From Streptomyces venezuelae (lineage in GTDB: Bacteria > Actinomycetota > Actinomycetes > Streptomycetales > Streptomycetaceae), in contig NZ_CP029190.1 in NCBI RefSeq assembly GCF_008642295.1, positions 6,989,501 to 7,053,500 of the forward strand: a DNA stretch of 64,000 nt. The letters run 5' to 3'. The translations under genes and the position numbers were made by a program. Positions 1 to 64,000 of this stretch are shown one piece after another. The notes beneath the pieces were generated by a model. The model made no database searches and was not told the DNA's origin. It saw only the letters and a program-made list of their open reading frames with translations. Every line of letters begins with the position of its first letter. Positions within the stretch are counted from its first letter, which is position 1.

Positions 1-1896
1 GACGCTGACCGTCCGGCCCGGGGCGACCGGGGTGGTGGCGTAGGTGTACGTCACCCCGTCCACCACCTTCGTCCGGGCCGGCCGGGACACCCCGTTGACG
101 GTGATCCGGCTGTGCCGGCCCGGGAACCGCGCCTCCCAGGTGTACGTGGCGCTGCCGGAGGTGTTGGACAGGGTGGACCGGGTGGCGCCGTCGTGCCGCA
201 GCGAGAACCCGGAGGCCCCGACCCGCAGGTCGTCGATCTTCAGCCAGTCCATGCCGGACGGCAGCCGGGACTGGGTGGTGAGGGTCCGGGCGGGGGCGTC
301 GGGGGTGACGCCCATCAGGCCGCGGACGGTCTGGCCGAGGAGGGTGAAGGACACCTCCGGGTAGTCGCCGTTGGTGCCCTGCTTGGCGTTGACGTGCTGG
401 ACGTCCTTCCGGTCGTACACCTCCTTCATCCACTTCCAGGCGGTGTCGTTGCGGTTGTTGGTGAAGAAGGTGTCGGGCAGGTAGGTGAGGGCCTCGATGT
501 TGTCGGGGCGGCCGGGACCGGAAGCCTCCCGGTCGATGAAGTCGAGGTAGGCCTCCCGGCGCGTGCCCGGGTCGACGATCTGCTTCATCGGCATGAACCA
601 GCTGTTCTCCTTGCCCCAGCCGGTCAGCGCCCGTCCGTCGGTGGTGTAGCCGCGCACCATGTCCGCGCCCGAGCCCGAGCCGCTCCACACCGTGTTGTAG
701 TACGTCTTGAGGTCCTTCGCCCGGCGGTCGAAGGTGTCGGCCAGGTCGCAGTCCCCCTTCGCCCGGGCCAGCGAGGCCATCGCCAGATAGGCCTGGTACT
801 GGGAGCCGATCGCGTCGCCCGCCTCGGCGAGGGGCTCGCTGCTCTGCTCGTTGTAGCTGGCCGTGCCCTGGAAGATGCCCCCGCCGGTGCCCTCGGCCAC
901 CTTCACGGTGCCGTTGTCCTTCAGGCCGTTGTGCAGGTCGATGAACTCCTCCGTGGTGCGCCGGTAGAACTCCCACAGCACCGGGTCGTCGAGGTAGCTG
1001 CGGTCCCCGCTCCAGCGGTAGGCCTCCTCGGCCTTCTGCACCAGCTCGAAGGGGGCCGGCACCTCGCGCACGAAGTTGGTCGCGCTCCGGTAGTCGATGG
1101 CGAGCGGGGTCCCGTTGTCGAAGTTCAGGGCCCAGACCGGGTAGTACTTGTGCTGCGCGGTGGCGGACGCCGCGAAGGACCTGAGCATCGCCTTGTTCTC
1201 GGCGGTGAGGCCGAGCACGCCCGCGCCCGCCAGCTGGTGGGCCATGTCGCGTGAGTAGTAGCCGCTGCGGTTGGCGTAACCGGCCCAGTAGGAGGGCCCG
1301 TACGTACCGGTGCCGGTCCCGCCGGTGCGGTTCTCGTCCACGTTGAGCGGGCCGGGGGTGCCGGGCAGGTGCACCCAGCTGTTGGCCTTGCGCTTGGACC
1401 AGTCGAACATCTCGACGATCTTCGGGTCGGAAGAGCTGATCCTGGGGTCGGCGGGCGCGGCGGGGGAGAGCATCAGGTCGTCGGCGTTGACCCAGCCGTC
1501 CCCGGACTCGAAGGCGATCTCCAGCCGGTCGCCGGGCGCGAGGGCGATCCGGCTCAGCGTGTAGCGGCGGTAGTTCGAGGCGGCCGGCAGAGTCAGGGCC
1601 GCCCGCTCGGTGCCGTTGACACGGGCGATGTAGCGGCCGTTCGGGCCGCCGGTGGCGATCCAGGCCGATATGTCGAAGCTGCCGTGCGCGGTGGCCGTCA
1701 GGGTCTGGGCGACCTTCCGGCCCGCCCCCGCATCGAGGTAGATCAGCCGGCTCCCGCCGTGCGGGTAGTTGGTGGCCACCCCGGTCCCCGGACTGAACTC
1801 CCATCCCTGACCGCCCTGTTCGAAGCCTGGGTCGAGGAGGGTGAGCGGGGCGAGCAGGGCGAGCGCGGACAGCAGCGGCACAGGGGAAAGCGGCAT
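1..1896 (-). CDS. Secreted glycoside hydrolase, six-hairpin type (C-terminus off the left edge)
   Basis: The gene runs off the left edge; about 632 codons are visible. It starts at an ATG (1896) preceded by GGGAG. The N-terminus (MPLSPVPLLSALALLAPLTLL) is hydrophobic and looks like an export signal, although no clean AXA cleavage site is visible. Residues about 35-150 look like a galactose-binding/CBM-type beta-sandwich (GFEQGGQGWEF...LIYLDAG). The rest is rich in helices and aromatics (YWAGYANRSGYYSRDMAHQ, ENSWFMPMKQ), which suits an (alpha/alpha)6 six-hairpin glycosidase. I cannot name the GH family or the catalytic acids. It diverges from the sugar ABC operon at 2096 and shares its operator-bearing intergenic region, so it probably trims an extracellular galactoside or oligosaccharide for uptake. 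Confidence 0.75.
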   Translation of the reverse strand, partial: MPLSPVPLLSALALLAPLTLLDPGFEQGGQGWEFSPGTGVATNYPHGGSRLIYLDAGAGRKVAQTLTATAHGSFDISAWIATGGPNGRYIARVNGTERAALTLPAASNYRRYTLSRIALAPGDRLEIAFESGDGWVNADDLMLSPAAPADPRISSSDPKIVEMFDWSKRKANSWVHLPGTPGPLNVDENRTGGTGTGTYGPSYWAGYANRSGYYSRDMAHQLAGAGVLGLTAENKAMLRSFAASATAQHKYYPVWALNFDNGTPLAIDYRSATNFVREVPAPFELVQKAEEAYRWSGDRSYLDDPVLWEFYRRTTEEFIDLHNGLKDNGTVKVAEGTGGGIFQGTASYNEQSSEPLAEAGDAIGSQYQAYLAMASLARAKGDCDLADTFDRRAKDLKTYYNTVWSGSGSGADMVRGYTTDGRALTGWGKENSWFMPMKQIVDPGTRREAYLDFIDREASGPGRPDNIEALTYLPDTFFTNNRNDTAWKWMKEVYDRKDVQHVNAKQGTNGDYPEVSFTLLGQTVRGLMGVTPDAPARTLTTQSRLPSGMDWLKIDDLRVGASGFSLRHDGATRSTLSNTSGSATYTWEARFPGRHSRITVNGVSRPARTKVVDGVTYTYATTPVAPGRTVSV

Positions 1897-2095
1897 CGGG
1901 TGCTCCCGGGTCGACGGCCGGATCTCGGCGCGCGGCACGCTAGCAACGCTTCCCGAAGACTTGCAATGGATCTGGCAAGACTTTCTGCGCGGCACAACTG
2001 AAAGTTTTCAACGAAGTCTTGCAAGTCTGGGGGAGGGCGTGGTTGAGTTCCGGCCCGTCAGCTTCCGCAACGGTGCGAGCAGGGGTGGAACAGCC
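1897..2095. promoter_or_regulatory. Divergent control region with repeated CTTGCAA-type operator motifs
   Basis: This 199-base gap separates the divergent hydrolase and ABC operon. It holds GAAGACTTGCAA (1955-1966), GCAAGACTTTC (1975-1985) and GAAGTCTTGCAAG (2013-2025, containing the palindrome CTTGCAAG). The first and last are near-identical direct copies 58 bases apart; the middle one is in the opposite orientation. The LacI-type gene at the end of the operon (7066) is the natural candidate to bind them. From memory, Streptomyces maltose/amylase repressors of the LacI family use CTTGCAG repeats, which resemble these sites. Confidence 0.55.
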
Positions 2096-3448
2096 ATGGG
2101 AATGGGACCGGAACGTCGAAGCGTGCTGAAAGCGGCCGGTGCACTGGCCGCCGGGGCCGGCCTGGCCGGGCTCACCGCCTGCTCCGGCAGCGGTGCCGAC
2201 GGTGCCACGGGCAGCGCGGGCGACCCCTCGAGCGGTCGTATCTCGGTCTGGTCCTGGCAGGGCCCGGCCGCCGAACTGAAGGCCCTGGTGCCGGAGTTCA
2301 ACCAGAAGTTCCCGGACATCCAGGTCACGGTCGAGGACATCGGAAACCCCGCCATCTGGGACAAGATCACCACCGCGATGGCCGCCGGCGGCCAGGGTCT
2401 CGCCGACGTCCTGCACATCGGCGTCGACTACCTCCCCGGCTACGTCGAGAAGTTCCCCGGCGCCCTCGCCGACCTCGGCCCGCTCGGCGCGACCGCCCAC
2501 CGGGACGCCTTCGCCCAGGGCCTGTGGCAGACCGTCTGCCCCGACGGCAAGCGGGTCAACGCCCTTCCCTGGGAAGCGAACTCGGCCGGCTTCTTCTACC
2601 GGGCGGACCTCTTCGAGCAGGCCGGCGTCGACGCCGCCGGACTCCAGACCTGGGACGAGACCATCGAGGCCGGCAAGCAGCTCAAGGCCAGGACCGGCGC
2701 CCACCTGCTCGGCATCGACAAGCCCGCCTCCCAGCCCGACTCAGCCAACTTCTTCCAGCTGCTGCTCCAGCTCCAGGGCACCTCCTATTTCGACCAGGAC
2801 GGGGCGATCACCCTCGACACCCCCGAGGCCGTGAAGGCCATGACCCTCATCAAGACCATGAACGACGCAGGGCTGGTCAACGATCTCGCCGGCGGCTGGA
2901 ACGCCCAGATGAGCTCCCTCAAGAAGGGCACCGCTGCCGTCCACCCCTCGCCCACCTGGTTCGGCGGCGTCGTCGAGGAGCAGGTCCCGGACGAGGCCGG
3001 CAAGTGGAAGGTGCGGCTGCCCCCGGCCGTGCGGCGGGGCGGCCCCACCGCGGCCACCGTGAACTCCACCCACCTCGCCGTCGCGGGCAGCAGCAAGCAC
3101 CAGGCCGCCGCCTGGACCTTCATCGAGTTCGTGCTGACCCGCCCGGCCTCCCAGGTCAAGATCTACCGCGGCAAGGGCATCGCCCCGGCCCTGATGAAGG
3201 CCTACGAGGACAGCGTGTTCCACGAGCCCTCGGCCTTCTTCAGCGGCCAGAAGAAGGGCGAGGTCTTCCTGGAGGCCCTCAAGGCCCCCTCACCGCCCTT
3301 CTACTACACCGCCGACTACGCCCGGGCGCTCAAACTCGTCACCGACGCCCAGTCCAAGGTCCTGCTCAAGGGCGCCGACCCGGCGAAGGTCCTGGCCGAC
3401 GCGGCCGACCAGCTCGCCGGGCAGACGGGACGCAAGGTCCGGCGATGA
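2096..3448 (+). CDS. Sugar ABC transporter, substrate-binding lipoprotein
   Basis: A 450-residue extracytoplasmic solute-binding protein of the family 1 (MalE-like) type. The N-terminus carries a twin-arginine-like stretch (ERRSVLKAAGALAAG) followed by a lipobox ending LTAC, so the mature protein should be lipid-anchored outside the membrane. Typical family segments follow, such as ISVWSWQGPAAELKALVPEFNQKFPDIQV near the mature start. ATG 2096 is preceded by a purine-rich AGGGGTGGA; an ATG two codons later is also possible. The open frame continues upstream, but that part lacks signal-peptide character. It is the first gene of a five-gene operon with a 4-base ATGA overlap into the first permease. 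A galactoside substrate is inferred from the downstream GH36 gene. Confidence 0.9.
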   Translation: MGMGPERRSVLKAAGALAAGAGLAGLTACSGSGADGATGSAGDPSSGRISVWSWQGPAAELKALVPEFNQKFPDIQVTVEDIGNPAIWDKITTAMAAGGQGLADVLHIGVDYLPGYVEKFPGALADLGPLGATAHRDAFAQGLWQTVCPDGKRVNALPWEANSAGFFYRADLFEQAGVDAAGLQTWDETIEAGKQLKARTGAHLLGIDKPASQPDSANFFQLLLQLQGTSYFDQDGAITLDTPEAVKAMTLIKTMNDAGLVNDLAGGWNAQMSSLKKGTAAVHPSPTWFGGVVEEQVPDEAGKWKVRLPPAVRRGGPTAATVNSTHLAVAGSSKHQAAAWTFIEFVLTRPASQVKIYRGKGIAPALMKAYEDSVFHEPSAFFSGQKKGEVFLEALKAPSPPFYYTADYARALKLVTDAQSKVLLKGADPAKVLADAADQLAGQTGRKVRR

Positions 3449-4374
3449 CCACCGCCGCCCCCGCCCGTACGCGGGCCGCCGCCGTTCCCGCTCCGGGGGC
3501 GGCGGCCCGCCGCCCCCGGAGCCGCCGCCGGCTCGCCCCGTACCTCTTCGTGCTGCCCGCCCTGCTGCTCTTCGCCGCCTTCAAGCTGTACCCGATCGGC
3601 TCGTCCTTCGTCCTCAGCCTGCACCGGACCGTCGGCGGGAAGGAGACCTTCGCCGGCGCGGACAACTACAACCGGCTGATCCACGACCCGCTGTTCTGGA
3701 CCGCCCTGAAGAACACCGCCGTGGTGCTCGTCGTCCAGGTCCCGCTGATGCTGGCGCTGGCCACCGGCCTCGCGGTCGCCCTCAACTCCCGCCTGCTCCA
3801 CGGCCGGAGCATCTTCCGCCTCGGCTTCTTCCTGCCCATGGTCACCGGGCTGGTCGCCTACGGCATCGCCTTCTCCGTCCTCCTCAACAAGGACTACGGC
3901 CTGGTCAACTGGCTGCTCGGACTGGCCGGCCTGGACGCCGTGCCCTGGCTGACCGACCCGCTGTGGGCGCGGATCTCCCTCGGCCTCGCGCTCACCTGGC
4001 ACTACACCGGCTACAACGCGGTGATCCTGCTGGCCCGCCTGCAGACCGTGCCCGCCGAGCTGTACGACGCCGCCGCCGTGGACGGGGCGGGCGCCTGGCA
4101 GACCTTCCGCCATGTCACCCTGCCCGGCCTCCGGCCCGCCCTGCTGCTCACCACGGTCCTGTCCACCATCGGGACCCTCCAACTCTTCGACGAGCCGTTC
4201 GTCCTCACCGGCGGCGGCCCGGACAACGCCACCCTCACCATCGGCGTGTACCTGTACCAGAACGCCTTCAAATACTTCGACTTCGGCTACGCGTCCGCCA
4301 TCGCCTACGCCCTCGCCGTCCTGATCGGAATCCTCGGACTGATCCAGTTCCGGATCCTGGGGGAGAAGACATGA
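3445..4374 (+). CDS. Sugar ABC transporter permease (MalF/UgpA-like)
   Basis: A 309-residue inner-membrane permease. After a basic cytoplasmic N-terminus (RRPRSRRRLAPY), six hydrophobic segments are visible, beginning LFVLPALLLFAAFKLYP. The conserved EAA-type loop that contacts the ATPase is seen as ELYDAAAVDGAGAWQTFRHVTLPGLRP. ATG overlaps the stop of the binding-protein gene (ATGA), indicating translational coupling. It should pair with the next permease to form the channel. No ATPase gene lies in this operon; in streptomycetes a shared MsiK-type ATPase encoded elsewhere usually energises such importers, and that is inferred here. Confidence 0.9.
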   Translation: MTTAAPARTRAAAVPAPGAAARRPRSRRRLAPYLFVLPALLLFAAFKLYPIGSSFVLSLHRTVGGKETFAGADNYNRLIHDPLFWTALKNTAVVLVVQVPLMLALATGLAVALNSRLLHGRSIFRLGFFLPMVTGLVAYGIAFSVLLNKDYGLVNWLLGLAGLDAVPWLTDPLWARISLGLALTWHYTGYNAVILLARLQTVPAELYDAAAVDGAGAWQTFRHVTLPGLRPALLLTTVLSTIGTLQLFDEPFVLTGGGPDNATLTIGVYLYQNAFKYFDFGYASAIAYALAVLIGILGLIQFRILGEKT

Positions 4375-5204
4375 CCACCACCCCTGCCCGCCGCGCCCGC
4401 GGCATCCTGCTCACCGCGGGCCTGGCGATCGTGCTCGCCGCCGTCGGCGTGCCCTTCTACTGGCTGGTGGTCGCCGCCACGCACAGCTCCCAGGACATCT
4501 TCTCCAGCCCGCCGCCCCTGCTCCCCGGCGGCAACCTGCCCGAGAACCTGGCCACCCTGCAGGAGACCGCCGATTTCGGCCGGGTCCTCCTCAACTCCCT
4601 GCTGATCGCCGCCGTCTACACGGTGTGCGCGGGCGCCGTCTGCACCCTGGCCGGATACGGCTTCGCCACCTACCGGTTCCGGGGCCGCTCCGGCCTGTTC
4701 GGGCTGATCATGCTGGGCCTGGTGATCCCCGTCCAGGTCACCCTCGTACCGCTGTTCCGGATGATGTCGGACCTGCACTGGCTCGACACCTACCAGGCGG
4801 TCATCGCCCCCAACCTCGCCCTGCCCTTCGGGATCTTCCTGATGCGCCAGTCGATGTCCGCCCTGCCCGCCGAACTCCTCGACTCCGGACGGATCGACGG
4901 CTGCGGCGAACTGAAGCTGTTCTGGAAGGTCGCCCTGCCCCCGATGAAACCCGCGCTCGCCGCCCTGGCGATCTTCCTCTTCCTCTACCAGTGGAACGAC
5001 TTCATCTGGCCGCTGATCGTCCTGCGCGACAGCTCCTCGTTCACCGTCCCGGTCGCCCTCGCCTCGCTCCAGGGCCTGGACAACACCGACTACGGGGCGA
5101 TCCTCGCCGGCACCGCGATCGCCGCGGTCCCGATGGCCCTCGTGTTCCTGGCGCTGCAGCGCCACTTCGTCTCCGGCCTGCTCGCCGGCGCCGTGAAGGA
5201 GTGA
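4371..5204 (+). CDS. Sugar ABC transporter permease (MalG/UgpE-like)
   Basis: The second permease of the importer, 277 residues with about six membrane segments, the first at about residues 10-32 (ILLTAGLAIVLAAVGVPFYWLV). The EAA-type coupling loop reads ELLDSGRIDGCGELKLFWKVALPPMKP. Its ATG is embedded in the ATGA overlap with the preceding permease, and its own stop overlaps the GTG of the alpha-galactosidase gene, so all five genes appear to be co-translated. Length and topology match the MalG class. Confidence 0.9.
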   Translation: MTTTPARRARGILLTAGLAIVLAAVGVPFYWLVVAATHSSQDIFSSPPPLLPGGNLPENLATLQETADFGRVLLNSLLIAAVYTVCAGAVCTLAGYGFATYRFRGRSGLFGLIMLGLVIPVQVTLVPLFRMMSDLHWLDTYQAVIAPNLALPFGIFLMRQSMSALPAELLDSGRIDGCGELKLFWKVALPPMKPALAALAIFLFLYQWNDFIWPLIVLRDSSSFTVPVALASLQGLDNTDYGAILAGTAIAAVPMALVFLALQRHFVSGLLAGAVKE

Positions 5205-7069
5205 CCGTGCAGACCCCGTACATCCCGCCGACCCTTCCGACCCCTCCGACCCCGCCGGGCCTCGCCGCCGAGGAGCCGGTGACCACGGCCGGGCTGCCCC
5301 CCGTCCCGTACGAGCCGCTGCTCGACCGGGTGGAACTGGCCGTCCTGGCCCGCACCCCGGGCAGCACCCCGGCATGGACCCTCACCGAACTCCCCGACGG
5401 CCTGCGGATGCTGGAGGTCCGGGCGGACGGCGCCGCCGTGGAGATCAGGCTGTCCGTCCCGCTCGGCGACGCCGCCGGCTACTGGCACCCCCAGGGCGGC
5501 TGGCGGCGCACCCTGCTCGCCGACTGGGAGGGCAGGGCCCGGGTCTCGCTGGTCGACGGGCACGCCGCCGGCTGCCTGTACGACCACTCCGGCGCCACCC
5601 TGCTGACCTTCGCGGCGGCCGACCCGGTCCCGGAGGCCACCCTCCGTTTCGGTGTCTCCGAGGAGGAGGACACCCATGTCGTCCACCTCCGGCTGCCCGC
5701 CTCCGACGCCCCCCACCGACTGCTGCTGGTGCCCCGGACCCCCTCGGTGGCCACCGCGCTCCGGGCGCTGCGCAGCTGGTTCGCCCGTGAGATCGCCCCC
5801 GCGCCGGTGCCGGAGGCGGCCCGGGCCCCCGTCTACTCCACCTGGTACGCCTTCAACCAGGACGTCAGCGCCGCGGAGGTGGAGACCCAGGCGGCCCTGG
5901 CCGCCGGACTCGGCTGCCGGGCGCTGATCCTCGACGACGGCTGGCAGCGGGGCGGCCACGGCCGCGGCTACGCGGGCTGCGGCGACTGGACCCCCGACCC
6001 GGCCAAGTTCGCCGACTTCACCGCCCATGTGGCCCGGGTCCGCGCCCAGGGCCTGCACTACCTGGCCTGGGTCGCCCCGCTGCTGATCGGCCCGGCGGCC
6101 GAGGCGTACCCGCGCTGGGCGGCGTACGCACCGGCTGCCGCCACCGTGCCCGGAGCGTACGTCCTCGACCCGCGCCGGCCCGAGGTCCGCCGGCATGTGG
6201 TGGAGCTGTGCACCGGCCTGGTCCGCGAGCACGGACTCGACGGGCTCAAGCTCGACTTCCTCGATCACGCCATGGTGTACGCGTCCCAAGCCGACGGCAG
6301 CAACGGCGGCGAGGGCGGAGACGGCGGCGACGGGGCGGGCGGCGACATCGGCCGGGCCATGGTCGGGCTGCTGACCGAACTCCGGGCCGCGTTGGAAGCC
6401 GTACGCCCCGGCGTGCTGCTGGAGCTGCGCCAGCCCTACACCGGCCCGGGCATGGCCCCCTTCGGCAATATGCTGCGCTCCTTCGACTGCCCGGCCGACG
6501 CCGCCGCCAACCGGGTCCGCACCCTGGACACCGCCCTGCTCGCAGTCGGCGGAGCCGTCCACTCCGACATGCTGCTGTGGGCCCCGGACGCGCCCGTGGA
6601 AACGGTCGCCCGGCAGCTGATCGGCGCCCTGCACGCGGTTCCGCAGATCTCCGTACGGCTGGACCGGATCCCCGAGGCACACCGTGCCACCGTCGCGTTC
6701 TGGCTCCGGCAGTGGCAGCTCCACCACGAGCTGCTGCTCGACGGCGAGGTCGAGCCCGGCCGGCCCGACGCCCTGTACCCGCTGGTGCGGGTCACAGCCG
6801 GGGAGCGCTGCCTGCTGAGCGTCCACGGCGACCAGGTGGTCCCGGTGGAACCGGCCCGCCACCGGTCGATCGTCCTGGTCAACGGCTCCGACCGGGACCG
6901 GCTGATCCTGGAGGTCCGCGGCGGCGGGGTCCGGGCCGAAGGAGTGATCCACGGACCGGACGGCCGTATCATCGAGGTCACGCCGCTGTTCCTGCCCGAG
7001 GGGCCACGCTCCCTGACCGTGCCACGCGGCGGTCTGGCTTCGCTCACGATCACGGAAGGACCGCGATGA
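5201..7069 (+). CDS. Alpha-galactosidase, GH36/GH-D clan, cytoplasmic
   Basis: About 622 residues from GTG 5201, which overlaps the permease stop; a second GTG at 5207 is equally plausible. There is no signal peptide; the N-terminus is proline-rich. Residues 1-200 look like the beta-sandwich of GH36 enzymes. The barrel starts at PVYSTWYAFNQDVSAAEVE and contains LILDDGWQ. The nucleophile motif K-x-D is in GLKLDFLDH, with Asp352 the expected nucleophile; the segment LRSFDCPADAAANRVR is in the region that usually supplies the acid/base Asp. It would hydrolyse an imported alpha-galactoside to free galactose for galK/galT. An acidic, Gly-rich insertion (SNGGEGGDGGDGAGGD, about residues 367-382) is unusual. 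Confidence 0.87.
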   Translation: MTVQTPYIPPTLPTPPTPPGLAAEEPVTTAGLPPVPYEPLLDRVELAVLARTPGSTPAWTLTELPDGLRMLEVRADGAAVEIRLSVPLGDAAGYWHPQGGWRRTLLADWEGRARVSLVDGHAAGCLYDHSGATLLTFAAADPVPEATLRFGVSEEEDTHVVHLRLPASDAPHRLLLVPRTPSVATALRALRSWFAREIAPAPVPEAARAPVYSTWYAFNQDVSAAEVETQAALAAGLGCRALILDDGWQRGGHGRGYAGCGDWTPDPAKFADFTAHVARVRAQGLHYLAWVAPLLIGPAAEAYPRWAAYAPAAATVPGAYVLDPRRPEVRRHVVELCTGLVREHGLDGLKLDFLDHAMVYASQADGSNGGEGGDGGDGAGGDIGRAMVGLLTELRAALEAVRPGVLLELRQPYTGPGMAPFGNMLRSFDCPADAAANRVRTLDTALLAVGGAVHSDMLLWAPDAPVETVARQLIGALHAVPQISVRLDRIPEAHRATVAFWLRQWQLHHELLLDGEVEPGRPDALYPLVRVTAGERCLLSVHGDQVVPVEPARHRSIVLVNGSDRDRLILEVRGGGVRAEGVIHGPDGRIIEVTPLFLPEGPRSLTVPRGGLASLTITEGPR

Positions 7070-8067
7070 AGGTCGGCATCACCGACGTCGCAGCCCGCGC
7101 ACAGGTCAGCGAGGCAACCGTCAGCCGGGTGATCAACCGCCGGCAGGGGGTGTCCAAGAAGACCCGGGACGCCGTCGAACAGGCCATGGCCGAGCTGGGC
7201 TACGAGCGGCCGACCCAGGGGCAACTGGTGGCGGTGGTCACCGAGTTCGTGTCCAACCCGTTCTTCGCCGATGTCGCCGAACGCATCGAGTCGGCGCTCG
7301 CGCCGCACGGCCTGAAGAGCGTCCTGTGCCCGGCCTTCCCGGGCGGGGTCCAGGAGCGCGAGTTCCTTTCCGCGCTGGTCGACAAGGGGATCGCGGCCGT
7401 GGTCTTCCTGTCCGCCTCCAACACGGTCGAGGGCTCGGACACCGACACCTACGAACTGCTGCGCCAGCGCCGGGTCCCGTACGTGGGGATCAACGGGGAG
7501 TTCGCGGACGGCGTGCCCGTGCCGGTGTTCTCCACCGACGACATGCTGGCCGCCGAACTGGCCGTCGACCACCTCTACCGGCTGGGCCACCGGCGCATCG
7601 GCATGGCCTCCGGCCCGGCCGGCAACCGGCCGGCCGACCGACGGGTGCGGGGATTCCTCGAGGCCATGGCGAAACGGGGCATCGAGGACGCCGGGAGCCG
7701 GGTGATCCGGCAGTCGTACACGGTGGAGGGCGGGCAGGCGGCGGTGTCACCGCTGCTGGCGCTGGGCGCCACCGCGATCGTCGCCGCCAGCGACTACATG
7801 GCGCTGGGCGCGATCCGCGGGATCCGCCGCCAGGGCCGCTCGGTCCCGGGGGACGTGTCCGTGGTCGGCTACGACGGCTCGGCCATCACCGAGTTCACCG
7901 ACCCGCCGCTGACCACGGTCCGCCAGCCGGCCGACCGGCTGGCCCTGGAGGTCGGGCGCAGCGTCCTGGCGCTGGTCGGCAACCGGGACGTACCCACGGG
8001 GGAGCTGTTGTTCGACCCCGAACTGGTCATCCGCTCCACCACCGGCCCGGCCCCGGACACCGCCTAA
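7066..8067 (+). CDS. LacI-family transcriptional repressor
   Basis: A 333-residue regulator. The N-terminal LacI helix-turn-helix is clear (ITDVAARAQVSEATVSRVIN, then the hinge helix RRQGVSKKTRDAVEQAMAELGY). It is followed by a periplasmic-binding-protein-like sensor domain with the usual motifs (LVAVVTEFVSNPFFADVAERIE, HRRIGMASGP, DVSVVGYDGSAITEFTDPPLTTVRQP). ATG overlaps the alpha-galactosidase stop, so it is the last gene of the operon and probably autoregulates it through the CTTGCAA motifs at 1955-2025. Its end overlaps by four bases the end of the convergent DeoR gene. Confidence 0.93.
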   Translation: MKVGITDVAARAQVSEATVSRVINRRQGVSKKTRDAVEQAMAELGYERPTQGQLVAVVTEFVSNPFFADVAERIESALAPHGLKSVLCPAFPGGVQEREFLSALVDKGIAAVVFLSASNTVEGSDTDTYELLRQRRVPYVGINGEFADGVPVPVFSTDDMLAAELAVDHLYRLGHRRIGMASGPAGNRPADRRVRGFLEAMAKRGIEDAGSRVIRQSYTVEGGQAAVSPLLALGATAIVAASDYMALGAIRGIRRQGRSVPGDVSVVGYDGSAITEFTDPPLTTVRQPADRLALEVGRSVLALVGNRDVPTGELLFDPELVIRSTTGPAPDTA

Positions 8068-8858
8068 GCCGTCTCGGCCACCAGCAGCTCGCCGACGGAC
8101 CCGGCCAGGATCTCCCGGGCCGGTTCCGGCAGGCCGGAGTCCGTGACGAAATGGTCGATCCGGTCCAGCGGGGCGAAGCCGCTCAGCCCGACCACCCCCC
8201 ACTTGCTGTGATCGGCGACCACCGCGACCCGCCGGGCGGCTGCCACCAGCGCCCGGTTGGTCTGGGCCTCCGCCAGGTTGGGGGTGGTCAGCCCGGCCCG
8301 CTCGCAGACCCCGTGCGCGCCCAGGACCAGCAGGTCCACATGGAGCGAGGAGATCGCCAGATCGGCGAGCGGGCCGACCAGCGCGGCCGACGGGGTGGGG
8401 GAGCCGCCGGTGAGCAGCAGGGTGGGGGCCCCGGCCTCGCCGCGTTCCCGGACCGCCGCCCGGACCAGCTCCGCCACCGGCAGCGAGTTGGTGACCAGGG
8501 TGAGGCGTGGCACCTCCAGCAGCCGGGCGGCGACGGCGTGGGCGGTGGTGCCGGCCGAGACCGCGACCACACTGCCCGGTTCGACCAGTGCGGCGGCTGC
8601 CCCGGCGATGGCCGCCTTGGCGGCCTCCTCCAGTCCGGACTTGGATTCGAACCCGGGCTCCTCGCCGCGCGCCCGCGAGACGGCGACCGCGCCGCCGTAG
8701 ACCTTCTCCACCACGCCGAGGGCGGCGAGCGCGTCGAGGTCCCGGCGGACCGTCATATCGGAGACGCCCAGCCGGTCGACGAGTTCGGCGACCCGGACCG
8801 CGCCGTCGCGCCGTACCGCTTCCAAGATGAATGCACGTCTCTGCTGGGCCAGTTGCAC
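8064..8858 (-). CDS. DeoR-family transcriptional regulator
   Basis: A 264-residue protein starting at GTG 8858 (VQLAQQRRAFILEAVRRDG), the usual start for this family. The DeoR winged helix is at residues about 3-60, with the signature SDMTVRRDLDALAALGVVEKVYGGAV. The C-terminal DeoRC sensor domain follows, with the ligand-proximal SAGTTAHAVA and ADHSKWGVVGLSGFAPLDRIDHFVTD segments typical of sugar-phosphate-responsive members. It diverges from galT; the 60-base gap holds a three-fold TCTTG repeat. It likely controls galTK and its own gene in response to a galactose metabolite (inference). Confidence 0.9.
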   Translation of the reverse strand: MQLAQQRRAFILEAVRRDGAVRVAELVDRLGVSDMTVRRDLDALAALGVVEKVYGGAVAVSRARGEEPGFESKSGLEEAAKAAIAGAAAALVEPGSVVAVSAGTTAHAVAARLLEVPRLTLVTNSLPVAELVRAAVRERGEAGAPTLLLTGGSPTPSAALVGPLADLAISSLHVDLLVLGAHGVCERAGLTTPNLAEAQTNRALVAAARRVAVVADHSKWGVVGLSGFAPLDRIDHFVTDSGLPEPAREILAGSVGELLVAETA

Positions 8859-8884
8859 TTCGACAAGATAGCACGCAGGGGCTG

Positions 8885-8918
8885 TTGATTCTTGCGGAAT
8901 CTTGTTTAGTCTTGGGGT
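8885..8918 (+). promoter_or_regulatory. galT promoter with phased TCTTG repeats; possible leaderless start
   Basis: TCTTG occurs at 8890, 8900 and 8910, exactly 10 bases apart, immediately before the galT start. DeoR-family proteins commonly bind short direct repeats spaced by about one helical turn. A symmetric pair, GATTC (8887-8891) and GAATC (8897-8901), overlaps the first two. A possible -35 TTGATT (8885-8890) and -10 TAGTCT (8907-8912), 16 bases apart, would start transcription at about the GTG at 8919, and no clear ribosome-binding site precedes that GTG. The galT mRNA may therefore be leaderless. Confidence 0.5.
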
Positions 8919-9959
8919 GTGAAGAAGAGCGTCACACAACTCGCCGACGGCCGTGAGCTGATCTACTACGACGCGGCGGACAGCACCGCCGTACGGGGCC
9001 ACGACCCCGACCTCCGGCCGCTGGACCGCGTCGACAGCAGCCCCGAACTCCGCCGCGACCCGGCCACCGGCGACTGGATCACCATCGCCGCCCACCGCCA
9101 GGCCCGCACCTACCATCCGCCCGCCGACCAGTGCCCCCTGTGCCCCGCACGGGACGGCAGGCTCGGCGAGATCCCGGCCGCCGACTACGAGGTCGTGGTC
9201 TTCGAGAACCGCTTCCCCTCCCTGGCCGGCCCGGCGGGCCGCTGCGAGGTGGTCTGTTTCACCCCCGAGCACGAGGCGGGCTTCGGCGATCTGACCCCGG
9301 CCCGGGCCCGGCTGGTCCTGGACGCCTGGACCGACCGCACCGCGCAGCTGTCCGCCCTCCCCGGCGTCGAGCAGGTGTACTGCTTCGAGAACCGGGGCGC
9401 CGAGATCGGGGTGACGCTCGCCCACCCGCACGGCCAGATCTACGCCTTCACCACGCCCCCGCCGCGCACCGTGAAGATGGCCGCCGCCGCGACCGCCCAC
9501 CGCGCCGCCACCGGCCGCAACCTCTTCGAGGACCTGCTCGCCGAGGCCCGGGCCGCCACGGACCGCGTGGTCACGGCCGGGGAGCACTGGACGGCCTTCG
9601 TCCCGTACGCCGCCCGCTGGCCGTACGAGGTGCATCTCTACCCGCACCGCCGGGTCCCCGACCTGACCTGCCTCACCGAGGCCGAACGGGCCGAGTTCCC
9701 CGGCCTCTACCTGGACCTGCTGCGGCGCTTCGACCGGCTGTTCGGCCGAACGGAACCCACCCCCTACATCTCCGCCTGGCACCAGGCCCCCGCCACCGCC
9801 CCCGGCGGCTCCGAACTCGCCCTGCACCTGGAGCTGTTCACCGTCCGGCGGACCGCGGAGAAGCTCAAGTACCTGGCCGGCACCGAATCCGGCATGGAAG
9901 CCTTCATCAACGACGTGGCGCCCGAGACGGCCGCCCGGCAGCTTCGGGAGTCCGTATGA
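8919..9959 (+). CDS. galT: Galactose-1-phosphate uridylyltransferase
   Basis: A 346-residue HIT-superfamily enzyme that swaps UMP between UDP-glucose and galactose-1-phosphate in the Leloir pathway. The active-site motif is seen as GVTLAHPHGQIYAF (the first His of HPH is followed by the UMP-accepting His). The metal-binding CPLC pair is present near residue 70 (QCPLCPARDG), together with VVFENRFPSL and the C-terminal HLELFTVRRTAEKLKYLAGTE. The start is GTG 8919, directly after the TCTTG repeats and without a good ribosome-binding site. The stop overlaps the galK ATG. Length matches actinobacterial GalT. Confidence 0.95.
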   Translation: MKKSVTQLADGRELIYYDAADSTAVRGHDPDLRPLDRVDSSPELRRDPATGDWITIAAHRQARTYHPPADQCPLCPARDGRLGEIPAADYEVVVFENRFPSLAGPAGRCEVVCFTPEHEAGFGDLTPARARLVLDAWTDRTAQLSALPGVEQVYCFENRGAEIGVTLAHPHGQIYAFTTPPPRTVKMAAAATAHRAATGRNLFEDLLAEARAATDRVVTAGEHWTAFVPYAARWPYEVHLYPHRRVPDLTCLTEAERAEFPGLYLDLLRRFDRLFGRTEPTPYISAWHQAPATAPGGSELALHLELFTVRRTAEKLKYLAGTESGMEAFINDVAPETAARQLRESV

Positions 9960-11161
9960 ACCCGGCCCACGAGACGGCCCACGACCCGGCCCACGAGACG
10001 GCCGGCGGCGCGGCCGGCACCACGGCCGACGCCTTCCACCGCGTGTACGGCACCCACGCGGACGGCGTCTGGGCGGCGCCGGGCCGGGTCAACCTGATCG
10101 GCGAACACACCGACTACAACGACGGGTTCGCGCTCCCCATGGCCCTGCCGCAGGCCACCCGGGTGGCCGCCCGCCGCCGCGGGGACGGCCGGCTGCGCCT
10201 GCACAGCGACCGGTTCGACGCAGGAGTGGTCGAACTGGAGGTGGCAGCCCTGGCCCCGGGCGCGGTCCCCGGCTGGGCCCGCTACCCGGCCGGAGTGGTC
10301 TGGGCGCTGGCCGAGGCCGGCCATCCGGTCGGCGGCGGCGCCGACCTGCACGTGGACAGCACCGTCCCCACCGGGGCCGGCCTGTCCTCCTCGGCCGCCC
10401 TGGAATGCGCCGTCGCCGTGGCCTTCGACGAGCTGTACGGACTGGGCCTGACCCGGCCCGAACTCGCCCGGACCGCCCAGCGCGCGGAGAACGCCTTCGC
10501 CGGGGTGCCCTGCGGGATCATGGACCAGATGGCCTCCCTCTGCTGCACCGAGGGCGCCGCCCTGTTCCTCGACAGCCGCACCCTCGGCCACCACCGGGTG
10601 CCGTTCGACCTGGCCGGCCACGGCCTGCGGCTGCTGGTCATCGACACCCGGGTCCAGCACGACCTGGCCGACGGGGCGTACGCGGGTCTGCGGGCCGGCT
10701 GCGAACGGGCGGCGGCCCTGCTCGGCCTGACCGCCCTCCGCGACCTGCCGGCCGAGGAACTGCCCGCCGCCCTGACCGCCCTGCCGGCCGAGCTGGCCCC
10801 GCTGGTCCGCCATGTGGTCACCGAGAACGCCCGGGTCACCGAGGCCGTGGACCGGCTGAGCGCCGGCAACCCGGCCGCCCTCGGTCCCCTCCTCACCGCC
10901 GGCCACGCCTCCCTCCGCGACGACTACCGGGTGAGCTGCCCCGAAACCGACCTCGCCGTCGACACCGCCGTCGCCGCCGGCGCCCTGGGCGCCCGGATGA
11001 CGGGCGGCGGCTTCGGCGGGTCCGTCATCGCCCTCACCCCGGAAGACCGCGCCGACCGGGTGGCCGCAGCCGTCACCGCGGCCTTCGCCGCCGCCGGATA
11101 CGGCCCCCCGGCCCTCCTCACCGCCACCCCCTCGGCGGGCGCCGGCCGGCTCGCCGGATGA
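9956..11161 (+). CDS. galK: Galactokinase
   Basis: A 401-residue GHMP-superfamily kinase that phosphorylates galactose to galactose-1-phosphate. The galactokinase signature GRVNLIGEHTDYNDGF is at about residues 43-58, the GHMP ATP loop is PTGAGLSSSAALE, and the C-terminal GHMP motif is GARMTGGGFGGSVIAL. ATG overlaps the galT stop (ATGA). The first 20 residues carry a short duplicated His/Glu-rich motif (PAHETAHDPAHETAGG) upstream of the normal family start. The reading frame allows no closer strong start, so it is kept, but a later start cannot be excluded. Confidence 0.95.
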   Translation: MNPAHETAHDPAHETAGGAAGTTADAFHRVYGTHADGVWAAPGRVNLIGEHTDYNDGFALPMALPQATRVAARRRGDGRLRLHSDRFDAGVVELEVAALAPGAVPGWARYPAGVVWALAEAGHPVGGGADLHVDSTVPTGAGLSSSAALECAVAVAFDELYGLGLTRPELARTAQRAENAFAGVPCGIMDQMASLCCTEGAALFLDSRTLGHHRVPFDLAGHGLRLLVIDTRVQHDLADGAYAGLRAGCERAAALLGLTALRDLPAEELPAALTALPAELAPLVRHVVTENARVTEAVDRLSAGNPAALGPLLTAGHASLRDDYRVSCPETDLAVDTAVAAGALGARMTGGGFGGSVIALTPEDRADRVAAAVTAAFAAAGYGPPALLTATPSAGAGRLAG

Positions 11162-11212
11162 GGGGTGTCCGCCGCCGTGCGGGCACCCGACCGGTGAGGC
11201 ATGCTCGGGAAC

Positions 11213-12064
11213 ATGACCGACCCGAGTGACGCGGTCGAAGCCGACCGAGCCCTGAAGAGCAAGCACCGAGCGATGTGGGCGCTGGGCGACTACCCCGCCT
11301 TGGCCTCCCGCCTCATCCCCGAACTGGGCACCGTACTGACCCGCGCCTGCGGGGTGAAGGGCGGCCAGCGGGTGCTCGACGTCGCCGCCGGGTCGGGCAA
11401 CGCCGCCATCCCGGCGGCGCAGGCCGGCGCCCATGTGGTGGCCTCCGACCTCACCCCCGAGCTGCTGGAGACCGGCCGCCAACTGGCCGGGGAGGCGGGG
11501 GTGAGCCTCGAATGGCGGGAGGCGGACGCGGAGGCCCTGCCCTTCGGTGACGGAGTCTTCGACACCGTCATGTCCTGCGTCGGGGTGATGTTCGCACCGC
11601 ACCACCAGGCCGCCGCCGACGAACTCGTCCGGGTCTGCCGCCCCGGCGGCACCATCGGCCTGATCAACTGGACCCCGCAGGGGTTCATCGGCCAGATGTT
11701 CGCCACCATGAAGCCGTTCGCACCCCCGCCGCCGCCCGGCGCGCAGCCGCCGCCGCTCTGGGGCACCGAAGACCATGTACGCAAGCTGCTCGGCGACCGG
11801 GTCACCGACGTGGCAGCCCGGACCCGGACCGTCCGGGTGGACCGCTTCGGGCGGCCCGAGGAGTTCCGCGAGTTCTTCAAGGCCTGTTACGGGCCCACCA
11901 TCGCGGTGTACAAGCACCTCGCCGACCAGCCCGAGCAAGTGGCCGCCCTGGACGAGGAACTGGCCGCGCTCGCCGACCGGAACCTCGGTGAGGACGGCAT
12001 GGAGTGGGAGTACCTGCTGGTGACCGCCCGCCGGGCCGGCCGGCCCGGAACCGGGCCGGAGTAA
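11213..12064 (+). CDS. SAM-dependent methyltransferase, class I
   Basis: A 283-residue methyltransferase. Motif I for AdoMet binding reads VLDVAAGSGNAAIPAAQAGAHVVASDLTPE; the acidic post-I and ALPFGDGVFDTVMSCVGVMFAPHH segments are typical of the UbiE/COQ5-like class. The substrate is not recognisable. ATG 11213 was chosen because MTDPSDAVEADRALKSKHRAMW looks like the family start; an in-frame ATG at 11201 gives four more residues. A Pro-rich loop (FAPPPPPGAQPPPLWG) lies about two-thirds along. It is 51 bases from galK and may be read through from the gal operon, but a galactose role is not supported. Confidence 0.85.
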   Translation: MTDPSDAVEADRALKSKHRAMWALGDYPALASRLIPELGTVLTRACGVKGGQRVLDVAAGSGNAAIPAAQAGAHVVASDLTPELLETGRQLAGEAGVSLEWREADAEALPFGDGVFDTVMSCVGVMFAPHHQAAADELVRVCRPGGTIGLINWTPQGFIGQMFATMKPFAPPPPPGAQPPPLWGTEDHVRKLLGDRVTDVAARTRTVRVDRFGRPEEFREFFKACYGPTIAVYKHLADQPEQVAALDEELAALADRNLGEDGMEWEYLLVTARRAGRPGTGPE

Positions 12065-12177
12065 CGTTAAGTCCCGTCACCACGAGCCGAGTTCGGACGT
12101 GGCGGGAAAGTGAGGACACGCTCACCAACGAGTGACGGTCCCCGGTAGCACTGCGCCGCACGGCCAGGGTGGTCACC

Positions 12178-12825
12178 ATGATCACCCATGCTCTGCGGCG
12201 CCCTGCCGTCGTCCTGGCCGCGGTCCTGGCCGCCGCCCTCCTCCAGCCCGCCTCCGCCGAGGCCACCATCACCACCCGGCCGGTCGCGGCGGCCGGCCCG
12301 CTGATGGCCCCGGCCGCGCCCGCGAACTCCTGCCCGCGGGTCACCGACCACCTCTTCCCGGCCGCCGACCCGCGCGTGGACCTCACCCGCATCACGCCCT
12401 CGCCGTCCTGGCGGATCAACTGCAAGCAGCTCTACCGCGCGGACAGCCGGCCGCCGGCCGTGGTCTTCGAGGAGGGCTTCCACCCCCGGGACACCGTGAA
12501 CGGCCAGTACGACCTGGAGCAGTACGTCCTGGTCAACCAGCCGTCCCCGTACGTCTCCACCACCTACGATCACGACCTCTACAAGACCTGGTGGAAGAGC
12601 GGCTGGAACTACTACATCGACGCCCCCGGCGGAGTGGACGTCAACCAGACCATCGGCGACACCCACAAGTGGGCCTCGCAGGTGGAGGTCGCCTTCCCCG
12701 GCGGCATCGCCCGCTCGTTCATCGTCGGGGTCTGTCCGGTCGACAAGACGACCAAGACCGAGATCATGGAGAAGTGCCAGGACAACCCGCACTACCAGCC
12801 CTGGCGCAACGACTTCCCCGGCTGA
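12178..12825 (+). CDS. Secreted mono-ADP-ribosyltransferase, scabin/ScARP (pierisin-like) type
   Basis: A 215-residue exported protein with a signal peptide (LRRPAVVLAAVLAAALLQPASA) from ATG 12178 behind AGGGTGG; GTG 12169 is an alternative. The catalytic triad pattern of R-S-E ADP-ribosyltransferases is visible: Arg87 in LYRADSRPP, the STS-like S127-T128-T129 in YVSTTYDHD, and Gln168-x-Glu170 in SQVEVAFPGG. In the known scabin, ScARP and pierisin enzymes Gln-x-Glu goes with modification of guanine bases in DNA rather than of protein. The C-terminal GVCPVDKTTKTEI...KCQDNPHYQPWR also matches that group as I remember it. Cysteines at about 52, 82, 186 and 200 could form disulfides. No immunity-like gene is adjacent. 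Confidence 0.82.
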   Translation: MITHALRRPAVVLAAVLAAALLQPASAEATITTRPVAAAGPLMAPAAPANSCPRVTDHLFPAADPRVDLTRITPSPSWRINCKQLYRADSRPPAVVFEEGFHPRDTVNGQYDLEQYVLVNQPSPYVSTTYDHDLYKTWWKSGWNYYIDAPGGVDVNQTIGDTHKWASQVEVAFPGGIARSFIVGVCPVDKTTKTEIMEKCQDNPHYQPWRNDFPG

Positions 12826-12864
12826 TCCCGGTCCCGCCCCCGCCCTTATGCCGTCTTCCGGCTG

Positions 12865-14661
12865 CTAGTGCGTGAGTTCGGCCGCGGCCAGGAACTGGGT
12901 CGCGGCCAGCTCCCCGTACAGCGGGTCGCCCGCCACCAACTCCTCGTGGGTGCCGGTGGCCCGCACCCGGCCGGCCTCCATGACCACGATCCGGTCCGCC
13001 AGGGTCACCGTCGACAGCCGGTGCGCCACCACCAGCACCGTGGTGTCCCGGGCGGCCTCGGCCACCACATCGCGCAGGGCCAGCTCGTTGACCGCGTCCA
13101 GCTGGGAGGTGGCCTCGTCGAGCAGCAGCAGCCGCGGCTTGCGCAGCAGGGCCCGGGCGATCGCCACCCGCTGCCGCTCACCACCCGACAGCGTCGACCC
13201 GCGGTGACCCACCATGCTGTCCAGACCGTCCGGCAGCTTCTTCACCAGGCCGTCCAGCCGGGCCCGGACCAGCACCTCGGCGATCTCCTCCTCGGTGGCG
13301 TGCGGCGAACCCATCAGCAGGTTCTCCCGCAGGGTTCCGGCCAGCACCGGGGCGTCCTGCTCCACATAGCCGATGGCCGCCCGGAGTTCGGTCAGCGGCC
13401 AGTCCCGCACGTCCCGGCCGTCGAGCAGCACCCGGCCGCCGGTCGCCTCGTAGAACCGCTCGATCAGACCGAACACGGTGGTCTTGCCCGCACCCGACGG
13501 ACCGACGAAGGCCGTCATACCGGCCCCCGGAACCTCGAAGCTCACCCCGTGGTGGACGAGCGGCAGCTCCGGCCCGTACCCGAAACGGACGTTCTCGAAC
13601 GTCACCGAGGCCGGGGTGCGCACCGCGCCCGCCGGCTGCACCGTGGGCTCGCCGCCGGTCGGCTCCGTCTCCAGCGCCTCGGCCTCGACGATCCGCGCCA
13701 GCGCTGCCGAGCCCACCTGGTACTGCGAGGCCGCGTCCGCCAGCTTGGAGATGGGGTCGATCAGGTAGAAGAGGAACAGCAGGAAGGCGACCAGGGTGGA
13801 GACGGTTATCTCCCCCGAGGCGACCCGGGCGCCACCGATGCCCAGGACGGCCAGGAAGGACACCTGCACCGACAGACCGATGGAGGGGCCTGCCACCGCC
13901 TGCCACTTCGCCGAGATGACACCGTGCCGCCAGGCGTCCTCCGCCGCGGCCTCCACCCGGGCGGTCTCCCGGGCCTCCGCACCGGAGGCCTTGATGGTCC
14001 GGTAGGCGCCGAAGGCCCGCTCCAGCACGGTCGAGATCTCGCCGACCGCCTCCTGGGCGCGCGCCGAAGCCTTCGCGATCTTCGGGTACACCATGCCGGT
14101 GGCCCCGCCGACCAGCACGATCACGCCGAGGGTCACACCGAGCAGCACCACGTCCATGGCCGCCATCAGCGCCACCGTCGCCAGGAAGGTGAGGCTGCCG
14201 GTCACGGCGGAGACCACCGACTTGGTCGTCACCTCGCGCAGCAGGGTGGTGTCGGAGGTCACCCGCGACATCAGGTCACCCGGCTGGGTGCGCTCCACCT
14301 CCGGGATCCGCAGCCGCAGCAGCCGGCCCACCAGGGTGCGCCGGGCCGCCAGGACCACCGACTCAGCGGTCCGCTCCAGGACGTAGGAGCCGATCGCCTC
14401 GATCAGCGTGCCCAGCACCACCAGCGCCGTCAGCAGCACCAGGACGCCGGCCACCGAATTGCCGTCACCGAGCCGGTCCACCAGGGCCTTCGCGGCCAGC
14501 GGCTGCGCGAGTCCGCTGGCCGCGCCCAGCAGCGAGAAGACCGCGCCCAGTGCCACGGTCCAGCGGTGCGGACGGAAGTGCCGGTACAACGCCTGCCAGT
14601 TCTGTGCCGCGGGCAGCTTCTGCGGGTCCGCGGCCTCCTGCTCCACCACTTGAGAGTTCAT
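12865..14661 (-). CDS. ABC exporter half-transporter (fused membrane and ATPase domains)
   Basis: A 598-residue type I exporter of the MsbA/LmrA class. Residues about 30-320 hold six membrane helices ([26 protein letters not shown] is the first). The ATPase domain has Walker [11 protein letters not shown]-loop [17 protein letters not shown], signature [16 protein letters not shown], Walker [13 protein letters not shown] and H-loop VAHRLSTV, so it should be active. As a half-transporter it would work as a homodimer or with an unlinked partner. It converges on the ADP-ribosyltransferase gene, so the neighbourhood does not reveal the substrate; multidrug or lipid export is the usual assignment. 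Confidence 0.93.
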
Positions 14662-14971
14662 AACCGACAGGATGCTGAAAACCGGCCGACCACCTGACCT
14701 GCGCCGCCCGGGTATGTCACGTCACCCGACCGGCCGAAGGGGACCACCGGACGGCCCTGCGGCCACACCCGGGCGGGGACCGGGCCGTGACACGAACGGA
14801 TGCGTCCTCGCGGGCTGTTCCGGCACGACACGCCGAGGGACCGCTTGTAGCGTCGTCGTACGCGCCCCGGCGTCCGCGGCTCCGGCCGAGGGACCGCCGT
14901 GTGGGCGGCTTGGGGGGAGTCTTGCCGGTCGGGCAGGGCCTGATCGGCACTCCGTACGAGGAGCCGAGCCG

Positions 14972-15181
14972 ATGCCGAACAACCCGCCCGTCACCACGCT
15001 GCTCCGGATAGAGCGCGGCCATGCCGAACCGGAGGAACTGGCCGCGATAGCCGCGGTCCTGACGGCCCGCGCCCGGGCGGCCCAAGCCGCCACGGAACCC
15101 GACCCGCCGGCCCGCCGCGTCGTACGAAGGCCTGGCGGCCTGCACCAGGCCTGCTGGGCGGGCTGCTGGACCTGCGCGTAG
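14972..15181 (+). CDS. Acyl-CoA carboxylase epsilon subunit (small)
   Basis: A 69-residue protein starting at ATG 14972 behind GAGGAG. The N-terminal half (LLRIERGHAEPEELAAIAAVLTARARAA) is the conserved helix-forming core of actinobacterial acyl-CoA carboxylase epsilon subunits (AccE/PccE type), which tether the carboxyltransferase and biotin-carboxylase subunits. The tail is basic and Trp/Cys-rich (RRVVRRPGGLHQACWAGCWTCA) instead of the usual W-containing basic tail. These genes normally sit beside a beta subunit; none is here. It lies upstream of the pigment cluster, whose synthase consumes malonyl-CoA. The family call is good, the enzyme partner unknown. Confidence 0.7.
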   Translation: MPNNPPVTTLLRIERGHAEPEELAAIAAVLTARARAAQAATEPDPPARRVVRRPGGLHQACWAGCWTCA

Positions 15182-15190
15182 CCCCGCCAG

Positions 15191-15330
15191 GGGGTTCCGG
15201 GGCGGAGCCCCGAGAAGCAGCGGCGGGCGCAGCCCGGGCACCCCGGCCGCGCGATGCCGCGCAGCGGCCCCCGCCCCGGCGGGGTGCAGCCCCCGCGGGG
15301 GTCCGGGGCGGAGCCCCGGTTTCGGGAAGG
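15191..15330. repeat. Intergenic GC-rich palindromic repeats (two copies)
   Basis: Two copies of a CCGGGGCGGAGCCCCG element (core at 15197-15212 and 15303-15318) lie between the epsilon-subunit gene and the convergent FAD hydroxylase gene. Each is a palindrome able to form a strong hairpin. Elements of this form are scattered between genes in many Streptomyces genomes; here they probably also end transcription of both flanking genes. The rest of the gap is GC-rich and gene-free. Confidence 0.6.
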
Positions 15331-15394
15331 GGCGGGGTGGGGGCAGGCTCCGCGCAGCGGCACCCTGTCCCCGCCCCCTCCCGGCCCAGGCCGG

Positions 15395-17053
15395 TCAGGC
15401 GCGGTGCAGCAGCCTGGTCAGGACCTCCGTCAGGGTCGCCGCCGGGTTCTTCGCCGGGCCCTCGGAGCGCCACGCCACATATCCGTCCGGCCGCACCAGC
15501 ACCGCCCCGTCCGGCTGTACCCCGTGCGCCGCCGCCCAGTCCATGCCCTCCTCGGTACGGAGTTCCGCGTCCGCGCCGCCGCCCATCGTGTGCCCGGCCA
15601 GCCGTACCGACATCTCCCCGGCCACCCGTCCGGCCGCCGCCTGCCACGGCGTACCCGGGCTGCTGAGCAGGACGAACGACCGCTCGTAGAGGTCGAGGCT
15701 GGACATCCGCCCGGCCGGCCCCGTCAGCCACAGGTGCGGGGCCCGGGTGCCGGGCTCGCCGTCCAGCTTCATCCCGGCCGGGATGATCTCCCGGTCCGGG
15801 TCGCCGCCGATGACCGCGCCCTGCGGGTAGCAGTACGCCATCGCGGTCGGCAGCATCCGGCTGTCCTTCCCGGCCTTGCCGCTCGGCCCGCCGGGCACGC
15901 CCGGTGCCCCGGGCAGCGGCGAGTAGCCGGGGTGGTCGTGTTCCACGGACCGGGCCGAGGCCCGCTCGCTGGTGGCCAGTGCCACCGGCCGCCGCTCCTC
16001 CCCGTACGTCTCGAGCAGCTCCGGACCGGCCTCGCCCGCCAGCACCGCGGCAAGCTTCCAGGCCAGGTTGTGCGCGTCCTGGATACCGGTGTTGGACCCG
16101 AACGCCCCCGTGGGCGACATCTCGTGCACGGCGTCGCCCGCCAGGAACACCCGGCCCATCGAGTACCGGTCCGCCACCCGTTCGGCGGCATGCCAGGCCG
16201 CCTTCCCGCCGATCTCCACGTCCAGGTCGGGCACCCCGATGGCACGGCGGATGTGCGCCACGCACCGCTCGTCGGTGAAGTCCTCCATGGTCTCGCCTGT
16301 CTCGGGGTGCCAGGGGGCGTGGAAGACCCAGTTCTGGTCGTTGTCCACCGGCAGCAGCGCACCGTCCGCACCCGGCTTGATCAGGTAGCAGACGATGAAC
16401 CGCAGATCGCCCAGCACCTCGGGCAGCCGGCGCGACCGGAAGGTGATGCTCACGTTGTGGAACAGGTCGCCGTTCCCGGACTGCGGGATGCCCAGCTGCT
16501 CCCGAACCGGGCTGCGCGGCCCGTCCGCCGCGATCAGGTACTGCGCGCGGACCCGGATGTGCTGCCCGCCGTCGCGGTCCTTCACCACGGCGCTGACGCC
16601 GTGGGCGTCCTGGTCGAAGGAGATCAGCTCGGTGGAGAACCGCACGTCGGCGCCGGCCGCCCGGCTCCGTGAGGCCAGCACCGGCTCGATGTTGTTCTGG
16701 CTGCACAGGCACCACCGGGTGGGGCTGAACTTGGCCAGCGCGCCGCCCGGGTCGGTGTTCTCGACCAGCCAGCGGTGGTCCCCGCCGGTCAGCGAGGTGG
16801 CCTGGATCAGACCCTTGTTCTCCTCCAGGACGGCCGCGGCCTGCCGGATGTCCGGCTCTGCGCCGGCCACCCGGAACAGTTCCATCGTCCGGGCGTTGAT
16901 GCCACGGCCACGCGGGTGGGGGGAGACCCCCGCGTGCTTCTCGACCAGCAGATGTCTGATGCCGTGCCGGCTCAGGAACAGCGAGGTGGCGAGCCCCACC
17001 AGGGAGCCGCCCACCACCAGCACGGGCACGTCTACGTCGAACTTCTCTTCCAT
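15395..17053 (-). CDS. FAD-dependent aromatic polyketide hydroxylase, whiE ORFVIII-like
   Basis: A 552-residue class A flavoprotein monooxygenase (TcmG/PgaE-like). The N-terminal FAD motif is VPVLVVGGSLVGLATSLFLSRHG, the DG motif is LIAADGPRSPVREQLG, and the GD motif is VFLAGDAVHEMSPTGAFGSNTGIQDAHNLAWKLA. The C-terminal 120 residues form the thioredoxin-like tail of this class, ending PAATLTEVLTRLLHRA. ATG 17053 (MEEKFDVDVP) is preceded by GGAA. It diverges from the polyketide operon at 17243, the arrangement known for the spore-pigment (whiE) cluster, and would hydroxylate the pigment precursor. Confidence 0.88.
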   Translation of the reverse strand: MEEKFDVDVPVLVVGGSLVGLATSLFLSRHGIRHLLVEKHAGVSPHPRGRGINARTMELFRVAGAEPDIRQAAAVLEENKGLIQATSLTGGDHRWLVENTDPGGALAKFSPTRWCLCSQNNIEPVLASRSRAAGADVRFSTELISFDQDAHGVSAVVKDRDGGQHIRVRAQYLIAADGPRSPVREQLGIPQSGNGDLFHNVSITFRSRRLPEVLGDLRFIVCYLIKPGADGALLPVDNDQNWVFHAPWHPETGETMEDFTDERCVAHIRRAIGVPDLDVEIGGKAAWHAAERVADRYSMGRVFLAGDAVHEMSPTGAFGSNTGIQDAHNLAWKLAAVLAGEAGPELLETYGEERRPVALATSERASARSVEHDHPGYSPLPGAPGVPGGPSGKAGKDSRMLPTAMAYCYPQGAVIGGDPDREIIPAGMKLDGEPGTRAPHLWLTGPAGRMSSLDLYERSFVLLSSPGTPWQAAAGRVAGEMSVRLAGHTMGGGADAELRTEEGMDWAAAHGVQPDGAVLVRPDGYVAWRSEGPAKNPAATLTEVLTRLLHRA

Positions 17054-17242
17054 GGCCTGCTCGGTTCCTTCCCGCGGGGGGTGACCCACCTTGTATGCCC
17101 GCTGACCGGCCGAAGTGCGCCCGCGTTCACCCGCTTGATCTGCATGTGTCGCGTTCTGTGCAGCCTGCGGCAACGATCTGACTCAGGAAGGACTCCAGGC
17201 CTGCGCGTGCCGCGCGGCCACCGTCGCAAGGGAGCGTACGAA
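17054..17242. promoter_or_regulatory. Divergent promoter region of the spore-pigment cluster
   Basis: The 189-base gap between the hydroxylase and the first polyketide-operon gene must hold both divergent promoters. By analogy with S. coelicolor whiE, the hydroxylase promoter would be recognised by a sporulation sigma factor (SigF) and both would fire late in spore formation. I could not pick convincing -35/-10 pairs or an operator by eye. The purine-rich AAGGGA before 17243 is the only obvious translation signal. Confidence 0.4.
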
Positions 17243-18352
17243 ATGACGATCAGCCTGCCGGAACGCGTGTCGCAGTCGGCCTTCGACGGATCCCGGCTGC
17301 GGGTCGTGATGCTGGTCGACCTGCACGACGGCACCCAGAAGCGGTTCCTGGACGCCTACGAACAGATCCGCCACCATGTTGCCGCGACCCCGGGCCACCT
17401 CAACGACCAGCTGTGCCAGTCGTTCGAGAATCCCTCCCAATGGCTCATCACCAGCGAGTGGGAGAGCGCCCCGCAGTTCCTCGACTGGGTCAACAGCGAG
17501 GCCCACATCGAGCAGATCCGGCCGCTGAGCGCCTGCATCCGCACCACCTCCTCGATGCGCTTCAACGTGCTGCGGGAGACCGGCGAGCGGGTGACCGGCG
17601 GTGCGGTCCAGCAGGCCCCGCGGCTCGGCGACGACCTGGTGCGCCACGCGCTGACCTTCACCGTTCGCCCCGGCTCCGAGGAGGCGGTCGCCAAGCTCCT
17701 CGCCGACTACGACCCGCCGTCCGCGAAGGTCGACGACAGCACCCGGCTGTGCCGCACCACCCTCTTCATGCACGGCAACCGGGTCGTGCGGACCGTCGAG
17801 GTCAAGGGCGACCTCACCAAGGCGCTGCGGTACGTGGCCCGCCAGCCCGAGGTACGGGCCGTCGAAGAGGCCATCAACCCGTACCTGGAAGTGGACCGGG
17901 ACCTCGACGACCCCGACGCCGCCCGGCTGTTCTTCACCCGTGCGGCCCTGCCCGCCGTCCACCACGTGGCCGCCCACGACCGGGCCGCCGCCGGCTCCGT
18001 CGGCCGGCACGCCCTCTACTACCGGGCCAGGCCGGGACAGGGCAGCGCCCTGGCCCGCTTCCTCGCCCAGCAGGCCGAAGCCGCCGCCGACCTCCCCAAG
18101 AGCCCGGTGCTGAGCAGCACCGTCTTCCAGCGCGACGACATCGTGGTCCGGCTGATCGAGGTCCGCGGGCCCCTGGACAAGGACCCGGTCGCGGCCCTCG
18201 CCCTCCAGGGCGACCGCAAGGCCGCCGTTCTCGACCGGCTGCTCGACAGCACGGCGTACCAGCCGCCGGCCGACGCCGGGCAGCCCGCGCAGCTGCTCGC
18301 CCGTACCGGGATGCGCCTGATCACCGACCGGCTCGCGGCCCCCGACGCCTGA
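17243..18352 (+). CDS. SchA/CurD-like spore-pigment protein, whiE ORFI-like
   Basis: A 369-residue protein. Residues about 10-110 form an antibiotic-biosynthesis-monooxygenase-type ferredoxin-like domain (RLRVVMLVDLHDGTQKRFLDAYEQIRHHVAATPGHL...EWESAPQFLDWVNSEAH). The remainder contains two SchA/CurD-type segments with the repeated pattern TLFMHGNRVVRTVEVKGDLTKAL and STVFQRDDIVVRLIEVRGPLDKD. The biochemical role is not established in the family. ATG 17243 follows AAGGGA. First gene of the seven-gene pigment operon; divergent from the hydroxylase. Confidence 0.87.
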   Translation: MTISLPERVSQSAFDGSRLRVVMLVDLHDGTQKRFLDAYEQIRHHVAATPGHLNDQLCQSFENPSQWLITSEWESAPQFLDWVNSEAHIEQIRPLSACIRTTSSMRFNVLRETGERVTGGAVQQAPRLGDDLVRHALTFTVRPGSEEAVAKLLADYDPPSAKVDDSTRLCRTTLFMHGNRVVRTVEVKGDLTKALRYVARQPEVRAVEEAINPYLEVDRDLDDPDAARLFFTRAALPAVHHVAAHDRAAAGSVGRHALYYRARPGQGSALARFLAQQAEAAADLPKSPVLSSTVFQRDDIVVRLIEVRGPLDKDPVAALALQGDRKAAVLDRLLDSTAYQPPADAGQPAQLLARTGMRLITDRLAAPDA

Positions 18353-18355
18353 CCG

Positions 18356-18391
18356 GCGGACCGAGCGGACCAAGCGGACCGAGCGGACCCT
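18356..18391 (+). repeat. Four tandem 9-base repeats (GCGGACCRA)
   Basis: Immediately after the SchA/CurD stop codon there are four head-to-tail copies of a 9-base unit: GCGGACCGA, GCGGACCAA, GCGGACCGA and GCGGACCCT. A period of nine suggests former coding sequence (a Pro/Ser/Gly-type tripeptide repeat) or slippage. No function is evident. Confidence 0.65.
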
Positions 18392-18475
18392 CATCGTCCG
18401 CACCCCCCCGCGGCCGGCCCCGGCCGCCGCCATCAGATCCCACCCGATCCCGTCCCCGCCAGGAGGAACGCAGCC

Positions 18476-18934
18476 ATGACCACGCACGCCCCACGCATCG
18501 TGGACCTCAGCGAGACGCAGCCCAACCGCCGGCGGGGCGGTGATGTGCGCGCCGTGCTCACCCCGACCTCGGCCGGCTCGACCACCGGATTCATGGGTCT
18601 GGCCCTCATCCAGCCGGGCGAGTGGATCGCCGAGCACTACCACCCGTACTCGGAGGAGTTCGTCTACGTGGTGGCCGGCACCGTCGAGGTGGACCTGGAC
18701 GGCGTCACCCACACGATGCGGCCCGACCAGGGACTCCTCGTCCCCCTCAACGTCCGCCACCGGTTCCGCAACACCGGCTCCGAGGAGGTCCGCATGGTCT
18801 TCCACCTCGGCCCGCTGGCCCCCCGCCCCGAGCTGGGCCACGTCGACACCGAGACCAACCCGGCAGGCAAGGGACACCCGGCACCCTCCCACGGGCCGGC
18901 CCCCACCCCGGCCCCGTCCGAGGCCGTTTCGTGA
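18476..18934 (+). CDS. Cupin-domain polyketide protein, whiE ORFII-like
   Basis: A 152-residue single-domain cupin. The two cupin motifs are visible as [21 protein letters not shown] (metal ligands H, H, E) and [15 protein letters not shown] (last His). Cupins of this type occur in type II polyketide operons between the SchA/CurD gene and the ketosynthases, and are thought to help cyclise or shape the chain. ATG 18476 has a strong AGGAGG. The stop overlaps the GTG of the ketosynthase gene. The last 30 residues are Pro-rich and probably disordered. Confidence 0.88.
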
Positions 18935-20213
18935 CCCGCCGGGTGGCCGTCACCGGCATCGGCGTGGTCGCCCCCGGCGGCATCGGCGCCCCGGCCTTCT
19001 GGGACCTGCTGTCCCACGGCCGGACGGCAACGCGCGGCATCACCCTCTTCGACCCGACCGGGTTCCGCTCCCGGATCGCCGCCGAAGTGGACTTCGAGGC
19101 CGCGGACCACGGCATCGACGAGGAGACCGCCGCGCGCTGCGACCGGTACATCCAGTTCGCCCTGGTCGCGGCCCGGGAGGCGGTCCGGCACAGCGGACTG
19201 GACCTCGCCGCCGCCGATGCATGGCGCACCGGTGTCTCCCTGGGTACCGCGGTCGGCGGTACCACCCGGCTGGAGCACGACTACACCGCCGTCAGCGGCA
19301 AGGGCGCCTGGTGGGACGTGGACCACCACCCCGCCGGTCCGTACCTGCACCGGGCCTTCACCCCGGCCACGCTGGCCGCCAGCGTCGCCGAGGACGTGGG
19401 CGCCCACGGCCCCGTACAGACCGTCTCCACGGGCTGCACCTCCGGCCTGGACGCCATCGGCTACGCCTGCCACGCCATCGAGGAAGGCCTGATGGACGTC
19501 TGTGTGGCAGGCGCCTCCGACTCGCCCATCTCCCCGATCACCGTGGCCTGCTTCGACGCCATCAAGGCGACCTCGGCGAACAACGAGGACCCCGCGCACG
19601 CCTCCCGCCCCTTCGACGCCCGCCGCGACGGCTTCGTCCTCGGCGAGGGCGCCGCCGTCCTGGTCCTGGAGGAGCTGGAGCACGCCCGGGCCCGCGGCGC
19701 CACCGTGCTCTGCGAGATCGGCGGCTACGCCACCTTCGGCAACGCCCACCACATGACCGGACTCACCACCGAGGGACTGGAGATGGCCCGTGCCATCTCC
19801 GTCGCCCTCGACCACGCCCGCCTCGACCCCACCGAGGTGGACTACGTCAACGCGCACGGCTCCGGCACCAAGCAGAACGACCGGCACGAGACCGCCGCCG
19901 TCAAACGGGTGCTGCGCGAGCACGCGTACCGGACCCCGATGAGCTCGATCAAGTCGATGGTGGGCCACTCCCTGGGTGCCATCGGCGCGATCGAACTGGT
20001 GGCCTGCGTCCTCGCCCTGTTGAACCAGGTGGTGCCGCCGACCGCCAACTACGAGAACCCCGACGCGGAGTGCGACCTGGACTACGTCCCGCGCACCGCC
20101 CGCGAGCGGAAGCTGCGCACCGTGCTCTCGGTGGGCAGCGGCTTCGGCGGATTCCAGTCCGCGGTCGTCATGTCACGGCCGCCCGAAACCGCCCGGACGA
20201 AGGTGAGGACGGT

Positions 20214-20217
<4 letters not shown>
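18931..20217 (+). CDS. Type II polyketide ketosynthase alpha, whiE ORFIII-like
   Basis: A 428-residue beta-ketoacyl synthase that condenses malonyl units on the ACP. The active-site cysteine is Cys169 in [18 protein letters not shown]; the histidines are in [11 protein letters not shown] and [13 protein letters not shown], with the conserved [10 protein letters not shown] end. The GTG start overlaps the cupin stop (GTGA), and the gene overlaps the next one by ATGA, so KS-alpha and KS-beta are translationally coupled, as is usual for the heterodimer. Confidence 0.95.
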
Positions 20218-22194
<1,977 letters not shown>

Positions 22195-22243
22195 AGCGCC
22201 CGTCCGAAGCGCCCGCCCGCACACGTTCGAGGAGTGCGCCCCT

Positions 22244-22570
22244 ATGCACCAAGCACTGATCGTCGCCCGGATGGCACCACAGTCCGCGGACGACATCGCC
22301 CGGGTCTTCGCCGAGTCCGACGCCGGCGAACTCCCGCACCTCGTGGGGGTGACCCGCCGCAGCCTGTTCCAGTTCGGCGACGTCTACCTGCACCTGTTCG
22401 AAACCCCGCACCCGCCGGGCCCCGAGGTGGCCAAGCACACCTCCCATCCGCTGTTCCAGGACATCAGCGAACAGCTCTCCGCCTACGTCCGGCCCTACGA
22501 CCCGGCGACCTGGCGCAGCCCGAGCGACGCGATGGCCCGGCAGTTCTACAGCTGGCAGTCAGGGCGCTGA
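22244..22570 (+). CDS. TcmI-family polyketide cyclase, whiE ORFVII-like
   Basis: A 108-residue dimeric alpha-beta-barrel-type cyclase. Family segments are seen as LIVARMAPQSADDIARVFAESDAGELPHLVGVTRRSLFQFGDVYLHLFE and the C-terminal PSDAMARQFYSW. It would close later rings of the pigment. ATG 22244 follows CGAGGAG. Its last 12 bases overlap the end of the convergent LysR gene. It is the last gene of the pigment operon. Confidence 0.92.
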   Translation: MHQALIVARMAPQSADDIARVFAESDAGELPHLVGVTRRSLFQFGDVYLHLFETPHPPGPEVAKHTSHPLFQDISEQLSAYVRPYDPATWRSPSDAMARQFYSWQSGR

Positions 22571-23497
22571 GCGAAGCGCCCCGGCCGCCGCGGCCACCAC
22601 CGCCCCCGCCACCGCCGACAGGGCGGGGGAGTGCAGCTTCCACTGCTGCCAGTACAGCGCGACATCCAGCGGACGGTCCGGCGCCAGCGCGGTCAGCGCG
22701 CCGGACCTCAAACCGGGCAGCGCCTGCGGCTCCGGCACCAGGCCCCAGCCCAGCCCGGCCGTCACCGCGTCGCGGAACCCCTCCGAGGTCGGAACCCGGT
22801 GCCGCACCGGCCCGATGTCCGCCCCGGTCCCCGGCCCGGTCCCCGCCCCGGTCCCCGGCCCGTTGCCGGGCAGCGCCCGGACGAAGGCCGCCTGGAGATC
22901 GTCGCTGCGGTCGAAGACGATCACCGGCGCGGTGCGCAGGTCCCGCTCCAGCGGCCCGGACAGGTGCCGCGCGGCGAACTCGGGGCTGGCCACCGCCAGA
23001 TACCGGGCCAGCCCCAGCCGCCGCACCGAACAGCCCGCCACCGGATCCGGCGAGGAGGTCACCGCGGCCATCACCTGCCCCTCCCGGAGCAGCAGCGTGG
23101 TCCGGCTCTCGTCCTCCCGGTGCAGTTCGAAGCAGATGGGCGGATCCTGCGGGACCCGGGTCAGGGCCGGCAGGAACCAGGTGGCCAGCGAGTCCGCGTT
23201 CACCGCGATCGGCACCCGGGCGGGCCCCTGCCCGTCCCCGATGCCCAGCTCGGCCCGGGTGTCCCGCTCCAGCCGGGCGAGCTGACGGGCGAACCGCACC
23301 ACCACCTGCCCCGACTCGGTGGGCCGCACCGGCTTGGTGCGCATCAGCAGCACCCGCCCGGTGCGCTGCTCCAGGGCCTTGACCCGCTGGCTCACCGCCG
23401 AAGGGGTCACATGCAGCGCCGCCGCGGCGGCATCGAAGGTGCCCTCGTCCACCACCGCGAGCAGGGTGCGCACCTGGTCCAGGGGAAGTTCTTCCAT
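22559..23497 (-). CDS. LysR-family regulator, ArgP/LysG type
   Basis: About 312 residues. The N-terminal winged helix reads LPLDQVRTLLAVVDEGTFDAAAAALHVTPSAVSQRVKALEQRTGRVLLMR, with PTESGQVVVRFARQLARLERD typical of the ArgP/IciA branch. The effector domain contains NADSLATWFLPAL. A short Gly/Thr/Pro insertion (GNGPGTGAGTGPGTGADIG, about residues 210-230) is a low-complexity expansion. ATG 23497 was chosen; GTG 23500 is adjacent. It diverges from a LysE-type exporter, the classical LysG-LysE arrangement in which basic amino acids induce export. Confidence 0.9.
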   Translation of the reverse strand: MEELPLDQVRTLLAVVDEGTFDAAAAALHVTPSAVSQRVKALEQRTGRVLLMRTKPVRPTESGQVVVRFARQLARLERDTRAELGIGDGQGPARVPIAVNADSLATWFLPALTRVPQDPPICFELHREDESRTTLLLREGQVMAAVTSSPDPVAGCSVRRLGLARYLAVASPEFAARHLSGPLERDLRTAPVIVFDRSDDLQAAFVRALPGNGPGTGAGTGPGTGADIGPVRHRVPTSEGFRDAVTAGLGWGLVPEPQALPGLRSGALTALAPDRPLDVALYWQQWKLHSPALSAVAGAVVAAAAGALRSAP

Positions 23498-23503
23498 CAC
23501 AGC

Positions 23504-23540
23504 GCTAAAGACTAGCTAAGGATACGTAAGAATCTTTAGC
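23504..23540. promoter_or_regulatory. Inverted repeat in the ArgP/LysE divergent region
   Basis: GCTAAAGA (23504-23511) and TCTTTAGC (23533-23540) form a perfect 8-base inverted repeat with a 21-base centre, in a markedly AT-rich patch between the divergent regulator and exporter genes. Together with the overlapping CTAGCTAAGGATA it is the likely operator of the LysR protein and overlaps both promoters. Confidence 0.6.
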
Positions 23541-23576
23541 TGTACGCATGATCGGTGCGTCCCTACGCTCAAAGCC

Positions 23577-24200
23577 ATGACCAGCGGAATCCTCCCGGCG
23601 GCTCTGGCCGGCTTCGGCACCGGCCTCTCCCTCATCGTCGCCATCGGCGCCCAGAACGCCTTCGTCCTCCGGCAGGGCGTGCGCCGCCACGCCGTCCTCG
23701 CCGTCGTCGCCATCTGCGCCATATCCGACGCCCTCCTCATCACCCTCGGCGTCGCCGGAGTCGGAGCCGTGGTCGAAGCCTGGCCCGCCGCGGTCACCGC
23801 CGTCGGCCTGGCCGGCGGCGCCTTCCTCATCTGCTACGGACTCCTCGCCGCCCGCCGGGTGTTGCGCCCCGAACCCGGCGCCGCCCTCGGCACCGCCGGC
23901 CGGACCGCGGGCTCGGCCGGCGCCGCAGTCCTGACCTGCCTCGCCATGACCTGGCTCAACCCGCACGTCTACCTGGACACCGTGCTCCTCGTCGGCAGCC
24001 TGGCCGCCGACCGCGGCGAGCTCCGCTGGGCCTTCGGCGGCGGCGCGGTCGTCGCCAGCCTCATCTGGTTCACCACCCTCGGCTACGGCGCCCGGCTGCT
24101 CAGCGGCGTGTTCGCCAGCCCCCGCGCCTGGCGCGTCCTCGACGGCCTGGTCGCCGCCACCATGCTCACCATGGGCGGTCTCCTGCTCGCCGGGACCTGA
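23577..24200 (+). CDS. LysE/ArgO-family basic amino acid exporter
   Basis: A 207-residue membrane protein with about five to six hydrophobic segments. The family motif near the N-terminus is GFGTGLSLIVAIGAQNAFVLRQGVRR, and the second conserved motif is CLAMTWLNPHVYLDTVLLVGSLA. Both are typical of LysE/ArgO proteins that export lysine or arginine by proton antiport. It diverges from the ArgP-type regulator at 23497, which should activate it. ATG 23577 follows TACGCTCAAAGCC without a strong ribosome-binding site. Confidence 0.92.
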   Translation: MTSGILPAALAGFGTGLSLIVAIGAQNAFVLRQGVRRHAVLAVVAICAISDALLITLGVAGVGAVVEAWPAAVTAVGLAGGAFLICYGLLAARRVLRPEPGAALGTAGRTAGSAGAAVLTCLAMTWLNPHVYLDTVLLVGSLAADRGELRWAFGGGAVVASLIWFTTLGYGARLLSGVFASPRAWRVLDGLVAATMLTMGGLLLAGT

Positions 24201-24261
24201 CCGCCGTGGTGGGATGGACCGGTCGGATCACCGGGGGGCCACATCACCGGAGGACGGGCAG

Positions 24262-25200
24262 ATGTCCGAGGACACCATGCGGGCGATGACGTACGACACC
24301 TACGGCGGACCGGAGGTCCTCGCCGAGACCCGGCTGCCGCGGCCCAAATTCGGGCCCGGCGAGGTCCTCGTCCGGGTACGGCGGGCCGCCGTCAACCCGG
24401 TCGACTGGAAGATCATGGCCGGCGCGCTCGACGGGCTGATGGAAACGGTGTACCCGGTGGTGCCCGGCTGGGACGTGGCCGGCACCGTCGAGGCCGTCGG
24501 CATCGACACCCCCGAGTTCGCCCCCGGCGACGAGGTCATCGCCTACGCCCGCAAGGACTGGGTGCACGGCGGCACCTTCGCCGAATACGTCACCGTGCCG
24601 GTCCGCGCCCTGGCGGCCAAACCGGCCGCCCTGGACTGGGACCAGGCCGCCGGACTGCCGCTGGCCGGGCTCACCGCACACCAGCTGCTCACCCGGCTCG
24701 GCACCGGGGCCTCGGACACCGTGCTGGTGCACGGCGCGGCCGGCGGGGTCGGCTCCTTCGGCGTCCAGATCGCCCGGGCCCTCGGCGCCCGGGTCATCGG
24801 CACCGCCTCCCCGCGCAACCACGACCGGCTCCGGGACCTGGGCGCCGAACCCGTGGCCTACGGCGACGGCCTCGCCGACCGGGTCCGCGCCCTCGCCCCG
24901 GACGGCGCCACCGTGGTGGCCGACTTCGTCGGCGGGGTCCTCGACACGACCCTGGCCGTGCTGGCCGAGGGCGGCCGGCACGCCTCGATCGCCGACCCCG
25001 CCGTCCTCGGCGCCGGCGGGCAGTGGATGTGGGTCCGCCCCGACGGGCCGGGCCTGGCGAGCCTGGGCAGGCTCGCCGACGAGGGGAAGCTGACCGTCCC
25101 GGTGGCCGCCGTCTTCCCGCTGGAGCAGCTGGCCGAGGCCTTCGAACTCAGCCGCACCGGACACACCGCCGGAAAGATCGTCATCCGGATCTCCGACTGA
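24262..25200 (+). CDS. Zinc-independent alcohol dehydrogenase/quinone oxidoreductase family
   Basis: A 312-residue medium-chain reductase (QOR-like). The GroES-like domain begins MRAMTYDTYGGPEVLAETRLPRPKFGPGEVLVRVRRAAVNPVDWKIMAG. The nucleotide-binding motif is VLVHGAAGGVGSFGVQIARALGARVIGTAS. No zinc-binding Cys/His set is present. It likely reduces quinones or enones with NADPH; the physiological substrate is not clear. ATG 24262 (MSEDTMRAM) follows GGAGG; the frame is open 48 bases further upstream, but that part lacks family similarity. Confidence 0.9.
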   Translation: MSEDTMRAMTYDTYGGPEVLAETRLPRPKFGPGEVLVRVRRAAVNPVDWKIMAGALDGLMETVYPVVPGWDVAGTVEAVGIDTPEFAPGDEVIAYARKDWVHGGTFAEYVTVPVRALAAKPAALDWDQAAGLPLAGLTAHQLLTRLGTGASDTVLVHGAAGGVGSFGVQIARALGARVIGTASPRNHDRLRDLGAEPVAYGDGLADRVRALAPDGATVVADFVGGVLDTTLAVLAEGGRHASIADPAVLGAGGQWMWVRPDGPGLASLGRLADEGKLTVPVAAVFPLEQLAEAFELSRTGHTAGKIVIRISD

Positions 25201-25244
25201 CCGCCCCGGCCGCCGGGCCGCCGCCAGGCGACCCGGCCGGGCCG

Positions 25245-27944
25245 TCACCAGGCCAGATCCTCCAGGTCCTCCAGCCCCGGCATCAGCAGCGCACCCACTG
25301 CCCCCGGCGCACCACCGGTCAGCGGCAGCTCCGCCCAGATCACCTTGCCGCGTCCGGTGTACCGGGTGCCCCACCGCTCGGCCAGCTGCGCCACCAGGAA
25401 CAGCCCGCGCCCGCCCTCGTCCGTGGTCGCGGCGTACCGCAGATGCGGGGCCGTACTGCTGCTGTCCGCGATCTCGCAGGTCAGCACCCGGTCCTTCAGC
25501 AGCCTGACCCGGATCGGCTCGCCGCCGTACCGGATCGCATTGGTGATCAGCTCGCTCAGGATCAGCTCCGCGGTGAACGTGACCTCCGCCAGCCCCCACG
25601 CACCCAGCTGCGCGGAGGCCGCGTTCCGCACCCGCGACACCTCCGCCGGATCGGCCCGCACCTCCCACTCGGCCACCTGGTCCGGCGCCAGCAGCCGGGT
25701 CCCGGCCACCAGCAGCGCGATGTCATCGCTCGGCGCCGGGGACAGCAGCGCACCCAGCACGTCCGTACAGGTCTGCTCGGGACTGCGGCCCGGCCGGGCC
25801 AGGGTCTGCCGCAGCAGCTCCAGACCGCCGCCCAGATCCCGGTCCCGGTCCTCCAGCAGCCCGTCGGTGAACAGCACCAGCCGGCTCGACTCGGCCAGCT
25901 GCAGCTCACGGGACTCGTACGGCATCCCGCCCAGCCCCAGCGGCAGCCCGGCCGGCACCTCCGGGAACTCCACCCGCCCGTCCGGATGCACCACGGCCGG
26001 CCCCGGATGCCCGGCCCGGGCCACCGCACACCGGCCGGACGCCGGATCGTAGATCGCGTACAGGCAGGTGGCACCCGTGATCCCGGCCCCGTTCCGGGCC
26101 TCCGCCTGGTCCATGTCGATCCGCCCGACCAGCTCGTCGAGATGGCCCAGCAGCTCCTCCGGCGGCAGATCCAGGGTGGAGAAGTTGTGCACCGCGGTCC
26201 GCAGCCGGCCCATGGTGGCCGCGGCGTGCAGCCCGTGCCCGACCACATCGCCCACCACCAGCGCCACCCGCGCCCCCGGCAACGGGATCACATCGAACCA
26301 GTCGCCGCCCACCCCGGCCTCCGCCGGCAGGTAGCGGTACGCCACCTCGACCGCGTTCTGCTCCGGCAGCACCCGGGGGAGAAGGCTCCGCTGGAGGGTC
26401 ACCGCCATCGCGTGCTCCCGGGTGAACCGCCGCGCATTGTCGATGGAGACCGCGGCCCGGGCCGCCAGCTCCTCGGCGAAGGACAGGTCGTCCTCCACGA
26501 ACGGGTCGGGGGTGTCCGCCCGCCAGAGGTTCGCCATCCCCAGCACCACCCCCCGGGCCTGCAACGGCACGCTGATCAGCGAATGGATGCCGTACTCCAG
26601 GGTCTGGGCCGCCCCTTCCGGATCCTGCTCCCGCCAGGCCTGCGCAATGGTCAGGTCGGGCTCCAGCACGGCCCGGCCGGAGTCCAGCGCAGCCGCCATC
26701 GGCGTCGACGGCACCACGAACCGGATCAGATCGCCCACCGGCTGCAGCGGCGGATCCGGCCGGACCCCGCTCAGCGCGGTCCGCCGCATCTCCGTGTACA
26801 CCCCCGAGGGCTCCTCACCGCGCAGCACCGGGTCCAGCAGCTCCACCGTGACGAAGTCCGCGAACCGCGGCACGGCCACCTCCGACAGCTCCTCGGCGGT
26901 CCGCACCACGTCCAGGGTGGTGCCGATCCGCACCCCGGCGTCGTACAGCAGCCGCAGCCGGCTCCGCGCCACCTCCGACCGGCCCGACAGCGCGGCCAGC
27001 TCGGTGGAGTCCCGCAGGGTCGCCACCGTGCCGGTGGACTGGCCGCGGTACTGCTGGGTGGGCCGGACGTTCACGGCCAGCAGCCGGTCCCCGGCCAGGT
27101 GCAGCTCGTCGGTGGCGATCCGCCCGGAGGCCAGCAGCGCGGAGATCCGCGGCGGCAGCCCGAGCCCGCCCACCGGCTGCTGCTCGGCGTCCGGCGGCAG
27201 GTCCAGCAGCCGCCGGGCCTCGTCGTTGGCGAGCAGCAGCCGGTGGTCCGCACCGATGATCAGGACGCCCTCGCGCACCGCGTGCAGCACCGCCTCGTGG
27301 TGCTCGTTCATCCGGCTCAGCTCGACCGGCCCCAGGCCGCGGGTCTGGCGCCGCAGCCGCCGGCTGACCAGCGCCGCACCACCGGTGCCCAGCAGCAGCG
27401 CCACCGCGCCCGCACCCAGCACCAGCGGCAGCTGGTCCTCCACCACCTCGCCGACGTTCTGGATCTCTATACCGGTGCTGACCAGGCCCACCACCTGCCC
27501 GCCGGTGTCGCGGACCGGCACCACGGCCCGGACCGCATGGCTGGGCCGGCCGCGGAAGATCTCGGTGAACGACTGCCCCGCCGCGGCCCGTGCGATGTCG
27601 CCGCTGGCCCGGGCGCCGATCAGCTCCGGCCGCGGATCGGTGAACCGGACCCCGTCCGTGCCGAGCACGGCGACGAAGTCCACGCCCGAGGCCCGCCGGG
27701 CGGCCTCGGCCCGCGGCTGGAGCTCGGCGGTCGGATTCGGCGACTGCAGGGCAGCCGCGGTGCCGGGGGCGTGCGCGAACGCCTCGGCGGCGGCCAGCGA
27801 GCGTTCCCGGGCGTTCAGCGTGCTGTCGTGCCGGGCTTGCAGGACGAGGGCCACGACGGCGGAGGTCACCAGCAGCAGCACGATCACCGCCTGCAGGGCG
27901 AACACCTGCCCGGACACGCTGCGCGACCAGGCCCGCGGGCTCAC
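25245..27944 (-). CDS. Membrane sensor phosphatase: sensor, PAS, GAF, SpoIIE/PP2C and anti-sigma kinase-like ATPase
   Basis: An 899-residue multidomain protein. There are two membrane segments (about residues 14-36 and 174-198) flanking an extracytoplasmic single-Cache-like sensor (RASGVDFVAVLGTDGVRFTDPRPELIG), as in DcuS/CitA kinases. PAS follows (HEAVLHAVREGVLIIGADHRLLLAND), then GAF (ending ELAARAAVSIDNARRF), a SpoIIE-type PP2C phosphatase (LPEQNAVEVAYRYLPAEAGVGGDWFDVIPLPG, GDVVGHGLHAAATMGRLRT, FTDGLLEDR) and a C-terminal GHKL ATPase like RsbW (LSELITNAIRYGG, DEGGRGLFLVAQLAERWG). Carrying both phosphatase and anti-sigma-kinase-like domains, it could both release and capture sigma-factor regulators. 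Its GTG start overlaps the stop of the upstream phosphatase gene. Confidence 0.9.
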   Translation of the reverse strand: MSPRAWSRSVSGQVFALQAVIVLLLVTSAVVALVLQARHDSTLNARERSLAAAEAFAHAPGTAAALQSPNPTAELQPRAEAARRASGVDFVAVLGTDGVRFTDPRPELIGARASGDIARAAAGQSFTEIFRGRPSHAVRAVVPVRDTGGQVVGLVSTGIEIQNVGEVVEDQLPLVLGAGAVALLLGTGGAALVSRRLRRQTRGLGPVELSRMNEHHEAVLHAVREGVLIIGADHRLLLANDEARRLLDLPPDAEQQPVGGLGLPPRISALLASGRIATDELHLAGDRLLAVNVRPTQQYRGQSTGTVATLRDSTELAALSGRSEVARSRLRLLYDAGVRIGTTLDVVRTAEELSEVAVPRFADFVTVELLDPVLRGEEPSGVYTEMRRTALSGVRPDPPLQPVGDLIRFVVPSTPMAAALDSGRAVLEPDLTIAQAWREQDPEGAAQTLEYGIHSLISVPLQARGVVLGMANLWRADTPDPFVEDDLSFAEELAARAAVSIDNARRFTREHAMAVTLQRSLLPRVLPEQNAVEVAYRYLPAEAGVGGDWFDVIPLPGARVALVVGDVVGHGLHAAATMGRLRTAVHNFSTLDLPPEELLGHLDELVGRIDMDQAEARNGAGITGATCLYAIYDPASGRCAVARAGHPGPAVVHPDGRVEFPEVPAGLPLGLGGMPYESRELQLAESSRLVLFTDGLLEDRDRDLGGGLELLRQTLARPGRSPEQTCTDVLGALLSPAPSDDIALLVAGTRLLAPDQVAEWEVRADPAEVSRVRNAASAQLGAWGLAEVTFTAELILSELITNAIRYGGEPIRVRLLKDRVLTCEIADSSSTAPHLRYAATTDEGGRGLFLVAQLAERWGTRYTGRGKVIWAELPLTGGAPGAVGALLMPGLEDLEDLAW

Positions 27945-29974
27945 GGCCGGCTCCGGGCGATCAGCAGCGCGACATCGTCGGACACCTCGTCCTGCCGCAG
28001 CCCGTCGAGCAGCAGGTCGCAGGTCTCCTCCAGCGGCCGTCCCGGGTCGTCCAGCAGGGCCGCCAGGGCCGCCAGCCGTTCGTCGATCGGATCGTTGCGG
28101 GTCTCGACCAGCCCGTCGGTGTACAGGACCAGCTGGTCACCCGCGCGGAAATCCACCGCGACGGTCTCGAAGGGGATCCCGCCGACCCCCAGGGGGGCGC
28201 CGGTCGGCAGCTCGACCAGCTCCGCCCGGCCGCTGTCCGCCCGCAGCAGGACGGGGGGCAGGTGCCCGGCATTGGCGATCCGGCACTGCCCCAGGTGGGG
28301 GTCGTAGACCGCGTACAGGCAGGTGGCGATGTAGTGCTCCAGCCCTGAGGTGATCTTGTCCAGGTGCCGGAGCACCCGGGCCGGATCGAGGTCGAGGTCG
28401 GAGAAGGCGCAGGTGGCGGTACGCAGCCGGCCCATGGTCGCGGCGGCGTCGATGCCGCTGCCCATCACATCGCCGACCACCAGCGCCGTTTTGTCCCCGG
28501 CCATCGGGATCACGTCGTACCAGTCCCCGCCGACCTCGTTGGAGGCGTGCGCGGGCCGGTACCGGGAGGCGATCTCCAGGCCGGGCGGGTGCGGCGGCAC
28601 CCGCGGCAGCAGGCTCCGCTGGAGGGTCTCGGCCGAGTTCCGCACGCTCTGGTACCAGCGGGCGTTGTCGATGCTGACGGCCGCCCGGGCGGCCAGCTCG
28701 GTGGCCAGCACCACATCGTCCTCGTCGAAGGGCAGCGGATTGCGGGCCCGCTTCAGGTCGAGGGCGCCCAGCACCTCCCCGCGGGCGATCAGCGGCACCG
28801 CCAGGTACGAGTGCACCCCCGCCCGCTCCAGCAGTGCGGCGGCCTCCGCATTGCGCGCGATGCGCGGCAGGTCCTCCGGGCGGACCGCGGAGACCAGCAC
28901 CGGCCGGGCCGTGTGCACGCAGCGGGTGACCAGCCGGTCCTCCCCGTACATGGCGAGATCGCCGGCCGGGTCGGCGGCGGTCATCGCCTCGGTCGGATAG
29001 GCGGTCTTCACCGCGAGGGCCCGGAACAGCTCGGGGCCGCTGTCCGGGGCGCCCGGGCGGCGGCAGGACAGCACCGAGTCGAGGACGTCCACCGCCGCCA
29101 CGTCCGCCAGCGCCGGCACCACCACCTCGGCCAGCTCGTGGGCGGTCCGGTCCACCTCCAGAGTGGTGCCCACCCGGGTGGAGGCCTCGGCGATCAGGGC
29201 CAGCCGCCGCCGGGCCCGGTCCGCCTCGGTGGCCGACCGGTGCCGCTCGGTGACGTCGACCACCGAGACGCCCACCCCCAGCACCCGGCCCTGGGCACCC
29301 TCCAGCCGGTAGAAGGACACCGACCAGGCGTGGTCCTCGTCCGGGTCGGCGGGGGTGCGGCCGACCGAGTACTGGTCGATCAGCGGCACCCCGGTGGCCA
29401 GCACCTGGCGCAGCGCCTTCTCCAGCTCGTCGACGTCGAGGAAGGGCAGTGTCTCCCGGATGGTGCGGCCCAGGTGATCGGCCGCCGGGATGCCGTTGAT
29501 CCGTTCGAGCGCCGGGTTGACCAGGACGTACCGCAGATGGGGGTCCATCAGGGCCAGCCCGATCGGCGACTGGGAGACCAGCCGGTCGGACAGGGCGAGG
29601 TCGGTCTCCACCCGCTGGACGGTGGCGTGATCGGCGCAGATCCCGAGTGCGTACAGGTCCCCGAAGGTGTCCTGGAGCCGCATGTTCCGGAACTCCACCA
29701 TCCGGACGTCGCCGTTCTTGTGCCGGACGGGGAAGGCCCCGGTCCAGCTCTCCCCGCCGGCCAGTACCTCGGCGAAGAGCCCCATCACCAGTTCCAGGTG
29801 CTCGCGGTGGACCAGGAGCTGCCCGGCGAACCGGCCGAGGGCCTCCGGCGCGGTCCAGCCGAAGAGGTGCTCGGCCTCGGGGCTCCAGAACCGGATGCGC
29901 CCCTCCGCATCGAGCACCACGGCAGCCACGCCGAGGACATCCAGCAGTCCCCTGGGCTCCGGAGTCTCGGTCAC
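27941..29974 (-). CDS. Cytoplasmic PAS-PAS-GAF-SpoIIE (PP2C) phosphatase
   Basis: 677 residues from GTG 29974. PAS 1 (LLDVLGVAAVVLDAEGRIRFWSPEAEHLFGW), PAS 2 (SQSPIGLALMDPHLRYVLVNPALERINGIPAADHLGR), GAF (about 270-430, ending AARAAVSIDNARWYQ) and a SpoIIE-type PP2C domain (HASNEVGGDWYDVIPMAGDKTALVVGDVMGSGIDAAATMGRLRT, LVLYTDGLVETR, DEVSDDVALLIAR). Metal-binding Asp residues are present in GGDWYD and GDVMG. No ATPase domain follows. It shares domain order and long stretches with the divergent gene at 30085, so the two are recent paralogues. It would dephosphorylate anti-anti-sigma factors in response to a small-molecule or redox signal. Confidence 0.92.
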   Translation of the reverse strand: MTETPEPRGLLDVLGVAAVVLDAEGRIRFWSPEAEHLFGWTAPEALGRFAGQLLVHREHLELVMGLFAEVLAGGESWTGAFPVRHKNGDVRMVEFRNMRLQDTFGDLYALGICADHATVQRVETDLALSDRLVSQSPIGLALMDPHLRYVLVNPALERINGIPAADHLGRTIRETLPFLDVDELEKALRQVLATGVPLIDQYSVGRTPADPDEDHAWSVSFYRLEGAQGRVLGVGVSVVDVTERHRSATEADRARRRLALIAEASTRVGTTLEVDRTAHELAEVVVPALADVAAVDVLDSVLSCRRPGAPDSGPELFRALAVKTAYPTEAMTAADPAGDLAMYGEDRLVTRCVHTARPVLVSAVRPEDLPRIARNAEAAALLERAGVHSYLAVPLIARGEVLGALDLKRARNPLPFDEDDVVLATELAARAAVSIDNARWYQSVRNSAETLQRSLLPRVPPHPPGLEIASRYRPAHASNEVGGDWYDVIPMAGDKTALVVGDVMGSGIDAAATMGRLRTATCAFSDLDLDPARVLRHLDKITSGLEHYIATCLYAVYDPHLGQCRIANAGHLPPVLLRADSGRAELVELPTGAPLGVGGIPFETVAVDFRAGDQLVLYTDGLVETRNDPIDERLAALAALLDDPGRPLEETCDLLLDGLRQDEVSDDVALLIARSRP

Positions 29975-30039
29975 CCCTCCATGCTGCCCCCTGGGGCCTG
30001 CCCGGGCGCTGCGAGCGCCGCCGGTAGGTGTCTCCGATA

Positions 30040-30087
30040 GGGTATTTTGAGCGGAATGTACCCCTTCGGGGTGAGGTCATTGCCTTG
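30040..30087 (+). promoter_or_regulatory. Stress-type -10 hexamer and hairpin over the ribosome-binding site
   Basis: GGGTAT (30040-30045) matches the -10 element of Streptomyces SigB-like stress sigma factors; the -35 match is poor. Downstream, ACCCC (30060-30064) and GGGGT (30068-30072) form a 5-base hairpin with a TTC loop that abuts and partly covers the GTGAGG Shine-Dalgarno (30071-30076) of the phosphatase gene, whose start is probably the TTG at 30085. Both features suggest unusual control of this gene. Confidence 0.35.
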
Positions 30088-32175
30088 GACACACATCAGG
30101 CGCACCAGTGGGCGGGCGAGGCGCCGGAGCAGCCCCAACGTGCCGTCGGCTACGCGGGAGTGCTCCGCGAACTGCTCCCGATCGCCCTGTGGCGGGAGGA
30201 CGCGGACGGCCGGGTGGTGGAATGGTCCCTCGCCGCCCAGGACCTCCTCGGCCACCTCCCCGAAGAGATCATCGGCCGCTCCGCCGCCACCGTCCTGGTC
30301 CCCGAAGGCAACCGAGAACTCGCCGACGAGCTGACCCGCCGCGTCCACGCCGGCGAAACCGTCATCGGCACCCTCTCCGTACGCCACCGCAGCGGCCAGC
30401 CGGTGACCATGGAGATGTGGATCGTCCCCGCTCCCGCCCCGGACGGCCGCCCCGGCGCCCTGCTCGTCGCCGTGGAAACCTCCGAGGTCATGCACATGAG
30501 GGACTCCCTCGCCGCCCTCGAGAGCCTCTTCACCCAATCGCCCATCGGCCTCGCCACCCTCGGCACCGACCTGCGGTTCCTCCGCGTCAACGAAGCCCTC
30601 GCCCGGATGAACGGCGTGTCCGCCGCCGACCACCTCGGCAAACGCCTCAGCGAAGTGGCTCCCGGCATCAACGCCACCGCCCTCGAAGCGATGATGCGGC
30701 AGGCCATCGACCGCGCCACCCCCGTCATCGACACCCGCCGCACCGGCCGCACCCCCGCCGACCCCGGCCGCGACCACACCTGGTCCTGCTCCTACGCACC
30801 GCTGCGCGACACCTCCGGCCGCATCCTCGGCGTGATCGCCTCCATCATCGACATCACCGAAGGCCAGCAGGCCCTCGTCGAAGCCGAACGCGCCCGCCAG
30901 CGCCTCGCCCTGCTCGCCGAAGCAGGCACCCGCATCGGCACCACCCTCGACCTGCACCAGACCGCCCGCGAGATCGCCGACGTCCTCGTCCCCCGGCTCG
31001 CCGACTCCGCCGACGTCCAGATGCTCGAGGAAATCCTCGCCCCCGACGAGGCCGGCACCGCACGCCACGGACTCGTCCGCCGGCTCGCCGCCACCTTCCC
31101 CGACCCCTCCGCCCCCACCGCCAAACTCGCCCCCGGCATGACCTTCCAGGTCCCCCTCGGCTCCGTCTACGACCGGGTCATCGAGCAGGGCCGCCCGATG
31201 AACCTCACCTACGCCGACATCCCGGCCCTCATCACCGACCCCCGCGCCGAAAACCTCCGCACCTACCTCTCCACCCGGATCGGCTCCGCCCGGCTGATCC
31301 CGCTGGTCGCCCGCGGCACCGTCCTCGGCGCCGTCGTGGTGACCCGCCTCCTCAGCCGCGAACCCTTCGGGGAACAGGACTGCCTGCTCATCGACGAACT
31401 CGTCTCCCGCGCCGCCCTCAACATGGACAACGCCCGCATGTACACCGGCCAGCGCGAAGCCGCCCTCACCCTCCAGCGCAGCCTCACCCACAACACCCTG
31501 CCCAAGGTGCCCGGCCTCGCCCTCACCGGCCGCTATGTGCCCGCCAGCGAGCACGACGTGGGCGGCGACTGGTACGACGCCATCAGCCTGCCCGGCAACC
31601 GCACCGCCCTCGTCATCGGCGACGTCATGGGCCACGGCATCCACGCCGCCGCCGTGATGGGCCAGCTGCGCACCGCCGTCCGCACCCTGGCCGGCCACGA
31701 CGTCCCGCCCGTGCACATGCTCCACTCCCTGGACGCCATCGTCGCCGACCTCGGCGAGGACGAGATGGCCACCTGCGTGTACGCCGTCCACGATCCCGCC
31801 ACCGGCGGCTGCGACCTCGCCCGGGCCGGCCACCCGCCGCCCGCCCTGGTCACCCCCGACGGCACGGTCCGCTTCCTCGACGGCCCGCCCGGCACCCCGC
31901 TCGGCACCGGAGCCGACTCCTTCCACTCCGAGCACGTCCCGCTGCCCGCCGGCAGCCTGCTCGCCCTCTACACCGACGGGCTCATCGAATCCCGGCACCG
32001 CGACCTCGACGAGGGCATGCGCCAGCTCGCCCGCGCCCTGGCCGGCCCGGACCGCCCCCTGGACGCCATCTGCGAAGCCACCCTCACCCACCTCACCCCC
32101 TCCCCGGCCCAGGACGACGTAGCCCTTCTGCTCGCCCGGCCGCTCTTCCAGCCGGGCGGCGGTTACGTCTCGTAG
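30085..32175 (+). CDS. Cytoplasmic PAS-PAS-GAF-SpoIIE (PP2C) phosphatase
   Basis: About 696 residues from TTG 30085, chosen for the GTGAGG eight bases upstream; the open frame reaches a GTG at 30028 but crosses the likely promoter. PAS 1 (LRELLPIALWREDADGRVVEWSLAAQDLLGH), PAS 2 (TQSPIGLATLGTDLRFLRVNEALARMNGVSAADHLGK), GAF (ending RAALNMDNARMY) and a SpoIIE/PP2C domain (SEHDVGGDWYDAISLPGNRTALVIGDVMGHGIHAAAVMGQLRT, LLALYTDGLIESR, AQDDVALLLAR). It is a clear paralogue of the gene at 27941, sharing GRTPADP and RARxRLALxAEAxTRxGTTL segments. It diverges from that gene and ends by overlapping the convergent TPR gene by 13 bases. Confidence 0.9.
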   Translation: MDTHQAHQWAGEAPEQPQRAVGYAGVLRELLPIALWREDADGRVVEWSLAAQDLLGHLPEEIIGRSAATVLVPEGNRELADELTRRVHAGETVIGTLSVRHRSGQPVTMEMWIVPAPAPDGRPGALLVAVETSEVMHMRDSLAALESLFTQSPIGLATLGTDLRFLRVNEALARMNGVSAADHLGKRLSEVAPGINATALEAMMRQAIDRATPVIDTRRTGRTPADPGRDHTWSCSYAPLRDTSGRILGVIASIIDITEGQQALVEAERARQRLALLAEAGTRIGTTLDLHQTAREIADVLVPRLADSADVQMLEEILAPDEAGTARHGLVRRLAATFPDPSAPTAKLAPGMTFQVPLGSVYDRVIEQGRPMNLTYADIPALITDPRAENLRTYLSTRIGSARLIPLVARGTVLGAVVVTRLLSREPFGEQDCLLIDELVSRAALNMDNARMYTGQREAALTLQRSLTHNTLPKVPGLALTGRYVPASEHDVGGDWYDAISLPGNRTALVIGDVMGHGIHAAAVMGQLRTAVRTLAGHDVPPVHMLHSLDAIVADLGEDEMATCVYAVHDPATGGCDLARAGHPPPALVTPDGTVRFLDGPPGTPLGTGADSFHSEHVPLPAGSLLALYTDGLIESRHRDLDEGMRQLARALAGPDRPLDAICEATLTHLTPSPAQDDVALLLARPLFQPGGGYVS

Positions 32176-33884
32176 CGGGTCACCGCGGCCAGCATGCGGG
32201 CCGCGACCTCACGCACCCCCCGCTCCACCCAAGGGCAGCCCAGCACCAGCCGGCACAACGACGCCAGGATCGTCGCGTCCCGCTCCTGCCACGCCAGCCC
32301 CACCGCCGTCATCCGGTCCGTCAGCAGCGCCCCCACTTCCTCCCGCGCCGCCGGATCCGCCCACGCCGTCGCCAGCAGCGCAAACCCCGCCGCCTCGTTC
32401 ACCCAGTCCTCCGGCCCGAACAGCAGGTCCGTCAGCACCGCCCGCCGCCGCGAAGCCCGCCACGGCTCGTCCGCATGGTGGTGGGCGATGCCCAGACAGG
32501 CGAAGGTCTGCACCGCCCGCACCCACAACTCCGGCTGCCGCCCCAGCAGATACGCACCCTGCGCACTGTCCCGCGGCAGCGGCGGATGCACGCACACCGC
32601 CAGCAGGTCGCCCAGCGACAGCCCGGACAGCCGCACCGCATGGTCGTACGCCGCCCCCGGCGCATCCCAGCCCACCGACGCAACCTGCCGGACCAGCTCC
32701 GCGGCCGGCCTCGACGGCGGGTCCAGCGCCGGCCGGGCCGCCGGCCCGTCGAACTCCCAGAGCCGGGTCCCCACCTCGTGCTGCGGAAGGCGCGGATCCG
32801 GCAGGGGCACGCACTTGTACGCGATCCCCGACCGCGGCAGCCCCATCCGCACCGCCAGCACGGTGCTGGGCGGCTCCAGATGCGAACCGACCAGCTCGAT
32901 CCCGCTGCCCGGCGCCGCCGCCGGATCGGCCAGTATCCGGTGCAGCACACCCAGACTCGCCTCGGACGCCGGGTGCACATGCCCCAGCCACGGCACCCCG
33001 TCGCACAGCTCCGCCAGCAGATGACCCGCGTAGCCGTGGTCCGGGTACTCCCTCAGATGGTCGGAGAGGGCCAGCAGATGCTCCGTCCCGCCGCCCTCGG
33101 CGGCATGCCGCAGCGCATGCACCGCCGGGCCGGCCGTGGGGTGCGCCGGGTCGATGTCCAGGACCCGGTCCAGCCAGGGCAGGCCCTCGGCGGGCCGCCC
33201 GGTGCGCTGGTACACCTCGGCCACGTCCACGTACCGGTCCAGGTCGGACGGGTCCTGGGCGATCTCCGCCTGACAGACCGCCAGCGCCTGCTCGGCCCAG
33301 CGCACGGCCGCCTCCGGCTCACCGAGCCGCCGGGCCAGTACGGACGCCAGGGTCAGCAGCGCGGTGTGCTCCGGGTGCCGCTCCAGTACCGCCGCCACCA
33401 GCGCACGGAACGGGCCCACCGCCTCCCGCAGCCCGGCCGGCGCCGGCCCCTCGGGCAGGCCGCCCGTCACCGCCGCCACCGCCCGGCCCACCGCCTCGGG
33501 GGAGACCAGCCCGGCCAGATCCGGCCGGGCCAGCCAGGCGACCTGCGCCCAGCCGCGCTCCGGCTCGGCACCGATCACCGCTCCCAGCCGGTCGACCGCC
33601 GCATCCCAGAACCCCGCCGCGGCGTACAAGTGCGCCATACAGCCCACGATCCCCGAATACGCCTCGTCGGTCGGGAACCACTCCAGCGCGGCCAGCGCCC
33701 CGCCGGCCGCGGCGGCCAGCTCGGCGAGCGCCTGGTGTGCCTCCGGCAGCTCCGGCTCGGCCGCGAACGCGGAGCCGAGATGCCGGGCCGCATGGCCCAG
33801 CTCCCCGTCGGCCAGGGCCAGATACGCCACCGCCACCTCGCTGCGGGCGTCCGCCGAACCGTGCTGCACCTCGTTCATCCCCAT
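32163..33884 (-). CDS. Tetratricopeptide-repeat protein
   Basis: About 573 residues from ATG 33884 (MGMNEVQHG); a second ATG lies two codons on. The N-terminal 300 residues are helical TPR-type repeats, for example VAYLALADGELGHAARHLGSAFAAEPELPEAHQALAELA and VAEVYQRTGRPAEGLPWLDRVLDIDPAHPTAGPA. The C-terminal half (VGTRLWEFDGPAARPALDPPSRPAAELVRQVA...) looks like helical repeats around a less familiar middle domain. No catalytic motif is seen, so it is probably a protein-protein scaffold. Its end overlaps the SpoIIE phosphatase gene, convergently; whether they work together is unknown. Confidence 0.85.
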   Translation of the reverse strand: MGMNEVQHGSADARSEVAVAYLALADGELGHAARHLGSAFAAEPELPEAHQALAELAAAAGGALAALEWFPTDEAYSGIVGCMAHLYAAAGFWDAAVDRLGAVIGAEPERGWAQVAWLARPDLAGLVSPEAVGRAVAAVTGGLPEGPAPAGLREAVGPFRALVAAVLERHPEHTALLTLASVLARRLGEPEAAVRWAEQALAVCQAEIAQDPSDLDRYVDVAEVYQRTGRPAEGLPWLDRVLDIDPAHPTAGPAVHALRHAAEGGGTEHLLALSDHLREYPDHGYAGHLLAELCDGVPWLGHVHPASEASLGVLHRILADPAAAPGSGIELVGSHLEPPSTVLAVRMGLPRSGIAYKCVPLPDPRLPQHEVGTRLWEFDGPAARPALDPPSRPAAELVRQVASVGWDAPGAAYDHAVRLSGLSLGDLLAVCVHPPLPRDSAQGAYLLGRQPELWVRAVQTFACLGIAHHHADEPWRASRRRAVLTDLLFGPEDWVNEAAGFALLATAWADPAAREEVGALLTDRMTAVGLAWQERDATILASLCRLVLGCPWVERGVREVAARMLAAVTRYET

Positions 33885-34040
33885 GCCGGAAACGTACCGC
33901 CCGCGGCCGACAGCGTCCCCGTCCAGGGCCGAGCGGGTGGTCACGACCCCCCGTCCGGCATGGGATCTGTGAGGATTTGTCACAGGGTGATGGAGTGCGG
34001 CCGACAAGAGTGACCCGCACAACCCATGGAAGGGACCTCG

Positions 34041-34703
34041 GTGTTCAGAACGGTGTTCACCAGTGGCGCGACCGCCGCACTGCTCGCAACCGCCGCCCTC
34101 ACCCCCTCGGCGGGGATCGCCGCGCCCCGGCCGGCGCCCCCCACCGGAAACGTCACCATCGACCTCGCCTCCGTCAACGGCTCCGGCTGCCGGCCCGGCA
34201 GCGCCACCGTGGACGTGTCACCGGACAACTCGGCCTTCACCGTCACCTACAGCGAGTACCTCGCGCAGGTCGGCAAGGGGGCCCAGCCCACCGAGTTCCG
34301 CAAGAACTGCCAGCTGGGCCTGCGCGTCACCGTCCCGCAGGGCTTCACCTACGCCATCGCCAAGGTCGACTACCGCGGCTTCGCCAGCCTCCAGGACCAG
34401 GCGTCCGGCACCCAGCAGGCCGGCTACTACTTCCAGGGCATGTCCCAGACCCAGCGCCGCAGCCACACCTTCCGCGGTCCGCTCCAGGGCAACTGGCAGG
34501 TCACCGACACCACCCCGGTGGAGTCGCTCGCCTTCGCCCCCTGCGGCGAAAAGCGCAACTTCAACATCAACACCGAGCTGCGGGTGGACGCCGGCGACTC
34601 GGACACCGAGACCACCAACAGCTTCATGGCGATGGACTCGACCGACGGCACCTTCAACACCGTCTACCACTTCTCCTGGAAGGAATGCCCGGTCCGCCGC
34701 TGA
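34041..34703 (+). CDS. Secreted DUF4360 protein
   Basis: About 220 residues from GTG 34041 behind GAAGGGA (ATG 34026 gives five more). Signal peptide: MFRTVFTSGATAALLATAALTPSAGIAAP. The mature part has DUF4360 features: VTIDLASVNGSGCRPGSATVDVSPDNSAFTVTYSEYLAQVG, RKNCQLGLRVTVPQGFTYAIAKVDYRGFASL and a late CGEKRNFNINTELRV; conserved Cys probably form disulfides. The function of DUF4360 is not known. It is monocistronic between the divergent TPR gene and the convergent LuxR gene. Confidence 0.88.
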   Translation: MFRTVFTSGATAALLATAALTPSAGIAAPRPAPPTGNVTIDLASVNGSGCRPGSATVDVSPDNSAFTVTYSEYLAQVGKGAQPTEFRKNCQLGLRVTVPQGFTYAIAKVDYRGFASLQDQASGTQQAGYYFQGMSQTQRRSHTFRGPLQGNWQVTDTTPVESLAFAPCGEKRNFNINTELRVDAGDSDTETTNSFMAMDSTDGTFNTVYHFSWKECPVRR

Positions 34704-34735
34704 CACCCCGTCCGACGGTACGACGGCACGCGGGA

Positions 34736-37507
34736 TCAGCCGCGGCGCAGCGCCGCCGCCAGCTGGGCCCGGGAGCGGACGTCGAGCTTCTGGTAGATGC
34801 GCGTCAGCCGGGCCTCGACCGTCTTCACGCTCAGGAACAGCTTCGCCGCCGCCTCCTGGTTGCTCGCCCCCTGCCCGACCAGCAGGGCCAGCCGGGCCTC
34901 CGCCTCGGTGAGCACCTCCGGCCCGGCCCCGGGACCCCGCCCCGGGGCCGGCCCGCGCCCCGTTCCGGCCGGCACCTGGCGGGTCAGCTCCACCCACGGC
35001 GCCGCCCCGGCCCGCTCGAAGACCTCCGCCGCGCTCTCCAGCGCGGCCCGCGCCGGAGCCCTCCGGCGCCGCCGCCGCTCCACCCGGGCCAGCGCCAGCA
35101 GGGTCCGCCCGCGCTCCCACGGCAGCCCCAGGCCCTCGAAGCGCTCGGCCGTGGCCGCCAGCAGCACGACCGCCGCATCCGGTTCCCCGGCCGCCGCCAT
35201 CAGCAGCCCCTGCGCCCGGTCCAGCGAGGCGACCACCCCGGAACGGCCGAGCCGCACCGCCACCGCCCGTACCTCGTCGAGCAGGGCCGCCGCCTCGGCC
35301 GGGGCGTCCGCCGCCACCAGGGCCTCGGCCAGCTCCCCGTGCCAGCGCAGCACCGACGGGTCCACCACCTGCTGCGCGGCCTCCAGGTCCGCGACCCGGC
35401 GCAGCGTGGCCACCGCCTTCGCCGCCTCCCCGCCGGCCAGTTCCACCAGCCCGAGCGCGTACAGACTCCGGGAGAGGAACACCTGGTCGCGTTCCTCCTC
35501 CGAGGCCTGCACCCCGCGCCGGGCATATCCGGCGGCCCGTACGAAACTGCCGCCCATGTACTCCGCCATCGCCGCCAGGTACCAGGCCGGCCCGGGGGAC
35601 AGGCCCGCCTCGATGGTCAGCTGAAGCGCCCGCCGGGCATGAGCCGAACCGGCCGCGCACCGGCCGCTGCGCAGCTCCACCTCGGTGAGGCTGCGCAGTA
35701 CCTCGAACACGTCCTCGGCGGAGCCGGTCCGCTCCACCGCGGGCAGCAGCACCAGCAGCTGCTCCCGGGCGTCGGCCGACCGGTCGTCGAACAGGGCGTG
35801 CCGCACCGCCAGGTACTGCGGTGCGTTCCGCATGCCCAGCGGCACGTCGGGCGCCGGCAGTGCCAGTGCCTCCGCGAGGATCTCCTCGGCCTGAGGATCG
35901 CCCAGGATCCGGCCCATCCGGGCCCGTACGGTCAGTGCCATCGCCTCGGCGACCCGGTCCCCGCCCGCCTTGGCCAGCTCCCCGGCCTCGGCGGCAGCCG
36001 CGCGCGAGCGCACCGGATCCCCGTCGCTGAGGTTCAGCTTCCACGCCACCCGCAGCTGTACGGCGGCCCGCAGCGCGGGATCGCCGGCCGCATCGGCCAT
36101 GGCGTGCGCAAAGGTTTCGTCGAGGTCGGCCAGGGCCTGGCCGGCGGCGTCGATCACGGCCAGCCGGGCCCGTACCCGGTCGGCGGGCGCGGCATCCCGG
36201 GCCAGTACCGCCCGGGCGGCCCGGCGGGCCAGATCGGCCCGCCCGGACCAGCCGGCGTCCTCGGCCGCGGCGACCAGCCGGGCCATTTCGGCCGCCGGCC
36301 GGTCCACGGGGGTGCGTTCGGCGGCCAGCAGCCCGAGTTCGGCGGCCAGGGCCCGGTTGCCGCGCCGCCGGCAGGCCGCCGCGGCCTCCCCCAGTTCGCC
36401 GGCGAGCCGCTCGTCCGGGAGGTCCACGGCCAGCGCCCGGTGCCGGACGGCCTGCACCGGGTCGTCGACGGCGGCGGCCAGCGCGGCATGCCCGGCGGCC
36501 CGCTCGGGCCAGCCCGCATCGGCGGCCAGCACGGTCGGCAGCGCCCCGGCGGTGAAGGTGACGGTGCCGTCCTGGCCCACCGTGACCAGCCCGGCCCGCT
36601 CCGCCTCGGCGAGCTCCGCCTCCGCGTCCGGCCGGCCGGCCCGGCGCAGCAGTGCCGTGGTGGGGCGGCCGGTGAGCGCGGCCAGCAGCAGGGCGGGGTG
36701 CGCCCGGTCGGGCGCCTCGGCGAGCAGCCGCCGGGTGACCTGCCGGGCCGGGCCGGACACCGGGAGGGTGTCGGCGTGGTGCGCGCAGCCGTCCCCGGCC
36801 TCGGCGAGGGAGTGCCCGAGGGCCAGGGCGAGGCGCGGATTGCCGCCGCTGGCCTGGTGGATCCGGCCGGCCAGCCGGGCGGGCAGCCCGTGCCGGACCA
36901 GGAGTTCGGCCACCTCGTCGGCGCCGAGCGGGGGGACCCGTACGGCCGGGGTGCCGGGACCGCACAAGGCCTCGGCGACCGGCGTACCGCCCCGGTCGCA
37001 CTCGGCGGCGAGCAGCCGCACCCCGGGCGGGGTCAGCCGCAGGGCGAACCGGAGCAGGCCGGCGCTCTCCGGGTCCAGCCACTGCGCATCGTCCAGGACG
37101 ATCAGCAGCGGCTCGGCCACGGCGAGGCTGCGGAGCACCTCGACGACCGCCAGCCGCAGGGCCACGTCGTCCCGGCCGGCCCGCGGAGCATCGGTCTCGC
37201 GGCACAGCAGGGCGACGGCGGCGCGCTGCGGTCCGGCCAGCCGGTCCAGCGCGGCGCCGGGCACGGAGGCGAGCAGCGCCGCGGCGCCGGCCTCCGGCAG
37301 CGAGCGGTCCGCGGCCTCGGGGGCCAGCCGGAGCACGGTCTCGCCGCGGGCCTCGGCGGCGCCCGCCACCGCCCCGGCCAGGACGGTCTTGCCGGCTCCG
37401 GCCGGGCCGGTGAGGATCACCCGGCCGCGCGTGGTCAGCGCGCGGTCGACCGCCTCGATCAGTTCGCCGTGTCCGACGGTCGCCTCAGCGTTCCCCGTCG
37501 TCGCCAC
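34736..37507 (-). CDS. Large ATP-binding LuxR-family regulator (LAL/MalT type)
   Basis: A 923-residue regulator. Walker A is GPAGAGKT at about residues 34-41, and Walker B is LLIVLDDAQWLDPES near residue 135. The middle holds helical tetratricopeptide-like repeats, and the C-terminus holds the LuxR helix-turn-helix (LTEAEARLALLVGQGASNQEAAAKLFLSVKTVEARLTRIYQKLDVRSRAQLAAAL). Start is GTG 37507. Proteins of this size class are typically ATP-dependent activators of nearby or pathway-specific genes; the target is not evident here. It converges with the DUF4360 gene and is followed upstream by two strong hairpins that end the subtilisin transcript. Confidence 0.92.
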   Translation of the reverse strand: MATTGNAEATVGHGELIEAVDRALTTRGRVILTGPAGAGKTVLAGAVAGAAEARGETVLRLAPEAADRSLPEAGAAALLASVPGAALDRLAGPQRAAVALLCRETDAPRAGRDDVALRLAVVEVLRSLAVAEPLLIVLDDAQWLDPESAGLLRFALRLTPPGVRLLAAECDRGGTPVAEALCGPGTPAVRVPPLGADEVAELLVRHGLPARLAGRIHQASGGNPRLALALGHSLAEAGDGCAHHADTLPVSGPARQVTRRLLAEAPDRAHPALLLAALTGRPTTALLRRAGRPDAEAELAEAERAGLVTVGQDGTVTFTAGALPTVLAADAGWPERAAGHAALAAAVDDPVQAVRHRALAVDLPDERLAGELGEAAAACRRRGNRALAAELGLLAAERTPVDRPAAEMARLVAAAEDAGWSGRADLARRAARAVLARDAAPADRVRARLAVIDAAGQALADLDETFAHAMADAAGDPALRAAVQLRVAWKLNLSDGDPVRSRAAAAEAGELAKAGGDRVAEAMALTVRARMGRILGDPQAEEILAEALALPAPDVPLGMRNAPQYLAVRHALFDDRSADAREQLLVLLPAVERTGSAEDVFEVLRSLTEVELRSGRCAAGSAHARRALQLTIEAGLSPGPAWYLAAMAEYMGGSFVRAAGYARRGVQASEEERDQVFLSRSLYALGLVELAGGEAAKAVATLRRVADLEAAQQVVDPSVLRWHGELAEALVAADAPAEAAALLDEVRAVAVRLGRSGVVASLDRAQGLLMAAAGEPDAAVVLLAATAERFEGLGLPWERGRTLLALARVERRRRRRAPARAALESAAEVFERAGAAPWVELTRQVPAGTGRGPAPGRGPGAGPEVLTEAEARLALLVGQGASNQEAAAKLFLSVKTVEARLTRIYQKLDVRSRAQLAAALRRG

Positions 37508-37625
37508 GCACAGCCACCCACCTCTCGCTCCCCGTCCTGTGCCTCACCTGTGAGCGCGAGAATACGAGGTCGGGGGCCTGGCGGGCGCTGATTGTGACGC
37601 AGAAATCAGCCGACGGCAGGAAAGA

Positions 37626-37668
37626 CCCGCGGGCCTGCCGTCATGGGACGAATCGGCAGGCCCGCGGG
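37626..37668 (-). terminator. Hairpin terminator, 15-base stem
   Basis: CCCGCGGGCCTGCCG (37626-37640) and its exact complement (37654-37668) form a perfect 15-base stem with a 13-base loop, downstream of the subtilisin stop (37768) and upstream of the LuxR regulator start. It is the second of two hairpins in a row. Confidence 0.75.
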
Positions 37669-37675
37669 CGGAGTT

Positions 37676-37708
37676 GGTCCGGACCTACTGGTCAGGCAGG
37701 TCCGGACC
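37676..37708 (-). terminator. Hairpin terminator, 11-base stem
   Basis: GGTCCGGACCT (37676-37686) and AGGTCCGGACC (37698-37708) form a perfect 11-base stem with an 11-base loop, 60 bases past the subtilisin stop. A TTTT run lies at its 37709 side, so it could also act in the other direction. It probably ends the protease transcript with the next hairpin. Confidence 0.7.
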
Positions 37709-37767
37709 TTTTGTGGGGGGTGGCGGCTCGTGTGTGCGTGGGGGCACAGCCGGTGGTGCGGGGTGTC

Positions 37768-39588
37768 CTAGAAGCCGAGGCTCCAGGAGTCGATGTAGCC
37801 GGTGTCGGCGGCGGCGACGTCCTGGACGCGCAGCTGCCAGGTGCCGTTGGCGGGCCAGGCGGAGGCGTCGACGGTGTACGTGGTGAGCACGTTGGCCGCG
37901 CTGTCGCCGGAGGAGCTCTTCAGCCGCTTGACCGCACCGCCCGGGCCGACCAGGTCGATGACCAGGTCGCCGCGGTAGCTGTGCTTGATGTCGACGTTCA
38001 CCTTCAGGGCGGCCGGGGCGTTGCCGGTGCGGCCGGTGACGGCGATGGAGGAGGAGACGGCGCCGCCGTTGTCCGGGATGGCGACGTCGGCGGTGTTCTC
38101 GTGGGCGGCCGGGGTGCCGGTGCCGCCGGTGACGGCCGCGACGGTCTTGGCCGCGTCGGCGAGGCCGGTGCCGCAGCCGCCGGTGCAGGTGCCGGCCAGC
38201 GGGCGGGCGTTGGTCTTGATCGCGGACTCGATCTGGGCCGGGGTCAGCGCGGAGTTGGCCGACTTCAGCAGCGCGGCCAGGCCCGCGACGTGCGGGGCGG
38301 CCATGCTGGTGCCCTGGTAGGGCTTGTAGTTCTCGGCGCCCGGGGTGCTGGTGCCGGCGTTCAGGGTGGAGAGGATGCCGTTCTCCGGGGTGGTGATGGT
38401 GCCGGGCGTGTCGGTGGCGCGGCGGGTCTCACCGCCCGGCGCGGCGACGTCGACGGACGCGCCGTAGTTGGAGTAGAAGGAGCGGTCGCCGGTGCGGTTG
38501 CTGGCGGCCACGTTGATCACGTTGCCGCAGCTGGCGGGCGAGAAGCCGCTCGCGTCCGCGTTGCTGTTGCCGGCGGCCACCACGACGGTGGTGCCGCGGG
38601 CCACGGCCGCGTTGATGGCGTTCTGGTAGCTGCTGCCGCAGGTGCCGGAGCCGCCGAGGCTCATGTTGATGACCTTGGCCGGGGTGGCGTTGGCCGGGAT
38701 GCCGGCCACCGAGCCGCCGGACGCCCAGGTGATGGCGTCGACGATGTCGGAGGTGGTGCCACCGCACTTGCCGAGCACGCGCACCGGCTGGATCTTGGCG
38801 CCGTAGGAGATGCCGGCGATGCCCTTGCCGTTGTTGGTGGCGGCGCCGATGGTGCCGGCCACGTGGGTGCCGTGCCAGGAGGAGGTGCTCGCCTTGGAGC
38901 CGATGCCGCACTCGCCGGCCGCGGTCCAGTCGCCCTGGTCGGCCGGGTTGTTGTCGCGGCCGTTGCCGTCGCGGGCGTCGGCGGCGCTGGAGATGAAGTC
39001 GTAGCCGGGGACCACGTTCGCGGCGAGGTCGGAGTGGGCGACGTAGCCGGTGTCGATGACGGCGACGGTGACGCCGGAACCGGTGGTCTTGTCCCAGGCG
39101 GCCGGAACGTTCATGCCGGCGGTGGGCTCGAACAGGTCCCACTGCTTGGCGTACTCGGTGTCGTTCGGGGTGGCCATCGGGTAGGCGCGGGTGTCGGGCT
39201 CCACGTAGGCGACGTCCGGGTCGGCGCGGAACTGGGCCATCACGTCCGCGGCTTCGGCGGGCGCGAGGGTGCCGCCGAGGTCCACGAGCGCGGCTCCGGT
39301 GCCCAGGCGGCGCTCGAACTCCACCGATTCGCCGGCCTTCTTGCCCTTGGCCTTGGCGTCGGCGTCGGCGGCCGTGTTGGAACTGGCCTCCGTTGCACTG
39401 GACTTGTAGCCGACGATCAGGTTGGCGACCGGGGCGGACGGCTGCGGGACGGACGCGACCGCGGCGGCCGGGGCCGTGCCCGGTGCGGCGAGCGGCTGGG
39501 ACAGGGCGAGCGAGGTGGTGGCGGTACCACCGAGCAGGGTGGCGGACATCGCCACCACGGATATGAGCCGACGTCGGGATGCGTGCAA
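37768..39588 (-). CDS. Secreted subtilisin-like serine protease with C-terminal P-domain
   Basis: A 606-residue S8 peptidase. The signal peptide is about residues 1-30 (RRRLISVVAMSATLLGGTATTSLALS). An I9-type propeptide includes NLIVGYKS and VAYVEPD. The catalytic triad lies in VAVIDTGYVAHSDL (Asp), SSWHGTHVAGTIG (His) and YQGTSMAAPHVAG (Ser), with the oxyanion Asn in VVAAGNSNADA. The last 110 residues are a proprotein-convertase P-domain (VDIKHSYRGDLVIDLVGPGGAVKRLKSSSGDSAANV...NGTWQLRVQDVAAADTGYIDSWSL). Monocistronic, followed by two hairpins. It probably degrades extracellular protein. Confidence 0.95.
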   Translation of the reverse strand: MHASRRRLISVVAMSATLLGGTATTSLALSQPLAAPGTAPAAAVASVPQPSAPVANLIVGYKSSATEASSNTAADADAKAKGKKAGESVEFERRLGTGAALVDLGGTLAPAEAADVMAQFRADPDVAYVEPDTRAYPMATPNDTEYAKQWDLFEPTAGMNVPAAWDKTTGSGVTVAVIDTGYVAHSDLAANVVPGYDFISSAADARDGNGRDNNPADQGDWTAAGECGIGSKASTSSWHGTHVAGTIGAATNNGKGIAGISYGAKIQPVRVLGKCGGTTSDIVDAITWASGGSVAGIPANATPAKVINMSLGGSGTCGSSYQNAINAAVARGTTVVVAAGNSNADASGFSPASCGNVINVAASNRTGDRSFYSNYGASVDVAAPGGETRRATDTPGTITTPENGILSTLNAGTSTPGAENYKPYQGTSMAAPHVAGLAALLKSANSALTPAQIESAIKTNARPLAGTCTGGCGTGLADAAKTVAAVTGGTGTPAAHENTADVAIPDNGGAVSSSIAVTGRTGNAPAALKVNVDIKHSYRGDLVIDLVGPGGAVKRLKSSSGDSAANVLTTYTVDASAWPANGTWQLRVQDVAAADTGYIDSWSLGF

Positions 39589-39862
39589 GGTGTGCCCTTT
39601 CGCGGCCGTTTCCGGGCAGGCCGGAGCGGCCGGTTGGTGCGTGTGGGAGGTGTACCGGCGACGGCGCTTGCGGGGAGCCGCGCGCCGGTGGGCAGACAGT
39701 AGGCAAACGCGGAATGAACCCGATACGGGGAAAACCCTTGCCGCACCCCTTCCGCACCCGGGGGTGCCACCCGGCTGCGGGGCTCGTTTCGGCTCAACTC
39801 CCCGTGTGTGCAGGCGAGTTGGAGATGGCGTCGGGAAACGCCCCGGCGGAAGAGTTCACACG
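39589..39862. other. Protease upstream region, no gene seen
   Basis: Together with the repeat array at 39863-39931 this makes a 357-base gap between the subtilisin start and the VOC gene. It must hold the protease promoter. The protease start at 39588 is preceded by an AAAGGGCACACC ribosome-binding region (on the minus strand). Several open frames cross it but have no family similarity or ribosome-binding site. Confidence 0.5.
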
Positions 39863-39931
39863 CCGGACACACATGTCCGTATTCCGGACAGCATTCCCCG
39901 CTGTCCGGACGGCATTCCCCGGAGTCCGGAC
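39863..39931. repeat. Four CCGGAC motifs phased at 21 bases
   Basis: CCGGAC occurs at 39863, 39884, 39905 and 39926, each exactly 21 bases (two helical turns) from the next. The last two full units share GGACRGCATTCCCCG-like text, and their cores extend to the palindrome GTCCGGAC (39903-39910, 39924-39931). The first is part of a separate inverted repeat CGGACA/TGTCCG (39864-39879). It lies about 275-345 bases upstream of the protease start and 15 bases past the VOC gene stop. It may be a regulator-binding array or a structured transcript end. Confidence 0.7.
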
Positions 39932-39945
39932 AGACCCGCGCGGTA

Positions 39946-40761
39946 TCAGATCAGCGGGCGGGTCGGTTCGTAGGGGTCGGCCTCGGCGGTGGTGGCGATG
40001 GTGAACAGCCCGCCGTCGGGGTCCCGGAGCGTGGCGTGCCGGCGGCCCGCCTCGTCCTCCCTGCCGGTGCGCACCTCCGAGCCGCCCAGGCCGAGGGCCG
40101 TGGCCACCGCCGCCTCCAGGTCCGGCACCCGGAAGTTCACGTGCCAGCGCGGCCGGATCTGCGGATCGGGCGCGTCCTCGGGCGCCCCGCCGCGGATCCG
40201 GGCCACCGGGTGCCCGCTGTGCCGCAGCACCACATGGCCGTCCTCGTAGGACGCGTCGCAGCACCCCTCGGTGTCACAGGCCCAGTCCAGGACCTCCCCG
40301 TAGAAGATCGCGGCGTCCAGGGCGTGCCGGGTGCGCAGCTCCAGCCAGGCGGGCGCGTTCTCCCGGCCGACGTGCCAGTCGGGGATGGCATTGCCCTGCC
40401 AGATCCCGAACACCGCGCCCTCGCGGTCCGCCGCGAGCGCCGCCCGGCCGGTGCCGAAGGTGAGCGGGCCGACCGCCAGGGTGCCGCTCCGCTCGACGAT
40501 CCGCGCCGCGGTCACATCGGCGTCGTCCACGGCGAAATAGGGGGTCCAGGCCACGGGCACGGAGAGCTTCTCGGCGAACGCCCCGATCCCGGCCACCGGG
40601 ACCCCGTCCCGGAAGGCGACGCGGAACGCCTCGCCGAGTCCGGTCCGGCGGAAGCTCCACCCCAGAACCTCGCCGTAGAAGTGCTCGGCCGCCGCCAGGT
40701 CCCGGGCCATGAGACTGACCCAGCAGGGCGCGCCGTACACCTCGTGGGTAGACGTAGACAT
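39946..40761 (-). CDS. VOC (glyoxalase/bleomycin-resistance fold) protein, two domains
   Basis: 271 residues from ATG 40761 (MSTSTHEVYGAPCW). Two vicinal-oxygen-chelate modules follow one another: APCWVSLMARDLAAAEHFYGEVLGWSF...DREGAVFGIWQG and APAWLELRTRHALDAAIFYGEVLDWACD...DPDGGLFTIATT. Such tandem VOC proteins are common in streptomycetes, and most are of unknown substrate. A metal ligand set is incomplete by eye (few His), so it may bind a ligand rather than catalyse. It diverges from the hydrolase at 40975. Confidence 0.88.
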   Translation of the reverse strand: MSTSTHEVYGAPCWVSLMARDLAAAEHFYGEVLGWSFRRTGLGEAFRVAFRDGVPVAGIGAFAEKLSVPVAWTPYFAVDDADVTAARIVERSGTLAVGPLTFGTGRAALAADREGAVFGIWQGNAIPDWHVGRENAPAWLELRTRHALDAAIFYGEVLDWACDTEGCCDASYEDGHVVLRHSGHPVARIRGGAPEDAPDPQIRPRWHVNFRVPDLEAAVATALGLGGSEVRTGREDEAGRRHATLRDPDGGLFTIATTAEADPYEPTRPLI

Positions 40762-40974
40762 GGCTGTCAGCCCCATCCGCCTCGGCTGTCACTGAATTCT
40801 CTCACCGCCGGAGGGTCTCGTGCCCCCTCGCGTCACGATATGCCCCATACCTTCCCACAAACCGGGCACCCTTCGCAGTCGGCGACTCACGGTAGGTGAT
40901 GAAGGGCCCCCGCGCCCGGTGCGGCGTACGCTCGTCGGGAGGGGGTGACCCCGGACGAGACCGCGGGAGGGCTG

Positions 40975-42057
40975 ATGGCCGCGCTCGGCGACCTGATCCG
41001 GATCGACGACCGGACCGTGCTGGTCCGCGGGCAGGAACTGGACCTCGGGCACGATCAGCCGGACGTCGCCAACGCCCTCGTCCACCGGGCCGGCGACCTG
41101 CTGGTGCTCGTCGACACCGGCGTCACGGAGGCATTCCGTACGGCCCTGCGGGAGGCGGCCGAGGGGCTCGGGCCCTGGTCCCGGGTGCTGGTGCTGACCA
41201 CCCACGGCCATGCCGACCACATCGGCAACAACGACCTGGCCGATGAGCTGGGCGGGACGGCCGAGCACTACGTCCCCGCACTCGACCTCGACCAGATGCG
41301 GGACCCGGTGTCGTACTGGGTGCGGTCCTTCGAGCGCATCGCCGGGGTGGCGCCGCTGCCCCCGCCGCCCGTCCTGGCCGGAAAGCTGGTGTCGCTCTTC
41401 GAGCCGATGCGGCCCTTCGGCGCAACGACCAGGACCTACGAGGAACGGCCGCCGGAGCGCATCCGGATCGGCTCGATCCGGTTTACCGGCTGGACCTTCG
41501 CCGACGGCGCGGTCCGGGTGCTGCGCAGCCAGGGCCACTGCGCCGGGCATGTGATCGTGCACCTGAGGGACCCCGGCGTGCTCCACCTGTCCGACGAGGG
41601 CAACGGACCCTGCGGCGCCATGGCCGACGCCGACCAGCTCAAGATCCAGACCACGCTCGGCGCCGTCGCCCGCCTCTTCGAGGAGGGTGAGGCCGCACTC
41701 CTCACCGACGGGCACACCTTCGCCGTGCGTCGGGGCGCCGAGGCCGTCTCCCACCTGGACGGCCTGCTGGAGCAGGCCACCGCCCTGCAGGCCGCGGCGC
41801 TCCGGCTGGCCGGGGAAGGGGCCGGGGCGGACGGGCGGGTCCGGCCGAGCGCGTTCGCCGCCCGCTACGCGGAAGTCACCGCCGAGCTGGGGGTCGGCGG
41901 CGCCAACCCGAATCCGATGTTCGCCGCGATGATGGCGGTCAACCAGCTCCGCGAGCTCGGACTGCGGCCGGAGTCCGGCGAGGCCGACGCGCCCTGGTCC
42001 CGGCCGGCGCCGGACCATCCCGCGCCTCCCGGGCCCCCCGCGCCCCCCGAGGCCTGA
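40975..42057 (+). CDS. Metallo-beta-lactamase-fold hydrolase
   Basis: 360 residues from ATG 40975 behind GGGAGGG; GTG 40945 is in frame but too close to its purine run. The di-metal motif is LTTHGHADHIGNN (His77, His79, Asp81, His82), the third ligand region is SQGHCAGHVIVHL, and a later Asp is in LHLSDEGNGPC. Substrate unknown; thioester, lactone or nucleic-acid phosphoesters are all hydrolysed by this superfamily. The C-terminal 20 residues are Pro-rich. Confidence 0.88.
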   Translation: MAALGDLIRIDDRTVLVRGQELDLGHDQPDVANALVHRAGDLLVLVDTGVTEAFRTALREAAEGLGPWSRVLVLTTHGHADHIGNNDLADELGGTAEHYVPALDLDQMRDPVSYWVRSFERIAGVAPLPPPPVLAGKLVSLFEPMRPFGATTRTYEERPPERIRIGSIRFTGWTFADGAVRVLRSQGHCAGHVIVHLRDPGVLHLSDEGNGPCGAMADADQLKIQTTLGAVARLFEEGEAALLTDGHTFAVRRGAEAVSHLDGLLEQATALQAAALRLAGEGAGADGRVRPSAFAARYAEVTAELGVGGANPNPMFAAMMAVNQLRELGLRPESGEADAPWSRPAPDHPAPPGPPAPPEA

Positions 42058-42072
42058 CCGGCCCGCGGCGGC

Positions 42073-42324
42073 CTACCAGCCGAAACGCCGGTCGACCACC
42101 GCCGCGAACTCCTCGAAGGTCAGCACGCTGTCCCCGTTCTGGTCCGCCGCGTCGAACAGGGCGGAGGAGTCATCGGCGTCACCCAGCCCCCAGAACGGCA
42201 GATCGCCGCGCGCGGCGAGGGTCGGGCCCTTCGTCCGGAGCGCCGAGATCACCTCGGCGCGGGTCAGCGTGCCGTCCGCGTTCAGGTCGAGCGCGTCGAA
42301 CAGCTTGCGGGCCTTCTCACTCAT
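42073..42324 (-). CDS. EF-hand calcium-binding protein
   Basis: An 83-residue protein with two EF-hand loops. The first is canonical (DLNADGTLTRAE, about residues 13-24). The second is DQNGDSVLTFEE, about residues 61-72, with Ser where Gly is usual at loop position 6. ATG 42324 is preceded by AAAGGGACC. Small EF-hand proteins of streptomycetes (CabC-like) buffer calcium and influence aerial growth. It converges with the hydrolase gene and diverges from a methyltransferase. Confidence 0.92.
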   Translation of the reverse strand: MSEKARKLFDALDLNADGTLTRAEVISALRTKGPTLAARGDLPFWGLGDADDSSALFDAADQNGDSVLTFEEFAAVVDRRFGW

Positions 42325-42489
42325 CGTGGTCCCTTTCCCCTCGGTCGTACCGTCCCCCGAATAGTCACATGAGCCGTCTTCGGCCCGTCCGGGGCGTGCC
42401 GGAACCGGCTCCGCCGGGCCCTGTGGCAGGGTCGCGCCGGACACTCCCAGGCCCGCCCGGGCCGTCGGCGATACGCGAGGTGGTGACGG

Positions 42490-43287
42490 GTGACGATGTC
42501 CCGCGGTGAGGCGTACGGCACGTGGTTCTGCGCGGACCCGGCGGACGGGCCGGAGCGGACCGCCGAGCGGGTACTGCCGCTGGTGTTCGATCTGGCCCGC
42601 CCGTCCAGTGTGGTCGATCTCGGCTGCGGAACGGGGGTCTGGCTGGCCGTCGCCCGCCGGCTGGGCGCGGAGACGGTCCTCGGCATCGACGGCGAGCCGG
42701 CCGCCGGGGCAGGGGCCGGAGCCGGCCTGTGCATCCCGCCGGACTGCTACCTGCAGCGGGACCTCGGCCACCTCGTCCGCCTGGAGGGCCGCCGCTTCGA
42801 CCTCGCCCTGTGCCTGGGGGTGGCCGAACACCTGGCCCCGGTCCGCGCCGACAGCCTGGTCGCCGACCTCTGCGCCCTCTCCGGCCTGGTCCTCTTCGCC
42901 GCGGCCGTCCCCGGCCAGCCCGGCGGCGAGCACCGGAACGGACAGTGGCCCCCGTACTGGCGCGACCGCTTCCAGCGCCGGGGGTACACCCTCGTCGACT
43001 GTCTGCGGACCCGGCTGTGGGACGACCCCGAGATCGAGCCGTGGTGCGCGCAGAACGCGTATCTGTACGCGAGCGCGGAGCGGCTGGCCGGAGACCCGCG
43101 CTTGCGCGAGGCCGCGGCGGAAACCGGACGGATGCCGCTGACCGCGGTCCACCCCGGGCTGGCGGCCCTGCCCTCCCGGGCCTTCGCCCCGCCGGTGCCC
43201 GCGCCGCCCGAGCAGCGTGCGGCCCCGGCGCGCTTCCTGCCCACGGCCTCGGCGACCCGCCGTCCCACCGGACCCGGGTCAGGTTGA
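42490..43287 (+). CDS. SAM-dependent methyltransferase
   Basis: About 265 residues from GTG 42490 (ATG 42496 is two codons later), with GAGGTGG upstream. Motif I is SSVVDLGCGTGVWLAVARRLGAETVLGIDGEP, followed by the DLALCLGVAEHLAP segment. The middle (NGQWPPYWRDRFQRRGYTLVDCLRTRLWDDPEIEPWCAQN) resembles methyltransferases of cell-surface or sugar metabolism, but the substrate is not certain. The C-terminal 60 residues are low complexity (Pro/Ala). Confidence 0.8.
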   Translation: MTMSRGEAYGTWFCADPADGPERTAERVLPLVFDLARPSSVVDLGCGTGVWLAVARRLGAETVLGIDGEPAAGAGAGAGLCIPPDCYLQRDLGHLVRLEGRRFDLALCLGVAEHLAPVRADSLVADLCALSGLVLFAAAVPGQPGGEHRNGQWPPYWRDRFQRRGYTLVDCLRTRLWDDPEIEPWCAQNAYLYASAERLAGDPRLREAAAETGRMPLTAVHPGLAALPSRAFAPPVPAPPEQRAAPARFLPTASATRRPTGPGSG

Positions 43288-43311
43288 CGCACCCGGCAGG
43301 CAGCGGCGAAC

Positions 43312-44319
43312 GTGACCCGCATGGGGAAAGAACGCCGACTGCTCACGCTGCTCGTCTGCTTGGCGCTGGGCGGGGTCCTGGCCACGGCCCTCCTGGGGGC
43401 CACCCGCGCCGCCGACTCGCACCACGGGCCGGCCGGCGCCCCGCCGGCCGCGGACGAGTACGTGGACATACGTGACGTACGGCCCGGGGCGTATCCGCAC
43501 CCGCAGCCGGCGGCGGCCGGGCCGGACGCCTCCACCGGCTCGGTCACGGTGGACTGCGGCCGGAACGAGGAGGCCCACTACAACGAGGACAACCTGGTGG
43601 TGTCGCCCGGTCTGACGGGCGGCGCCCACCACACCCACGCCTACGTCGGCAACCTGTCCACCCACGCCGGTTCCACGGACGAGACCCTCGCCGCCGCCCC
43701 CACCACCTGCCGCGGCGGCGACCGCTCGACGTACTACTGGCCGGTGCTGCGCCGCCCGGACCGGCCCGCCACCCAGCCCTACGAACGCTCCGCCGGACAC
43801 GGCAACACCGGACAGATCCTCCGCCCGGCGGACGTACGGGTGGAGTTCCGCGGCAACCCCGTCGGCAAGGTGGTGGCGATGCCCCGCTTCCTGCGCGCCA
43901 TCACCGGGGACGCCGTCGCCCGCACCGCCGGCACCGACGCCGACGTACGGGCCCGCTGGGGCTGTTCGGGCAGCCCGGACCGGTCCACCGTCGGCTACCC
44001 CCGCTGCCCGGCCGGCGACCGCCTCACCCGCACCCTGGTCTTCCCCGCCTGCTGGAACGGCCTGGACACGGTCAACGACGGCCGCACCCACCTCCGGTTC
44101 GCCGCCCCCAACGGAGTCTGCCCGCAGGGCACCTTCGCCGTGCCCGAACTCCGGATCTCCCTCGCCTACGAGGTCCCGCCCGGCGCGCGGATCGCCCTGG
44201 ACTCCTTCCCCGAGCAGCGGCACAGCCCCCGCACCGACCACGCCATGTTCGTGAATGTGATGACGGACGACCGGATGGCCGGGATCGTCGCCTGCATCAA
44301 CGAGGGTCGGCACTGCTGA
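43312..44319 (+). CDS. Secreted DUF1996 protein
   Basis: About 335 residues; GTG 43312 or ATG 43321 as start, neither with a strong ribosome-binding site. The signal anchor is LLTLLVCLALGGVLATALLGATRAADS. The DUF1996 core is recognisable: YNEDNLVVSPGLTGGAHHTHAYVGNLSTHA, CRGGDRSTYYWPVLRRPD, LVFPACWNGLDTVNDGRTHLRFAAPNGVCPQGT and the C-terminal FPEQRHSPRTDHAMFVNVM. Function unknown; fungal and streptomycete members are exported and cell-wall associated. The 24 bases before it after the methyltransferase gene suggest possible co-transcription. Confidence 0.88.
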   Translation: MTRMGKERRLLTLLVCLALGGVLATALLGATRAADSHHGPAGAPPAADEYVDIRDVRPGAYPHPQPAAAGPDASTGSVTVDCGRNEEAHYNEDNLVVSPGLTGGAHHTHAYVGNLSTHAGSTDETLAAAPTTCRGGDRSTYYWPVLRRPDRPATQPYERSAGHGNTGQILRPADVRVEFRGNPVGKVVAMPRFLRAITGDAVARTAGTDADVRARWGCSGSPDRSTVGYPRCPAGDRLTRTLVFPACWNGLDTVNDGRTHLRFAAPNGVCPQGTFAVPELRISLAYEVPPGARIALDSFPEQRHSPRTDHAMFVNVMTDDRMAGIVACINEGRHC

Positions 44320-44406
44320 ACTCGGATGTGACGTACGCCACATGAACGATCGGGGCGGGAGCCACGTGTTCGGCACGATGCAGCACAGGAAGACGGAGAG
44401 GGTGAG

Positions 44407-44988
44407 ATGGCCGGACCACTGTGGCCCCGTAGTCGGCGGGGCTCGACCGACGAAGCACTGATCAGGTCGGTGTACGAGGAGCACGGCAACGCCCTGCTCG
44501 CGTACGCGACCCGGCTGACCGGTGACCGGGCCACGGCCGAGGACGTCGTCCAGGAGACCCTCATCCGGGCCTGGCGGCACTCCGAGGTGCTGGTGAACGG
44601 AAAGGGCTCGGTGCGCGGCTGGCTGCTCACCGTGGCCCGGAACATCATCACCGACCGGTACCGGGCCAAGGCCGCCCGGCCGACGGAGGTCGCGGGATCC
44701 GCCGCGACACCCCCGGTGGAGGCGGACCACTCCGATGCCGTGGTCGACGCCATGACGGTGCTCGGCGCCCTCGACCGGCTGTCACCCGAACACCGCGACG
44801 TCCTCACGGAGCTGTACTACCGCGAGCGCAGTGTCGCCGAGGCCGCGGACAGCCTCGGCATTCCGGCGGGCACGGTGAAATCGCGCTCGCACTACGCACT
44901 CAAGGCCCTGCGCGAAACGTTCAGGGAAGGAAACGACCGACCGAGCAGGCCCCAGCAGCCCGCCGGACTCAGGGAGGTGGTGGCATGA
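44407..44988 (+). CDS. ECF sigma factor
   Basis: A 193-residue extracytoplasmic-function sigma factor. Region 2: LIRSVYEEHGNALLAYATRLTGDRATAEDVVQETLIRAWRHSE...RGWLLTVARNIITDRYRA. Region 4: LDRLSPEHRDVLTELYYRERSVAEAADSLGIPAGTVKSRSHYALKALRE. No extra domains. It overlaps the downstream anti-sigma gene by ATGA, the usual arrangement. The target promoters are unknown; the flanking secreted DUF1996 and subtilisin genes are candidates. Confidence 0.93.
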   Translation: MAGPLWPRSRRGSTDEALIRSVYEEHGNALLAYATRLTGDRATAEDVVQETLIRAWRHSEVLVNGKGSVRGWLLTVARNIITDRYRAKAARPTEVAGSAATPPVEADHSDAVVDAMTVLGALDRLSPEHRDVLTELYYRERSVAEAADSLGIPAGTVKSRSHYALKALRETFREGNDRPSRPQQPAGLREVVA

Positions 44989-45722
44989 ACCGGCAGCAGC
45001 AGCACGCGGAGGAGGAACTGCTCGGCCCGTACGTCCTCGGCGTACTCGACGAGACGGACGTCCGGCGTGTCGAGGACCATGTGAACGGCTGCGAGCAGTG
45101 CGGGCGGGAGGTGACCGCCTTGCGTGAGATGGAGAGCGCGCTCGGTGAAGTGCCCCAGGAGGCCTTCCTGGACGGACCGCCCCAGGGCGGTGATCTGCTG
45201 CTGCAGCGCACCCTGCGGCAGATGCGCGGCGAACGCGCGGGCAGCGCGCGGCGCCGCGGTGCCGTCATCGGCCTGGCCGCGGCGGCTGCGCTCGCGACGG
45301 TGTTCTGGGCCGGCACGGCCCTCGGCGGCGGCGAAGAGCCGCCGCTCGCGCTGCCCGTCCCGCCGCCCACCGCCACGGCCACCCCCGCCCCGCCGCCCCC
45401 CGGCACCCGGGTGGCCTCCGCCACCGACCGGTCCAGCGGGGCCCGGATGACCGTCCGGGTGACCCCGGCTGCCCACTGGGTACGGGTCAATGCCGCGGTG
45501 ACCGGAGTGCCGCCGGGCGAGCGCTGCCGGCTGGTCGTGGTGGCCCGCGACGGCAGCCGCACCACGGCGGGCGGCTGGGTGACGGGCAGCCAGGCCAACG
45601 GCGAGGGCAAGGGAGCCTCGCTGGACGGTTCGGCGGCGGTCGACCCGGACCAGGTGAGGGAGGTCGTGGTGGAGAACGAGGCGGGCAAACGGTTCGTCAC
45701 CGTCCCCATCCAGCCCGCCTGA
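44985..45722 (+). CDS. Zinc-binding anti-sigma factor (ZAS), membrane-anchored
   Basis: 245 residues. The ZAS motif H-x3-C-x2-C is at His32, Cys36 and Cys39 (EDHVNGCEQCGREV). A membrane segment is at about residues 90-112 (AVIGLAAAAALATVFWAGTALGG), followed by a Pro-rich spacer and an extracytoplasmic RskA-like domain of about 110 residues (RMTVRVTPAAHWVRVNAAVTGVPPGERCRLVVVARDG). It would hold the sigma factor at 44407 at the membrane until a signal acts on the outer domain. ATG overlaps the sigma stop. Confidence 0.92.
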   Translation: MNRQQQHAEEELLGPYVLGVLDETDVRRVEDHVNGCEQCGREVTALREMESALGEVPQEAFLDGPPQGGDLLLQRTLRQMRGERAGSARRRGAVIGLAAAAALATVFWAGTALGGGEEPPLALPVPPPTATATPAPPPPGTRVASATDRSSGARMTVRVTPAAHWVRVNAAVTGVPPGERCRLVVVARDGSRTTAGGWVTGSQANGEGKGASLDGSAAVDPDQVREVVVENEAGKRFVTVPIQPA

Positions 45723-45780
45723 CCCAGTCGGTCTGACCCCGCCTGCCTGCCCCAGCCCGCCTGACCCCGCCTGCCCGCGT

Positions 45781-45816
45781 CTGCCCGCGCCGGGACCGCC
45801 ATCCCGGCGCGGGCAG
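45781..45816 (+). terminator. Hairpin terminator, 15-base stem
   Basis: CTGCCCGCGCCGGGA (45781-45795) pairs perfectly with TCCCGGCGCGGGCAG (45802-45816) around a 6-base loop, 59 bases past the anti-sigma stop. The stretch before it is a degenerate CCCGCCTG(A)CC repeat without coding signs. Confidence 0.75.
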
Positions 45817-45947
45817 CCCCGTACCGACCGGCCGGACGCGCACTCTTGTGCGAGCGCGGCCGGCCCGGCACTCTGGCCTGCGCTCAGCCGGTTCGCCGGA
45901 ACACCGGCGACCCCACACCCGGTCGAGGAAGGTTCAGGTGCCGCCGC

Positions 45948-47228
45948 ATGAGAGTGATACGCCGCCGACTGCCCGCGTTACCCCTGCTGTCCGCCGCCCT
46001 GCTGGCGGCGGCGCTGCCGCTCACCGGCTCCCTGCCGGCAACCGCGGCCCAGGCGCCGCCCGTCGGGATCACATACGCGGGCGCGGGTGAGACCGCGCTC
46101 CCGGACTCCTGGATCGTCGAACTGAAGGACGCGGTCCGGCCCGCGGGAGTGCCCGGCATCGCCCGTGAGCTGACCGGCCGTACCGCCGGCGCCCGCCTCG
46201 GCCATGTCTACACCGCGGCCCTGCACGGATTCTCCGCCCGGATGGGCCGGGCCGAGGCCGTCCGGCTGGCCGCCGACCCCCGGGTCGCCCGGATCGTGCA
46301 GGACACCCGGGTCTCCCTGGACCCGGCCTCCGCAGCCGCAGCCGCAGCCGCAGCCGCTTCCGCCTCCGCCCTGCCGGACGCCACCCAGCCGAACGCCCCC
46401 TGGGGGCTGGACCGCATCGACCAGCGCCTGCTGCCGCTCTCCACCACGTACACGTACCGCACCACCGCCGCGAACGTGCACGTGTACGTCATCGACACCG
46501 GACTGCGCACCACCCACACGGAGTTCGGCGGCCGTGCCTCCGTCGGCATCGACACGGTCGGCGACGGCCGTAACGGCGAGGACTGCAACGGCCACGGCAC
46601 CCATGTCGGCGGGATCGCCGCCGGAGCGGTCCACGGGGTCGCCAAATTCGCCCGGCCGGTGGCCGTACGCGTCCTGAACTGCCAGGGCTCCGCCGCTACC
46701 TCGGGGGTCATCGCCGGTATCGACTGGGTGACCGCGAACGCCGTCAAACCGGCCGTGGCCAACATGAGTCTGGGCGGCGCCGCCAACACCGCTCTGGACG
46801 CGGCCGTCCGCAGGTCGATCGCCTCCGGTGTCACCTACACCGTCTCGGCCGGCAGCTCCGCCCGCCCCGACGGGGCCTGCACCACCTCGCCCGCCCGGGT
46901 CCCCGAGACGATCGTGGCCGCGGCCTCCGACCGTACGGACCGCCGGGCCGCCTCCTCCAACCACGGCAACTGCGTATCCCTGTTCGCCCCCGGGGTGGGC
47001 ATCCCCTCGGCCTGGAAGGACAGCGACACCGCGACGGCCACCCTCAGCGGCACCTCCATGGCCACCGCGCACACGGCCGGCGCCGTCGCCCTGCACCTGG
47101 CGTTCCGCCCGGCCGACCCCCCGGCGCAGGTGAAACAGGCGCTGCTGGCCAACGCCACCGCCGGAGTCCTCCAGGGCAGCCCGCCACCCGCCCCGAACCG
47201 GCTGCTCTACACCCTCTACCTGCCGTAG
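45948..47228 (+). CDS. Secreted subtilisin-like serine protease, atypical oxyanion site, TTA codon
   Basis: 426 residues from ATG 45948. The signal peptide is RRRLPALPLLSAALLAAALPLTGSLPATAA, and an I9-type propeptide follows (SWIVELKDAVRP...LGHVYTAALHGFSARM). Catalytic residues are in VHVYVIDTGLRTTHTEFGG (Asp), NGHGTHVGGIAAG (His) and LSGTSMATAHTAGAV (Ser). The oxyanion-hole Asn, normally in AAGN, is replaced: the sequence is TVSAGSSARPDG with Ser303. Codon 11 is TTA (45978-45980), the codon read by bldA tRNA. A (GCAGCC)n run encodes an Ala-rich stretch at about residue 125-140. It follows the sigma/anti-sigma pair but has its own hairpin-separated region. Confidence 0.9.
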   Translation: MRVIRRRLPALPLLSAALLAAALPLTGSLPATAAQAPPVGITYAGAGETALPDSWIVELKDAVRPAGVPGIARELTGRTAGARLGHVYTAALHGFSARMGRAEAVRLAADPRVARIVQDTRVSLDPASAAAAAAAAASASALPDATQPNAPWGLDRIDQRLLPLSTTYTYRTTAANVHVYVIDTGLRTTHTEFGGRASVGIDTVGDGRNGEDCNGHGTHVGGIAAGAVHGVAKFARPVAVRVLNCQGSAATSGVIAGIDWVTANAVKPAVANMSLGGAANTALDAAVRRSIASGVTYTVSAGSSARPDGACTTSPARVPETIVAAASDRTDRRAASSNHGNCVSLFAPGVGIPSAWKDSDTATATLSGTSMATAHTAGAVALHLAFRPADPPAQVKQALLANATAGVLQGSPPPAPNRLLYTLYLP

Positions 47229-47232
47229 GCCC

Positions 47233-48183
47233 TCAGCCGGCCGGCATCCGTTCGCCGAGGGCGGCCACCGCGGCCACCAGCCGGTCCCAGAACCGCTCCC
47301 GGTCCAGGGCGACGGCGACCCTGGCGTTCACCGGCCGGCCGAGGTACCCGTGCAGGTCCACCACCGTCGCCCCGCGGGTGTACTCCCCGCGCAACTCCAC
47401 GGCGACATGCGCCTCGACGCACCTCACAAGGCCCGGGTCGAGGACCCGGGCCACCGCGACGGGGTCGTGCAGCGGCGGACTGGGGAACCCCCACAGCCGG
47501 CGATAGGTGCCGGCGAAGTAGGCCATCAGCTCGGCGCAGATGCGCCCGAGGTCCGTGCCCAGCCCTTCGAACCGGGCCAGCACCTCGGGCGTGGCGAGGG
47601 CCTGGTGGGTGACGTTCAGCCCGCACATGGTCACCGGGAGGCCACTGCGGAAGACGATGTCCGCGGCCTCCGGGTCGGTGTGGATGTTGAACTCTGCGGC
47701 CGGGGTCCGGTTGCCCCCCTCGGTGGACCCGCCCATCAGGACGATCTCCCGGATCCGGGCGGCCGATCCGGGGTGACGGGTCAGCAGCAGGGCGATATTG
47801 GTCAGCGGTCCGGTCGGAACCAGGGTCACCGGCTCCGGGTGGTCGGTGAGCACCCGGTGGATGAGGTCCACGGCGTGCTCGGGCACCACGTCCACGGCCG
47901 GCTCCGGGAACCGCGGCCCGTCCAGCCCCGAGTCGCCGTGCACGTCGTCGGCCACCTGCAAGGGCTGTACGAGCGGCCGGGCGCAGCCCGCGGCGACGGG
48001 AACCCCGGTGATGCCCGCAACCGTGCACACCCGGCGCGCGTTCAGGGTGGTCTTCTCCAGCGTCTGGTTCCCGGCGACCGTGGTGATGGCGAGCAGGTCG
48101 ACCCCTGGATCGCCGGCGGCCAGCATGAGGGCGAGCGCGTCATCGTGCCCGGGATCGCAGTCGATGATGATCGGTAAGGCCAC
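47233..48183 (-). CDS. Inosine/uridine-preferring nucleoside hydrolase, TTA codon 3
   Basis: About 316 residues. GTG 48183 was chosen over GTG 48189 because the GAGGAGG ribosome-binding site ends next to 48189, leaving correct spacing only for 48183. The N-terminal calcium/ribose motif is PIIIDCDPGHDDALALML (Asp10, Asp14, Asp15), with VPTGPLTNIALLL, VLMGGSTEGGNRTPAAEFNIHTDPEAADIVF and a C-terminal HDP motif (PPLHDPVAV). It cleaves ribonucleosides to base and ribose. Codon 3 is TTA (48175-48177), placing it under bldA. It diverges from an acetyltransferase gene; the gap has GTTCC repeats. Confidence 0.9.
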   Translation of the reverse strand: MALPIIIDCDPGHDDALALMLAAGDPGVDLLAITTVAGNQTLEKTTLNARRVCTVAGITGVPVAAGCARPLVQPLQVADDVHGDSGLDGPRFPEPAVDVVPEHAVDLIHRVLTDHPEPVTLVPTGPLTNIALLLTRHPGSAARIREIVLMGGSTEGGNRTPAAEFNIHTDPEAADIVFRSGLPVTMCGLNVTHQALATPEVLARFEGLGTDLGRICAELMAYFAGTYRRLWGFPSPPLHDPVAVARVLDPGLVRCVEAHVAVELRGEYTRGATVVDLHGYLGRPVNARVAVALDRERFWDRLVAAVAALGERMPAG

Positions 48184-48228
48184 GGCCACCCTCCTCGGCG
48201 TCCACAGCGACTAAGGTTTCGATCGTAC

Positions 48229-48259
48229 GTTCCAGTTGTGTGTTCCAGTGGTACGTTCC
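48229..48259. promoter_or_regulatory. Three GTTCC motifs phased at 13 bases
   Basis: GTTCC occurs at 48229, 48242 and 48255, each 13 bases apart (GTTCCAGTTGT, GTTCCAGTGGT, GTTCCGGCCGT), in the short gap between the divergent nucleoside hydrolase and acetyltransferase genes. Read on the minus strand it is GGAAC, which is also the -35 motif of many ECF promoters. It is either an operator array or overlapping promoter elements. Confidence 0.45.
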
Positions 48260-48303
48260 GGCCGTTCGCCGTGGCGTTCGCCGTGCCGATCGGAGGTTCC
48301 GAG

Positions 48304-48834
48304 GTGTCCGTTGCATGGGTCCGACTCGTCCTGGATCTGGATGAGTTCGACGAGGGTCCCCGGCTGTCCCGGCTCGACCGCTGCCGGGAGGCCGGCACCG
48401 GGTTCACGACCATGGCGGCCCTCGGCGACACACCGGAGCACCGGCGCGCACTCTACGAGCTGAACCGGACCTGCTCGGCGGACATCCCCGGCCGCGGCGC
48501 GTTCTACACCTACGAGGAGTACCTCGCCCAGCGCATCGCGACACCCACCTACGATCCCGAAGGCATCGTGCTCGCCCTCGACCGCGGCGACTGGATCGGC
48601 ATGGCCGCGACCTCGATCCGGCCCGAGGGGTACGCCTTCAGCGAGATGACCGGGGTACTGGCCGCCCACCGTGGCCGGGGCGTCTCCCTGGCCATGAAGC
48701 TGCTCGCCATCCGCTTCGCCCGGTCCCGTGGCGCCCGGGTACTGCGCACCGTCCACCACCCCGGCAACACCGTGGCCATCGCCATGAACCGAAGGCTCGG
48801 CTTCATCGACGACGTACCGGCCGACGGCGCGTAA
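48304..48834 (+). CDS. GNAT-family N-acetyltransferase
   Basis: About 176 residues from GTG 48304 behind GGAGG. The GNAT fold is recognisable from the motif A region (EMTGVLAAHRGRGVSLAMKLLAIRFARSRGARVLRTVHHPGNTVAIAMNRRLGF), with the acetyl-CoA-binding R-G-R-G-V loop. Substrate unknown. The stop and the ATG of the following PucR-type gene share one base (TAATG), indicating translational coupling. Confidence 0.87.
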   Translation: MSVAWVRLVLDLDEFDEGPRLSRLDRCREAGTGFTTMAALGDTPEHRRALYELNRTCSADIPGRGAFYTYEEYLAQRIATPTYDPEGIVLALDRGDWIGMAATSIRPEGYAFSEMTGVLAAHRGRGVSLAMKLLAIRFARSRGARVLRTVHHPGNTVAIAMNRRLGFIDDVPADGA

Positions 48835-50678
48835 TGCCCTCCGAGCCCGGCCTGCGCCGGCTGCTCGACCTGCTGGCCCAGGACGCCTCCGCCGAGGCGC
48901 TCGCCGGCCCCGCCCGCGAGGCCAGGGCCGCCGGAGCCCACCCCGACGAACTCGCCGCCCTCACCGAAGCCACCGAGGTGGCCCTCCGCATCCGCCGCAC
49001 CCTCAGCCAGCACCGCCGCCGCGAGGCCCAGCTCACCGCCCTCTTCGACACCGCCGGCGACCTGGCGGCCCTCCGCGACCTGGACGCCGTACTCCGCGCC
49101 ATCGTCCACCGGGCCAAACTGCTGCTCGGCACCGACATCGCCTACCTCTCCCTCAACGACGACGAGGCCGGCGACACCTATATGCGGGTCACGGACGGGG
49201 CGGTCGCGCCCGCCTTCCAGCAGGTCCGCCTCGGCATGGGCGAGGGACTCGGCGGCCTCGTCGCCCAGACCGCCCGCCCCTACGCCACCGGCGACTACCA
49301 GGCCGACACCCGCTTCCACCACACCACCACCATCGACGGCGCCGTCCGCGACGAAGGACTGCGGGCCATCCTGGGCGTGCCGCTGCGGGTGGGCCCGCAG
49401 GTCATCGGCGTCCTGTACGCCGCCGACCGCACCCCGCGCGCCTTCACCCCCGACGAGGTCGCCCTGCTCTCCTCGCTCGCCGACCACGCCGCCATCGCCA
49501 TCGACGGAGCCCGGCTGCTGGAGGAGACCCGGGCCCAGAGCGAGGCCATGCGCCGCGCCGAACAGGCCCACGACCAGCTCACCGACCTCGTGCTGAGGGG
49601 CGGCGACGCCACCGGCGTGGCCGCCCAGATCGCCGACATCCTGGACGCCGGCATCCTCATCCACGACGCCGACGGCGCCGAACTCGCCCGTACGGGCACC
49701 GGACCGCTGGCGCCGCCCGCCCGGGCCGTCGCCGCCTCCCGGGCCAGCGGCCGGGCCGTCCCGCTCGACGGCACCTGGGTGTGCGCCGTCCTGGCCGGGC
49801 CCGAACTCCTCGGCAGCATCGCCCTCACCGGCCGCCCCGACCTCGCCGACGCCGACCGACTGCTGTTCGAACGCGCCGGCGTGGTCACCGCCCTGCTCCT
49901 GCTGCTGCGCCGCTCGGTGGCCGAAACCGAGGACCGGATACGCGGCGAACTCCTCAACGACCTGCTGTCCACCACCGGCGACCCCGGCAGCCTGACGGCC
50001 CGTGCCCGGCGGCTGGGCATCGGGCTGGACCGCCCGTACGGCGTGTTGGTCGCCCAGGGCGAAACCGCACCCCGGCACCGGCTGCTGGCCGCCGCGGCCC
50101 GCTGCGCCCACGCCCACGACGGCCTGGCCGGGCTCCACCGGGAGCAGGTGGTCCTGCTGGTCCCCACCCGCACACCCGGTGCCACCGCCCGCGCCCTCGC
50201 CGATGAGCTCGGCCAGGCCCTGGCCGACCCGGTCACGGTCGGCGCGGCCGGCCCCGCCACCGGCTCGGCCGGCCTCCCCGCAGCCCATGCCGAGGCACAG
50301 CGCTGCCTGGCCGCCCTGCGCGCGCTCGGCCAGGCCGGCCGCGGCGGCGCCCTGGCCGACCTCGGCTTCGTCGGCCTGCTGCTGGGCGACCCGGCCGGCG
50401 TGTCCGGGTACGTACGGAACACCCTCGGCCCGCTCCTCGGCTACGACGCCGACCGCGGCACCGACCTGACCGGCACCCTGGACGCCTACTTCGAGCAGGG
50501 CGGCAGCCTCACCCGGACCAAGGACGTCCTGCACGTGCACGTCAACACCGTGGTCCAGCGGCTCGACCGGATCGGCCGGCTGCTGGGCGCGGACTGGAAC
50601 GCCCCGGCCCGGGCGCTCGAACTCCAGCTGGCACTACGGCTGCACCGGCTGGCCGGACCGGTCGAGACCGCGACCTGA
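48834..50678 (+). CDS. PucR/CdaR-type regulator with GAF domain
   Basis: A 614-residue regulator. Residues about 65-230 form a GAF domain (DLDAVLRAIVHRAKLLLGTDIAYLSLNDDEAGDTYMRVTDG...SLADHAAIAIDGARLLEE). A middle GGDEF-like/CdaR region precedes the C-terminal PucR helix-turn-helix (LTGTLDAYFEQGGSLTRTKDVLHVHVNTVVQRLDRIGRLLG). Such proteins typically regulate catabolic genes for purines, sugars or aromatic acids. It is translationally coupled to an acetyltransferase and lies near a divergent nucleoside hydrolase, hinting at nucleoside use; that link is inference. Confidence 0.9.
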   Translation: MPSEPGLRRLLDLLAQDASAEALAGPAREARAAGAHPDELAALTEATEVALRIRRTLSQHRRREAQLTALFDTAGDLAALRDLDAVLRAIVHRAKLLLGTDIAYLSLNDDEAGDTYMRVTDGAVAPAFQQVRLGMGEGLGGLVAQTARPYATGDYQADTRFHHTTTIDGAVRDEGLRAILGVPLRVGPQVIGVLYAADRTPRAFTPDEVALLSSLADHAAIAIDGARLLEETRAQSEAMRRAEQAHDQLTDLVLRGGDATGVAAQIADILDAGILIHDADGAELARTGTGPLAPPARAVAASRASGRAVPLDGTWVCAVLAGPELLGSIALTGRPDLADADRLLFERAGVVTALLLLLRRSVAETEDRIRGELLNDLLSTTGDPGSLTARARRLGIGLDRPYGVLVAQGETAPRHRLLAAAARCAHAHDGLAGLHREQVVLLVPTRTPGATARALADELGQALADPVTVGAAGPATGSAGLPAAHAEAQRCLAALRALGQAGRGGALADLGFVGLLLGDPAGVSGYVRNTLGPLLGYDADRGTDLTGTLDAYFEQGGSLTRTKDVLHVHVNTVVQRLDRIGRLLGADWNAPARALELQLALRLHRLAGPVETAT

Positions 50679-50684
50679 GCCGTC

Positions 50685-53360
50685 TCAGCGCCAGGCGGGA
50701 TGCCCCTCGGAGCCGCTGCCGACCTTCCGCTCGTCCGTCCCGTCCGCGCGGACGGCCCAGATCGCCGGCTCCTCGTACGGGCCGCGGACGAACGCCAGCC
50801 AACTCCCGTCCGGGGACCAGCTCGGGTCCATTTCGTGGTGGCCGGTGGACACCAGGGCCCGGTCGTTCCCGCCGTCGCTGCCCACGAGGCGGATGTCGCC
50901 CTGGGTGGACGTCCCGTAGGTGCCGGCCGTGTACGCGAACGTACGGCCGTCCGGGGACCAGACGGGGTCGAGCGCGGGATGGGGCAGCCGGGTCACCTGC
51001 CGGGGAGCGGAGCCAGGGGCCTCCGGATCGACCAGGTGGATCTGCCAGTTGTCCCGTCCGGCCTGGAGGGACACGGCGATCTGCCGGCCGTCCGGCGACC
51101 AGGCCGGATCCTCCACCGGGGTGCTGCCGGTGGTGAGCTGCCGGGCGGAACCGGTGGCGAGCGTGATCACGAACAGCTGCTGTACGCCGTTCCGGACGCT
51201 CAGCACGGCCAGCCGCTTGCCGTCCGGGGACCAGGACACCCGCCCGCCGGCGATGGCCGCGATCCGGTACTCCGCCGAACCGTCGGCCCGCGCAGCCCAG
51301 ACGGAGGCGCCATCGGGGGTGACGCGGGTGAAGGCGAACGACCGGCGGTCGGGGGCCCACTGCGGGAGCATGTCGCAGGTGGTCCCGCTGACCAGCGGCT
51401 TGGACGCGGCGGTGGTCGAGCCCTCGCGGCGGGCGATCCGGCCGTGGCAGTTCTGCGGCCAGCCCTTGGCGGTGTCCGTGCGGACCAGCATCGCGTCGGT
51501 GGGGTAGGGCGCCGGGCCGGTGGGCGTGGCGGAGGCCGGGGGAGTGGACGGGCCGCCGGCGCCGTTCGCGCCATCGTCGGAGCCGCCGCGCCACGGCTGC
51601 CACACCAGCACGCCGACGGTGGCGGCCACCAGCACGGCCGCCACCACGGCCCCCGCCCGCCGCCGCGTCCTCCGCCCCTCGTCGACGCTGGCCCCCGGGT
51701 CAACCCACGCCCCATAGCCGACCGGCCCGGCTCCTGCGGCGGGGCCGGGGCCGAGGCCCGCAGTGCCGGCCGGAGCCCCGCCTGGGCCGGGGCCAGCGCC
51801 CTCGCCCGCGCCCGGTCCCGGCCGTGCGCCCGCGCCGGCTCCCGGCCTGCCGGCCGGGCCCTCGGGCCCGGCGGGAGCCGGAGCCGAGGTCGTCCCCGAG
51901 CCCGCGGCCACCGCTGTGCCAGGGCTCGCGCCGTCGGCGCCGGCATCCGGCACCGCACCGGCAGCAGCCGTGCCTGCGGCCTCGGCCGGAGCCGCGATGG
52001 TGTGCGGGCTCGCGCCCGCAACTGCGCCCGGGCCCGGGCTCGGTACCGCACCGCCACCCGCGGCGGCGGCAGCCGCGCCGGCCACCGGACCGGCTGGCCT
52101 TGCGGCCCCGGCGCGAGCCGGAGGCGTGCCCGGGCTCGCGCCCGCGCCCCCGCCCGGAGCCGCGCCCGCAACTGCGCCCGGGCCTTGGCCCGGTACCGCA
52201 CCGCCGCCCGCGGCGGCAGCAGCCGCGTCGGCCACCGGACCGGTCGGCTTTGCGGCTCCGCCCGCAGCCGGGCCGGGGCCGGGGCCCGCACTCCCGCCCG
52301 CAACTGCGCCCGGGCCCGCGCCCGGTACCGCACCCCTGCCCGGCGCCGGAGGCGTGCCCGCACCGGGCAGGGCCTCGGCCGGGGCCGGTCCGGTGGCGGT
52401 TACCGTGTCCGGGGCCCCGCCGCCCGCCGGCATCGCGTCCGGCGTGGTCAGCGGGTACTCCGGGGCAGCCGCGCCGGCCGGATCGGCCGCGTCGGCCGGA
52501 TCCTGCCGCGGCAGGAGCCGGGTCGCTTCGTCCGGGAGCCAGCCCTCGCCCGCCGGGTGGCGGACCGTCAGGCGGTCGAGGAAGGCCCCCGGGGTGGGCC
52601 GTCCCGCCGGGTCCTTCGACAGGCAGGCCGCGATGAGCTCGAGCAGTTCCCCGGGCACCGCCCGGAGGTCCGGCTCCTCGTGCACGACCTTGTAGTGCCG
52701 CGCAGCCGACGGCCCGTCGCCGAACGGCGAGCCACCCGCCGCCTGGGTGAGTACCACCCCCAGCGCGAACATGTCCACCGCGGGGGTCACCGTGCCGCCG
52801 GTCAGCTGCTCGGGTGCCAGGAACCCCGGCGTGCCCACCTGGAGTCCGGTCTGGGTCAGCGCGGTCCCGTCCAGGGCCCGCGCGATCCCGAAGTCGATGA
52901 CCCGCGGTCCGTCCTCCGCGACGATGATGTTCGCAGGCTTCAGGTCGCGGTGGATGACCCCCGCCCGGTGGATCGCCTCCAAGGCCTCCGCGAGCCCGGC
53001 CGCCAGCACCGTGAGCGTGTCCACGGGCAACGCCCCGACCCGCCCGATCACCGCCGCCAGCGTGGGCCCCGGCACGAACGCCGTCACCAGCCAGGCCGGG
53101 TCCGCCTCGGGATCGGCGTCGACCACCGGAGCGGTGTGGAACCCGCCCACCCGCCGGGCCGCCGCCACCTCGTCGGCGAACCGCCGCCGGAACCCGGGTT
53201 CGGTGCTGAGCTCGGGGCGTACCACCTTGACGGCCACCGCCCGGCCGGACTGGGAGCGGCCCAGGTAGACCACGCCCATGCCTCCCTGGCCGAGCCGTCC
53301 CGTCAGCCGGTACCGGCCCTCGCCGACCGAGGCGGGATCGCCCGGTTCGAGCGGCTTCAT
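50685..53360 (-). CDS. Transmembrane Ser/Thr protein kinase with extracytoplasmic beta-propeller
   Basis: 891 residues from ATG 53360. Kinase domain at about 17-275: G-loop GRLGQGGMGVVYLG, Lys45 in AVAVKVV, HRDLKPANII with Asp139, DFG at Asp156, and GTPGFLAPEQL. Residues about 290-565 are a low-complexity Ala/Gly/Pro linker with internal repeats. A membrane helix lies at about 568-586 (AVVAAVLVAATVGVLVW). The outer domain (about 610-891) is a TolB/WD40-like propeller (blades such as APDRRSFAFTRVTPDG, SPDGKRLAVLSV, SPDGSWLAFVRG). It probably senses an external ligand or protein. It ends six bases past the convergent PucR gene. Confidence 0.9.
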   Translation of the reverse strand: MKPLEPGDPASVGEGRYRLTGRLGQGGMGVVYLGRSQSGRAVAVKVVRPELSTEPGFRRRFADEVAAARRVGGFHTAPVVDADPEADPAWLVTAFVPGPTLAAVIGRVGALPVDTLTVLAAGLAEALEAIHRAGVIHRDLKPANIIVAEDGPRVIDFGIARALDGTALTQTGLQVGTPGFLAPEQLTGGTVTPAVDMFALGVVLTQAAGGSPFGDGPSAARHYKVVHEEPDLRAVPGELLELIAACLSKDPAGRPTPGAFLDRLTVRHPAGEGWLPDEATRLLPRQDPADAADPAGAAAPEYPLTTPDAMPAGGGAPDTVTATGPAPAEALPGAGTPPAPGRGAVPGAGPGAVAGGSAGPGPGPAAGGAAKPTGPVADAAAAAAGGGAVPGQGPGAVAGAAPGGGAGASPGTPPARAGAARPAGPVAGAAAAAAGGGAVPSPGPGAVAGASPHTIAAPAEAAGTAAAGAVPDAGADGASPGTAVAAGSGTTSAPAPAGPEGPAGRPGAGAGARPGPGAGEGAGPGPGGAPAGTAGLGPGPAAGAGPVGYGAWVDPGASVDEGRRTRRRAGAVVAAVLVAATVGVLVWQPWRGGSDDGANGAGGPSTPPASATPTGPAPYPTDAMLVRTDTAKGWPQNCHGRIARREGSTTAASKPLVSGTTCDMLPQWAPDRRSFAFTRVTPDGASVWAARADGSAEYRIAAIAGGRVSWSPDGKRLAVLSVRNGVQQLFVITLATGSARQLTTGSTPVEDPAWSPDGRQIAVSLQAGRDNWQIHLVDPEAPGSAPRQVTRLPHPALDPVWSPDGRTFAYTAGTYGTSTQGDIRLVGSDGGNDRALVSTGHHEMDPSWSPDGSWLAFVRGPYEEPAIWAVRADGTDERKVGSGSEGHPAWR
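52017..52340 (-). repeat. Intragenic repeats in the kinase linker
   Basis: Near-identical blocks beginning CGCAACTGCGCCCGGG start at 52017, 52167 and 52299 (150 and 132 bases apart, both multiples of three). In the protein they give three rounds of GAVPGxGPGAVAG linked by PVAxAAAAAAGG. The reading frame is kept, so the linker has expanded by in-frame duplication. Confidence 0.75.
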
Positions 53361-53510
53361 GTGCACCCCCGTTTCGCACCACGCGCGGTGCCAGCATCTC
53401 CCTACCGGCCACCGCACCCGCACGTCAAGCGCAGCCGCGCCACCCGCCGGCCGGGTACGAACCGCCGTACGAGCTGCCATGCCCACCGTCGTACGGACCG
53501 TCGTGCCAAC

Positions 53511-53565
53511 CGCCGTACGGACCGCCGTACGGACCGCCGTACGGACCGCCGTACGGACCGCCGTA
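53511..53565. repeat. 12-base tandem repeat CGCCGTACGGAC, about 4.5 copies
   Basis: CGCCGTACGGAC is repeated perfectly four times from 53511 to 53558, then breaks into CGCCGTAATCAG at the stop codon of the propeller lipoprotein gene. Upstream, related degenerate copies extend left to about 53440 (GTACGGACCGTCGTGCC and similar). Read on the minus strand one frame gives Tyr-Gly-Gly-Pro repeats, but no credible gene supports that reading. Confidence 0.8.
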
Positions 53566-53566
53566 A

Positions 53567-54712
53567 TCAGAGCACCGCGATCCCCAGCGGCCGGGCCCCC
53601 GCAGCGAGCCGGCGCATCTCCCCGGAGGCCAGATCGACCACCGTGATCCCGTCCCAGAACCCGTCCCGGGTGTATCCGCCCGTGACGTACGCCGTACGCC
53701 CGTCCCGCGAGACGGCCACATCCTCGTGCGGCCCTCGCAGCGGCAGCACCCGCTCGCTGCCGTCCGGCGCGCGGACCGTCAGCGAGGGGCCGCGGCCGTC
53801 GCCGGCCACCGCCCCGGTGCCGACCACCAGCAGCCGCCCGTCCGGGGCCAGGGCCGCACCGTGCTGGTGGGTGTCCGCCGTCATCGTCTCCACGGTGGTC
53901 CGGCCCGACCGCGGGTCCACCACCGCGAGCCGTTCGCCCTCGAAGGGCAGCAGCAGCATCCCGTCGGCCGGCCGTACGACGGCGTAGTGCGGCTTCAGCC
54001 AGGACCCGAGGCCGCCCTCCGTGCCGTACGGGGCCACCTCGATCCGCCGCGGGCGCAGGGTCGCGCCGGACACGACGGTCACGTCGAAGGAGTCGTGACC
54101 GGTGACGTACACCTCCGAGCCGTCGCGCGAGACGTCCACGTCGAAGGGGCGCCGGCCGACCGGCACGGTGGCGGTGACCTCCGGGGTGGCGGTGTCCACG
54201 ACCTCCAGCACCCCGCTGCCGCCGGGCACGTTCACCCCGACGTATGCCCGCTTCCCGTCCGGCGACAGGGCGATGCCCATACCGCCGCCCCGGTACTCGC
54301 CGCGGTCGACCGGACCGCTGCCGGTCCGGTACGGGATCCGGGCCGGCCGGGTCCGGGCCCGGGTGTCGACCACGGCGACGCCCTCCGCGGTGGCCACCCA
54401 CGCCCGTCCGTCCCCGCCGACGGCGAGCGCGTACGGAGCCGTGCCCACCGGCACCGAGGCCAGTGCGCCGCGCGCCGGATCCACGAAGGTCACCGTGTCG
54501 GCACCGAAGTCAGCGACGAGCAGCGTGCCTTCGGTGGTCACGGCCGTCGTGGGCAGTGGCGGGGCGGCCGGGGCGGTGGCCGTGGGCCGGTCGGCCGCCG
54601 CGTCCTCCGCCGCATTCCCCGTGGCGCCCGGCCCGCTGCACCCCGCGAGCAGCAGTACGGCGAGCAGCGCGCCGGGCACGGCGCGTCGGCGGGGTCGGTG
54701 GTGCGGTGCCAT
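53567..54712 (-). CDS. Beta-propeller (YncE-like) lipoprotein
   Basis: 381 residues from ATG 54712. A basic N-terminus and hydrophobic segment (RRRAVPGALLAVLLLAGC) end in the lipobox LLAGC, so it is membrane-anchored outside. The body is a seven-bladed-type propeller with repeated segments (TVTFVDPARGALASVPVGTAPYALAVGGDG, GMGIALSPDGKRAYVGVNVPGGSGVLEVVDTATPEVTATVPVGRRPFDVDVSRDGSEVYVTG). Function unknown. It lies next to the propeller-bearing kinase, to which it may be functionally tied; no direct evidence. Confidence 0.85.
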   Translation of the reverse strand: MAPHHRPRRRAVPGALLAVLLLAGCSGPGATGNAAEDAAADRPTATAPAAPPLPTTAVTTEGTLLVADFGADTVTFVDPARGALASVPVGTAPYALAVGGDGRAWVATAEGVAVVDTRARTRPARIPYRTGSGPVDRGEYRGGGMGIALSPDGKRAYVGVNVPGGSGVLEVVDTATPEVTATVPVGRRPFDVDVSRDGSEVYVTGHDSFDVTVVSGATLRPRRIEVAPYGTEGGLGSWLKPHYAVVRPADGMLLLPFEGERLAVVDPRSGRTTVETMTADTHQHGAALAPDGRLLVVGTGAVAGDGRGPSLTVRAPDGSERVLPLRGPHEDVAVSRDGRTAYVTGGYTRDGFWDGITVVDLASGEMRRLAAGARPLGIAVL

Positions 54713-54913
54713 GGCGTGTCGTCCCTCTGCCGTCGCCGGTCCGGGCGGCGCACACCCGCTCCGCCCGCTTCCTCGGCCCAGCATCCCCCGGGATCGCTGC
54801 CGCCCCGGTCGCCCCGCGGACCGACCCCGGGGTCATCCGATCGGCCGACCCGCACCCCGGGGCCCGGGTGCTATCGGAGACCGCCCGGCCCGGGCCTCCC
54901 GTCAGGCTTCCCG

Positions 54914-55285
54914 TCAGGCCTTCCGCACCACGCTCGACTTCAGCTGCATCGGTCCGAAGCCCTCCACCCGGCAGTCGATGTCGTGACCGTCCACCCCGTC
55001 CACGAGACGGATGTTGCGCACCTTGGTGCCTGCCTTGATGCCGGCCGGGCTGCCCTTGACCTTCAAGCCCTTGATCACCGTCACCGTGTCGCCGTCGGCG
55101 AGCACATTGCCGACCGCGTCCCGGACCACCCGCTCGCCGCCGGCGGCCTCAACAGAGCCGGAGGCAGCCGCAGCCGCAGCCGGTGACCACTCGTGGCCGC
55201 ATTCCGGGCAGACGAGCAGCGCACCCATCTCGTAGGCGTATGTGCCGGAGCACTCGGGGCAGGCGGGCAAAGAGGATTCGGTCAT
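54914..55285 (-). CDS. PhnA/YjdM-type zinc-ribbon protein
   Basis: A 123-residue PhnA-family protein. The zinc ribbon has Cys9, Cys12, Cys26 and Cys29 (ACPECSGTY...LVCPECGHEW). The conserved C-terminal domain is VRDAVGNVLADGDTVTVIKGLKVKGSPAGIKAGTKVRNIRLVDGVDGHDIDCRVEGFGPMQLKSSVVRKA. An Ala-rich stretch (AAAAAASGSVEAAG) links the two. Despite the name, the family role in phosphonate use is doubtful. ATG 55285; diverges from the dioxygenase gene. Confidence 0.93.
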   Translation of the reverse strand: MTESSLPACPECSGTYAYEMGALLVCPECGHEWSPAAAAAASGSVEAAGGERVVRDAVGNVLADGDTVTVIKGLKVKGSPAGIKAGTKVRNIRLVDGVDGHDIDCRVEGFGPMQLKSSVVRKA

Positions 55286-55375
55286 CGGGTCAGTCTATTT
55301 CAGGCCATTCGGTCATCCGATGAGCGACCTGGAGCAGACTGAACCCCAGGTGGAGCCACGATCAACGGAGCACGC

Positions 55376-56311
55376 ATGAAACTCGGGGTACATCCGGTCG
55401 CCGGGCACATCGGAGCCGAGATCACCGGCGTCGACCTGGCCCACGACCTGGGCGAGGACGCGGTGGTCGCGGAGATCCGGGCGGCCGTACAGCGCTGGAA
55501 GGTGGTGTTCTTCCGCGACCAGCGCCTTGACCACGCCGCGCACGTCGCCTGCGCCCGCCGCTTCGGCACCCCCGTCACGCTCGGATCCCGCGGCAGCGCC
55601 TCACCCGGGGACCACCCCGAGGTCGAGACCACCGCCGACCGGCTGGAACTGGGCGGCCGTTACGGCATGGAGCATGCCGAATGGCTGGAGCGCCGCCGCC
55701 ATTCGCTGCTGCGCGGCTGGCACTGCGACCACGGGGCCCGGATCGATCCGCCGGCCGCGACCATCCTGCGCGCCGAAGCCGTGCCGGAGTACGGCGGGGA
55801 CACGACCTGGTCCAATCTGGCGGCTGCGTACGCCGGCCTCTCGGCCCCGGTCCGCGCCTTCGTGGACGGCCTGCGCGCCGAGCACCGGCTCGGTGTCGGC
55901 TACCAGCCGCGGGTGGGTGAGGACGCGTACGTCCGTCATCTGCTGGAGCACCAGACCGCCTCGGTGCACCCGCTGGTGCGGGTGCACCCGGAGACGGGCG
56001 AGCGGCTGCTGTCCGTCAACGGCTACTACATCGAGCGGATCACCGAGCTGTCGCGGACGGAGAGCGCCCCGGTGCTCCAGATGCTGCTGGAGCAGGCGAC
56101 CCGGCCCGAGTACACGGTCCGGTTCCGCTGGGAGCCGGGCAGCGTGGCCTTCTGGGACAACCGTGCCACCATCCACCTCGCGCCGGGCGACACCGCCCAT
56201 CTCCGGCAGCCCCGGATCATGCACCGGGTGATGCTCGCCGGAGAGGTCCCGGTCGGGGTGGACGGCCGGCCCTCGGAGCCCGTCACCGGGCCCGCCCCGG
56301 GGCACTGGTAG
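55376..56311 (+). CDS. TauD/TfdA-family 2-oxoglutarate-dependent dioxygenase
   Basis: A 311-residue Fe(II)/2-oxoglutarate dioxygenase. The iron ligands His116 and Asp118 are in RGWHCDHGARI, the distal His267 is in FWDNRATIHLAPGD, and the 2-oxoglutarate Arg284 is in PRIMHRVMLAGE. Length is typical of the family. Substrate unknown (alkylsulfonates, chlorophenoxyacids and many natural-product intermediates are used by relatives). No sulfonate transport or biosynthetic gene adjoins it. ATG 55376 after a weak ACGGAGCACGC ribosome-binding region. Confidence 0.92.
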   Translation: MKLGVHPVAGHIGAEITGVDLAHDLGEDAVVAEIRAAVQRWKVVFFRDQRLDHAAHVACARRFGTPVTLGSRGSASPGDHPEVETTADRLELGGRYGMEHAEWLERRRHSLLRGWHCDHGARIDPPAATILRAEAVPEYGGDTTWSNLAAAYAGLSAPVRAFVDGLRAEHRLGVGYQPRVGEDAYVRHLLEHQTASVHPLVRVHPETGERLLSVNGYYIERITELSRTESAPVLQMLLEQATRPEYTVRFRWEPGSVAFWDNRATIHLAPGDTAHLRQPRIMHRVMLAGEVPVGVDGRPSEPVTGPAPGHW

Positions 56312-56316
56312 ACCCC

Positions 56317-56345
56317 GGGGCGGGGCGGGGCGGGGCGGGGGCGGG
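56317..56345 (+). repeat. GGGGC tandem run (possible G-quadruplex)
   Basis: Directly after the dioxygenase stop, at least five runs of four or more G separated by single C occupy 56317-56345. This is a four-tetrad G-quadruplex candidate on the plus strand, between convergent genes, where it might pause or end transcription. Confidence 0.6.
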
Positions 56346-56376
56346 ATGCCGGCGGCCGGCCGTCGGAGGGCTGCCG

Positions 56377-57846
56377 TCAGAGCGCGGTGACGCGGGTGGT
56401 GGCGACGGACACGTTGTTGCCGGGGGCCGGATCGAAGGTCGAGGACGCCACCCTCGCGGTCGCCGTGTTCCGGCCCGGCACCGTGGCCCGCACGGTGACC
56501 TGGAAGGTCCGTTGCCGGCCGGCCGCCAGTGTGCCGAGGTTCCAGGTCAGGCGGGTCGGATCGGTCCGGTTGGCCCGCGGCGAGGACCCGGTGACGGGCA
56601 GGGTGACCGGCTTGTTCAGGGTCAGGATCACATTCGAGGCGGCGGACAGCCCGTGGTTGGCGACCGTGACGGAGTACGTGTACGGGCGGCCCGAGCGCCC
56701 GGTGTCCGGGGCGGCGAGGGAGACCGCCACCTCCGCGGCGGCGCCGCCGACCTCCACCCGGCCGATGAGGTTGGCGCTGATCTCGGTGTACCACATGTTC
56801 CCGTCGGGGCCCGGGGCGATGTGGAACGCCGCGTCGAACGGCGGGTTGGGGTTGGGCAGCGGATATTCGGTGATCACACCCGCGGGAGTGATCCGGCCGA
56901 CCTTGTTGATGTTGGATTCGACGAACCACACGTTGCCGTCCGGCCCGGGGGCGATGCCGATCGGCCCGCTGTTGGTGGTGGTCAGCGGGAAGTGCTCGAT
57001 CAGCCCGGAGGAAGGGGTGATCCGGCCGATCGCGTTGAAGCCCGGCTCAGAGAACCACAGTTTCCCGTCCGGACCCGTGGTGATGCTGTCCGGGGCGCTG
57101 TCCGGGTTGGGCAGCGTGAACTCCTTGACCTTTCCGTCCGGGGTGATCCGCCCGATCCGGTTGGCGAAGAGCTCGGTGAACCACACATTGCCGTCGGGGC
57201 CGGCGGTGATCCGGTACGGGACGCTGTCCTCCTGGGGCAGCGTGAAGTCGGTGATCACCCCGTCCGGGGTGATCCGCCCCACCCGGTTGGCCCCGAGCTC
57301 GGCGAACCACAGATTGCCGTCGGGTCCCGCCGTGATGCCCCACGGGAAACTGTCCGCCACGGGGAGCGGGAACTCCCTGACCTGGCCCGTCGGGGTGATC
57401 CGGCCGATCCGGTTGGTGTTGGGCGAGGTGAACCACAGGTTCCCGTCCGATCCCGTCACGATGTCGAACGGGAAGCTGCCCGGGGTCAGCACCGGGAACT
57501 CCGCGTCGACCACACCCGCCGGGGTGATCCGCCCGATCTTGTCGGAGCCGTTCTCGGTGAACCACATGTTGCCGTCGGGGCCGGCGGTGATTCCGCTCGG
57601 GAAGCCGTTCGGGTCGGGGACGCCGAACTCGGTGATGTCACCGACGGCAGCGGCGGCAGCGGCCACGGCAGCCGGGGCGGCGGCAGGCGCGACAGGCTTC
57701 GGCTTCGGCGTGGCGACGGCCGGGGCGGTGAACCCGTACAGGCCGAGCAGGCCCCCGACGAGCAGCAGGGCGGCCGACCGGCGGCCTCGGCGGCGCCGGA
57801 GCCGGCGCCGTGGGGCCGAGAGCGGGGACGGGGCGGTTTCGGGCAT
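56377..57846 (-). CDS. Secreted Vgb-like seven-bladed propeller with DUF11 tail
   Basis: 489 residues from ATG 57846 (MPETAPSPL), with a long basic n-region and a signal helix (AALLLVGGLLGLYGFTAPAVATP). Seven repeats of about 43 residues follow with the pattern ITAGPDGNMWFTENGSDKIGRITPAG, the virginiamycin B lyase (Vgb) propeller. The last 120 residues are a DUF11-type beta-sandwich (EVAVSLAAPDTGRSGRPYTYSVTVANHGLSAASNVILTLN). Vgb enzymes linearise streptogramin B, but those are cytoplasmic single-domain proteins. Here export and the extra domain argue for a different, perhaps binding, role. Confidence 0.85.
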   Translation of the reverse strand: MPETAPSPLSAPRRRLRRRRGRRSAALLLVGGLLGLYGFTAPAVATPKPKPVAPAAAPAAVAAAAAAVGDITEFGVPDPNGFPSGITAGPDGNMWFTENGSDKIGRITPAGVVDAEFPVLTPGSFPFDIVTGSDGNLWFTSPNTNRIGRITPTGQVREFPLPVADSFPWGITAGPDGNLWFAELGANRVGRITPDGVITDFTLPQEDSVPYRITAGPDGNVWFTELFANRIGRITPDGKVKEFTLPNPDSAPDSITTGPDGKLWFSEPGFNAIGRITPSSGLIEHFPLTTTNSGPIGIAPGPDGNVWFVESNINKVGRITPAGVITEYPLPNPNPPFDAAFHIAPGPDGNMWYTEISANLIGRVEVGGAAAEVAVSLAAPDTGRSGRPYTYSVTVANHGLSAASNVILTLNKPVTLPVTGSSPRANRTDPTRLTWNLGTLAAGRQRTFQVTVRATVPGRNTATARVASSTFDPAPGNNVSVATTRVTAL

Positions 57847-58168
57847 GGCAGCAGGAACCTTTCGGCGGGGGAGTCGGCAGTTCGTCGAAGGTTCCCCGGC
57901 CGGCTGCCGGGCCCCGTTCGGTGCCGTACGCGGCTCAGCGTAGGAGCGCCGATCATGACCGGCGACCGGGCTGTGGGCCGTCTGACGGGCGGTCAAACGG
58001 GTACACCCCGAAGGCCCGGAGCCCCAGGCCCCCTCACGTCAGCCGGAGTCATCGCCAGCCACTCTCCCGGGCGAGGAACCAACGTTTCGGCAGGGATGTC
58101 CCGTGTCCCGCCCGACGATCTTGGGGCAGCCTGTGGGCGTCCCGGCCGGGTTCCGAAGGGGAGGGAAC
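57847..58168. other. Divergent gap, no gene seen
   Basis: A 322-base gap separates the propeller gene from the lipoprotein gene at 58169 and must carry both promoters. GGAGGGGAAC-type purine runs sit before each start. No operator, repeat or family-like small ORF was recognised. Confidence 0.5.
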
Positions 58169-59137
58169 ATGCCACCACCGACTCGACGAGGGCGACCCGC
58201 CGGCCTGTCCGTGCTGGTCACCCTGCTGGTGGCCGTGCTGCTCACGGCCACCGGCTGTGTTGCCGACAAGCCCGGCGCCACCGACAAGCCCGGCACCAGC
58301 GGTACCGACCGTGCGGCCGATGCGGCCGGACCGGACCTGACCACCGCCGAGCTGCACACCCTGGAACGGGCCGAGCAGGTGCTCATCGGCCGCTGTCTGC
58401 GCGCACAGCACTTCGCCTATGTGGAGCCCGGGCCCGAGCCGGAGCCCGGCACCCGCAGGTTCCGGTACGTGGTCGATGACATCGCATGGGCCCGGTCGCA
58501 CGGCTACGGCCTGGAACAGGAGCGCAGGATCGCCGCCCGGAAGGACGCCGACCCCAACGCCCGCTACTTCCGCAGCCTGCCCCCCGAGCGCCGCAAGGCC
58601 GCACTCGCCGCCCTGAACGGTGCGCGGCCCGTCGGCCTGTCGGTCGGCATGCCCGGTGGCGGAGTCGCGTCCGCCAGCGACAGCGGCTGCACCGCGGGCG
58701 CCCAGCGCAACCTGTACGGCGACCTGCGGAGCTGGTTCAGCGCCCGCCTCGTCGTGGCCAACCTGGCACCGCTGTACGTACCCAGGGTGCGGGAGGACCG
58801 GCGGTTCCGGCAGGCCGAGGCCGCCTGGGCCCGCTGTATGGCCGGGCTGGGCCACCGGCTGGCCGGCCCGCACGAGTCCCGGCAGGCCCTGGCCGCCCTC
58901 GTCCGGGGCCTGCCGCCGGCCCGGGCCCGGACCGCCGAGATCCGCCTGGCGGTCGCCGAGGCCGAATGCGCCCGCGACTCGGGCCTGGCGAAGACCGCGG
59001 ACGCCCTCGACGAGCAGTACGGGGCCGAGGTCCGTCACCGCTACGGCGCCCAGATCGCCACCCGGCTGCGACTGCAGCGCTCCGCCCTTCCCAGGGCGCA
59101 CCGGATCCTCGCCGGGGCAGACCTGCCCTCGGCGTGA
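58169..59137 (+). CDS. Putative lipoprotein, unknown function
   Basis: 322 residues from ATG 58169 behind GGGAGGG. N-terminal basic run and hydrophobic segment (RRGRPAGLSVLVTLLVAVLLTATGC) end in a lipobox-like Cys near residue 31. The mature part is helical and charged (TAELHTLERAEQVLIGRCLRAQHFAYVEPG, EAAWARCMAGLGHRLAGPHESRQALAALVRGLP), with conserved-looking Cys pairs. It resembles the uncharacterised streptomycete lipoproteins with such Cys-containing helices; no enzyme motif is seen. It precedes, by 21 bases, the small secreted protein at 59159. Confidence 0.75.
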   Translation: MPPPTRRGRPAGLSVLVTLLVAVLLTATGCVADKPGATDKPGTSGTDRAADAAGPDLTTAELHTLERAEQVLIGRCLRAQHFAYVEPGPEPEPGTRRFRYVVDDIAWARSHGYGLEQERRIAARKDADPNARYFRSLPPERRKAALAALNGARPVGLSVGMPGGGVASASDSGCTAGAQRNLYGDLRSWFSARLVVANLAPLYVPRVREDRRFRQAEAAWARCMAGLGHRLAGPHESRQALAALVRGLPPARARTAEIRLAVAEAECARDSGLAKTADALDEQYGAEVRHRYGAQIATRLRLQRSALPRAHRILAGADLPSA

Positions 59138-59158
59138 CATGAAAGGAATCAAACCGTC

Positions 59159-59539
59159 ATGTTCCGAATGAAGAAGACCCTTGCCGCGGCGACGCTCGCC
59201 GTCTCCGCCGTACTCACCGCCACCCTGCCGGCCGCCGTCGCCGTCGCCGCCGACGGCCACCTGTACGTGTGGGAGCACACCGGTGCCGGTGGCGCCGGCT
59301 GTCGCTGGAGCGGAGACGACAGCGACTACCGTTACAACACCGGCTGCGGCGACATGAACGACAAGGTGTCCTCCGCCAAGAACGACGGCTACTCGGGCAG
59401 TTACGAGGACGTCCTCTTCTACGAGAACATCAGCCGTCGCGGCTCCTTTGTCTGCCTGCCCAACGGCGTCTACTGGAGCAGTATGCCGGACGGCTGGAAC
59501 GACCGCGCCTCCTCGCACAGCTGGGCCGACGCCTGCTGA
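59159..59539 (+). CDS. Secreted peptidase-inhibitor family I36-like protein
   Basis: 126 residues from ATG 59159 (ATG 59168 is three codons later), with a signal peptide (KKTLAAATLAVSAVLTATLPAAVAVA) and mature start near ADGHLYVWEHTGAGG. The mature domain is a small beta/gamma-crystallin-like fold with four Cys (AGCRWSG, NTGCGDMNDKVSSAKNDGYSGSYEDVLFYENISRRGSFVCLPNGVYW...WADAC), which suits I36 (SMPI-like) inhibitors and related small extracellular proteins. It is 21 bases downstream of the lipoprotein gene and ends at a hairpin. Confidence 0.8.
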   Translation: MFRMKKTLAAATLAVSAVLTATLPAAVAVAADGHLYVWEHTGAGGAGCRWSGDDSDYRYNTGCGDMNDKVSSAKNDGYSGSYEDVLFYENISRRGSFVCLPNGVYWSSMPDGWNDRASSHSWADAC

Positions 59540-59562
59540 CACCCGGCACCCGCACCACCCCC

Positions 59563-59587
59563 AGCGGGCAGGCCCGGCCTGCCCGCT
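59563..59587. terminator. Hairpin between convergent genes
   Basis: AGCGGGCAGG (59563-59572) pairs with CCTGCCCGCT (59578-59587) around a 5-base CCCGG loop. It lies between the I36-like gene and the convergent sigma-partner gene and could end both transcripts. Confidence 0.65.
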
Positions 59588-59609
59588 TCCCCCTCACGGC
59601 ATCAGGGGA

Positions 59610-60569
59610 TCAGGGGATCTGCTTGTCGTAGCTCCTGTCCTTGTCCGAGTCGTAGACCTCCTTGCCCTGGGCGTCGAACCCCTTGATCCGCGGGGCTGCG
59701 GTGACCCTGCGCTCCAGGATTCCGGTGGCGGCGAACCAGCCGTGGTCCAGGGCCGCCTCGACGGTGGTGCCGCCGTAGCTGACGGTCACCTTGGCGACCC
59801 GGTCGTCGACGGTGCCGATGCTGCCCCAGCGGTAGGGCAGCCTCCAGGGGCCTTCGGAGCTCAGCCGCTGCAGGAACAGCTTCCCGCCGTTCACATCGGG
59901 AACCACGGCGCCGCTGTCGGGGGTCCGGTCCCCGCCGACGGAGCTGTTGATCCCGACGTTGTCGTCCTTCTTGACGGTGCAGATCAGCCGGGTCTCCTTC
60001 GGTTCGGCCTTGACCGCGACGATGTACTGACCGTCACCCGGGGTGTTGTCGTTGCCGGTGGCCCGGTGCGCGAGGATGATCCGGTAGTCCTCCGGCTTGC
60101 CGAGGTCCGGCGCGCCGCTGCCCGCCGGGTGGGTCAGGTTGTAGGCCAGGCACTTCTCCAGTCCCGTGACCGCGTCCTTCATGGTGATCCCGTCGGCCAG
60201 CTGGCCGGGGGTCGCCGGGCCGGCGGGGCCGGCGGCCGGCGGTGGCGCGTCGGGGGAGTCGACCGGCCGGACCGGCCGGTCTCCGCCGCCGGGCCGGGAC
60301 GGTCCCGCCACCGAGTCCCCCTCTGCCGCGTCGCCGCTCCCGGAGAACGCGAACGCCCCCGCCGGTACGAGGGTCAGCACGGCCAGCGCCGCGCCCGCGA
60401 CCGCCAGCCGGCGGCGCCGCTCCAGCCGCCCCTGCTTCACGATGTCCGGGTACGGAGCGCCGACGGGCCGTACCGATCGTGCGTCCTGGGCCATCAGGTC
60501 CCGCAGGCTCGCCTCGAAGCCGTGATCGTCCTCGAATGCCCGCTCGTGTTCGTTCTGCCCCGTCATCAT
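59610..60569 (-). CDS. Membrane partner protein of a SigE-family sigma factor
   Basis: 319 residues from ATG 60569, overlapping the sigma stop by ATGA. The N-terminal 45 residues are cytoplasmic (FEASLRDLMAQDARSVRPVGAPYPDIVKQGRLERRRR), then a membrane helix (LAVAGAALAVLTLVPAGAFAFS). The outer 240 residues contain no enzyme motif (PEDYRIILAHRATGNDNTPGDGQYIVAVKAEP...TRLICTVKKDD). Gene order (sigma then membrane protein) suggests an anti-sigma role without the ZAS motif. The family is not one I can name. Confidence 0.78.
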   Translation of the reverse strand: MMTGQNEHERAFEDDHGFEASLRDLMAQDARSVRPVGAPYPDIVKQGRLERRRRLAVAGAALAVLTLVPAGAFAFSGSGDAAEGDSVAGPSRPGGGDRPVRPVDSPDAPPPAAGPAGPATPGQLADGITMKDAVTGLEKCLAYNLTHPAGSGAPDLGKPEDYRIILAHRATGNDNTPGDGQYIVAVKAEPKETRLICTVKKDDNVGINSSVGGDRTPDSGAVVPDVNGGKLFLQRLSSEGPWRLPYRWGSIGTVDDRVAKVTVSYGGTTVEAALDHGWFAATGILERRVTAAPRIKGFDAQGKEVYDSDKDRSYDKQIP

Positions 60570-61108
60570 GCTGCCCCCTGCCGTGTCGTCGTCGTACGGA
60601 CCGGTCCCTCCACCAGCTGCGCCAGCCCGGGATGGGCGCGCAGTTTCGCCAGCGCCTTGGAGGCCTGGCTCTTGACCGTGCCCGGGGAACACCCCAGGGC
60701 GTCGGCGACCTCGGCCTCCGAGAGGTCCTCCCAGTACCGCAGGACCACCACGGCCCGCTGCCGGGCCGGGAGCTCGGCCAGCGCGGTCATCAGTGCGTTC
60801 CGCTCCTCGGCCCAGGCCACGCCGGAGTCGCCTGCGGACGTGTCCGGCGGGGTGGCCGTCAGCCGCTCGGCGACCCGCCGCTTGCGGAAGCGGTCGCTGT
60901 TGCAGGTGACCAGCATCCGGCGGACATACGCCTCCGGGTTGTCGCTGCGCCACACCCGGCGCCAGGACCGGTAGGCCTTCGCCAGTGCGGTCTGGGTCAG
61001 GTCCTCCGCATCGTGCGGATTGCCCGTCAGCAGGTACGCCGTCCGTACCAGATGAGTCCATCGTGCGCTGACGAAGGACTGGAACTGAGCTTCTTGCTCG
61101 GCTTGCAT
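60566..61108 (-). CDS. SigE-family ECF sigma factor
   Basis: 180 residues from ATG 61108 behind GAGGGGG. Region 2: FQSFVSARWTHLVRTAYLLTGNPHDAEDLTQTALAKAYRSWRRVWRSDNPEAYVRRMLVTCNSDRFRKRR. Region 4: LPARQRAVVVLRYWEDLSEAEVADALGCSPGTVKSQASKALAKLRAHPGL. These are the signature of the actinobacterial SigE-family (SigE/SigM-like) group. It is coupled to the membrane partner at 60569. Targets unknown. Confidence 0.93.
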   Translation of the reverse strand: MQAEQEAQFQSFVSARWTHLVRTAYLLTGNPHDAEDLTQTALAKAYRSWRRVWRSDNPEAYVRRMLVTCNSDRFRKRRVAERLTATPPDTSAGDSGVAWAEERNALMTALAELPARQRAVVVLRYWEDLSEAEVADALGCSPGTVKSQASKALAKLRAHPGLAQLVEGPVRTTTTRQGAA

Positions 61109-61170
61109 CACACACCCCCTCGCCCACTTGACCACCACATTCCCGGATTCGGTTGCCCGGCCCGGGAAAG

Positions 61171-61215
61171 CCGGAGGGCCGGTGCACACCCACGGGGTGT
61201 GCACCGGCCCTCCGG
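61171..61215 (-). terminator. 21-base-stem hairpin after the chitinase gene
   Basis: 61171-61191 and 61195-61215 are perfect complements (21 bases, arms from CCGGAGGG outward to CACACCC) around the loop ACG. It lies just beyond the chitinase stop (61237) and before the sigma gene start region, and should end the chitinase transcript very strongly. Confidence 0.85.
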
Positions 61216-61236
61216 GCACGGCCGGCGGTGAAGCCG

Positions 61237-62157
61237 TCAGCAGGTCAGGTTGTTGCCCGGGGTGACCCCCAGCAGCTGGGTGAACTGCTGGTACTTGGTG
61301 ACCCGGCTCTGCACCTGCGCGGGGTTGCCGCCGTTGCACTCCAGGGCGCCGTTGATGGAACGGATGGTCTCGCCGAAGCCCGCGCCGTTGACCATGGCCG
61401 CGTGCGCGGTCATCGTGCCCGGCCCGTTCTGCGTGTTCCAGTACCACAGGGCCGTCTTCATGGCGATGGCCGGATCCTGCTCCACCAGGTAGGGGTTGGC
61501 GAGCAGGTTGATGCCCAGGGCGTCACCGGCCGCCTTGTAGTTGAAGTTCCAGCTGAGCTGGATGGGACCGCGGCCGTAGTACGCGGCCTGGCCGGCCGGG
61601 CAGCCGTAGGGCTGGGTGGCATCGCAGTAGTGGGGGTAGTTGGCGGTGTTCTGCTCGACGATGTGGACCAGGCCGCCCGTCTCGTGGGACACGTTGGCGA
61701 GGAAGGCCGCGGCCTCCCGGCGCTTGGTGGTGTCGTCGCCGGTCTTGGCGAAGCCGGGGTAGGCGGAGAGCGCCGAGACCAGGCCGTTGTAGGTGTAGAA
61801 GGGGTTCCGGTTCGGGAACATCTGGTTGAACTGGGCCTCGCTCACCACGAATCCGGACGGGTTGCCGGGGTCCGGGTCCGTTCCGCCGCCACTGCCGCAG
61901 CTGCCCTGGTCCGCCCAGACACCCCACTCTCCGGTGGTCCCCGGCGTCTCGCCCTGGGTCCACCACTTGGCCTTCCAGTTGTGGCCGTTGTGCGAGGCGG
62001 TCATGCCGCCGGTGTACACGGAGGACGAGGACCAGGCGGCCGTACAGGCGGCGGCTGCGGCGGAGTTCGCCGGGAGGACGACGGACAGGCCGGCGACCGC
62101 TGCACCGGTGGCGGCCAGGGCGAGGGCGCGGCGGCGTAGTGCGCGTACGCGTATCAC
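61237..62157 (-). CDS. Family 19 chitinase with chitin-binding domain
   Basis: 306 residues from GTG 62157 behind AAGGAG. The signal peptide is about residues 1-35 (RRRALALAATGAAVAGLSVVLPANSAAAA). A CBM5-type chitin-binding domain (TAAWSSSSVYTGGMTASHNGHNWKAKWWTQGETPGTTGEWGVW) and a linker (GSGGGTDPDPGNPSG) precede the GH19 domain. The catalytic acid and base are Glu159 (NVSHETGGL) and Glu168 (VEQNTANY), nine apart as in S. griseus ChiC. The YYGRGPIQLSWNFNY motif is present. A dre-like operator at 62223-62250 suggests DasR control. It degrades chitin to oligosaccharides. Confidence 0.96.
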   Translation of the reverse strand: MIRVRALRRRALALAATGAAVAGLSVVLPANSAAAAACTAAWSSSSVYTGGMTASHNGHNWKAKWWTQGETPGTTGEWGVWADQGSCGSGGGTDPDPGNPSGFVVSEAQFNQMFPNRNPFYTYNGLVSALSAYPGFAKTGDDTTKRREAAAFLANVSHETGGLVHIVEQNTANYPHYCDATQPYGCPAGQAAYYGRGPIQLSWNFNYKAAGDALGINLLANPYLVEQDPAIAMKTALWYWNTQNGPGTMTAHAAMVNGAGFGETIRSINGALECNGGNPAQVQSRVTKYQQFTQLLGVTPGNNLTC

Positions 62158-62222
62158 GTAACAGCTCCTTGGGTGGGGGGAGTTGCCGTGGGGGCGGCAA
62201 CGTCTCCCCACTCAAGCGAGAA

Positions 62223-62250
62223 TGGTCTGAACCTGTCAAGGTCCAGACCA
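62223..62250 (-). promoter_or_regulatory. Two DasR-like (dre) sites flanking a -35 TTGACA
   Basis: TGGTCTGAACCT (62223-62234) and AGGTCCAGACCA (62239-62250) are near-palindromic 12-mers matching the TGGTCTAGACCA-type operator of chitin genes (bound by DasR in Streptomyces), arranged as mirror images. Between them, on the minus strand, is TTGACA (62239-62234), a good -35; a possible -10 TTGAGT follows after an 18-base spacer. Repressor on either site would block the chitinase promoter; N-acetylglucosamine-related signals would lift it. Confidence 0.7.
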
Positions 62251-62288
62251 ATCCTGACGCGATGTCATGCCACCGTGACGTCCCTGCG

Positions 62289-62951
62289 CTACGCCGTGCC
62301 GAACGGGCTCCCGTCGAGCCGGCGGAGCAGTTCGGCCGGGTCCCGGTACACGGTCCCGGCTCCGGCCGCCTCGAGATCGGCCTGCGGAATACCGCCGCTG
62401 AGCAGGCCCACGCAGGTGACCCCGGCCCGGGTGCCCGCCTTCATGTCCCACACCGTGTCCCCGACGAACACGGCGCCGGCCGCGGGCGCACCGGCCAGCT
62501 CGAGGGCGTGCAGCACCGGCTCAGGGGCCGGTTTCCCCTCGCTCACGTCATCGGCGCTGGCCGTCGCGGTGATGGCCTCGTCGGCGTCGATGGCCTTCCG
62601 CAGGGCCGCCAGCTCCGCTTCCCCCGCGGAGGTGACGAGCACGACCCGCCAGCCCCGCCGGTCCAGTTCGCGCAGCAGTGCGCCGGCCGAGTCCAGGGCC
62701 GGCAGCCGGTCGAAATACGCGCCGTAGAGGACGTCGTGCGCGGTGCTCAGCCGGTCGTCCCCGCCGGTGTCGCGGTCGTCGCCGAGCAGATGGGCGAGCA
62801 GATCCGCCCCGGGCAGGCCGATCGCCCGGTGGATGTCGTGCATCGCCACCTTGTGGCCGGCCTGGCGGAACGCTTCCCACCAGCATGTGACGTGCAGGTG
62901 ATTGGTGTCGGCGAGGGTCCCGTCGACATCGAAGAGCGCGGCCCGGTTCAT
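62289..62951 (-). CDS. HAD-superfamily phosphatase (phosphoglycolate phosphatase-like)
   Basis: 220 residues from ATG 62951 (MNRAALFDVDGTLADTNHLHVTCWWEAF). HAD motif I is DVDGTL with Asp8 as nucleophile and Asp10 as acid/base, motif II is VVLVTSAG, motif III Lys is in SEGKPAPEPVL, and motif IV is VFVGDTVWDMKAG. The helical cap between motifs I and II marks a subclass I enzyme. Substrate is a small phosphate ester, not identifiable by eye. It lies upstream of the convergent-side chitinase, in the same direction but with its own region. Confidence 0.93.
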   Translation of the reverse strand: MNRAALFDVDGTLADTNHLHVTCWWEAFRQAGHKVAMHDIHRAIGLPGADLLAHLLGDDRDTGGDDRLSTAHDVLYGAYFDRLPALDSAGALLRELDRRGWRVVLVTSAGEAELAALRKAIDADEAITATASADDVSEGKPAPEPVLHALELAGAPAAGAVFVGDTVWDMKAGTRAGVTCVGLLSGGIPQADLEAAGAGTVYRDPAELLRRLDGSPFGTA

Positions 62952-63320
62952 GTCTGCCTCCCGGCTTCGATGCCGACGATGTACAGGCGGCCGGTACGGG
63001 CGCCCCCGCCGCGGACAGCAGTCCCCCGGCCCGCAGGGCCGGCAGCACGACGGCGGTGATCGGACGCATGACCCGAGCATGCACCGTCGCCCGCCGCCGA
63101 CCGGCCGACGGCGCCGGCGACACGCCGGACGACGGCGTTCCGCCGCCCCGCCCCCGCCCCGCCGCCGCCCCGCCCCCTTCCCGCCCCCTTCCCGCCGCCG
63201 TCGGATCCTCCGAAGCGCCGGCCGGGACGGATGAGGCGGCGCGGGCGGGGTATCCGCCTCCTGCCCAGCCGACGCAGCGCAGGCCGGCACCCGGCTGCCG
63301 TCCCCCGAGAGGAGCCCCGG
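62952..63320. other. GC-rich gap, no gene seen
   Basis: This 369-base gap between the divergent phosphatase and carboxylate-amine ligase genes holds a run of CCGCCCC(G/C)-type low complexity (about 63150-63200). Several open frames cross it; one minus-strand frame opens with a hydrophobic stretch (ITAVVLPALRAGGLLSAAGA) but has no family match or ribosome-binding site. Promoters of both flanking genes should lie here. Confidence 0.45.
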
Positions 63321-64000
63321 ATGGCCCTGACCGCTCCCCAGCGGGGAGCCGTGGAGCAGGCCCTCACCCGGCCCGCCACCCCACAGCTCACCATGGGTGT
63401 GGAGGAAGAGTTCCTGTTGGTGGACCGCCGCAGCCGCGCCCCGGCCGGCCGTGCACCCCGCGTCATCGACGCCGCCCGGCCGCTGCTCGGCATGCAGGTG
63501 CAGCGGGAGTTCTTCACCGTCCAGGTGGAAGCCTGTACCGCCCCGACCGCCAGCCTCACCGCGATACGGGAGGAGCTGGCCCGCAACCGGGCCGTGCTCC
63601 GCGCCGCCGCGGCCGGTGAGGACTGTCTCCTCGTCGCCTCGGGAACGGCCGTGATCCCATCGGACGGCCCCCTGACCGTCACCGAGGGTGCCCGCTACCA
63701 GCGCATGAGCACCCGCTACGCCGCCGTCCTCGGCGCCCGCGACCGGGTGGTGTGCGGCTGCCACGTCCACATCGGCGTCACCTGCCGCGCCCAGGCCCTG
63801 GCCCTCGCCAACCACCTCCGGCCCTGGCTGCCCGTGCTCCAGTCCATCGCCGCCAACTCGCCGTACAGCCGGGGGAGGGACACGGGGTACGCGAGCCGGC
63901 GGGCCGTCGATCATGCCCGCTGGCCGACCGTGGGTCCGGCCCCCGTTCTGGACGAGGACTCCTACGAACGCCTCGCGAACGCCCTCGTCCGCGGCGGAAC
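63321..64000 (+). CDS. Carboxylate-amine ligase, YbdK/GCS2 type (C-terminus off the right edge)
   Basis: About 226 residues are visible from ATG 63321 behind GAGAGGAG. The N-terminal GCS2 motif is PQLTMGVEEEFLLVDRRSRAP, followed by VQREFFTVQVEACTAPTASLTAIREELARNR and the metal/substrate motif RVVCGCHVHIGV. The family comprises glutamate-cysteine ligase-like enzymes (YbdK, EgtA-related) that join a carboxylate to an amine with ATP. The reaction of this one is not assignable; the gene is cut by the window end. Confidence 0.9.
   Translation, partial: MALTAPQRGAVEQALTRPATPQLTMGVEEEFLLVDRRSRAPAGRAPRVIDAARPLLGMQVQREFFTVQVEACTAPTASLTAIREELARNRAVLRAAAAGEDCLLVASGTAVIPSDGPLTVTEGARYQRMSTRYAAVLGARDRVVCGCHVHIGVTCRAQALALANHLRPWLPVLQSIAANSPYSRGRDTGYASRRAVDHARWPTVGPAPVLDEDSYERLANALVRGG

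What the first reader, a model, noticed from the sequence alone, without database searches (positions are those of the whole stretch)
12178..12825. Secreted scabin/ScARP-like DNA ADP-ribosyltransferase
The R87, S127-T-T and Q168-x-E170 pattern plus a signal peptide indicate an exported ADP-ribosyltransferase of the pierisin-like group, known to modify guanine. These are rare toxins, and no immunity gene is beside it. How the producer avoids self-damage, and the target, are open questions.
Basis: partly seen in the sequence, partly recalled or inferred. Interest (0 to 1): 0.7.

Follow-up and report, generated by a model that had tools for sequence, protein, structure and literature searches.

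The report
Streptomyces scabin-type guanine ADP-ribosylating enzyme
The window holds an intact, ordinary-looking gene for a probably secreted enzyme of a known Streptomyces family that attaches ADP-ribose to guanine; what looks new is a short, strongly conserved DNA sequence just upstream that stays with the gene when its surroundings change.

The parts
12178..12825 (+). Scabin/ScARP-type mono-ADP-ribosyltransferase, 215 aa, intact
12178..12258 (+). Probable Sec signal peptide, residues 1-27 (A25-S26-A27), by inspection only
   Evidence: scabin has a 29-residue secretion signal (PMC7828395, passage)
12436..12438 (+). Codon of Arg87 (scabin Arg77), NAD binding
   Evidence: 103 of 103 rows (102 loci plus the window again); PMC7828395
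12556..12564 (+). Codons of Ser127-Thr128-Thr129 (scabin STT), NAD-site scaffold
   Evidence: Ser in 103 of 103 rows, second position Thr in 102 of 103, third Thr 71 / Ser 32
12589..12591 (+). Codon of Trp138 (scabin Trp128, ScARP Trp132), PN-loop
   Evidence: 103 of 103 rows; in 9 rows only one of positions 138/139 is filled, and alignment A1 puts that gap at 138 instead
12679..12687 (+). Codons of Gln168-Val169-Glu170: guanine recognition and catalytic glutamate
   Evidence: Q and E in 103 of 103 rows; PMC7828395
12115..12135 (+). Conserved upstream element GACACGCTCACCAACGAGTGA, 63 nt before the start codon; candidate operator
12166..12169 (+). AGGG, possible ribosome-binding site
   Evidence: inspection
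12865..14661 (-). Convergent ABC transporter gene, flanking, not thought to be part of the system
   Evidence: among 101 other scabin loci only a 48%-identity partial match in L067
11201..12064 (+). Methyltransferase gene, flanking, not thought to be part of the system
   Evidence: no match in the 101 other scabin loci at E 1e-15

Best explanation
It is a close homologue, very likely orthologue, of scabin and ScARP: a small, single-domain, exported mono-ADP-ribosyltransferase specific for guanine. Most likely path: made with a Sec signal, exported, folded outside with two disulfides (C52-C82, C186-C200), binds NAD+ with R87, S127 and E170, stacks guanine with W138 and W165, recognises its N2/N3 with Q168, and transfers ADP-ribose to N2 of guanine in nucleosides, nucleotides, DNA or RNA. 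Shown here: gene, family, fold, active-site residues, conserved cysteines, conserved upstream element. Inferred from relatives: export, disulfides, chemistry, target base. Unknown: the natural target and how the enzyme would enter a cell. The producer is probably spared by export, by timing of expression through the upstream element, and as a back-up by genome-encoded NADAR hydrolases; these three are inference and are not covered by the confidence figure, which is for identity and chemistry.
Against: No activity, secretion or expression was tested. Three residues of scabin's proposed DNA face differ: Tyr129 is Trp139, Lys181 is Thr191, Arg183 is Lys193, so DNA may not be the preferred substrate; no Tyr-to-Trp mutant is in the scabin table seen. 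NADAR is not obligatory: carriers L063 and L067 had no match and G028 none, though these are draft genomes, and NADAR is about as frequent without the gene (180 of 192) as with a compact copy (53 of 54). E. coli YbiA, a NADAR, has been given a riboflavin role (PMC11543638, passage).
Confidence: 0.9

Rival explanations
1. An endogenous developmental enzyme rather than a weapon: it acts on extracellular nucleotides or on the producer's own lysing hyphae, tied to sporulation and antibiotic timing by the conserved upstream element.
For: Disruption of SCO5461 is reported to affect morphological differentiation and antibiotic production (Szirak 2012, not seen, only as cited in PMC5087735 and PMC11833690). 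The element holds GACAC, the WhiA core (PMC3781837, passages), and CGRGTGA, close to the BldM half-site (PMC4125116, passages); MtrA shifted the sco5461 upstream probe at the highest amounts only (PMC5650626, passage).
Against: Only 54 of 246 Streptomyces genomes have a compact copy, odd for a developmental core function; two papers lean to a secreted toxin (PMC9411070, PMC11833690, passages). Full BldM Group I and II sites are not met and GACAC is common in streptomycete genomes. No regulator binding was tested.
Confidence: 0.35
2. A secreted toxin against competing microbes, plants or animals living in soil.
For: Kinship with pierisin, mosquitocidal toxin and the Rhs toxin TreX; probable secretion; the gene is patchy, changes place, and its Actinoplanes copies group among Streptomyces rows in the tree, as accessory weapons often do.
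Against: No delivery or receptor-binding domain; ScARP was noted to be less toxic than DarT1 in expression work (PMC11543638, passage); role of scabin in virulence called unknown (PMC7828395, passage).
Confidence: 0.45
3. Divergent substrate: an ADP-ribosyltransferase that prefers free guanosine nucleotides or RNA to DNA.
For: Natural changes at three proposed DNA-contact positions; ScARP acts on guanosine, guanine mononucleotides and RNA (PMC11833690, passages). K181A and R183A of scabin had transferase kcat 74 and 58 against 186 for wild type (PMC7828395, table passage).
Against: The same residues are widespread (Trp139 in 63, Lys193 in 95 of 103 rows). Scabin Y129 mutants A, H, K and T kept transferase kcat 90-132 of 186, Y129E 40, Y129F not determined, though another passage of that paper calls the Ala variant severely compromised.
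Confidence: 0.3

Closest known systems
Scabin (Streptomyces scabies), PDB 5daz, 5ewk
   Same: Single domain, secretion signal, catalytic signature, cysteine positions, 71-72% identity in the structural alignment
   Different: Trp139, Thr191 and Lys193 in place of scabin Tyr129, Lys181 and Arg183
ScARP / SCO5461 (Streptomyces coelicolor), PDB 5zj4, 5zj5 (assignment of these entries recalled)
   Different: Ser167 where ScARP has Asp161, a reported auto-modification site (PMC5087735, passage; +6 offset is my mapping). The gene's own neighbourhood in S. coelicolor was not examined
Pierisin-1 (cabbage butterfly)
   Different: No C-terminal ricin-like binding part here; 30% identity
DarT1-NADAR toxin-antitoxin
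   Same: DarT1 and ScARP make the same guanine N2 product (PMC11543638, passages)
   Different: Different ART subfamily; here no adjacent NADAR: the one full NADAR found lies about 4.85 Mb away on the same contig
TreX, Rhs C-terminal toxin (Xenorhabdus)
   Different: TreX is solved with an immunity protein, TriX (titles); none is adjacent here

Membership tests
Scabin/ScARP family (NF041482, PF22596) | Score above the curated cut-offs | tested here: met
   349.9 bits vs 250; 150 vs 27
Scabin/ScARP family (NF041482, PF22596) | Signature R, N, STT, W(PN), W(ARTT), QxE of DNA-acting mARTs (PMC7828395) | tested here: met
   R87, N120, S127-T-T, W138, W165, Q168, E170
Scabin/ScARP family (NF041482, PF22596) | ART fold superposing on scabin and ScARP | tested here: met
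Scabin/ScARP family (NF041482, PF22596) | Secretion signal | tested here: inconclusive
   Clear by eye; no predictor or experiment run
Scabin/ScARP family (NF041482, PF22596) | Two disulfide bonds | tested here: inconclusive
   The four Cys are conserved; bonds not tested
Scabin/ScARP family (NF041482, PF22596) | Transfer of ADP-ribose to guanine | not testable with these tools
   Needs enzyme assay
Pierisin proper | C-terminal ricin B-like targeting domains | tested here: not met
   Protein ends 45 residues after E170; only the ART domain matches
DarT-NADAR type toxin-antitoxin | Adjacent antitoxin gene | tested here: not met
   39 nt to the next gene, no adjacent candidate; NADARs elsewhere
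WhiA target (for the upstream element) | GACAC motif | tested here: met
   12115-12119; GACAC is common in streptomycete genomes (PMC3781837, passage), so this is weak; binding not tested
BldM-WhiI Group II target (for the upstream element) | TGnnCCGnnCGGGTGA (PMC4125116) | tested here: not met
   Window 12120-12135 is GCTCACCAACGAGTGA: right half close, left half absent; the family consensus mostly keeps CCGnnCGRGTGA but not TG
BldM Group I target (for the upstream element) | 16-bp palindrome TCACcCgnncGgGTGA (PMC4125116) | tested here: not met
   Some window-clade loci have a 14-bp TCACC-NNNN-GGTGA; the window copy is TCAC-CAACGA-GTGA

The most novel reading that the evidence does not exclude
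Scabin/ScARP genes are self-contained moving modules: each carries a dedicated two-box operator that is kept, at nearly fixed distance from the start, through changes of genomic place and even in Actinoplanes. The operator joins sites of core sporulation regulators (WhiA-like and BldM-like boxes), so a guanine-modifying enzyme is released at a set moment of development, while a genus-wide NADAR serves as general antidote.
Probability: 0.25. Interest if true: 0.6.

Novelty: new member of a known kind. Interest (0 to 1): 0.32.

Why it matters
The enzyme itself adds one more homologue to a studied family. What could matter is the upstream element: the physiological role and timing of ScARP-type enzymes are unsettled, and a conserved, nearly gene-specific cis element gives a direct handle on who controls them. 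The presence of NADAR in nearly all Streptomyces genomes searched makes the published suggestion about self-protection (PMC11543638) testable by simple deletions in the producer.

Tried and rejected
Immunity gene beside the enzyme: none in the window. No neighbour family is common to the 73 loci (ORFs of 100 aa or more only). Seven window neighbours (LacI-type regulator, galT, galK, methyltransferase, ABC transporter, FAD monooxygenase, a further ORF; some named by eye) were compared with the 101 other scabin loci at E 1e-15: one hit, a partial 48% ABC match in L067. The 29 loci reach only about 1.5 kb to each side and some others are cut by contig ends, so this is a lower bound.

NADAR as a specific partner: not supported by co-occurrence (53 of 54 compact carriers, 180 of 192 others).

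Empty-site comparison for an insertion: gave nothing. Six methyltransferase loci of the 30 were compared, and 29 ABC-transporter loci besides the own one; none held another of the window's neighbours in the short flanks.

Regulon for the upstream element: in the own genome the pattern has one exact hit, the window copy, and 22 with 1-2 mismatches, 23 in all, against 19 for the reversed control. In the window alone, hits with up to 2 mismatches number 1 against 0.62 expected, and 49 of 100 shuffles had at least one. So a single hit count proves nothing; the case rests on conservation across loci. RNA structure in the leader: RNAalifold gave none on 78 sequences, but its column-shuffled control was also zero, so the test has little power.

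First structure job on 23 sequences was poor (pLDDT 65); its Foldseek matches were already scabin and 5zj4/5zj5; a second with 54 sequences was good. One search used the wrong sequence by a naming clash and gave no result; repeated. My first motif counts (77 of 102, 82 of 102) allowed no spacer change and depended on uncertain start codons; one search replaces them.

Literature: listings were searched for scabin, SCO5461, ScARP, BldM/WhiI, WhiA GACAC and BldM with ADP-ribosyltransferase. In these listings and the passages read I saw no report of the element; that is no proof of absence. Nakano 2013, Szirak 2012, Lyons 2016 and Yoshida 2018 were not read (the last two were asked for and not held).

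Full report
OBSERVATION. The gene stands at the stated place: ATG 12178 to a stop ending at 12825, 215 aa, plus strand. Pfam finds PF22596 Scabin-like at E 4.2e-44 (150 bits, cut-off 27), NCBIfam the equivalog NF041482 ADP-ribosyltransferase at 349.9 bits (cut-off 250). In the PDB by sequence: scabin E 3.8e-87, 5zj4 (ADP-ribosyltransferase; ScARP by recall) 3.4e-83, pierisin-1 5.5e-13, toxin TreX 1.8e-10, mosquitocidal toxin 4.9e-09. A protein search gave 659 hits at E <= 0.001 among 7995 scored candidates; 120 were listed, and the named ones are mostly 'ADP-ribosyltransferase' of Streptomyces.

HOW COMMON. In 246 Streptomyces genomes, 94 have a PF22596 match at E <= 0.001; 54 have a compact full match (126 bits or more, counted by me from the table), the rest weaker, often partial or within much longer open frames. 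In a class-wide draw, 19 of 394 genomes have a match, 16 of them in the window's own genus, in 4 of 137 genera. PMC5087735 (passage) said the gene is not found in most Streptomyces; that agrees, but it is not rare.

NEIGHBOURHOOD AND HISTORY. Among 73 loci (72 named plus the window), 60 share at least one of six neighbour families, among them an L,D-transpeptidase with Ig domains, an enoyl-CoA hydratase, an HATPase protein, a beta-propeller protein and a MerR regulator (single matches such as the MerR of L070 may be paralogues, and several loci are cut short). The window and 12 others share none of the six. In a tree of 73 proteins the window falls in a 13-row set (support 100/93; root at the midpoint only) of which 11 lie outside the common neighbourhood; three Actinoplanes sequences form a group (100/94) among Streptomyces rows, as after transfer between genera. 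Within the window clade the neighbourhoods themselves differ: L005, L007, L008 and L009 share some genes, L003 and L006 others, L002, L004, L071 and the window none. The window copy lies 0.52 Mb from one end of a 7.53 Mb contig. No neighbour fits an immunity gene.

UPSTREAM ELEMENT. Aligning upstream DNA of ten window-clade loci showed one shared block. It is present across the family: consensus GACACGCC-NCC-(G)NN-CGRGTGA-N-G-N-TCC, with information near 2 bits per base at the core, 0.14-0.63 bits in the 20 bases before it, and intermediate values (0.2-1.9) after it, part of which is base composition (71 non-redundant sites). With a spacer allowed to vary by one base, 100 of 102 loci match with at most 3 mismatches (87 with at most 1) against 0 of 510 shuffled regions; the distance from element to an M-I start codon is 61, 62 or 63 nt in 88 of those 100, other or not found in 12; L025 and L098 lack a match. 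Among seven window-clade loci (of ten; chosen to lessen near-copies, though L005 and L007 share some neighbours) the first 28 nt are 84% identical on average, the next 32 nt 52%, the 40 nt before it 28%. The window copy is 12115-12135 and is the only exact hit of the looser pattern in its genome; hits with 1-2 mismatches bring the total to 23 against 19 for the reversed control, and in the window alone chance gives 0.62 such hits. A stricter exact pattern, which the window copy itself misses by one base, gave 32 hits in 32 of 246 genomes; by comparing coordinates, 26 of them lie just upstream of a compact scabin gene and 6 elsewhere; the reversed control gave 4; so 28 of the 54 compact carriers have no exact hit at the gene. 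The combined element is thus nearly gene-specific. No RNA structure was found, by a test whose control was equally empty. The left box contains GACAC, the WhiA core (PMC3781837, passages), and the right box CGRGTGA is close to the BldM half-site CGgGTGA (PMC4125116, passages). Full BldM Group I or II sites are not met, and the one-base spacer change in 18 of the 100 argues against one rigid dimer site. As the gene keeps the element through changes of place, a factor encoded elsewhere and common to these hosts is the simplest reading; this is inference.

SELF-PROTECTION. NADAR hydrolases reverse guanine ADP-ribosylation made by ScARP on DNA (PMC11543638, PMC11125620) and RNA (PMC11833690), whereas the macrodomain hydrolase SCO6735 does not act on it (PMC9411070); the authors of PMC11543638 already proposed that organisms with such enzymes may encode NADARs for protection (passages seen for all; section 12 of PMC11543638 whole). 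NADAR matches: 233 of 246 Streptomyces genomes; this genome has a full one of about 214 aa and a partial one fused to DUF7638 and DUF7639. The full one keeps an E, a K and an E that fit the residues named as mechanistically relevant (by eye; chain identity and numbering offset inferred). Against a special link: 53 of 54 compact carriers have NADAR, but so do 180 of 192 others; and of 13 named carrier genomes searched (14 asked, L066 not held) 11 had a match, L071's only a short fragment, L063 and L067 none.

MECHANISM AND RIVALS. The best reading is a secreted guanine mono-ADP-ribosyltransferase. Whether it is a weapon, a developmental enzyme or both is not decided by sequence. For a weapon speak kinship, probable secretion and patchy, moving distribution; for a developmental role the reported SCO5461 phenotype (Szirak 2012, seen only as cited), the element's likeness to sporulation-regulator sites, and weak MtrA binding upstream of sco5461 (PMC5650626, passage). 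Scabin is also listed among virulence or pathogenicity-related factors of potato scab species (PMC10037901, PMC11479980, passages), with its role unproven (PMC7828395).

VERDICT. The added value is the conserved upstream element and the NADAR survey, both testable.

Noticed in passing
window 12115-12142: Strongly conserved, nearly gene-specific element 63 nt before the start codon, shared by loci with otherwise dissimilar flanks and also found in Actinoplanes (L066, L070).
   Followed up: yes
window 12676-12678 (Ser167): ScARP's reported auto-ADP-ribosylation site Asp161 (PMC5087735) corresponds, by my +6 mapping, to Ser167 here; five window-clade sequences in alignment A1 (L002, L003, L004, L006, L009) also have Ser, most of the other rows Asp.
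   Followed up: no
L112 691-1746 (+): A 351-aa protein joining DUF7638, DUF7639 and a partial NADAR domain, of unknown function, in the same genome; partial NADAR matches in open frames of 381-502 aa occur in the genomes of L003, L005 and L006, architecture not checked.
   Followed up: no
weaker hits, such as L126 and L132: Scabin-like domains inside longer open frames in many Streptomyces genomes, possibly polymorphic toxins; the open frames were not checked as genes.
   Followed up: no
L066, L068, L070: Actinoplanes copies group among Streptomyces rows, suggesting transfer between families.
   Followed up: partly
window 8919-11161: A galT gene (PF01087, PF02744) and a galK-like gene (named by eye, not scanned) upstream; unrelated to the finding.
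   Followed up: no
window 15395-17173 (-): FAD-dependent aromatic hydroxylase-like monooxygenase (PF01494, PF21274) beyond the ABC transporter.
   Followed up: no
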